Assembly: GCA_946414825.1 (NCBI GenBank)
Contig: CAMKQB010000021.1
Span: 1-32,991 of the forward strand
Direction of reading: 5' to 3'
From: an uncultured Lachnospiraceae bacterium
GTDB taxonomy: Bacteria > Bacillota > Clostridia > Lachnospirales > Lachnospiraceae
DNA length: 32,991 nucleotides
In this document: one piece after another, positions 1 through 32,991 of the stretch
Layout: every line of letters starts with the position of its first letter
Numbering within the stretch: position 1 is the stretch's first letter
Position numbers and translations under genes: made by a program
Notes under the pieces: generated by a model
What the model was told of the DNA's origin: nothing
Seen by the model: the letters and a program-made list of their open reading frames with translations, nothing else
Databases searched by the model: none

Positions 1-647
1 TTCTTGAAGCTTATCAGTTCATCCATTACATAGTCAGCTCTAGGACCTCTGTCGAATATATCTCCAATTATGTGGAGCGTATCAATCAGAAGTGACTGAA
101 TAAGTTCAGATAAAGCAACTATAAAATCCTTTGCCACCCCCGTCGCAATTATAGCTTTAATTATCTCCAAATAATAGAGCTTCTTATCCGGATCAGTTTC
201 ATCTGTATGTAGTAGTTCATCTATGGCGTAACCATATTCCTGAGGAAGCTTCTTCCTAACCTTGGATCTCGTATACTTCGAAGCAACTTCCCTACAAAGC
301 GCAATAAGCTGACGAATGGTACTCTCGTACCACTCATCCGTCAGCTTATCTGCGTGTTTATAATCATTTAAAGTTTCGCTGGAATAATATATAAGATTTG
401 CAAGTGCCTGCTTCTCTTCTTCCGACATAAGATTACCGAAGATTTCTTCAATCTTCGCTCTAATTACACCTGACGCACTACGCATAAGGTGAATGAAGCT
501 TTCATACTCGCCATGTATATCCGAAAAGAAATATTCATTCCCCTTAGGCAGCGCCAGGATAGCCTTCAGATTGATCATCTCTGCAGCGCAGCTTCTTGCA
601 GTTGGAAATTCATGACTCAACAGAGCCAGGTAATCCATATCTCTCAT
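1..647 (-). CDS. fbp: Fructose-1,6-bisphosphatase class III, N-terminal part (runs off the window)
   Basis: Hydrolyses fructose-1,6-bisphosphate to fructose-6-phosphate and phosphate in the cytosol (gluconeogenesis). The first 215 residues are present and the rest lies beyond base 1; family members are roughly 640-670 residues. A metallophosphatase D-x-H motif is at D43/H45 (FSDIHGEY), and a GDIFDRGPR motif at residues 195-203 gives the second metal-binding set. Both are typical of the Firmicute class III enzyme and unlike class I or II. The ATG at 647 is preceded by AAGGA with a 7-base spacer. It starts 55 bases after ptsH with no terminator between (only a 7-bp hairpin at 681-704 without a T run), so it is probably the last visible gene of the fruK-fruA-ptsH operon. 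The family identification is confident; operon membership is inferred from spacing. Confidence 0.93.
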   Translation of the reverse strand, partial: MRDMDYLALLSHEFPTARSCAAEMINLKAILALPKGNEYFFSDIHGEYESFIHLMRSASGVIRAKIEEIFGNLMSEEEKQALANLIYYSSETLNDYKHADKLTDEWYESTIRQLIALCREVASKYTRSKVRKKLPQEYGYAIDELLHTDETDPDKKLYYLEIIKAIIATGVAKDFIVALSELIQSLLIDTLHIIGDIFDRGPRADYVMDELISFK

Positions 648-702
648 ACACTAATCCTTCTTAGATATTTCGCTTAATCCAAATAACCACTTGGAATGTT
701 AT

Positions 703-960
703 TTACAGGTTTGCCTCTAAGAACTCCTTAACAGCAGCGCACTCAGCTTCTTCATCTGGACCATCAAATGAGAACTTAACTGTATCGCCCTGTTTAGCCC
801 CAAGAGACATGATTCCCATAACACCCTTAAATGGGACTTCCTTATCCCCCTTTGCAACCTTTACAACTGACTCATAATTCTTTGTCATCTTGAAAAGATC
901 TGTTGCAGGTCTTGCATGAATTCCGTGAACATCCTTGATTGTATACTCAAAACTTACCAT
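703..960 (-). CDS. ptsH: HPr phosphocarrier protein lacking Ser46
   Basis: An 85-residue HPr, the small cytosolic phosphocarrier that passes phosphate from enzyme I to EIIA domains. The active-site histidine is His15 in GIHARPA, as in the family. The second conserved segment reads FKGVMGIMSLG, so residue 46, normally the serine phosphorylated by HPr kinase/phosphorylase in Firmicutes, is Gly (codon 823-825, GGT). Length and the rest of the fold match HPr. AAGGAG lies 9 bases before the ATG. It sits 63 bases downstream of fruA and 55 upstream of fbp, so it is probably co-transcribed with the fructose genes. Phosphotransfer should work; coupling to CcpA through Ser46 phosphorylation should not. 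Whether the genome carries another HPr with Ser46 cannot be seen here. Confidence 0.95.
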   Translation of the reverse strand: MVSFEYTIKDVHGIHARPATDLFKMTKNYESVVKVAKGDKEVPFKGVMGIMSLGAKQGDTVKFSFDGPDEEAECAAVKEFLEANL

Positions 961-1023
961 TTTTATATTCTCCTTATCTCTTTATATTTACTATTCCCCA
1001 TAGGTCTGCTTTGCAGACACCTT

Positions 1024-3108
1024 TTACTGTTCTACATTCTTCTTTAAGAAACCAAGCATTACACATGTTACTGCTGAACCAACTAACCATGATACGATGT
1101 AAAGCAATGGATTACCTACTGTAGCGAATACGAAGAGTCCGCCGTGAGGTGCCATCAGTGTACACTTGAAGAGTGCTGCAAGGAAGCCTGCAACTCCTGC
1201 TCCAACCATTGTACATGGGATAACATGAAGTGGATCAGCTGCCGCAAATGGGATAGCACCCTCTGTGATGAAGGAAGCGCCCATTACTACATTTGAAACT
1301 GCTGAGCCTCTCTCTGCCTTTGTGAACTTCTTAGGGAAGATCCAGCATGCAAGTGCAATACCAACCGGTGGAACCATACCACCAACCATGATAGCTGCCA
1401 TTGCTACGTAGCAAGCCTCAACCTTAGGATCTGATGCAGACATACCCTGCTCCAGATATCCAGCTGCTGTTGTAAGCATTCCAGTACCGAATACATAAGC
1501 AGCCTTGTTGATAGGACCACCCATATCTATAGCCATCATCGCACCCAGGATAAGTCCGAGTACTGTAAGCATTCCTGCATCAGAAATAGCTGTAAGCATA
1601 TTTGAAAGTCCTGTATTTACAACTCCGATTACAGGATTCAGGATGAAGCACATGATAACACCTTCAAGGAAGATACCAACGAGTGGATAGATAAGTGTAG
1701 GCTTCAGTCCGTCCATAGCCTGTGGAAGCTTCTCGCAAGCCTTCTGGAGACCCAGTACAAGGAAACCAGCCAGGAAACCGGCTGCGATACCACCCAGGAA
1801 TCCAGAAACTGTATTACCACCATTTGGCTGCTGGAAAGCAAACTTTGAAAGGAACTGGCTAAATGCACCAAGTGCCTTACCATCCATAAGTGTTCCTTCT
1901 GCAAATGTGAAACCAGACAGAGCGGCATTTCCGCTGGAAGCAAGCATACCACCAACAAAACCAACTGCAAGTCCAGGTCTGTCAGCTATAGCGTAAGCTA
2001 TGTAACCTGCAAGCACCGGAACCATGAGCCCCATTGCCAGTCCACCGATATATTTCAGAAGTGCTGCAAGTGGAGTGATGCTACCGAAGTCACCACCTCC
2101 AGAAGCTCCATATCCTGCAATTGTATCAACAAGAAATGCTATAGCAACCAGGATACCACCACCGATAACGAATGGAAGCATGTGAGATACACCACTCATG
2201 AGCCAAGTATAAACCTTGTGTCCTGTACCTCCTGATTCCTCAGATTTTGCAGCCTCTCCCTCTTCAGAAGAATCACCGGAGAAAACAGGTGCATCTCCAG
2301 CTTTTGCAAGAGCCATTAGTTCGTCAGCCTTGTTGATACCATCAGCAACCTTACGCTGTACAACCTTCTTACCCTTAAAACGATCCATAGGAACCTTTGC
2401 GTCAGCAGTTACGATTACGAAATCCGCTGCAGCTATATCTTCATCTGTAAGTACATTTTTCGCACCAGAGGAACCTCTAGTCTCAATCTTGATCTTAACT
2501 CCTGCTTTCTCAGCTGCCTTCTCAAGTCCTTCAGCTGCCATATAAGTATGAGCTATACCTGTAGGACATGAAGTTACTGCAACAACCTTGAGACTATCAC
2601 TATTATCATCTGCTATAGATGTCTCTGCCAGACTCTCATCAACATCGGCTCTTTCTTCGTCAGCCTTGTCGATGATTTCGATAAACTCATCTACATCCTT
2701 AGCATTTATCAGGTTATTTCTGAAGTCCTCGTCCATGAGCATCATGGAGAGTTTAGATAACACATCCAGATGGACATTGTCCTCTGTATCAGGTGCAGCT
2801 ATAAGGAATAAAATGTTGACCGGTTCATCATCAAGGGATGCAAAATCAACTCCGTCCTTTATTACCATTGCTGCAAGTCCAGGGTTCTCTACACAGTCGC
2901 CCTTTCCATGAGGAATAGCTATTCCTTCACCTACACCAGTGGTGCTCTCTTCTTCACGAGCATACACCAGTTTCTTATATGCCTCTTTGTCTTTAATCTT
3001 GCCACTATCTGCCATTAAATCGACAGCCATGTCCAACGCTTCATTCTTGGACTTTGGAGCAGCATCAAGCTTAACACTCTTCTTATCTAGAAGTTCTGTT
3101 ATTCTCAT
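1024..3108 (-). CDS. fruA: PTS fructose transporter subunit EIIABC
   Basis: Imports fructose across the membrane while phosphorylating it to fructose-1-phosphate. Domains in order: EIIA (about 1-150) with phospho-His67 in IAIPHGK; a short acidic linker; EIIB (about 173-270) with phospho-Cys181 in VTSCPTGIAHTYM, the PTS-fructose family signature; a second acidic linker near 275-292; and EIIC (about 298-690) with many hydrophobic segments. The 694-residue length fits a complete fused fructose EIIABC. GGAGG lies 7 bases before the ATG, and the gene follows fruK after 24 bases. FruK uses its product directly, and the HPr encoded downstream can phosphorylate its EIIA domain. Confidence 0.96.
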   Translation of the reverse strand: MRITELLDKKSVKLDAAPKSKNEALDMAVDLMADSGKIKDKEAYKKLVYAREEESTTGVGEGIAIPHGKGDCVENPGLAAMVIKDGVDFASLDDEPVNILFLIAAPDTEDNVHLDVLSKLSMMLMDEDFRNNLINAKDVDEFIEIIDKADEERADVDESLAETSIADDNSDSLKVVAVTSCPTGIAHTYMAAEGLEKAAEKAGVKIKIETRGSSGAKNVLTDEDIAAADFVIVTADAKVPMDRFKGKKVVQRKVADGINKADELMALAKAGDAPVFSGDSSEEGEAAKSEESGGTGHKVYTWLMSGVSHMLPFVIGGGILVAIAFLVDTIAGYGASGGGDFGSITPLAALLKYIGGLAMGLMVPVLAGYIAYAIADRPGLAVGFVGGMLASSGNAALSGFTFAEGTLMDGKALGAFSQFLSKFAFQQPNGGNTVSGFLGGIAAGFLAGFLVLGLQKACEKLPQAMDGLKPTLIYPLVGIFLEGVIMCFILNPVIGVVNTGLSNMLTAISDAGMLTVLGLILGAMMAIDMGGPINKAAYVFGTGMLTTAAGYLEQGMSASDPKVEACYVAMAAIMVGGMVPPVGIALACWIFPKKFTKAERGSAVSNVVMGASFITEGAIPFAAADPLHVIPCTMVGAGVAGFLAALFKCTLMAPHGGLFVFATVGNPLLYIVSWLVGSAVTCVMLGFLKKNVEQ

Positions 3109-3132
3109 TTTTTTACCTCCTTTGATCCTTTC

Positions 3133-4038
3133 CTACTCAACAGTTGCATAAACCTTTAATACTTCGTCTTCAGTTGCCAGATACTCTGAAAATGCACTTG
3201 CTGACCCAGTACTTAGACCCATCTTAAATGCATGTAAGAGTTCTCCTTCTTTTAGGTAGCCTGCCACGAAGCCCGCCACCATGGAGTCGCCTGCGCCAAC
3301 TCCATTTACAAGCTTCCCCTTAGGTGCCTCTCTCATGTAAACCTGTCCATCAGATGCCACGAAAACTGCCCCTTCTCCAGCCATGGAAACAATTACATTT
3401 TCCGCTCCCATTTCCAGAAGCTTCTTGGCATATGGCACTACACTTTCTCTCGTTTTGAGAGTTACTCCGAATATTTCTCCTAACTCATGATTATTTGGCT
3501 TAATCAGGAATGGCTTATATTTCAGAACATTCATAAGTAAATCCTTGGTAGCATCTACCACTATCCTGATTCCTCTTCCCTGAAGTCGGTCCATAATATC
3601 GCTGTAGATTGTTTCAGGCATTGTAGAAGGAATGCTTCCTGCCAGAACCAGGGTGTCACCTTCCTGAATCTTATCTAACTTCTCATAGAGTTTCTGGATA
3701 TCCTCTTCGGAGATGTCTGGTCCCATTCCATTTATTTCGGTTCCATCAATTGATTTCAGCTTGAGATTGATTCTGGAACAGCCTTCGCTGAGTTTTATCT
3801 CCTCTGCGTTTATTCCACTCTCCTGTACTCTTCTAGTTATCTCCTCTCCGACAAAACCAGCGGAATAATAGATGGCTGAATTGTCGATACCAAGATTACT
3901 AAGTACGATGGATACATTGATTCCCTTGCCGCCCGGTAACATTAGCTCAGATGTTGTCCTATTGGTAAGGCCAAGCTTAAAATCATCAACGGTCACGATA
4001 TAATCTAGAGATGGGTTGAAAGTTACGGTATAAACCAT
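3133..4038 (-). CDS. fruK: 1-phosphofructokinase
   Basis: Phosphorylates fructose-1-phosphate to fructose-1,6-bisphosphate with ATP. PfkB-family marks: the N-terminal PGGKGINVSIVLSNLG signature (35-50) and the C-terminal NGVGAGDSMVAGF signature with catalytic Asp251. I chose the ATG at 4038 (301 residues) rather than the ATG at 4098, because GGAGG stands 8 bases before it, the protein then begins MVYTVTFNPSLDY as family members do, and the predicted promoter lies between the two candidates. It is the first gene of the operon fruK-fruA-ptsH-fbp. No DeoR-type fruR is seen in the window, so any specific regulator is encoded elsewhere. Confidence 0.95.
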   Translation of the reverse strand: MVYTVTFNPSLDYIVTVDDFKLGLTNRTTSELMLPGGKGINVSIVLSNLGIDNSAIYYSAGFVGEEITRRVQESGINAEEIKLSEGCSRINLKLKSIDGTEINGMGPDISEEDIQKLYEKLDKIQEGDTLVLAGSIPSTMPETIYSDIMDRLQGRGIRIVVDATKDLLMNVLKYKPFLIKPNNHELGEIFGVTLKTRESVVPYAKKLLEMGAENVIVSMAGEGAVFVASDGQVYMREAPKGKLVNGVGAGDSMVAGFVAGYLKEGELLHAFKMGLSTGSASAFSEYLATEDEVLKVYATVE

Positions 4039-4065
4039 AGTTTCTACCTCCTTATTCACCGATAA

Positions 4066-4083
4066 TTTGATTATATAATCAAA
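4066..4083. promoter_or_regulatory. Perfect 18-bp palindrome over the fru promoter (candidate operator)
   Basis: TTTGATTATATAATCAAA reads identically on both strands, and the -10 box of the fruK promoter lies inside it. A bound repressor would block RNA polymerase. It is AT-rich, so chance symmetry is possible, but perfect symmetry exactly at the -10 suggests an operator. The regulator is not identifiable from this window. Confidence 0.55.
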
Positions 4084-4098
4084 ATCAATCAAATTCAA
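4070..4098 (-). promoter_or_regulatory. Predicted sigma-A promoter of the fru operon
   Basis: On the minus strand a -35 TTGAAT (4098-4093) and a -10 TATAAT (4075-4070) are separated by 17 bases. Transcription would start near 4063, giving a leader of about 25 bases that holds the fruK GGAGG. The -35 lies in a run of repeated TTGATT-like units (about 4076-4103). Confidence 0.65.
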
Positions 4099-4102
4099 TC
4101 AA

Positions 4103-4138
4103 CATTGTGCATATAATTTTTTTAAATTCATTGTGCAT
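4103..4138. repeat. Pair of identical 10-bp sites upstream of the fru promoter
   Basis: CATTGTGCAT on the plus strand (ATGCACAATG on minus) occurs at 4103-4112 and again at 4129-4138, 26 bases apart. Both lie just upstream of the -35 box, where activators or upstream operator half-sites are usual. A partial third match (TTGCAT) follows at about 4140. Function is not known. Confidence 0.5.
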
Positions 4139-4251
4139 CTTGCATAAGTTTTATGTTATGTAAGCCTATTTTATTGTAAGTTTTGCAAAATGGTCATATT
4201 TTGTTTGACCGATTTTCATAAACTCCGTCAGGGATCTCTTCAAATACAATC

Positions 4252-4279
4252 AAAAAAACCCGGGAGTTAAACTCCCGGG
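4252..4279 (-). terminator. Intrinsic terminator after the 714-residue gene
   Basis: A perfect 9-bp GC-rich stem, CCCGGGAGT (4259-4267) with ACTCCCGGG (4271-4279) and a 3-base loop, is followed on the minus strand by seven T (4258-4252). It lies about 45 bases after the stop of the gene ending at 4326 and separates it from the fru operon. Confidence 0.9.
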
Positions 4280-4325
4280 AAAATTAACGCCTTACGTTCT
4301 TCTGTGAGCACTGACTTGCCCTTTT

Positions 4326-6470
4326 TTATCTATTCGGACCAGGAACAGTTCTTCTTGCCTGCTTCTCCTGATTCTTCTTATTTGCAACCTCTTGTAACTT
4401 CTTATTTTTATGTTCAAATACCTTCTTAGTATTAGTCATCATTGAAACAACCTTTTCGGTAGTCAGGTCAGTTGCTATATCCTTAGGACTCATATTTTGC
4501 TTATAAATATTCTTGATATAATTCTTGAATTCAGAACTAACTGTTACCCTCTTCTTGTATTCATTAAATCCCATATCATTATAAAGCCTTCTATTCGCTT
4601 CATTTTCAGATGAAGCCAGCTTAAATACTACAATATCGGCTATCAGGTCGGTCATAGCAGCCTTTGTCTCTTTACCCTTAGGAAGACTTGACAGCTTAAC
4701 AAGCTGATCATTGGCATCGAGTGCCTTCTGATGGACAGACCTAAGTCTGAAGTCATCCATGTTTTTACAATCCTCATAACCAGGAATCTTTCTAATTTCC
4801 TCAATAGCCTTATTAAGCTCATCCTTAGCAAAGCCCTCCAGCTTAGAAGCTCCGCGAAGACGGTCCTTACCAGCTTCCGTATCTGCATTTGACCTTTTCA
4901 GCTGATACCTTCTGGAATAATGTCTTACCTCATCCAGCTTATTTATATATTCATCCATATATCTTATATAATTGTCCTTATCCACCTCTGGGTTCGGCTT
5001 ATTAGGAAGCATTCCCTTAAGCTCATTAACAGCCACTCTTACCCTGGCATGTCTATCACTTTCGCTACCAAAATAGAAGTCTGTTCTCTTGCTATTAAAG
5101 TCGATCATCATATTATCTATATGCTGCGCTGTGGTAAGCTTTTCCTTAATCTGAGCAGTGTGAAATGCCTTCTCATTACCCTTCTTTATCTGAGCATCTC
5201 TACGTCTGGAACTAGCAAGCACACCATCAAAATATGAAAGCAGTGTTTCATCCTGCGCAATGTATCCCTTTTTAACAGCTGTCTTTACCATGCTGTTCAT
5301 GCTTGTCAGGTATTTATCACGGTCCTTTGCACTCTGCAACGGCGTGGTCTTAATTTCTTCAAAAAGAGCACTCATCTTATTCAGATAAGCCTTCTGCTCA
5401 GGACTCTTATACCTTGGTGGATCATATTTCTGGAACTGCTCTATCTTGTCAGTAGAGTTATGCTTATATGCGTTATGTGTCTCATTTACTAATATGTTGA
5501 ATGTAGCAAGTACACCTATATCATCCAGATCCCAACCATTTTCGAGACCAGCCTTATATGCCTCCTGTGTATACTTTGCCTTACCAAGTCCTCGGTTAGC
5601 ATAAGTACTCATATGGAATGGCTGATTAGATGAGGTTATTCCTGCCTCCTTATACTTAGCATTATCTGCAGGGTTATTAACCTTATTATCTATAGTGTTA
5701 ATGTAATTCAGAACCTGAAGGGTCTGTGTATACATTTCCTTTCTGTATGCTTCTGTCTTTTCAGGAGTAAGCTTACCTTTTTCCTTTTCCTCCATGTACT
5801 CAACAAGAGTGTCCATCTGTTTATCTGACTCTATAGACATATCATAAACAGGAAAATCCTTATTGTGCTCCCGTATTTTATCCTCGACAGTAAAAAGATT
5901 CATTTCCAGACATGCAGCCGCCAGAGATCCTGCTGTAGTGTAAAGCGGTGATTTACTTGCCAGATATCCTGGTGTATATCCTTTAATAGCTCTTCTTAGC
6001 TGCTTAGTAACATTAGCCTTGAGGAATTCAGCCGTGGTTCGTCCCGCTTCATCAGCAGTAACATTATCATCTATATAATCATCCACCATATCGCAATATT
6101 CGGAGAGACTATCCTTATATTTCTTAAAGGCCGCCTCATTCTTAACCTTCTCCAGATACCTTCCGGCAGAGAATATATCTGGTGTAAGATCCTTGAAACC
6201 CAGCACTTCAAGACCCTCACCGGCAAGGGTTTCATCCTCATCAGATGAGCAAAGAACATTATTGTAAACCTGAGTAGACTGAGGGTCAAACTCATTCTCG
6301 GCATATTCCTTATTAAATATAGAACCAAGATTCGCAATATTCTGTCTTGCCCAATAAGATATTGAGGTTTTATATAGCTCATCCCTCTTCTTATACTCTG
6401 CCTCATGCGCTGCGTAATTCTCTTCTGGTACAAATTCATCTATGATTTCAAAACCGTCAAATTCTTTCAT
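4326..6470 (-). CDS. Large helical charged protein of unknown function
   Basis: I do not recognise this 714-residue protein. It has no signal peptide, no membrane segment, no Walker motif, no zinc-ribbon pattern and no catalytic signature that I can name. It is rich in Lys, Glu, Asp, Asn and Tyr, looks mostly alpha-helical, and ends in a basic tail (about 690-714, many K/Q/R, ending PGPNR). The ATG at 6470 is preferred over 6485 because GGAGG lies 8 bases before it. It follows uvrA after 89 bases; a TATAAT at 6526-6521 may be its own -10, though no good -35 is visible. A strong terminator follows. It is likely a single-gene unit and perhaps a lineage-specific family. The coding call is strong (long frame, RBS, terminator); function is open. 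Confidence 0.8.
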   Translation of the reverse strand: MKEFDGFEIIDEFVPEENYAAHEAEYKKRDELYKTSISYWARQNIANLGSIFNKEYAENEFDPQSTQVYNNVLCSSDEDETLAGEGLEVLGFKDLTPDIFSAGRYLEKVKNEAAFKKYKDSLSEYCDMVDDYIDDNVTADEAGRTTAEFLKANVTKQLRRAIKGYTPGYLASKSPLYTTAGSLAAACLEMNLFTVEDKIREHNKDFPVYDMSIESDKQMDTLVEYMEEKEKGKLTPEKTEAYRKEMYTQTLQVLNYINTIDNKVNNPADNAKYKEAGITSSNQPFHMSTYANRGLGKAKYTQEAYKAGLENGWDLDDIGVLATFNILVNETHNAYKHNSTDKIEQFQKYDPPRYKSPEQKAYLNKMSALFEEIKTTPLQSAKDRDKYLTSMNSMVKTAVKKGYIAQDETLLSYFDGVLASSRRRDAQIKKGNEKAFHTAQIKEKLTTAQHIDNMMIDFNSKRTDFYFGSESDRHARVRVAVNELKGMLPNKPNPEVDKDNYIRYMDEYINKLDEVRHYSRRYQLKRSNADTEAGKDRLRGASKLEGFAKDELNKAIEEIRKIPGYEDCKNMDDFRLRSVHQKALDANDQLVKLSSLPKGKETKAAMTDLIADIVVFKLASSENEANRRLYNDMGFNEYKKRVTVSSEFKNYIKNIYKQNMSPKDIATDLTTEKVVSMMTNTKKVFEHKNKKLQEVANKKNQEKQARRTVPGPNR

Positions 6471-6559
6471 AGCTGAAACCTCCATTACTTTTATATCAGT
6501 CGTTTACATCTTTAATTGGGATTATACAATCCATGCAGCAACAAAAGCGCAACAACAAA

Positions 6560-9394
6560 TTATTTCTTTAGATATTTTTTTAAATACTGCCCGGTGTAGG
6601 ACTTTCTCTTCTTAGTTATTTCCTCCGGCGTTCCCTGTGCAACAACCGTTCCACCGCCATTTCCGCCTTCTGGTCCCATATCTATGATATAGTCTGCCTG
6701 CTTGATAACATCCATATTATGTTCGATTACGATTACTGTATTACCGCCATCAGCAAACTTCTGAAGAATCTGAAGCAGCTTCTTGACATCGTCAAAATGC
6801 AGTCCCGTGGTAGGCTCGTCGAGAATGTAGATAGTATTTCCGGTACTTCTCTTACTCAGCTCTGTAGCAAGCTTGATTCGCTGCGCCTCACCACCCGATA
6901 GAGTTGTCGAAGGCTGCCCTAGTTTGATATAGCCAAGACCTACATCCTGAAGTGTTTTGATCTTACGATATATAGGTGGCACAGCCTCGAAGAAGTCGCA
7001 CGCCTCATCCACTGACATATCAAGCACTTCAAATATATTCTTGCCCTTGTATTTAACCTCCAGAGTTTCACGGTTATATCTCTTGCCATCACATACCTCG
7101 CATGGCACATAGATATCAGGAAGGAAATGCATCTCTATCTTATTTATTCCGTCCCCCTTACAAGCCTCACATCTACCACCAGGGACATTGAACGAGAAGC
7201 GTCCCTTGTTATAGCCCATGGTCTTGGCATCCTTGGTCTCTGCGAAGATTCCTCTTATCAGATCGAACACTCCGGTATAGGTTGCAGGGTTAGATCTAGG
7301 AGTTCTTCCAATAGGTGACTGGTCTATATCTATAACCTTATCAAGGACCTCGTATCCAATCAGGTCATCATGCTTACCCGGTTTAATCCTTGCACGGTTA
7401 AGGTCACGAAGAAGCTTCTTCTTAAGTACCTCATTTATGAGTGAGCTTTTTCCTGAGCCGGATACACCTGTTACAACAGTAAGGATTCCTAGTGGAATCT
7501 TCACATCTATATTCTTCAGGTTATTCTCACGGGCACCCTTTATTTCCATCCATCCCGTAGGAGTTCTTCTCTCCGACGGAACAGGGATTATTTCCTCTCC
7601 ACTCAGATACTGACCGGTGATGGAATTCTTATTCTTTATAAGGTCCTCCACCTTACCGGCAGCCACAACCTCGCCGCCGTGAACTCCGGCTCTCGGTCCG
7701 ATATCAACGATGTAGTCAGCTGCCCTCATAGTATCTTCGTCATGTTCAACTACTATAAGTGTATTACCCAGACTCTGAAGTTTCTTAAGTGATGCAATAA
7801 GCTTATCATTATCTCTCTGGTGAAGTCCGATAGATGGCTCGTCCAGTATATAGGTTACGCCGACAAGACCTGAGCCTATCTGCGTAGCAAGTCTGATACG
7901 CTGCGCCTCACCACCGGAAAGTGTGGCGGTAGCACGACTGAGAGATAGATAATTCAGACCTACATCCACCATGAAGTTAAGTCTTGCTCTTATCTCCTTC
8001 AGGATATCCTTACCTATCATTTCCTGACGCTTCGTAAGCTCGAGATTTTCAACATATTCTGCAAGCTCGTCTATAGGCATTTCTGTCATATCATATATGT
8101 TCTTATCACCGATAGTTACTGCCAGAGACGAAGGCTTCAGCCTCTTTCCACCGCAGACAGCACAAGGTGTATATGTCATATAGCTCTCATAATCAGAGCG
8201 CATTTCCTCGGAACCTGTATACTTATATCTCTCTTCCACATTAGCAATAAGACCTTCAAAGGGATGAGTAAATGTACTACGTCTGGTGCGCTGGCTGTGA
8301 TAATGCATAGTTATACGGCGTCCTTTGGTACCATAAAGTATTACATCCTTCGCCTCATCAGACAGATCCTTATAAGGCGTATCCAGAGAAAAGCCGTAGG
8401 TCTCCGAAAGAGCCACCAGAATCGAGTGGGAGAAGGATTTTGCATCACCACTTGAGGCCCACCCAGAAACTGCGATAGCACCTTCATTAAGCGTTCTTGA
8501 CTTGTCAGGAATCATCAGGTCCGGATCAAGCTTTCTCTCCCAACCAATACCTGTACATGCAGGGCAGGCACCGAACGGATTATTGAAGGAGAAAGAGCGA
8601 GGCTCTATCTCCTCTATGGAAATATTGCAATATGGACAGGAAAAGCTATCCGAAAATGTCAGCGTCTCACCATCTATTATCTCTATATTAACTATTCCCT
8701 CCGCCTGCTTTAGGGCTACCTCGATGGAGTCTGCCAGTCTCTTCTCTATTCCTTCCTTGATAACAAGACGGTCAACTACTATCTCAATATTATGCTTGAT
8801 ATTCTTCTCAAGCTTTATCTCTTCATCCAGGGTATACTGATTTCCATCAACTATTACTCTTACGAATCCGCTTTTCTTGGCACGCTGAAGCAGCTTCTCG
8901 TGCGTACCCTTTCTTCCTCTAACTACTGGAGCCAGCACCTGGAATTTCGTCCTCTCAGGAAGTTCCATTATCTGGTCCACCATCTGATCAACTGTCTGTC
9001 TCTCTATCACTCTTCCGCAATTAGGACAGTGAGGAGTGCCGATTCTGGCATAGAGCAGACGCAGATAATCATAGATTTCGGTAACCGTTCCAACAGTAGA
9101 ACGAGGGTTCTTATTCGTAGACTTCTGATCGATAGAAATAGCTGGAGACAATCCCTCTATCTTCTCTACGTCAGGTTTCTCCGCCTGTCCCAGGAACTGT
9201 CTGGCATACGAAGATAGAGACTCCATATAGCGTCTCTGTCCCTCTGCATAGATTGTATCAAAAGCCAGAGAGGACTTACCCGATCCGGATAGCCCTGTAA
9301 AAACTATAAATTTATTTCTAGGGAGTTTCACATCTACATTCTTTAGATTGTGCTCACGCGCACCCTTAACTGTTATATACTTAATCTCACTCAT
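6560..9394 (-). CDS. uvrA: Excinuclease ABC subunit A
   Basis: The damage-recognition ATPase of nucleotide excision repair, which loads UvrB on lesions. It has two ABC ATPase halves: the first Walker A is GLSGSGKS at 34-41, the second is GVSGSGKS near residue 640, and each half has an LSGGEAQRI signature. Zinc-finger cysteine pairs are visible in both halves (CPYC with CPAC; CEAC with CEVC). The 944-residue length is full and normal for UvrA. AGGAG stands 5 bases before the ATG. It lies downstream of uvrB with 71 bases between, so the two are probably co-transcribed. No LexA/DinR-type box was recognised upstream of the pair. Confidence 0.98.
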
Positions 9395-9420
9395 CTCTAC
9401 TCCTAAATACTATTTCTATT

Positions 9421-9446
9421 AAGATCCTTCGCTTCGCTCAGGATGA
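9421..9446. repeat. Short palindromic repeat between uvrB and uvrA
   Basis: The gap holds GATCCTTCGCTTCGCTCAGG followed by ATGACA. It can form a small hairpin from ATCCT (9424-9428) and AGGAT (9440-9444). From memory this core (reverse complement starting GTCATCCTGAGCGAAGCG) recurs as an intergenic repeat in many unrelated bacterial genomes. Only one copy was seen in this window. Confidence 0.6.
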
Positions 9447-9465
9447 CAAAACCCGTTATAAATTA

Positions 9466-11466
9466 TTACGTGTCATAGTCGCGGAGGCGAACCTTGAGCT
9501 CTATCAGCTCGTCACGAAGTATAGCCGCAAGTTCGAAGTTAAGCTCGGCGGCAGCCATATTCATTTTCTTAGTTATTCTATCTATTTCCTTGCCAAGCTC
9601 CTTCTTGTTCATAAGGTCAGGATCCTTGCCGATTCTACTCTTACGCTCTTTCTCCTCTTCCTCAGCAGCCTTGAGACTCGTCGAAATAAGCTCACGAACT
9701 GCCTTGCGGATGGTCTGCGGAGTTATGCCATTTTCCTCATTATACTTCTGCTGAATCTCACGACGACGATTCGTTTCATCTATGGCCTTCCTCATGGAAT
9801 CAGTAATGGTATCAGCATACATGATTACGTGGCCATCCACATTTCGGGCTGCACGTCCGATCGTCTGTATAAGAGAAGTCTCGGAACGAAGGAAGCCTTC
9901 CTTGTCTGCATCCAGAATTGCCACAAGAGTTATCTCCGGTATATCAAGACCCTCTCTCAGAAGGTTGATACCAACGAGAACATCGAAGACTCCCAGCCTA
10001 AGGTCGCGGACTATCTCCATTCTCTCGAGAGTATCTATATCGGAGTGCAGATACTTAACCTTAACGTTCAGTCCTCTCAGGTACTCTGTCAGTTCCTCGG
10101 CCATTCTCTTAGTAAGGGTTGTTACCAGAACCTTGTTACCCTTTTCAACCTCGCTACTTATCTCACTATATAAATCATCAACCTGACCGGCAATTGGTCT
10201 CACATCGATAGGCGGATCCAGTAGCCCCGTAGGTCTGATAATCTGCTCAGTTCTAGCTTCCTCATGCTCATCCTCATAAGGACCAGGAGTAGCAGAAACG
10301 TAGAGAATCTTATCGACTCTCTCTTCAAACTCTTCGAAGTTGAGAGGTCTGTTGTCCATAGCAGAAGGAAGTCTGAATCCATAGTCTATCAGAGTTTCCT
10401 TACGTTTTTTGTTACCACCAAACATTCCTCTTATCTGCGGAAGTGTCTGATGAGACTCGTCTATTATCAGGAGATAATCATCTCCGAAGAAATCCACAAG
10501 TGTATCCGGTGGATCTCCCGGCTTACCACCTGCAAGTATACGAGTATAATTCTCGATACCCGAACAAAAGCCTGCCTCGCGGAGCATTTCTATATCGAAC
10601 TCCGTCCTCTCCTGTATACGCTGTGCCTCAAGAAGCTTATCATGTGACTTGAACCATGCGATCCTCTCACGAAGCTCGTCATCGATTTCCTTAAGTGCTT
10701 TCTCCATCTTGTTTGGAGCTATAACATAGTAGGACGCAGGGAAGATACAGGTAAATGTGATATCCCTCTTAATCTCTCCAGTCAGTGGATCAAACTCTGA
10801 TAGTCTATCTATTTCATCCCCAAAGAACTCGATTCTAATTGCTTCGCCGTCTTTATTCGCAGGAATTATGTCAACCACATCACCCTTTACTCTAAAGGTG
10901 CTGCGCTTAAAATCCATTTCATTTCTGGTATACTGCATATCCACCAGTTCCCGGATAAGCACATCTCTATCCAGCGACATTCCCGGACGAAGACCAAGCA
11001 TCATTGACTTGTAATCTTCCGGATTACCGATTCCATATAAACAGGAAACAGAGGACACAACAATAACATCATCTCTCTCAATAAGTGCTGATGTCGCGCT
11101 GTGTCGCAGCATATCTATCTCATCATTTACAGAGGAATCCTTTGCAATATATGTGTCCGATGAAGGCACATACGCCTCCGGCTGATAGTAGTCGTAGTAG
11201 GAAACGAAGTATTCCACCGCATTTTCCGGGAAGAAGGCCTTCATCTCACCATATAGCTGTGCCGCCAAAGTTTTATTGTGGGACATTATAAGAGTTTTCT
11301 TACCTAGAGCCTTGATAACATTTGCCATGGTAAATGTCTTACCAGAGCCTGTTACTCCCAGCAGCGTCTGATGCTTCTTGCCCTCTTTGAATCCCTTTAC
11401 CAACGCCTCAATTGCCTCAGGCTGGTCACCTGTTGGTGCATATTCTGAATGTAGTATAAAATCCAT
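9466..11466 (-). CDS. uvrB: Excinuclease ABC subunit B
   Basis: The helicase-like core of nucleotide excision repair, handed the lesion by UvrA before UvrC cuts. Walker A is GVTGSGKT at 37-44. The DNA-clamping beta-hairpin region [18 protein letters not shown] starts near residue 90. Helicase motifs follow ([23 protein letters not shown]), and a C-terminal UVR domain (about 625-662) contacts UvrA and UvrC. The 666-residue length is complete. AAGGA lies 7 bases before the ATG. It is the first gene of uvrB-uvrA and lies after the terminator of the GH13 gene, so its promoter should be within 11467-11530, where I see only weak boxes and a repeated GAATTAGTT. Confidence 0.98.
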
Positions 11467-11529
11467 TTATTATTCCTTTTGTTTATTCCTATAACTAATT
11501 CCTTAAACTAATTCTTTTCAACCACCTAT

Positions 11530-11559
11530 AAAAACTGAGCCATGCATATAGCATGACCC
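11530..11559 (-). terminator. Intrinsic terminator after the GH13 gene
   Basis: A 9-bp stem with two G-T pairs (11559-11551 with 11545-11537, loop TATAT) is followed on the minus strand by AGTTTTTAT. It stands about 47 bases after the GH13 stop and 70 bases before uvrB. Confidence 0.7.
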
Positions 11560-11606
11560 ATGGTTTATTATTGTTATTATATATCCGCCCTAATTATTAA
11601 TAAAAT

Positions 11607-13697
11607 CTACAGCTTGCACACAAATATTGATGCAGAACATTTAGGTGCCACAACTTTAAGCACATTGTTCTGTACCATAGCAGGATACTCGTTCAGAGTA
11701 TATCCACCCTCGCCAGTAAGCATTACTCTTGTCATAGTTCTATTATTATTCACGCCCAGCTCCCTAACGTGAAGCTTCACTTCCTTATCAACGTAATCAC
11801 TATTGATGATTATAGCCACTGCTTCCCTCTTGTTGAATCTGCCGTAAGCGAGCATCCTGTACTCCCCATGGAGGAACTTGAGAGAACCTGTTCTGAGAGA
11901 TTTGTATCTGTTGTGAATTTTGATTATATCCTTGTGGAATCTGATAAGGTCATGATCCTCATGTCCCCAAGGATAGGTTCTTCTTGAATCCGGATCTGTC
12001 CAACCGCATACACCGGCCTCATCACCATAGTAAATAGTTGGGGCACCCGGCCAGGTCATCTGAAATGTGACCGCCATTCTCATTATATCTTTATTTACAT
12101 TTTCATTTGCATTTTCTGCACCCAGAGTCTGAATACGACCTACCCTGTGATTCGTTCTTGTCAGGAATCTTGAGTGGTCATGATTCGAGAGCTCGTTCAT
12201 AGAAACATAGAGCGAATTATACATGAAATAAGACATGTAATTTCTAATAGAACCCTTAAAGAATTCTGCATTTCCAAGGAAGTCACCGCGGAACTCATCG
12301 CTGTGCTTCTCAACACCTGTCAGAAACCAGGTAATAGGCTCCATAAATGCTCCGTAGTTCATAATTGTATCCCACTGATCTCCCTCCAGCCAGGACTTAG
12401 GATTGCCGTAATGCTCCGCCAGAATAATCGCATCAGGATTTGCATCCTTGACTGCAGCTCTAAAATCCTTCCAGAATCTGTGGTTATACTCTTCTGAATA
12501 ACCAAGATCTGCTGCTACATCGAGACGCCAGCCATCTGCATTGTATGGAGGTGAAACCCATTTTCTACCAATCTCAAGTATATAATCGTGGAGCTTCATG
12601 GATTCCTCATAATTAAGCTTAGGTAATGTATCATGTCCCCACCAGCCATTGTACGAGCCATTAAATGGCCAGTCATTTTCATTCTGGAACTTAAAGAAGG
12701 ATCTGTATGGACTGTCCGCATCTACATAGGCACCCTTCTCATAGTCAGGATTCTTATCATAAATACATTCCCTATCAAGCCACTTATTGAAGGAGCCGCA
12801 GTGATTAAATACTCCATCCAGAATAACTCTGATTCCTCTCTTATGCGCTTCCTCAACAAGCTCTGCGAAGAGCTGATTTGAAGCCTCGAGATTCTCGATG
12901 CTTGTGACGCGGCTTATATACTTTGTCGCCTCAGTATTATCTGAAGAACCCTCTGGAAGAAGCTCCCCCTCATCCTTAACGATTCGTCCAAAATGCGGAT
13001 CTATATAATCATAGTCCTGAATGTCATACTTATGATTGGAGGGTGATACAAATATAGGGTTAAGGTAAATAGCTTCAACTCCAAGACCCTTCAGATAATC
13101 CAGCTTATCCATAACACCCTGAAGATCTCCACCGTAGAAATTACCAACATCCATAGTATCAGGAATCTTATCCCAATCCTCTACCCGTCTAACATTTTGA
13201 CCTATATAATAATACTCATTGGTGAGTACATCATTACTCTTATCACCATTACAGAATCTATCAACATATATCTGATAAAAGACTGCACCCTTCGCCCAGT
13301 CCGGAGTCTTGAATCCAGGAACTATCTTAAAATCATAATCATGATTAACATCACGAAGAACACCCAGTCTGTTATATACAACTGTAAGCCTGTGAGAATA
13401 TATTTCAAAGTAATAGCTTATAGTGCCTTGAACCTTTGGAATCTTAACTGAATAGAAATCAAAGATAGCATTATTCTCTGTAACCTTCATAGGATAGTGC
13501 ACATCCCCCATTACGAGATGCACCCCATCAGCATTATTACGAGCAGTCCTGAATCTAATGGTTATATCATCTCCAATATCAGGTTCTGCTGGCTTCACAA
13601 AATTAGGAGTAACATCTGTAAAGAGCGCTCCAAAATTCAGAATCGTAGTCGTGTTAAATATTCTGTTGATCATACTAAGCACATCTGCATGTGACAT
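11607..13697 (-). CDS. GH13 alpha-glucan hydrolase (neopullulanase/maltogenic amylase-like)
   Basis: A 696-residue cytosolic alpha-amylase-family enzyme with no signal peptide, probably cutting maltodextrins, cyclodextrins, pullulan or glycogen-derived oligosaccharides. An N-terminal beta-sandwich region (about 20-125) is followed by the GH13 barrel. Numbered from the chosen start: region I DGVFNH (294-299), region II GWRLD with nucleophile Asp393, region III with acid/base Glu428 (LAEHYG), region IV NHD (505-507) and a C-terminal beta domain. The ATG at 13697 is chosen over 13712 because GGAGG stands 7 bases before it and ATG 13712 lies upstream of that RBS. Its leader is structured (separate entries). 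Glycogen phosphorylase is encoded a few kb upstream, suggesting a joint role in alpha-glucan use. The exact substrate cannot be read from the sequence. Confidence 0.9.
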   Translation of the reverse strand: MSHADVLSMINRIFNTTTILNFGALFTDVTPNFVKPAEPDIGDDITIRFRTARNNADGVHLVMGDVHYPMKVTENNAIFDFYSVKIPKVQGTISYYFEIYSHRLTVVYNRLGVLRDVNHDYDFKIVPGFKTPDWAKGAVFYQIYVDRFCNGDKSNDVLTNEYYYIGQNVRRVEDWDKIPDTMDVGNFYGGDLQGVMDKLDYLKGLGVEAIYLNPIFVSPSNHKYDIQDYDYIDPHFGRIVKDEGELLPEGSSDNTEATKYISRVTSIENLEASNQLFAELVEEAHKRGIRVILDGVFNHCGSFNKWLDRECIYDKNPDYEKGAYVDADSPYRSFFKFQNENDWPFNGSYNGWWGHDTLPKLNYEESMKLHDYILEIGRKWVSPPYNADGWRLDVAADLGYSEEYNHRFWKDFRAAVKDANPDAIILAEHYGNPKSWLEGDQWDTIMNYGAFMEPITWFLTGVEKHSDEFRGDFLGNAEFFKGSIRNYMSYFMYNSLYVSMNELSNHDHSRFLTRTNHRVGRIQTLGAENANENVNKDIMRMAVTFQMTWPGAPTIYYGDEAGVCGWTDPDSRRTYPWGHEDHDLIRFHKDIIKIHNRYKSLRTGSLKFLHGEYRMLAYGRFNKREAVAIIINSDYVDKEVKLHVRELGVNNNRTMTRVMLTGEGGYTLNEYPAMVQNNVLKVVAPKCSASIFVCKL

Positions 13698-13703
13698 AGT
13701 ATC

Positions 13704-13734
13704 ACCTCCCATGACGCATGAGGTTTTGACCTCA
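13704..13734 (-). promoter_or_regulatory. Leader RNA with two competing hairpins at the GH13 ribosome-binding site
   Basis: In the transcript, ACCTCA (13734-13729 complement context) lies where two pairings exclude each other. The segment 13724-13719 can pair with 13734-13729 as a 6-bp hairpin with a 4-base loop, or 13724-13720 can pair with 13708-13704, which contains the GGAGG Shine-Dalgarno, as a 5-bp stem extended by a further 3 bp past a bulge. The second form would hide the ribosome-binding site. This is sequence-level complementarity only; folding and function are inferred. Confidence 0.4.
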
Positions 13735-13769
13735 AAAAAAGTATCGGCCGGAAAACACCAAACCGATAC
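13734..13769 (-). terminator. Intrinsic terminator between the secreted-protein gene and GH13
   Basis: A perfect 7-bp stem, GTATCGG (13769-13763) with CCGATAC (13747-13741), is followed on the minus strand by seven T (13740-13734). It should end transcripts of the gene at 13884-14990. Only about 25 bases separate the T run from the GH13 Shine-Dalgarno, which leaves no room for a promoter between them. Confidence 0.8.
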
Positions 13770-13771
13770 TC

Positions 13772-13800
13772 ATTTTACCATAAATATGTAGTTTTTTAAA
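13772..13800 (-). promoter_or_regulatory. Candidate GH13 promoter overlapping the terminator
   Basis: On the minus strand TTTAAA (13800-13795) and TAAAAT (13777-13772) are 17 bases apart. The predicted start near 13765 falls inside the 5' arm of the terminator hairpin, so a transcript starting here would lack part of that arm and could escape termination. The region is AT-rich, so the boxes may be chance. Confidence 0.4.
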
Positions 13801-13807
13801 CCATATT

Positions 13808-13871
13808 TGAGTAAATAGGGACGGTTCTCTTTTACTCATTCAAATAGTCAAATAGGGACGGTTCTCTTTTG
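13808..13871. repeat. Tandem pair of REP-like palindromic units
   Basis: The 21-base core AAATAGGGACGGTTCTCTTT plus T occurs at 13813-13833 and again at 13850-13870, a 37-base period. Each copy can fold: AGGGA pairs with TCTCT-side bases around a CGGT loop, and copy 1 is framed by TGAGTAAA (13808-13815) and TTTACTCA (13831-13838). From memory, GGGACGGTTCT motifs are linked with REP-associated tyrosine transposases in Firmicutes; no transposase gene is present here. Confidence 0.65.
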
Positions 13872-13883
13872 CATAGTCTCTAT

Positions 13884-14990
13884 TTAACTATATAAATCCT
13901 CCCAAACAGCATATAATGTGATATTTCCCACTATTTGTGCGGAAAAATCGAATTCTACCAACTCTCCAGTCTCTCCATCCACGTAGAACCATCCTATAAA
14001 GGCTCTTTCGCTGTCTTCAGGTTCCTCAGGCTCTTCAATACATTCACCCTCAGCAACCTCATAATCCTCGTAAATATCCTCGTCCTCATCATACATAAAT
14101 CTCACTGTGTATACTGAAATCTGATCCGATACGCCTGTTTCTGGATTATCTGCATATTCCGCATCTTCTACTGACTCTTCTGTAGAATCTTCAACCGTTC
14201 CATCTACGGTTTCGCCTGCACTTTCCTCTGTGTTGCTCCCTTCTTCTGTAGCTTCTACTGATTTCTCTGTAGCACTTTCGGCCGTCTCATTTCCTTCTGT
14301 CTCACTGCTTGCAACCTCTACAGACTCAGCAGTTTCCGCCTCACTTACAGTATCCTCATCTCCAGCTTCATCTGATGTTTCCGAAGAATCACTTGTTTCA
14401 CTTTCAACTGTTGTAGCATCTGACTTTTTTGTACTCGATTTCTTATTTTTTTTACTAGACTTAGTTGTACTATCACTTTCTGTATCAGACTCTGTTGACT
14501 CAGTTTCGCTTGTAGCAGCATCTTCTGTTTCAGGCCCGCTCACTTCAGACTCAGAAGTAGACGCATCACTCGACTTCTTACTCGACTTCTTTTTCTTAGA
14601 CTTATTAGACTTAGCTGAAGATTTTGCTGAAGAACTACTCTTTTCATCCGAAGCCTCGGTAGCTTCATTTATAGAGCTTTTGGATTTCCCTTTAGAACTT
14701 CCTTTCTTCATCTTCCCAGATTTATTAACAGAGGCCGTCTCAGTGGCATTTCCCACCGACGCATCTTCTGTTTCTTTATCCGTAGTTTCTTTCGTTTCAT
14801 CATCTGCCGTCTCAAGACTACCCTTTGAAGCCTTAACTCTGTCGTAGTCTTTCTCAATATTTTCTTTTTCCTCTACTCTAGTCTCTGACGAATTCCTTTC
14901 AATTCCTCTATTAACCGCAAATGCCGTACCTCCCGAAGCCAGCATTGCCACACTTAAAATAATTGCTATTTTCTTATTAAATCGTCTCAT
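13884..14990 (-). CDS. Secreted low-complexity protein with one InlB/Flg_new-type repeat
   Basis: A 368-residue exported protein of unknown role. It has a signal peptide with basic start MRRFNKK, a hydrophobic core, and likely cleavage after AFA at residue 25. Residues about 35-290 are low-complexity: alternating acidic Thr/Ser/Glu stretches and Lys/Ser patches such as SNKSKKKKSSKKSS. The C-terminal 70 residues match the Listeria-Bacteroides (InlB B-repeat/Flg_new) pattern: VYTVRFMYD, a Glu-rich loop, AFIGWFYVDGETGELVEF, ITLYAVWE. There is no LPXTG sorting motif or lipobox, so it may be released or held by charge. GGAGG lies 7 bases before the ATG. It follows scfB after 93 bases and ends at its own terminator. 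A link to the SCIFF system is only positional. Confidence 0.8.
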   Translation of the reverse strand: MRRFNKKIAIILSVAMLASGGTAFAVNRGIERNSSETRVEEKENIEKDYDRVKASKGSLETADDETKETTDKETEDASVGNATETASVNKSGKMKKGSSKGKSKSSINEATEASDEKSSSSAKSSAKSNKSKKKKSSKKSSDASTSESEVSGPETEDAATSETESTESDTESDSTTKSSKKNKKSSTKKSDATTVESETSDSSETSDEAGDEDTVSEAETAESVEVASSETEGNETAESATEKSVEATEEGSNTEESAGETVDGTVEDSTEESVEDAEYADNPETGVSDQISVYTVRFMYDEDEDIYEDYEVAEGECIEEPEEPEDSERAFIGWFYVDGETGELVEFDFSAQIVGNITLYAVWEDLYS

Positions 14991-15083
14991 CTGACCACCT
15001 CCTTGAAAAGAAGTATAGTCAGCCTACCTTAAATGAAAATTAAAAAACAAAAAAATATTCAGTCGTTAAATTCATACAAAGAC

Positions 15084-16526
15084 TTAGTTACAATCTTCTG
15101 TACAGTCTTCGCAGTCGGAGCCTGCGGTTGCACCGCTGATAGGTTCTAATCCGAGAGCATCATGAGCAACCTGAATCATTATTGCACATTCCATTCTCTT
15201 ACGGAATAGTTCGCAACCATACTCATATATACCCTTAACATCTCCCGTCGCATGATATGCGTTAGCCGCACAACCGCCAGAGCAGTAATGCATAGCCCAG
15301 CAATCACGGCAATCTGGTCGAGCATAAGCGTTACAGACACGGAACTCCTCCTGTCTATCCTTGTTTGTTACTCCCTTCCATATATCCCCCAGCTTGTAAG
15401 ACTCATCGCCAACAAACTGATGGCATGGATAAAGATCTCCCCAAGGAGTAACTGCCATATATTCTGTACCAGAACCACATCCGGATATCCTCTTATAGAT
15501 ACAAGGTCCTGACTTCAGATCTACCATGTAATGATAAAATGTGAAACCATCTCCCTCTATATCTCGTCTCAGCATCTCCTTAGCAAGTATCTCATACTGC
15601 TCCTTAAGAACCGGAAGATCCTCCTCAGTAAGAGCAAGCGGGTCCCCTGGTCTACTAACAACCGGCTCCATTGAGAGCTCCTTAAAACCTAGCTCCGCCA
15701 TCTTGAATATATCTTCAGTAAAATCAGTATTAAGATGAGTATATGTACCACGCATGTAATAATTCTTGCCACCACGTGCTTCAACCAGCTTCTGGAACTT
15801 AGGAATAATCTTCTCCCAGCTTCCATTACCGGCATAATCCTTACGAGTCCTGTCATGAACTTCCTTACGTCCATCCAAACTCAGCACCACATTACTCATT
15901 TCTTTATTGCAGTATTCAATCACTTCATCATCAATCAGAACACCATTCGTAGTAAGGGTAAATCTGAAATTCTTATCATACTTCTTTTCTATGGAACGAG
16001 CATACTCAACTATTTGTTTGCATACATCCCAGTTCATCAGAGGCTCGCCACCGAAGAAGTCCACCTCCAGATTATGACGAGAACCACTATTAGCAATCAG
16101 GAAATCAATAGCCTGCTTACCAACCTCAAAGGACATAAGAGCCCTCTCGCCGTTATACTTACCCTGTGCAGCGAAGCAGTATTCACAGTTCAGATTACAA
16201 GTATGAGACACATGAAGACACAGAGCCTTGATTACATCTCCACTTCTTTTCTTGAACTCCCCTGCCAGCGGTTCAAATGTATCCGGCGTATATAGCTTGT
16301 GAGCATCCACCAGAGAACGCACATCCTCTATACAAAGACGCACCTCCTCCTCTGTGACATCCTCCCGGTCACCATACTTAGCCATAATAACATCAATTAT
16401 CTCCTGCTCACTCTTCTCAGGAAACAGCTCGATGATATCATACGCCACGTCATCCACGCTATGCACGCTTCCCGAGCACGTATCTAACACGATATTATAT
16501 CCATTTAATTTATACTGATGTACCAT
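15084..16526 (-). CDS. scfB: SCIFF thioether-forming radical SAM/SPASM maturase
   Basis: Radical S-adenosylmethionine enzyme that installs a thioether link in the SCIFF peptide. Residues 1-about 90 form a leader-binding (RRE-like) region that opens MVHQYKLNGYNIVLD, as in the family. The radical SAM cluster is C110-x3-C114-x2-C117, followed by FFGGEP (157-162). The C-terminal SPASM region holds many cysteines for auxiliary clusters (GPCIYKRISGCGSG; CRDCWAMHYCSGGCA). The 480-residue length is normal. The ATG at 16526 is preceded by AGGAAAA, a weak RBS. Unlike the usual tight pair, it is separated from scfA by 376 bases holding a terminator, a 202-bp palindromic element and a weak hairpin. Confidence 0.95.
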   Translation of the reverse strand: MVHQYKLNGYNIVLDTCSGSVHSVDDVAYDIIELFPEKSEQEIIDVIMAKYGDREDVTEEEVRLCIEDVRSLVDAHKLYTPDTFEPLAGEFKKRSGDVIKALCLHVSHTCNLNCEYCFAAQGKYNGERALMSFEVGKQAIDFLIANSGSRHNLEVDFFGGEPLMNWDVCKQIVEYARSIEKKYDKNFRFTLTTNGVLIDDEVIEYCNKEMSNVVLSLDGRKEVHDRTRKDYAGNGSWEKIIPKFQKLVEARGGKNYYMRGTYTHLNTDFTEDIFKMAELGFKELSMEPVVSRPGDPLALTEEDLPVLKEQYEILAKEMLRRDIEGDGFTFYHYMVDLKSGPCIYKRISGCGSGTEYMAVTPWGDLYPCHQFVGDESYKLGDIWKGVTNKDRQEEFRVCNAYARPDCRDCWAMHYCSGGCAANAYHATGDVKGIYEYGCELFRKRMECAIMIQVAHDALGLEPISGATAGSDCEDCTEDCN

Positions 16527-16597
16527 ATATTTTTCCTATTCATCACTATATTTTTCCTGCAAATTGGTTCCAGACTATTCTCTGAAACCACGCTAAA

Positions 16598-16615
16598 AAT
16601 GCCCCAACTGGCACT
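16598..16615 (-). terminator. Weak hairpin with short T run before scfB
   Basis: A 6-bp stem (16615-16610 with 16603-16598, one G-T pair) is followed on the minus strand by a short T run ending near 16595. It could be a weak terminator or attenuator between the palindromic element and scfB. Low confidence. Confidence 0.3.
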
Positions 16616-16632
16616 TACTTTTTTTATAAACA

Positions 16633-16834
16633 GTACGATGACTCATTTCATATACTCTGTAATCGATAGCTCTATTTTCGTCAAATTAGAAGAGAAAACT
16701 TCCTAAAATATCTGCGAGCGATGCTGTCCGAGCGCAGCGAGTTAAAGCGAGCAGATACATTTTAGTGAAGGTTTCTCGAATAATTTAGAAAATAGCTAGC
16801 GTGATTACATAGTATATGAAATGAGACATCGTAC
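16633..16834. mobile_element. 202-bp long-palindrome MITE-like element
   Basis: Two arms of about 83 bases (16633-16715 and 16751-16834) are inverted repeats around a 35-base loop (16716-16750) rich in AGCGA/GAGCG. The outer 32 bases match at 30 positions, starting GTACGATG and ending CATCGTAC; the inner ends also match (TCTGC with GCAGA, CTAAAAT with ATTTTAG), with scattered mismatches and small indels between. It contains no open reading frame of note. Size, terminal inverted repeats and intergenic placement fit a MITE or large REP-derived element. No target-site duplication is obvious. Together with two hairpins it fills the 376 bases between scfA and scfB. Confidence 0.75.
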
Positions 16835-16844
16835 GTCCGTTCAT

Positions 16845-16878
16845 GAAAGAAATACGCCACCAAATTATGGTGGCGTAT
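16845..16878 (-). terminator. Intrinsic terminator after scfA
   Basis: A perfect 10-bp stem, ATACGCCACC (16878-16869) with GGTGGCGTAT (16861-16852), has a 7-base loop and is followed on the minus strand by TTTCTTTC. It lies 25 bases after the scfA stop and would limit read-through into scfB. Confidence 0.75.
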
Positions 16879-16902
16879 CTGAATAATTAAATCTGTAAAA
16901 AT

Positions 16903-17055
16903 TTACTTCTGTGAAGCTGCATTCTCACACTTCTGATTTGCTACACCACAGCTGGTTTTGCATGCGCTCTGGCATGATGTCTGGCACTCGCCACATCCAC
17001 CTGTCTTAGCACTTTCACAGAGATCTCTAGTCTCAAGAGTCTTAATTCTTTCCAT
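16903..17055 (-). CDS. scfA: SCIFF ranthipeptide precursor with Gly37 and an extra Cys13
   Basis: A 50-residue ribosomally made peptide, substrate of ScfB. The core CGECQTSCQSACKTSC (21-36) is the family hallmark. Seven cysteines are present (13, 21, 24, 28, 32, 36, 43); SCIFF means six cysteines in forty-five residues, so Cys13 is extra. The usual SCTVANQ reads SCGVANQ here, so residue 37 is Gly (codon 16945-16947, GGT). The ATG at 17055 is chosen because AGGAG lies 7 bases before it and family members begin with a short M-x-x-IKT; an upstream in-frame ATG at 17103 has no such support. It has its own promoter and terminator, so it is probably expressed strongly as a separate short mRNA. Confidence 0.95.
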   Translation of the reverse strand: MERIKTLETRDLCESAKTGGCGECQTSCQSACKTSCGVANQKCENAASQK

Positions 17056-17126
17056 GATAATTCTCCTATCTATTTTAGTTTTAAGCCATCCCTCCAGGGA
17101 CATGCCTAACTATTTACATTTATGAC

Positions 17127-17156
17127 ATAATAATAGTTTTCCTAAGAGTTTGTCAA
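17127..17156 (-). promoter_or_regulatory. Predicted sigma-A promoter of scfA
   Basis: On the minus strand a consensus -35 TTGACA (17156-17151) and a -10 TATTAT (17132-17127) are separated by 18 bases. The start would be near 17120, giving a leader of about 65 bases. It begins 27 bases past the glgP stop. Confidence 0.7.
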
Positions 17157-17182
17157 GGTTTTATGCATCGACGCAGGTATTC

Positions 17183-19627
17183 TTACGCCTCAAGATTAAC
17201 CTCAACCTTCTTAAGCTTCCAAATATCCTTTACATACTGCTCAATAGTTCTATCTGATGAGAACTTACCTGAGCAAGCTGTATTCATCATAGCCATACGA
17301 GCCCATGCGTCCTTATCTCTGTAAGCCGCATCAACTCTAGCCTGAGCCTCAGCATAAGAATCGAAGTCCTTAAGGATGAAGTAAATATCTTCCTTAGTAA
17401 GAGCATCATACAAATCTCTGAAGAGCTCAGTATCATCATTATATGTACCATTGATGAGCTGTGTAAGAACTCTACGAACAATCTGATTGCTGTTGTAGAT
17501 ATCCCATGGATTGTAGCCACCCTCACGCTCGTACTTCATAACTTCATCAGCTGAAAGACCGAAGATAAATGCATTCTCAGCACCAACCTCTTCAACTATC
17601 TCAACGTTAGCACCGTCCATAGTACCGATTGTTGGAGCACCATTAATCATGAACTTCATGTTACCGGTACCAGATGCCTCACGAGATGCTGTAGATATCT
17701 GCTCAGATACATCCGCAGCTGCGAAAATGATCTCGCCGTTAGATACTCTGTAGTCCTCAATGAATACAACCTTGATCTTATCCTTGATAGACGCATCATT
17801 ATTTATAACATCAGCAACTGAAGTGATAAGCTTGATTGTAAGCTTAGCTCTCTTGTAACCAGCAGCAGCCTTAGCACCAAAGATAAATGTTCTTGGATAC
17901 ATATCGAAATTAGGATTCTCCTTAAGCTCGCTGTAAAGATGCATAACATGGAGAATGTTGAGCAGCTGTCTCTTGTACTCATGAAGTCTCTTAACCTGAA
18001 CATCGAAGATAGAATTAGGATCTACATCAATTCCATTATGCTCCTTGATATACTTGGCAAGACGAAGCTTGTTCTGATACTTAATATTCATGAACTCCTG
18101 CTGATACTTCTTGTCATCAACAAAAGTCTTAAGCTTGCTCATCTGTGAGAAGTCTGTTATCCACTCCTCACCAATCTTCTCATTAAGCCACTGTGCCAGA
18201 AGAGGATTTCCATGTGCAAGGAATCTTCTCTGTGTAACACCATTTGTCTTATTATTGAACTGCTTAGGATTCATTTCATAGAAATCCTTCAGTTCTCTCT
18301 TCTTAAGAATCTCAGTATGAAGTCTTGCAACACCATTTACTGAATAAGAACCAGCGATTGCAAGGTGAGCCATCTTAACCTGTCCGTCATAGAGGATAGC
18401 CATGCTTCGAACCTTATCCTGATCTCCAGGATAAAGCTCCTGAATCTTGATAACGAATCTGCGGTTAATCTCCTCAACGATCTGATATATACGTGGAAGC
18501 AGTCTGGAGAAAAGCTCGATTGGCCATTTCTCAAGAGCCTCTGACATGATTGTATGGTTTGTATATGCACAAGTCTTAGTTGTGATCTCCCATGCCTCAT
18601 CCCACTCAAGGCCTTCCTCATCCATGAGGATACGCATAAGCTCTGCAACTGTCAGAGTTGGATGTGTATCATTCATCTGGAAGGTAACCTTCTTAGGAAG
18701 ATCCTGAATCTTCTTGTTGTTCTCCTTGAACTTCTTGATAGCGGTCTGAAGAGAAGCTGATACGAAGAAATATTGCTGCTTCAGACGAAGCTCTTTACCT
18801 GAATAATGATTATCATTTGGATAAAGCACCTCGCTGATAGTCTTAGCAAGATTCTGTTCCTCAACAGCCTTCTCATACTCACCTCTATCGAATGAGTTAA
18901 GGTTGAACTCCTGTGTTGCCTCAGCATCCCACATACGAAGTGTATTAACTACATTGTTGCCATAACCAACGATAGGCATATCATATGGTACGGCACGAAC
19001 CGATGTATAACCTTCCTGAATAAAATGATTACGTCCATTTCTATTTTCTACACGAACATATCCACCGAACTTAACCTCAGTAGCATATTCATTTCTCTTT
19101 ATTTCGAATGGGAATCCATTTCTCAACCAATCATCTGGCTCTTCAAGCTGATATCCATCAACAATCGCCTGCTTGAACATACCATAGTGATAACGGATAC
19201 CGCATCCATAAGCAGGATATCCCAATGTTGAAAGCGAATCGAGGAAACATGCTGCAAGTCTTCCCAGACCACCATTTCCAAGCGCAGGATCTCTCTCCTG
19301 ATCTTCAATAAAGTTGATATCAAATCCCATCTCATCAAGAGCTTCTTTGATATCTTCATAATATCCAAGATTCAGCAGGTTATTTCCAAGTGCACGTCCT
19401 ACAAGGAACTCCATCGAAAGATAGTAAACCTTCTTGACATTCTTCTCCTTATAAACCTTATGAGTAGCTATCCATCTGTCGATGATATCATCCTTAACAG
19501 CATAACTAACTGCCTGATATATCTCCTGTGGAGTTGCCTCATCGAGAGTCTTACGATATAGCATCTTCACATTGGAAGCTATCTCCTTCTTGAAACTCTC
19601 TTTGTCAAACTTTGCTATTTTTTTCAT
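17183..19627 (-). CDS. glgP: Glycogen/maltodextrin phosphorylase
   Basis: Releases glucose-1-phosphate from the non-reducing ends of glycogen or maltodextrin by phosphorolysis; PLP-dependent GT35 family. Family marks: ALGNGGLGRLAACFLDS near residue 130, and the PLP-lysine segment EASGTGNMKFMINGAPTIGT near residue 655. The 814-residue length is complete. GGAGG lies 8 bases before the ATG. It follows ileS after 47 bases, with a hairpin but no T run between, so it may be partly co-transcribed with the upstream run. The GH13 enzyme encoded at 11607-13697 could act on the same glucans. Confidence 0.97.
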   Translation of the reverse strand: MKKIAKFDKESFKKEIASNVKMLYRKTLDEATPQEIYQAVSYAVKDDIIDRWIATHKVYKEKNVKKVYYLSMEFLVGRALGNNLLNLGYYEDIKEALDEMGFDINFIEDQERDPALGNGGLGRLAACFLDSLSTLGYPAYGCGIRYHYGMFKQAIVDGYQLEEPDDWLRNGFPFEIKRNEYATEVKFGGYVRVENRNGRNHFIQEGYTSVRAVPYDMPIVGYGNNVVNTLRMWDAEATQEFNLNSFDRGEYEKAVEEQNLAKTISEVLYPNDNHYSGKELRLKQQYFFVSASLQTAIKKFKENNKKIQDLPKKVTFQMNDTHPTLTVAELMRILMDEEGLEWDEAWEITTKTCAYTNHTIMSEALEKWPIELFSRLLPRIYQIVEEINRRFVIKIQELYPGDQDKVRSMAILYDGQVKMAHLAIAGSYSVNGVARLHTEILKKRELKDFYEMNPKQFNNKTNGVTQRRFLAHGNPLLAQWLNEKIGEEWITDFSQMSKLKTFVDDKKYQQEFMNIKYQNKLRLAKYIKEHNGIDVDPNSIFDVQVKRLHEYKRQLLNILHVMHLYSELKENPNFDMYPRTFIFGAKAAAGYKRAKLTIKLITSVADVINNDASIKDKIKVVFIEDYRVSNGEIIFAAADVSEQISTASREASGTGNMKFMINGAPTIGTMDGANVEIVEEVGAENAFIFGLSADEVMKYEREGGYNPWDIYNSNQIVRRVLTQLINGTYNDDTELFRDLYDALTKEDIYFILKDFDSYAEAQARVDAAYRDKDAWARMAMMNTACSGKFSSDRTIEQYVKDIWKLKKVEVNLEA

Positions 19628-19644
19628 AGGGTTATCCTCCTTTT

Positions 19645-19671
19645 ACTACAACCTCACCCTTTTGCTGTAGT
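19645..19671 (-). other. Hairpin between ileS stop and glgP ribosome-binding site
   Basis: An 8-bp stem (19671-19664 with 19652-19645, one G-T pair) surrounds an 11-base loop. No T run follows, so it is not a classical terminator; the glgP GGAGG comes a few bases after it. It could stabilise or mark processing of the glgP mRNA. Confidence 0.35.
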
Positions 19672-19674
19672 TAG

Positions 19675-22600
19675 TTATTTAGACACACCAAGTATTACTG
19701 TCTCTCCATTGATATTCCATTCTTTGGTGAATCCAGACATCTTACCAATCATTATATGATCAGCAAGAACTGCCGATTTCAGTTTCTCATCATTCTTAAC
19801 AATGATCTCTGAAATCTTCTCATTCTTGTCCAGATAAAGAGTAATTCTGTCTGTAACCTCGAAGCCTGCCTCCTTACGCATAGTCTGAACCTTAGAAATG
19901 ATTTCTCTTACAAAGCCTTCCTCAATAAGCTCAGGTGTAAGCTTTGTATCTATAACAACGGTAACATTATTGTCACCGAATGTAACATAGTCGCCACTCT
20001 CTGCAACATCAATGAGCAGATCCTCTTCTGTCAGCTCAACTTCCTGTCCGTCTATATCAAACTTAAGTGATCCGTTGGACTTAAGCTCAGCATATGCGGC
20101 ATTTCCGTCCTCGATATCAGCAAGATACTGTCTGATGCCACCTACGATCTTTCCATACTTTGGACCAACAGTTCTGAGCTGTGGCTTAAATGTATATGTA
20201 GAGAAGTCTGACATATCATCCTTAAATTCAACATTCTTGATATTCAGTTCATCCTTAACTATATCGATATAGAAATCATCCAGCTTGCTGGCAGCCTTTA
20301 CGTACATATTTGCAATAGGCTGACGATTCTTGATATTTGCCTGATTACGAGCTGCACTACCGAAGGTCTTAATAGCAAGAACCTCCTGCATGGACTTCTC
20401 AAGATCTGTGTCGATGAGTGACTCATCTACCTCAGGGAAGTCGCACAGATGTATACTTATAGGAGCATCCTTATCTACACTTCTAACCAGATTCTGGTAA
20501 ATGCTCTCTGTCAGGAATGGGATCATAGGTGCTGCAGTCTTGCATATAGTTACAAGCGCTGTATGGAGTGTCATATAAGCATTGATCTTATCCTGCTCCA
20601 TGCCCTTAGCCCAATATCTCTCACGGCAGCGTCTTACGTACCAGTTACTCATATCATCTACAAATGTAGCAAGTACATTTGCAGCTTCAGGTATCTTATA
20701 TGCACCTAAGTTCTCATCGAAGGTCTTAACTGCTGTATTCAGACGGCTGAGAAGCCATTTATCCATAACAGACAGCGAAGCCTTATCTAATGTATACTTA
20801 GTAGGATCAAACTGATCAATCTCAGCATAAAGGGTATAGAATGCATAAGTATTCCAAAGTGTACCCATGAACTTATGCTGTCCCTCAAGTACCGCATCCT
20901 CGTGGAAACGATTTGGAAGCCATGGCTGAGAGTTAGTATAGAAGTACCATCTGATAGCATCTGCACCATACTTACCGAGAGCCTCCATAGGGTCAACTGC
21001 ATTACCCTTGGACTTACTCATCTTCTGACCATCCTTATCCTGAACATGTCCCAGAACGATAACATTCTTATATGGAGCCTTATCAAACAGCAGTGTTGAT
21101 ATAGCCATCAGTGAATAGAACCATCCACGGGTCTGGTCAACAGCCTCGGAAATGAAGTCTGCAGGGAAGTTATCATTAAAGATATCCTCGTTCTCAAATG
21201 GATAGTGCCACTGTGCAAATGGCATAGCACCTGAGTCGAACCAGCAGTCGATAACCTCTGGAACTCTGTGCATAGGCAGTCCGCTTTCAGGATCATCTAT
21301 AACAACCTCATCCACGAATGGACGGTGAAGCTCTATATCCTCTGGTACAGGACACTTCTCGCCATCCTTAAGGATGTATCCCTTCTCACGAAGCTCGGCG
21401 ATGGAACCGATAGCTATTCTGTTACCATTTTCTTCGCACTCCCAAACATTAAGTGGAGTACCCCAGTAACGGTCACGGCTAAGTCCCCAGTCCTGAACAT
21501 TCTTAAGCCATTCTCCGAAACGTCCCTTACCGATACCCTCAGGTATCCAGTTAACTGTATTGTTATTAGCAACCATGCGGTCACTAACCTCTGTCATCTT
21601 AATGAACCATGACTCTCTAGCATAGTAGATAAGTGGAGTATCACATCTCCAGCAGAATGGATAGTCATGTTCGAACTTAGGAGCTGAGAAGAGAAGTCCT
21701 CTCTCATCCAGATCCACAAGAACCTTAGGATCAGCATCCTTAACAAAGAGTCCCGCAAATGGAGTCTCCTCTGACATATTTCCTTCTGCAGTAACAAACT
21801 GCACGAATGGCAAGTCATACTTACGTCCTACACGTCCGTCGTCCTCACCGAAGGCAGGAGCTATATGAACGATACCGGTACCATCGGACATTGTTACATA
21901 GTCATCAGCCACGATGTAATGTGCCTTCTTGTGCTGCTTGGCAGCCTTATCTGCAGCCGCCTCATAGAGAGCCTCATACTCTCTTCCCTCAAGCTCGATA
22001 CCCTTATATGACTCAAGCTTTATATAAGCCTTACCGTCTGTTGCTGAAGTGTCATACTTCTTTACATTCTCGCCTGACTCGTCCTTTACAGTTTCCTCTG
22101 CAAGAGGTCCAAGTACAGTATCAAGAAGTGCATCTGCAAGAATATATGTATAACCATCGCAAGCCTTTACCTTGCTATAGCTTTCCTCTGGGTTAACACA
22201 AAGTGCAAGGTTTGAAGGAAGTGTCCATGGAGTAGTTGTCCATGCAAGGAAGTAATACTGCTCCTCGCCCTCAGCAACCTTAGCCTTGAAACGAACAACT
22301 GCAGATCTTTCCTTAACACTCTTATATCCCTGAGCCACCTCGTGAGATGAAAGTGGAGTTCCACAACGAGGACAATAAGGAACAACCTTGAAGCCCTTGT
22401 AGAGAAGACCCATATCCCAGATCTTCTTAAGTGCCCACCACTCTGACTCTATATAATCATTATGATAAGTAACATATGGATCATCCATATCAGCCCAGAA
22501 ACCAACCTTGCCTGAGAACTGCTCCCACATGCCCTTATACTTCCATACGGATTCTTTACATTTTCCGATAAATGGTTCGATACCGTATTCTTCAATCTGT

Positions 22601-22917
22601 TCCTTGCCGTCGATTCCGATTTCCTTCTCAACTTCAAGCTCAACAGGAAGACCATGAGTATCCCATCCAGCCTTACGAATGATCTTGTGTCCCTTCATAG
22701 TCTGGTAACGTGGAATCATATCCTTGATAACTCTTGTAAGCACGTGTCCGATGTGTGGCTTACCATTGGCCGTTGGAGGGCCATCATAAAATGTATAGGT
22801 AGGAAGATCCTTCTTCTCATCTATACTCTTTTCAAAGATTTTCTCTTCATTCCAGAATTTTAGTACTTTGTCTTCATTCTCGGCAAAGTTTAACTTTGGG
22901 GATACCTTGTCGTACAT
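19675..22917 (-). CDS. ileS: Isoleucyl-tRNA synthetase, long (type 2, eukaryote-like) form
   Basis: Charges tRNA-Ile with isoleucine. Class I signatures: HIGH at 55-58 and KMSKS at 632-636. The editing domain lies between, and the tRNA-binding region follows. At 1080 residues, opening MYDKVSPKLNFAENEDKVLKFW, it resembles the longer type 2 IleRS found in eukaryotes and some bacteria rather than the roughly 930-residue type 1 enzyme. No T-box leader is possible immediately upstream, since the DUF1858 gene ends 28 bases before it; AGGAC stands 8 bases before the ATG. The identification as ileS is certain; the type assignment rests on length and N-terminal wording. Confidence 0.97.
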   Translation of the reverse strand: MYDKVSPKLNFAENEDKVLKFWNEEKIFEKSIDEKKDLPTYTFYDGPPTANGKPHIGHVLTRVIKDMIPRYQTMKGHKIIRKAGWDTHGLPVELEVEKEIGIDGKEQIEEYGIEPFIGKCKESVWKYKGMWEQFSGKVGFWADMDDPYVTYHNDYIESEWWALKKIWDMGLLYKGFKVVPYCPRCGTPLSSHEVAQGYKSVKERSAVVRFKAKVAEGEEQYYFLAWTTTPWTLPSNLALCVNPEESYSKVKACDGYTYILADALLDTVLGPLAEETVKDESGENVKKYDTSATDGKAYIKLESYKGIELEGREYEALYEAAADKAAKQHKKAHYIVADDYVTMSDGTGIVHIAPAFGEDDGRVGRKYDLPFVQFVTAEGNMSEETPFAGLFVKDADPKVLVDLDERGLLFSAPKFEHDYPFCWRCDTPLIYYARESWFIKMTEVSDRMVANNNTVNWIPEGIGKGRFGEWLKNVQDWGLSRDRYWGTPLNVWECEENGNRIAIGSIAELREKGYILKDGEKCPVPEDIELHRPFVDEVVIDDPESGLPMHRVPEVIDCWFDSGAMPFAQWHYPFENEDIFNDNFPADFISEAVDQTRGWFYSLMAISTLLFDKAPYKNVIVLGHVQDKDGQKMSKSKGNAVDPMEALGKYGADAIRWYFYTNSQPWLPNRFHEDAVLEGQHKFMGTLWNTYAFYTLYAEIDQFDPTKYTLDKASLSVMDKWLLSRLNTAVKTFDENLGAYKIPEAANVLATFVDDMSNWYVRRCRERYWAKGMEQDKINAYMTLHTALVTICKTAAPMIPFLTESIYQNLVRSVDKDAPISIHLCDFPEVDESLIDTDLEKSMQEVLAIKTFGSAARNQANIKNRQPIANMYVKAASKLDDFYIDIVKDELNIKNVEFKDDMSDFSTYTFKPQLRTVGPKYGKIVGGIRQYLADIEDGNAAYAELKSNGSLKFDIDGQEVELTEEDLLIDVAESGDYVTFGDNNVTVVIDTKLTPELIEEGFVREIISKVQTMRKEAGFEVTDRITLYLDKNEKISEIIVKNDEKLKSAVLADHIMIGKMSGFTKEWNINGETVILGVSK

Positions 22918-22945
22918 AATTAAATGTCCTTTCAGTGTTTTCTAT

Positions 22946-23269
22946 TTATTCTTCCTCTTTTTTACTAAGTGTCTGTGTCAGATAATCATTTACAACCTTA
23001 GCAACATCATCAACATATAATCCATGAACGGCACAAGCCTGCTCAAGAGATTCATACTGTGACACTCCACATGTAATGCAGTGCATACCACATTTCATGA
23101 GTACCAGTGATGCATCAGGATACCATGAAATGATATCTCCAATAATCATATCCGGAGTAACATACTCTCTTATTCCATCCTCGTCGACCCTAAGAGTACT
23201 CTCATCAGGCTTTTCCTTAGGACCACCATATACGGCATCTACATTTCCGGCATTTACTACTTCTTCCAA
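22946..23269 (-). CDS. DUF1858 (hybrid-cluster-associated redox disulfide) domain protein
   Basis: A 107-residue cytosolic protein. The DUF1858 domain covers about residues 36-98 (YVTPDMIIGDIISWYPDAS ... YESLEQACAVHG) with the cysteine motif C60-GMH-C64-IT-C67 typical of the family, thought to be a redox-active or metal-binding pair. About 35 residues precede the domain. The start is taken as TTG at 23269: an in-frame stop lies just upstream, AGAGG precedes it by 9 bases, and the only Met in the protein (Met41 and later) is inside the domain. It is 17 bases after the DUF3137 gene and 28 before ileS, so it is very likely in one transcript with them. Its partner is unknown. Confidence 0.8.
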   Translation of the reverse strand: MEEVVNAGNVDAVYGGPKEKPDESTLRVDEDGIREYVTPDMIIGDIISWYPDASLVLMKCGMHCITCGVSQYESLEQACAVHGLYVDDVAKVVNDYLTQTLSKKEEE

Positions 23270-23286
23270 CTCTAGCTACCTCTTTT

Positions 23287-24165
23287 CTATAAAATATCAA
23301 TAATTTTTCCTACTACGTTAAATTTTTCTCTTATTTTTTTAAGTTCATTTTCCAGCGAGTTTTTCTTAGTAAACTCTTCAGCATAGGTTGATTCCTCTGT
23401 TGTAAAGTACATATAGGTTTTTCCGTTCTGGAAACCAATCTTAACTATTCTTCCAAGCTGCAGTCCAACCAGCTGTCTCAGCTTGTAAACCATGTTATCT
23501 GTCAGCAGAGCATTTACCTCATTTTCATCAAATGCATATACACGGAACATTCTGTCAATAACATCATTATGAGGCTTCACCAACTTAACCTGCGGATTTT
23601 GGCACTCAAGAATCGGCGCTGTTGATGTTGTGAAAATGACAGGATTGATATTTGGAGTTTTAATATCAAATTCAAAAAATCTTCCATGAACATGATATTC
23701 GCTTGGATAACAATCCTCAAAAACATCCGAATTTGAAAACTTCACTGACTTATGCTTACCCTTCAGCTCATTACAGGAAGAGTATTCGTAATCCTTAGCG
23801 CTGGAGAACATATTTGTCGCAATTATCTCACGCTCTGTCAAACTTCCTATTTTAGAGAAATAGCCATCTTCAAAATACTCTCTGGCAAAAGGAGTAACTA
23901 TTCTCTCTCTATAGTCCAGCTTCATATTGCTGAGACGAACCTTAAGCTTTATTCTGTAGGACATAAATAAAGCCAGAACTATCATCGATACAGCAGCTAT
24001 AATAATACCATATGACAGCCATATTCCATTATGGTTCATATATATTGCAAATGCCGCTCCAATAACCAGGAAAACAAAGAGCAAACTAATGGCTCTTATC
24101 TGATTACGAATCTTCGTCATCCCCAGATTCTTATCAAGTTTTTTAATGAACTTTCTCTTATCCAT
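23287..24165 (-). CDS. DUF3137-like membrane protein
   Basis: A 292-residue protein with two hydrophobic segments near the N-terminus (about 23-42 and 50-68) and a long soluble part that fits the DUF3137 pattern (ITPFAREYF-type start, here IVTPFAREYFEDGYF; later GRFFEFDIKTP). No enzymatic motif is recognised. The ATG at 24165 is preferred over 24228: GGAGC stands 5 bases before it, and the longer version would overlap the TetR gene. It lies 44 bases after the TetR gene and 17 before the DUF1858 gene. Confidence 0.72.
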   Translation of the reverse strand: MDKRKFIKKLDKNLGMTKIRNQIRAISLLFVFLVIGAAFAIYMNHNGIWLSYGIIIAAVSMIVLALFMSYRIKLKVRLSNMKLDYRERIVTPFAREYFEDGYFSKIGSLTEREIIATNMFSSAKDYEYSSCNELKGKHKSVKFSNSDVFEDCYPSEYHVHGRFFEFDIKTPNINPVIFTTSTAPILECQNPQVKLVKPHNDVIDRMFRVYAFDENEVNALLTDNMVYKLRQLVGLQLGRIVKIGFQNGKTYMYFTTEESTYAEEFTKKNSLENELKKIREKFNVVGKIIDIL

Positions 24166-24209
24166 GAATAGCTCCAACGTCCCAAAATTCAACAACAGTA
24201 TCTTAGCAT

Positions 24210-24761
24210 TTATGGGGCAAAAATACAACTAAGCTTCGCTGGCATTGCGTCTTGCATAATTCTTACCATTACATCCTCATTTATGGACTTATTATCATCA
24301 ATCCACAAGGCTATAATATTGAGCAGAGCACATACATATCCGTGTATCAGATACTCCGTATCTATATCCAATATATCCTCGCCCTTTATCCTTAGCGCCG
24401 CCGCTTCCATTTTTTCCTTTAGATACAAAGCCGATTTAGCCAGATAAGAATCTGCACCATGAGTGTTTTTAAATGCATTCATTATAAATCTGGAGTTTTT
24501 ATCATATCCTTCAATAAACCCCTTCAATAATTCAGCCCAGTCAATAGAGCCTTCTTTATATTCAACAAAAAGCTCATCTACTTTGCATTTATAGGCCCAA
24601 AGTGCCAGTTCAAATTTATCAGGAAAATGATTATAAAATGTCTGTGATGTGAGCCCGCAATTCTTAGATATCTGTTTTACCGTAATTTTATCTATAGGAT
24701 TATTCTTTGCAAGCTCATATAAAGAACTAACAAATTTAGCCTTTGTAGCGTCACCCTTCAT
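24210..24761 (-). CDS. TetR/AcrR-family transcriptional regulator
   Basis: A 183-residue DNA-binding repressor-type protein. The N-terminal helix-turn-helix is ITVKQISKNCGLTSQTFYNH (about 26-46), followed by a helical ligand-binding domain. The ATG at 24761 has AGGAG 8 bases before it; a TTG one codon earlier is less likely. It starts 23 bases after pyk and precedes the DUF3137 gene, so it likely regulates itself or a remote target; no palindromic operator was recognised beside it. Ligand and target are unknown. Confidence 0.88.
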   Translation of the reverse strand: MKGDATKAKFVSSLYELAKNNPIDKITVKQISKNCGLTSQTFYNHFPDKFELALWAYKCKVDELFVEYKEGSIDWAELLKGFIEGYDKNSRFIMNAFKNTHGADSYLAKSALYLKEKMEAAALRIKGEDILDIDTEYLIHGYVCALLNIIALWIDDNKSINEDVMVRIMQDAMPAKLSCIFAP

Positions 24762-24784
24762 CAAAACATCTCCTTGTCAATAAG

Positions 24785-26200
24785 TCAATTTATCTCTTCA
24801 ACCTTTATAAGATTGGTATTTCCACTTGCTCCATTTACAAGTCCGCCAGTGATAACAACATTATCACCCTTCTCAAGTCCAAGAGTACTCTTAGCCTCTA
24901 TTACAGAATTAGTGAACATTTCCTCCATGCTGTCATATACTCCGCACATTACAGGAGTCAGACCCCAGGAAAGATTCAGCTTACGCCAAACCTTTGCAGA
25001 TGTTGTCATACCAATTATATCTACCGGACAACGGAATCTGCTAACCATTCGAGCTGTCATTCCGCTGAGGGAGTTAACTATTATACACTTAGCACCGACA
25101 TCAATAGCCATTGTACAAACTGTATGTGATATAGCATCGAGATTATTACGAACCTCGAAATCAGCATTTCTGAATCTCTTCTTGTAATGAATCTTGCTTT
25201 CAGTGAACTCAATTGTCTCAACCATAGTCTTAAGCGCCTGAACCGGATACTTACCAGAAGCCGTCTCTCCCGAAAGCATAACTGCTGATGTACCGTCATA
25301 AACTGCATTTGCTACGTCAGATATCTCCGCTCTTGTTGGGCGTGGATTCTTGATCATAGACTCAAGCATCTCAGTGGCTGTGATAACTCTGACACCCATC
25401 ATACGACATTTGGAAATGAGATACTTCTGAACGGATGGCACCTCCACTCCAGGAATCTCAACTCCAAGGTCACCTCTGGCAATCATGATACCGTCGGCAA
25501 TCCTACAGATTTCCTCTGCATGTTCAACTCCTGAACGGTTCTCTATCTTAGCAATTATCTCTACGTCTTCACCGCCATTCTCATCCAGAAACTGACGCAT
25601 ATCCATTACGTCCTGTTCTGTAGAAACAAAAGAAGCCGCCACATAATCGGCACCATTCTGGATACCGAAGATAAGATCCTGCTTATCCTGCTCGCTGAGG
25701 AAAGGCTGATCAAGAACCTTATTTGGGAAATTCATTGACTTCCTATCTGACATAACACCACCTGCAAGGCATTTGCAGACAGCGTCATTTCCCTTAAGTT
25801 CTATTACTTCAAATATAACCAGTCCATTGTTAACAAGTATTCTGTCACCCACCTCAAGATTATCTATCAGATTCTTGTAGCTTACAGACACCCTCTCCTG
25901 ATTACCTATTATTTCATCTGTAGTAAATGTAAATATATCTCCATCATTCAGAGTTATACTTCCATGTTCAAAGGTTTTAATTCTATATTCAGGGCCTTTT
26001 GTATCAAGCATAATTGCGATTGGCTGTCTAAGCTCAGCTCTAACACGCTTTACCAGGTCGAACTTCTTCTTATGTTCTTCATGTGTACCATGAGAGAAGT
26101 TGAATCTGGCAACTGCCATTCCTTCCTCTATCAATTGACGAAGTGTTTCTTCATTATCACTTGCAGGTCCAATAGTACAAATAACTTTAGTTTTTCTCAT
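24785..26200 (-). CDS. pyk: Pyruvate kinase
   Basis: Converts phosphoenolpyruvate and ADP to pyruvate and ATP, the last glycolytic step. Motifs: N-terminal MRKTKVICTIGPAS, RFNFSHGTHEEH, IMIARGDLGVEIPGVEVP (metal and substrate site) and ITATEMLESMIKNPRPTRAE. At 471 residues it is the short form, without the extra PEP-utiliser-like C-terminal domain found in many Bacillus and some clostridial enzymes. AGGAG lies 6 bases before the ATG. It is the first gene after a terminator and has its own candidate promoter, so it probably leads the run toward ileS. Confidence 0.97.
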   Translation of the reverse strand: MRKTKVICTIGPASDNEETLRQLIEEGMAVARFNFSHGTHEEHKKKFDLVKRVRAELRQPIAIMLDTKGPEYRIKTFEHGSITLNDGDIFTFTTDEIIGNQERVSVSYKNLIDNLEVGDRILVNNGLVIFEVIELKGNDAVCKCLAGGVMSDRKSMNFPNKVLDQPFLSEQDKQDLIFGIQNGADYVAASFVSTEQDVMDMRQFLDENGGEDVEIIAKIENRSGVEHAEEICRIADGIMIARGDLGVEIPGVEVPSVQKYLISKCRMMGVRVITATEMLESMIKNPRPTRAEISDVANAVYDGTSAVMLSGETASGKYPVQALKTMVETIEFTESKIHYKKRFRNADFEVRNNLDAISHTVCTMAIDVGAKCIIVNSLSGMTARMVSRFRCPVDIIGMTTSAKVWRKLNLSWGLTPVMCGVYDSMEEMFTNSVIEAKSTLGLEKGDNVVITGGLVNGASGNTNLIKVEEIN

Positions 26201-26254
26201 TTTTCTCTCCTAACCTACTTATGGCATAATTCCCCCAAGGCCATAGATAGCTAA

Positions 26255-26284
26255 ATTTTACCATCAACTTACCAGTCTTATCAA
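26255..26284 (-). promoter_or_regulatory. Candidate sigma-A promoter of pyk
   Basis: On the minus strand TTGATA (26284-26279) and TAAAAT (26260-26255) are 18 bases apart. The leader of about 50 bases contains a TATGGC/GCCATA hairpin (26245-26240 with 26225-26220). Confidence 0.55.
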
Positions 26285-26302
26285 GTAAAAAAAGTACCAA
26301 TA

Positions 26303-26337
26303 ATTAAAAAGAAAAAGGTCACTATCAAGTGACCTTT
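26303..26337 (-). terminator. Intrinsic terminator after the TPM gene
   Basis: A perfect 10-bp stem, AAAGGTCACT (26337-26328) with AGTGACCTTT (26323-26314) and a 4-base loop, is followed on the minus strand by TTCTTTTTAA. It ends the envelope operon 15 bases after its last stop. Confidence 0.88.
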
Positions 26338-26351
26338 CACTATTAAATGCT

Positions 26352-27179
26352 TTAGAAACCGTGGCTGGCGCCTCCGCCGCCACCGCCTCCTCCGCCTCCT
26401 CCTCCACCGCCGGAGGATGAAGAAGATGAGCTAGGCGGATCATAACGTCTAGTCTGATGTGTAAAGACTTTGCTATAATCCAGCAATTCCTGCTTTGTCT
26501 GAATAGCTGCCAGAAGCTCCTTCTCGGAAGGCTTTGGAACTATTGAAAAGGCTTTTACTATCCAATAAGCTATCAGGAGTCCAAGCATAATAGCCAGAAG
26601 TATATTCGAAGCAAGCTTCATAGGCTCTGCTATCCTGGAACCATTTAATGTGGCGCTTATTTCTTTAAAGGCCTTGCTGGCGCATTCATAATACTTCTCA
26701 GCTGTAGCTAGTCGATAAACATTTGAAACTATACTTGAGGACTTAGATCTTGTGACTGACCTGTATATCTCTCCATCACTGTAAACAGATAGCTCTCTAT
26801 TGGCCATATCTATTATGAATACAGTTCCATTTGGAGAAGGACCGAACAGCTCTTCGAGCTTATCTCTTCCAACATATATAGTTGTACCCTTATTCTTATC
26901 TATCGAATAGAAAAGAGCATTTCCATAATCCGTAACAGGAGTCATATCTTCGAGAAGGCTCTTCTTTTCACCCTCTGTCAGAAGTCCCGCTTCATCTATT
27001 ATAACCGCCTGATATCCGGTTTCTGAATTCGTATATGTAGTCTGTTCATCAGAACCTTTGTCATCCCAGGCCCATACGGAGCCAAATGGAGCAATAAATG
27101 CAACTATAAGGATAATGCTTACCACAGCAGCTATTAGTCTATAGCTCACCAGGCTTCTTAACTTATTCTCTCTAAGCAC
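26352..27179 (-). CDS. TPM-domain membrane protein with Ser/Gly-rich tail (YdjH-like)
   Basis: A 275-residue envelope protein. One hydrophobic segment near residues 15-38 is followed by a TPM (DUF477) type domain (about 55-190; TGYQAVIIDEAGLLTEGEK, TTIYVGRDKL, VFIIDMANRELSVYSDG), a second membrane segment near 210-228, and a tail of seven Ser and fourteen Gly ending ASHGF. TPM proteins with a Gly-rich end, such as B. subtilis YdjH, are known. The start is taken as GTG at 27179: GGAGG lies 8 bases before it, whereas the ATG at 27185 is only 2 bases from GGAGG. It overlaps the upstream gene's end by 8 bases, implying translational coupling. Confidence 0.82.
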   Translation of the reverse strand: MLRENKLRSLVSYRLIAAVVSIILIVAFIAPFGSVWAWDDKGSDEQTTYTNSETGYQAVIIDEAGLLTEGEKKSLLEDMTPVTDYGNALFYSIDKNKGTTIYVGRDKLEELFGPSPNGTVFIIDMANRELSVYSDGEIYRSVTRSKSSSIVSNVYRLATAEKYYECASKAFKEISATLNGSRIAEPMKLASNILLAIMLGLLIAYWIVKAFSIVPKPSEKELLAAIQTKQELLDYSKVFTHQTRRYDPPSSSSSSSGGGGGGGGGGGGGGASHGF

Positions 27180-28881
27180 GGTCATCACCTCCCTGATATA
27201 TATCAAACTGAGGCAATGGTCTCATAGCCAGATAATTATATCCTCTTATGATTCCTAAAATATTCAGAATAACTCCCACCATGGCAATAATAGCGATTAT
27301 GTAATAGAGAGTATCATTTATTGAGTTACTAAATACAATAATTGTTATCAGCGCGAGACTGACGGTTGAACATATGGATGCAGGAAGTCCCATCCTGGTA
27401 CGCATCCGAGATATACTCTGTCCCGCTTTTATCGTACTTATTAGAGCTATTACCAAAAGTACAAGCATAGCTATACCGAAGCCAATACCTAGATTACCTG
27501 TATCAAGAATCTCTGCAAGTCCGCCAGAAAATATGGTTCCACCGATAACGAACACAAAAACTGCAACCATTATCCCGGTTATCATTCCACCGGACTTCTT
27601 CTCAGCCTTCTTCTTACGAGCTGTATCCTTCTTCGCGCGCTTCATATCATTCTTCGTTATAACATAGCTATTTCCTGTAACGCCCTGCGCATCTTCAAAG
27701 GACGCACCCTTCTGGGCTTCGGCTCTCGCTCTTTTCTTTTCTTCTATTTTTCTCTCACGTTCCAGCATTCCCAGATCATCTTCATAGTTTTCAAGCGAAA
27801 CTATTTTCTTCATCTCCGATCCATATGAAAGAACGCTTATCAATGCAATAACTCCAACCAGAAGAACAAGTACCTTCGGTGTTATAGTAAAGAACAACTG
27901 GAATATTCCAAACAGAATAATCGCTATAGCAAGCGCACACATAAGATACTTAGGAACACTCATAGGAACATCCGCAGACACCTTTCCAGTTTGTCCATTT
28001 ACAGTTGCATACGCAACTCTGTCTCTATTCCTATAGGACATAAACCATACAGGGAACATTGCAGAACGAGTTACGTTTATATTTGTACGTATTCCACTTT
28101 TTACCGTTTCTTTTGGCGAATCGAAACCCTGACCAGCCATAGGACTGCTCTTTCTCAGATAGTTATAAGTACTTTCCTGAGCAAGATCAATTGCTGTTTC
28201 TTTATATACACCTGAATCAACATCTGCCAAATCAGCATAGAAGCCCGACAGAAAAGAAGGGCTAAACTGAGTTATATCCTTAACACTATAAGGAGCTATA
28301 TCACTACTTATATCATCCGCAAATGTAGACGAAGCATCATAGGAAACACCATTATAATAGCTATCCAGTTTTCCCCTCATCAAATAATGATCAGTGATTA
28401 TATAATCTCCACTTCTATGAGATGTCGAGGTAGGAATATTAATATCCCCTCTCTGAGACATATCATATAACCAATAAGGCATGTAGATTCCTCTGAAGGA
28501 ATCCGCTCTTCCCGCCTCTCTATAAGCCTTCGGAGCAAATATTGCTTTCTTAATAAAGTGTTCGAAAGCCGCCGTACAATCCTGTTTTGTTTTTTTGAAC
28601 GGTATAATTAGTTCCGGTCTTTTTTCTTTTGATATTCTGCTCTCAAGCACATTCGAAGAACCGCAGTAACTACAAAAACCCGCAGCAGTTTCATCCGTAG
28701 ATGTTATCTCACCACCACACTGCGGGCATTTAAATATGGTCACATCGTATTCTTTAGTCTCTTCTGCCCCCTGTGCATCAAATGCATAAGGATTAAAAAG
28801 AGACGAACACGAATCGCATTTCATTTTTTGAGAAGCGATATCAAACTTCAGAAGACCTCCACAATTAGGACACTGAACCAT
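27172..28881 (-). CDS. Double zinc-ribbon multi-pass membrane protein (YdjG-like)
   Basis: A 569-residue protein. Two N-terminal zinc ribbons (C4/C7/C22/C25 and C52/C55/C70/C73) precede a soluble region (about 85-300), a pair of membrane helices (about 310-350), a Lys/Arg/Glu-rich coil (about 365-430), and two further pairs of membrane helices (about 433-485 and 503-545). In B. subtilis the zinc-ribbon protein YdjG is encoded beside TPM protein YdjH and a PspA homologue as a membrane-stress module; the same pair is here without a visible PspA. GGAGG lies 5-6 bases before the ATG. The YdjG comparison is by domain order and gene order, not by a search. Confidence 0.78.
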   Translation of the reverse strand: MVQCPNCGGLLKFDIASQKMKCDSCSSLFNPYAFDAQGAEETKEYDVTIFKCPQCGGEITSTDETAAGFCSYCGSSNVLESRISKEKRPELIIPFKKTKQDCTAAFEHFIKKAIFAPKAYREAGRADSFRGIYMPYWLYDMSQRGDINIPTSTSHRSGDYIITDHYLMRGKLDSYYNGVSYDASSTFADDISSDIAPYSVKDITQFSPSFLSGFYADLADVDSGVYKETAIDLAQESTYNYLRKSSPMAGQGFDSPKETVKSGIRTNINVTRSAMFPVWFMSYRNRDRVAYATVNGQTGKVSADVPMSVPKYLMCALAIAIILFGIFQLFFTITPKVLVLLVGVIALISVLSYGSEMKKIVSLENYEDDLGMLERERKIEEKKRARAEAQKGASFEDAQGVTGNSYVITKNDMKRAKKDTARKKKAEKKSGGMITGIMVAVFVFVIGGTIFSGGLAEILDTGNLGIGFGIAMLVLLVIALISTIKAGQSISRMRTRMGLPASICSTVSLALITIIVFSNSINDTLYYIIAIIAMVGVILNILGIIRGYNYLAMRPLPQFDIYQGGDDRA

Positions 28882-28931
28882 CTCTTCCTCCCCGTGATTA
28901 ATATAGTACCTTCAACTATTAATAGGTTGAA

Positions 28932-29096
28932 TTATTTCTTCTTATTGATTAAGTCCTTAGCTATATCAACAGCCTTGTCCTTAGCCTTCTCAACATCCTT
29001 CTCTGTAACTCCAGCCTTCTTAGCTGCATCCTCTGCCTTCTTGGCAACGTCTCCAGCCTTGTCTACTACATTCTTAAGATCATCTAATCCTGCCAT
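28932..29096 (-). CDS. Small amphipathic helical protein (54 residues)
   Basis: MAGLDDLKNVVDKAGDVAKK followed by more Lys/Ala/Asp/Glu heptad-like repeats, ending LINKKK. It looks like one long amphipathic helix, similar in style to LEA-like or MT0933-type small proteins. It has no signal peptide. The ATG at 29096 is chosen because AGGAGG stands 8 bases before it. It lies between the lipoprotein gene (38 bases) and the zinc-ribbon gene (50 bases) in the same operon. Function unknown; binding to membrane or to a partner in the operon is a guess. Confidence 0.75.
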   Translation of the reverse strand: MAGLDDLKNVVDKAGDVAKKAEDAAKKAGVTEKDVEKAKDKAVDIAKDLINKKK

Positions 29097-29134
29097 TTCA
29101 AAATCCTCCTTATTATTCAATCTATACTAACGGT

Positions 29135-29338
29135 TTATTCTCCCGTCTTATCTAACATTTTATCTGCTTCTTCAGCCTGTTCTTCCTGCTGACCAGTAAC
29201 ATCACGCGCCTTATCCTCCAGCTGAACTCCAAGCTGAGCATCCTCAACAACCGGATTCGTAGCCTTCTTCTTACCACAGGATGTAAGTGATGCGAGACAC
29301 ATAATCAGAAGAACGCCCATAACCAATATCTTCTTCAT
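29135..29338 (-). CDS. Small lipoprotein
   Basis: A 67-residue protein with a lipoprotein signal: basic MKK, a hydrophobic core, and lipobox LTSC with the lipidated Cys21. The mature part is about 47 residues, charged and Gln/Glu-rich, with no known domain. AGGAG lies 7 bases before the ATG. It is the second gene of the five-gene envelope operon, 42 bases after the PH-like gene. Confidence 0.82.
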   Translation of the reverse strand: MKKILVMGVLLIMCLASLTSCGKKKATNPVVEDAQLGVQLEDKARDVTGQQEEQAEEADKMLDKTGE

Positions 29339-29380
29339 AACTGTACTCCTTATAAATGAACCTCTAAAACTAAAAAGTAA

Positions 29381-29767
29381 TTAATGATAAGGATCCTCAT
29401 CGAATTCGTCATGATCGTGATCAACCATATATTCACGACCGGTGATTCTCTTACGCTGACGTTCCTCCTCAACAAGCTGTGACAGTTGCTCCTTAACCTC
29501 TCTTGAATTCTTGATATTCTTCAACTGGAAGCATTTCAATGTCTTATCAGAACTGTCTATTGTAATAGTGCCCATCTTGAATATTCTCTGAATAAAGGAT
29601 CTGGTAAGGGATATATCCAGGACTCTATAGAGTCTTACCTCATCCTCCTTCTTGGAAAACACTCCACTTTCTATAAATATTCTCTCATCATCAAAACTGT
29701 AGATAGTAAATGACCAAGGAAGTCCACACCAGTTTCTCTTTCTATCTCTAAATACCAATTCTCCCAT
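29381..29767 (-). CDS. Bacterial PH-like domain protein
   Basis: A 128-residue protein. Residues about 15-100 show a bacterial PH (YdbS/bPH2-like) pattern: WSFTIYSFDDERIFIESGVFSKKEDEV, then YRVLDISLTRSFIQRIFKMGTITI. The fold is expected to bind membranes or peptides. The C-terminus is charged and ends in a His/Asp/Glu-rich tail. No membrane segment is seen. GAGGG lies 8 bases before the ATG. It is the first gene of the envelope operon, behind an extended -10 promoter. Confidence 0.72.
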   Translation of the reverse strand: MGELVFRDRKRNWCGLPWSFTIYSFDDERIFIESGVFSKKEDEVRLYRVLDISLTRSFIQRIFKMGTITIDSSDKTLKCFQLKNIKNSREVKEQLSQLVEEERQRKRITGREYMVDHDHDEFDEDPYH

Positions 29768-29825
29768 TTATATAACCCTCCAAAAACTGATTACTGACGC
29801 TTTTTAGCGCATAAAACTGACATCT

Positions 29826-29854
29826 ATTATAACATTTTAATACACAGATTAAAA
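29826..29854 (-). promoter_or_regulatory. Candidate extended -10 promoter of the envelope operon
   Basis: On the minus strand TGTTATAAT (TATAAT at 29831-29826 with TG one base upstream) has a weak -35 TTTTAA (29854-29849) at 17 bases. It lies just after the response-regulator stop, separating the two-component genes from the PH-like gene. Confidence 0.5.
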
Positions 29855-29856
29855 GA

Positions 29857-30489
29857 TTACATATTCTTATAATAAAAAATCGCCAGATTTGTTCTATCTC
29901 TCAGATCCAGCTTAGATAAAATGTTACTGATATAGTTTCTGACTGTTCCTTCGGATAGATATAGCTGGTCCGCTATCTCCTTATTTGACAGTCCCTCTGC
30001 CACACGTTTTACTATTTCCGCCTCCTGATCTGTGAGGTCAAAGGCTGCAAAATCGACACTTGCTTCGGTGGTTTCTTTCGGTTTAAGTATGTTCGGAAGC
30101 TTCTCGGTGATTTCATTTCCGAAAACAGACTGTCCACTATTTACAGCCTTTAGAGAAGGTATAATAGAATCAAAGTCCTGCTTGATTATATATCCCTTTG
30201 CGCCAATCGATAAGGCTTTAACTATATATTCATCATCATTAAAGGTTGTGAGATACAGAAGCTTCGCATCCGGGTGTTCACCAAGAATTGTCTCTCCAGC
30301 TTCAAGCCCCGTCATTCCCTCCATACGAATGTCTGAAAGAAGGACATCCGGAGTGTACCTGTCATACAGTTCAATCGCCTCCCTGCCCGATGTTCCTGTA
30401 GCTAAAACCTCGATATCCGGATCAGATTCAACTATTGTTTTTAAGGAAGCAGCCACCAGCTTATCATCATCAATTATAACGACTTTCAT
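29857..30489 (-). CDS. NarL/LuxR-family response regulator
   Basis: A 210-residue two-component transcription factor. The receiver domain (1-about 118) has acidic residues D7-D9, phospho-acceptor Asp53 (LLSDIRMEG), TT near 85 and Lys near 105 (GYIIKQ). The C-terminal LuxR helix-turn-helix (about 148-205) reads LTDQEAEIVKRVAEGLSNKE then IADQLYLSEGTVRNYISNIL. It follows the histidine kinase after 15 bases and is clearly its partner. The RBS is a weak AGAGAG. Confidence 0.95.
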   Translation of the reverse strand: MKVVIIDDDKLVAASLKTIVESDPDIEVLATGTSGREAIELYDRYTPDVLLSDIRMEGMTGLEAGETILGEHPDAKLLYLTTFNDDEYIVKALSIGAKGYIIKQDFDSIIPSLKAVNSGQSVFGNEITEKLPNILKPKETTEASVDFAAFDLTDQEAEIVKRVAEGLSNKEIADQLYLSEGTVRNYISNILSKLDLRDRTNLAIFYYKNM

Positions 30490-30504
30490 CTCATTCTCTC
30501 TTTC

Positions 30505-31647
30505 TTATTTTGGGATAGATACAAATATACGGAAACCATTATCAGTCGAAATGGTAAGCGTTCCCTTTACCGATTCAACACGGCTTCTGATGTTCTCGAG
30601 CCCCATTCCAACCTCATCTGTGAAGCTCTCACCGGAGGACTCTTCCAGTAAGCTTTCCGAAGCATCCTTAGCACTATCATAGTCATGAATTACCAGTTGA
30701 TACATAGAAGGATGCTCATTTAATGATATGATAACATTTTTATTCTTACTATGCTTAGTGATATTCGAGATAGCCTCTTTAGTAATTCCTATAACGGCAT
30801 ATTTAACCGGGCGAGGCATATTATCTCCGATATCTATATCGAGACTAAGATTATAATCTGCCTTCAGCAGCTCCGTCATCTGACCGATACTCGCCTTCAC
30901 GTCTATGGAATCATCATGCAGGTCGTGTACACTTGACCTGATATTATTCATGGCACTATCAAGAGTTTGTCTGACCTCCTCCAGCTGACCATGTACCGGT
31001 TCTTCCTTGTGAATGGCAAGAAGCGCTCCCATCTGAAGTATGGCACGCGACAGTGTGTGACCTACATTGTCATGAATCTCTCTTGCGATTCGGTTACGTT
31101 CTGAGAGCTGAGCATTATATATCTCTGTGTCTCTAGCATTTATCAGCTCCATATTCTGAGATTGGAGCCTGGTATTCTTCTCAGCACTGTCATCTCTGAT
31201 TCTTCTGTAATCCTTTGATAGGATACTTAGTCTCTCCGACTTAATTGATAGAATTATAGCCAAGACTGAAATAAGTATAATAAATAAAGTTCTGTATAGC
31301 CCATATTCAAGAAAGGAATTTATAACAGCTATCACAGATAAAACACCCGCTATATAGTTTCTGCTTCTGGTACTATCGTAAATCACAATCGGAACCAGCG
31401 ATACAGCAGGAGCATAGAAAACAGCTATTACTGCCACAATTATTTCAAGGAAAAAAGCGCACCATTCACCACCCGACTCTGGTTTCATCGAATTGTCCGA
31501 TTTTTCTCCGCGAATCAGATAATAATTAAGTGCGCTAAAAATAATTGCTGCATATATGCATATCATAAATGCCGTCCCACCGAGCATAGAGCTCACAGCA
31601 TAAAGTGATATAGCAAGTATTATTATTTTATCAATTATCCTGTTCAT
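30505..31647 (-). CDS. NarX/DesK-type sensor histidine kinase
   Basis: A 380-residue membrane kinase. Several hydrophobic helices (about 6-45 and 62-135) are joined by a short loop. A coiled linker leads to the HisKA_3 dimerisation helix with phospho-His192 in ERNRIAREIHDNVGH, followed by a HATPase_c domain (N box KEAISNITKHSKNKN, G box GMGLENIRSRV). There is no large extracellular domain, so it probably senses within the membrane or through the adjacent transporter. The ATG at 31647 lacks a close Shine-Dalgarno (AGGAAAA is about 20 bases off), so the start is uncertain. It lies 60 bases after the permease gene. Confidence 0.92.
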   Translation of the reverse strand: MNRIIDKIIILAISLYAVSSMLGGTAFMICIYAAIIFSALNYYLIRGEKSDNSMKPESGGEWCAFFLEIIVAVIAVFYAPAVSLVPIVIYDSTRSRNYIAGVLSVIAVINSFLEYGLYRTLFIILISVLAIILSIKSERLSILSKDYRRIRDDSAEKNTRLQSQNMELINARDTEIYNAQLSERNRIAREIHDNVGHTLSRAILQMGALLAIHKEEPVHGQLEEVRQTLDSAMNNIRSSVHDLHDDSIDVKASIGQMTELLKADYNLSLDIDIGDNMPRPVKYAVIGITKEAISNITKHSKNKNVIISLNEHPSMYQLVIHDYDSAKDASESLLEESSGESFTDEVGMGLENIRSRVESVKGTLTISTDNGFRIFVSIPK

Positions 31648-31707
31648 GCAATCAGTATATCAGTTTTCCTTTTTGCCGACAACATTATACAGTAGTCGTA
31701 TCCTTCT

Positions 31708-32910
31708 CTAAGCGTTCGCCTTATTGCCGTAATATCTTGTGACTGCAAGCCCCACTGTTAAACAAGCAACTCCAAAGAGCAGCTGCAGACCATAGCATCC
31801 AATAAGGTCGGTAAATCCTGCCCCATCATACCATATCTTCTTACATGCAACACTGTACCAATAATTTGGAATGAACCTTCCAACCTTCGCAACTCCCTCG
31901 CCAAGAATATCCAGATCAACGAAGGTTCCGCCCAGGAAAGCAAAGGACAGACCGATTATCACTGTAATGAAGGAAGCCGCATTTGTTGATCCCTTCGAAA
32001 TCAGAATAGGGAAACTGGTAAGCATTGATAGCAGTAGCGTTGCTGTAATAGTATAGATATAAGTATTAAGCACCGATAACCACCAGGAGGAGGTAAAAGC
32101 AACCCCGGCTCCATTTTTCAATGTGATTACAATTATGAATACCGTTGCTACCGCAAATGCAACTGTTGCCGCGCCAAAAATAAGTGATATATTTCTCGAA
32201 GTAAGCTTTATAGAAGAAACGTTTGTTCTGTTCTTCTTTTCTTTTTCATTAAATGCAATGATTACAGGTATTACTCCGGAGAAGATTATAGAAAGAATAC
32301 CGTATGGAAGCACAAGAAACGATGTGTATTTAACTGCATTTGTATCCACCTCCTCTTCCTGGAAGGTTGTAAATTCTGATATGTCTAAAGCTGAATCAGC
32401 TCTTTTTGAAGCGTCCGCCAGTTCTTCACCCGAAGCCATGTAATCGGTTACAGCATTTAGATATTGATTTATCTGCATATTGATAAAGATTCCTCTTGGC
32501 ATGCCTTCATCATAGGTTGCCTGAAGCATATTCGCCAAATCCTCTTCGTTTATGCTCTTACCATTTTTCTTTGCTTCTACTACAGAAGATATGTTATCTC
32601 CGAAACCCTTGGGAATCACGATGTACTCGCTTATATTTTCGTAAAAGAGTAAGTCCTTTATCTGGTCATCTGTATACTTTCCATCATCCAGATTATGCCT
32701 CTTTCCCAGGTAGTTCACAAACTCTTTAGAAATTGCAGAGTTGTCTTCATCTACCACAAGAATGGAGTACTTCTTCTGCACTATCTCATCTGCTCCTGAG
32801 CTGCTCTCAGAGGCAAATATCCAGATCATAAATATCATAATCGCACTATACATGATCAGGCTCATTTTATATTTTCTAAGCACTTTGAAAAACGTCTTAT
32901 ATACTTGCAT
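31708..32910 (-). CDS. ABC-2 type transporter permease
   Basis: A 400-residue membrane protein of the ABC2_membrane_3 kind: one N-terminal helix (about 17-35), a large extracytoplasmic domain (about 36-190, beginning ESSSGADEIVQKKYSILVVD), and a cluster of about five helices (195-395). Such permeases work with an ATPase for export of drugs, peptides or ions. AGGAGG lies 4 bases before the ATG. The upstream gene, which ends 8 bases before it, seems to be a second membrane protein; the ATPase gene is presumably further upstream, outside the window. Neighbouring two-component genes suggest the transporter and sensor respond to the same envelope-active compound. Confidence 0.88.
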   Translation of the reverse strand: MQVYKTFFKVLRKYKMSLIMYSAIMIFMIWIFASESSSGADEIVQKKYSILVVDEDNSAISKEFVNYLGKRHNLDDGKYTDDQIKDLLFYENISEYIVIPKGFGDNISSVVEAKKNGKSINEEDLANMLQATYDEGMPRGIFINMQINQYLNAVTDYMASGEELADASKRADSALDISEFTTFQEEEVDTNAVKYTSFLVLPYGILSIIFSGVIPVIIAFNEKEKKNRTNVSSIKLTSRNISLIFGAATVAFAVATVFIIVITLKNGAGVAFTSSWWLSVLNTYIYTITATLLLSMLTSFPILISKGSTNAASFITVIIGLSFAFLGGTFVDLDILGEGVAKVGRFIPNYWYSVACKKIWYDGAGFTDLIGCYGLQLLFGVACLTVGLAVTRYYGNKANA

Positions 32911-32918
32911 ATTGCCTC

Positions 32919-32991
32919 CTATAAGCTCTTATAGCTATTCTTTCTAGACAGAAAGAGTCCGATAATTATCATTACAAAACTAAGACCAAAT
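32919..32991 (-). CDS. C-terminal end of an upstream membrane protein (partial)
   Basis: The last 23 codons and TAG stop (32921-32919) of a gene that enters from the right. The residues FGLSFVMIIIGLFLSRKNSY then KSL form a final hydrophobic helix with a short basic tail. The position, 8 bases before the permease ATG with the shared region holding its AGGAGG, makes a paired ABC-2 permease subunit likely. Identity cannot be settled from this fragment. Confidence 0.6.
   Translation of the reverse strand, partial: FGLSFVMIIIGLFLSRKNSYKSL

Follow-up and report, generated by a model that had tools for sequence, protein, structure and literature searches.

The SCIFF precursor encoded in the window, by which is meant the whole 32,991-nucleotide stretch of DNA from an uncultured Lachnospiraceae bacterium that was analysed (contig C21 of a draft genome of 2.05 Mb, 91.6% complete), carries glycine at residue 37 and is, as judged by comparison of sequences, a clade-wide variant within the known SCIFF family. 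Taken together, the evidence points to a working precursor/maturase pair of a Gly37 branch, in which the thioether ring would be closed on Thr34 and Gly37 would be a core residue that is not the acceptor, a joint reading to which we give a probability of roughly 60%. The features concerned are the following.

17017..17019, minus strand: codon 13, TGT (Cys), the additional cysteine in the leader half (sequence and tallies)
16960..16962, minus strand: codon 32, TGC (Cys), which donates the sulphur in the mappings that the available parts of reviews cite; Cys in 432 of 433 peptides
16954..16956, minus strand: codon 34, ACC (Thr), to which Hudson 2019, in the account given by the available parts of reviews, assigns the thioether of Cys32
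16945..16947, minus strand: codon 37, GGT (Gly) in the sequence; Thr in 279 of 433 peptides
16903..17055, minus strand: scfA, SCIFF precursor of 50 residues, Gly37 type (SCGVANQ) with Cys13 (TIGR03973 and PF13165 scores)
15084..16526, minus strand: scfB, radical SAM/SPASM SCIFF maturase of 480 residues, Gly37-clade type (TIGR03974, phmmer, trees)

Read from the minus strand, 16903..17055 yields the 50-residue precursor MERIKTLETRDLCESAKTGGCGECQTSCQSACKTSCGVANQKCENAASQK, and read from the plus strand it is interrupted by stops. The gene lies within a longer mechanically called reading frame (16903-17103), and an AGGAG at 17063-17067, recognized by eye, stands closely upstream of its ATG at 17055. 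The peptide scores 79.4 bits against TIGR03973 (cut-off 50) and 80.8 bits against PF13165 (cut-off 27), and has the six cysteines of the SCIFF block at standard spacing (Cys21, 24, 28, 32, 36 and 43) plus Cys13. A TIGR03974 gene (15084-16526) is adjacent on the downstream side, which assigns the peptide to SCIFF by its neighbouring ScfB also, and Gly37 together with a Gly37-clade ScfB places it outside the CteA-type Thr37 branch. Both Gly37 and Cys13, to which a sequence-only reading of this DNA had drawn attention, are real (codons GGT and TGT). The same reading took the maturase to be intact, and the ScfB of the window is indeed full length with its cluster cysteines retained. It scores 756.5 bits against TIGR03974 (cut-off 425) and, in phmmer, 528 bits against CteB (5wgg) over residues 1-452, with its radical SAM (CX3CX2C) and SPASM cysteines aligned with those of CteB. 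The Radical_SAM (60.3 bits) and SPASM (26.7 bits) domains are both above cut-off, and the putative N-terminal PqqD-like RRE reaches 23.3 bits against a cut-off of 23.4, the whole N-terminus aligning with that of CteB.

Among 433 SCIFF peptides from 431 loci, 279 have Thr at residue 37, 153 have Gly and one has Ser, a total that comprises 403 distinct peptides, includes some genomes present in two collections (e.g. L062 and L201) as well as three later-fetched relatives of the locus L404, and derives from partly biased sampling. The earlier statement that the family normally has Thr at this position is correct for 279 of the 433 peptides, and Thr37 is not a defining feature of SCIFF overall. 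A one-off variant, or an assembly or sequencing slip, was rejected as an explanation, as Gly37 is found in 26 of the 50 loci read in the genus and in 153 of the 433 peptides. Rough frequencies can be read from the class and phylum samples only, and every sample is limited to TIGR03973 matches. The even class sample, spanning 57 families of which five hold both kinds, gave matches in 132 of 157 genomes, and the 130 read (those with a locus not already in the set) comprise 102 Thr37 and 28 Gly37. Matches were present in 97 of the 119 genomes of the phylum sample, and its 88 loci, one of which repeats a class genome, comprise 86 Thr37, one Gly37 and one Ser37, with seven matches left unread. Of the 61 genomes of the genus, 53 gave a match, three of them left unread, and the 50 loci read divide into 26 Gly37 and 24 Thr37. 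The family sample (matches in 229 of 250 genomes) contributed 80 loci picked by score (30 best, 38 low-scoring and 12 others), with 67 Thr37 and 13 Gly37. When the window peptide was used as query against a named genome collection, all of the best 80 of 592 had Gly37, in a set biased by selection for likeness to a Gly37 query; these include Faecalibacterium prausnitzii, Oscillibacter and many Oscillospiraceae. Of genomes with several SCIFF matches (e.g. G074 and G189), one locus or none was read. Gly37 is present in 17 of the 113 GTDB families read in the genome searches. The Gly37 type went unmentioned in the open literature searched by core motif strings, the original SCIFF papers possibly showing it, and in the available parts of PMC5300114, PMC13289728 and PMC11352710 SCIFFs or ranthipeptides are handled as one class.

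The core around this position is otherwise strongly conserved. Lys33, Thr34, Ser35 and Asn40 are each present in 433 of 433 peptides, Cys32 in 432 (Ser in one) and Cys36 in 428 (Ile in three, Leu in two). In the five exceptions to Cys36 (L408, L418, L426, L429 and L441) Cys32, Thr34 and Thr37 are retained, and Cys36 appears to be dispensable in some lineages. Gly37 is always paired with Ala39 in the peptides read, and Thr37 occurs with Ala39 or Gly39, and in three cases with Ser39; a strict rule of Thr37-Gly39 and Gly37-Ala39, hinted at by the first 140 loci, was rejected for Thr37, which also occurs with Ala39. Two loci, L180 and L314, contain two head-to-tail SCIFF cores in one reading frame, both of them with Gly37.

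Whether Gly37 forms a clade together with its ScfB was a check proposed in the sequence-only reading, and the trees answer it clearly. ScfB matches numbered 388, of which the 374 with at least 300 aligned residues were used; a match was lacking in the fetched flank of 31 of 340 SCIFF loci and of nine of 88 later ones. The Thr/Gly label changes once in a FastTree tree of 298 ScfBs and again once in one of 374 rows (373 labelled), where each of the 136 ScfBs of the Gly37 clade has a Gly37 peptide as its partner; the partner was of the Gly37-Ala39 type for all Gly37-clade ScfBs read. In an IQ-TREE analysis of 97 representatives, the 38 partners of Gly37 peptides form one clade (support 100/100) inside a 54-row set (100/100) whose remaining 16 members are Thr37 ScfBs of GTDB family f1, probably Lachnospiraceae. 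An 84-row tree gave the Gly37 clade with 100/98 and the set including the Lachnospiraceae Thr37 rows with 100/99; two f1 Thr37 rows (L324 and L327) fell outside the Lachnospiraceae set in both trees. The bootstraps of these trees are unsettled (correlation 0.942 for 97 rows and 0.904 for 84 rows), and all ScfB trees are rooted at midpoint only. Because of this nesting, the Gly37 pair would descend from Lachnospiraceae-like Thr37 pairs, provided that the true root falls within the numerous remaining Thr37 lineages. The ScfB of the window belongs, in the 97-row tree, to a 20-row set (100/99) composed of seven Oscillospiraceae, seven rows without family rank, four of Lachnospiraceae or f1 and two of other families.

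Both kinds also coexist within the genus of the window. In an rpoB tree of 29 members (14 Thr37, 14 Gly37 and one, G028, unlabelled) the Thr37 species are monophyletic (99/99) and a single Thr/Gly change suffices; the search covered 30 of the 61 genus genomes, with G042 giving no match and a second G026 locus dropped, and G031 and G026 are placed on very long branches. A homologue of the window gene at 17183-19627, which we take to be a phosphorylase, lies beside the Gly37 locus in 23 of 26 cases and beside the Thr37 locus in 0 of 24, in flanking stretches of some 1,500 bases. The four genus Thr37 loci checked upstream (L005, L009, L010 and L218) adjoin a protein with Ig-like domains, in L009 with a HAD hydrolase frame in between. 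The two kinds thus occupy different places in the genus, consistent with one peptide-maturase cassette having supplanted another, and it seems that precursor and maturase travel together. From the patchy distribution and the changed gene neighbours, we infer that the Gly37 branch has spread and replaced older copies as such a cassette.

A comparison of alignment columns between 136 Gly37 and 237 Thr37 ScfBs identified five that divide the two kinds. Column 109, which immediately precedes the opening cysteine of CX3CX2C, has Thr in 129 Gly37 ScfBs and Asp in 217 Thr37 ScfBs; column 113 is Asn in 129 as against Arg or Ala in 207; column 329 is Thr in 130 as against Asn in 146; column 331 is Tyr in all 134 Gly37 ScfBs with a letter there and Phe in 213 of 236 Thr37 ScfBs, the other 23 of which also have Tyr; and column 333 is Tyr in 133 of 133 as against Phe in 230 of 236. 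The ScfB of the window has T109, N113, T329, Y331 and Y333, where the aligned CteB has D, R, N, F and F. Columns 109 and 113 adjoin the radical SAM cysteines and columns 329, 331 and 333 lie 9 to 13 residues before the next cysteine of a cluster region, the first one of the SPASM region, so that all would be near the active site, going by position in the sequence only. Shared ancestry alone could explain the dividing columns, since there was only one Thr/Gly switch. A strict tie of T109 to Gly37 was rejected, as L461 has D109 and both L459 and L460 have Ser109, all with Gly37.

The consequences of Gly37 depend on where the thioether of SCIFF peptides is formed. The sequence-only reading took Cys32-Thr37 as the CteA link and considered the acceptor lost in the window. 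A Cys32-Thr37 thioether was reported from in vitro work on Tte1186a and CteA (Bruender 2016 and Grove 2017, as cited in the available parts of PMC8326336 and PMC8172795), but according to the same parts of these two reviews Hudson 2019 found Cys32 of co-expressed CteA joined to Thr34 through C-gamma, which contradicts that assignment; PMC11002830, in its available part, states only an S-C-gamma Cys-Thr link. With Thr34 in place here and in 433 of 433 peptides, the loss of the acceptor is not supported, and the finding that was named beforehand as speaking against it, a conserved column elsewhere that holds the acceptor Thr, is plausibly what Thr34 represents. Gly37 cannot be linked through a side chain, but all 432 peptides with Cys32 can form a Cys32-Thr34 ring, and such a ring is the most likely prediction for the window precursor. 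ScfB would dock the leader, roughly residues 1-20, by its putative RRE domain and remove a side-chain hydrogen from Thr34, whose carbon would then be bonded to the Cys32 sulphur, the arrangement that the reviews cited give for co-expressed CteA. A thioether to such a non-alpha carbon defines the ranthipeptide class, and one to an alpha carbon the sactipeptides. Gly37 would then be a clade-fixed part of the core that changes how a product with this same small ring is shaped or recognized, and Cys13 would be a leader feature of a sub-branch.

The in vitro mappings to Thr37, reported for two Thr37 systems, are the counterpoint to this reading. Conservation does not single out Thr34 either, residues 27-31, 33, 35 and 40 being likewise invariant in a tally of 342 peptides. 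Position 37, like most of the core strictly constrained, may well matter for the ring, because it is fixed within each clade, unlike a residue without a role. Residue 37 as the family-wide acceptor, with the Gly37 branch forming a sactionine-type bond from Cys32 to C-alpha of Gly37 by means of a re-tuned ScfB, is accordingly an alternative to weigh. It accords with the restriction of residue 37 to Thr and Gly, one Ser apart, with either invariant in its own clade, with the in vitro link at residue 37 in those partly available sources, and with the change, along the Gly37 branch, of ScfB columns beside both metal-cluster regions; but Thr34 is just as fixed and was mapped as the acceptor in co-expression, and most of the adjoining residues are fixed as well, which leaves this alternative rather unlikely. 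We know of no ScfB for which formation of a C-alpha bond has been demonstrated.

A lineage beside the Gly37 clade bears on these alternatives. L404 (genome G528 of family f118, also fetched as L462) encodes a SCIFF with Ser32, Ser37 and Val39, retaining Thr34 and the remaining core cysteines, together with a full-length ScfB; in the 84-row tree this ScfB branches as the sister of the Gly37 clade (99/99). Its codon 37, AGC, is one base from Thr ACC and one base from Gly GGC, both codons being in use here. The ScfB of L404 has D109/A113/R329/F331/Y333, and those of its three family relatives, whose peptides have Cys32 and Gly37, have S or D109, A or S113, T329, Y331 and Y333. L404 may possibly represent a step between Thr37 and Gly37, although as a single draft genome it is a lead. 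A more far-reaching proposal, that the Gly37 ScfB clade switched its chemistry to Cys32-C-alpha of Gly37 in a manner traceable via the Ser37 of L404 and stepwise changes at ScfB 333, 331, 329, 113 and 109, is regarded as improbable; if it were true, one enzyme family would make C-gamma links to Thr in one branch and C-alpha links to Gly in another. Having no donor Cys32, L404 itself would form either another link or none. This nearest outgroup of the Gly37 clade, with Ser37 and yet with Thr34 and a full-length ScfB, lends something to the view that ring closure in the Gly37 branch involves a different donor or acceptor (e.g. Thr26 or Ser35 as acceptor, Cys28 or Cys36 as donor) in a different ring pattern, as does Thr at residue 26, found in all 147 Gly37 loci but in only 156 of 193 Thr37 loci (first copy each). 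However, L404 stands for a single genome, and the peptides of its three relatives in the family carry both Cys32 and Gly37; a change of partners is unlikely. To our knowledge no SCIFF link has been published at Thr26, Ser35, Cys28 or Cys36.

Decay, with the ring lost and the system dying, could be argued from the absence of the acceptor named by the in vitro work in the partly available reviews. The sequence-only reading considered it less likely than a changed product, and the full-length ScfB, the otherwise unchanged core, the 136 of 136 clade ScfBs paired with a Gly37 peptide in the 374-row tree and the occurrence of Gly37 in 17 of 113 GTDB families agree; with such clade-wide conservation decay is largely refuted and has only a minute probability. 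The preferred reading, a functional pair with its ring at Thr34, makes the Gly37 clade, which has kept Thr34 and has its own maturase, a natural experiment on the dispute between Thr34 and Thr37. The Thr/Gly split, inherited with ScfB and running through a single genus, also casts doubt on the view, found in the available part of PMC5300114, that all clear ScfA homologues are functionally equivalent, and the branch concerned includes Faecalibacterium prausnitzii (L136).

Cys13 lies in the leader, ahead of the GG at 19-20, and occurs in 121 of 342 peptides: in 117 of 147 Gly37 loci and four of 193 Thr37 loci (first copy each). On a tree of 57 Gly37-clade ScfBs, made without bootstrap, it needs only two changes. 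It tracks ScfB Gly89 (102/3/3/27) and Cys17 (95/7/10/23) in a raw table of 135 Gly37 ScfBs; as a case for Cys13 as a ring partner, this covariation gives only one to two independent pairs, supports no conclusion and was set aside. The earlier suggestion that Cys13 might take part in the ring gains nothing from its leader position and its two changes, nothing having been found that ties it to the ring; Cys13 probably lies outside the ring and marks a sub-branch of the Gly37 clade as a leader feature.

Of the systems described, CteA/CteB (thermocellin, Clostridium thermocellum) and Tte1186a/Tte1186 (Caldanaerobacter) have, in the available parts of the sources, the same Cys32, Thr34 and radical SAM/SPASM maturase, and the window differs from CteA/CteB by Gly37 in place of Thr37 and by the leader Cys13. 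The Thr37 SCIFFs of other Lachnospiraceae (SCTVGNQ) have ScfBs that are the nearest Thr37 relatives of the Gly37 clade, but combine Thr37 with Gly39 where the window type combines Gly37 with Ala39, and have other gene neighbours in the same genus. The Gly37 SCIFFs of Oscillospiraceae and other families (Faecalibacterium prausnitzii L136, Oscillibacter L076) are of the same type, SCG(V/I)ANQ; L136 has its ScfB in the Gly37 clade and a peptide without Cys13, and otherwise shows ordinary divergence. More distant is freyrasin (PapA/PapB), a ranthipeptide with a related SPASM maturase, against whose model NF047865 the ScfB of the window scores 277.9 bits, below the cut-off of 340; freyrasin has six Cys-Asp C-beta links according to the available part of PMC8172795, whereas the SCIFF core of the window has no Asp.

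The gap between scfA and scfB holds an imperfect inverted repeat of about 200 bases (16633-16834), 75% identical to its own reverse complement and folding at -91 kcal/mol (z -9.1). An Rfam search of 16480-17180, covering the repeat, gave no match at gathering score, and elsewhere in the genome there is one partial copy (148 bases, 83%) and a 43-base match; a MITE-like element and a structured scfB leader are candidate identities for the repeat. The strand that carries scfB has, farther downstream at 13884-14990, a frame of 368 residues rich in Ser, Thr and Glu, with a start that resembles a signal peptide by eye.
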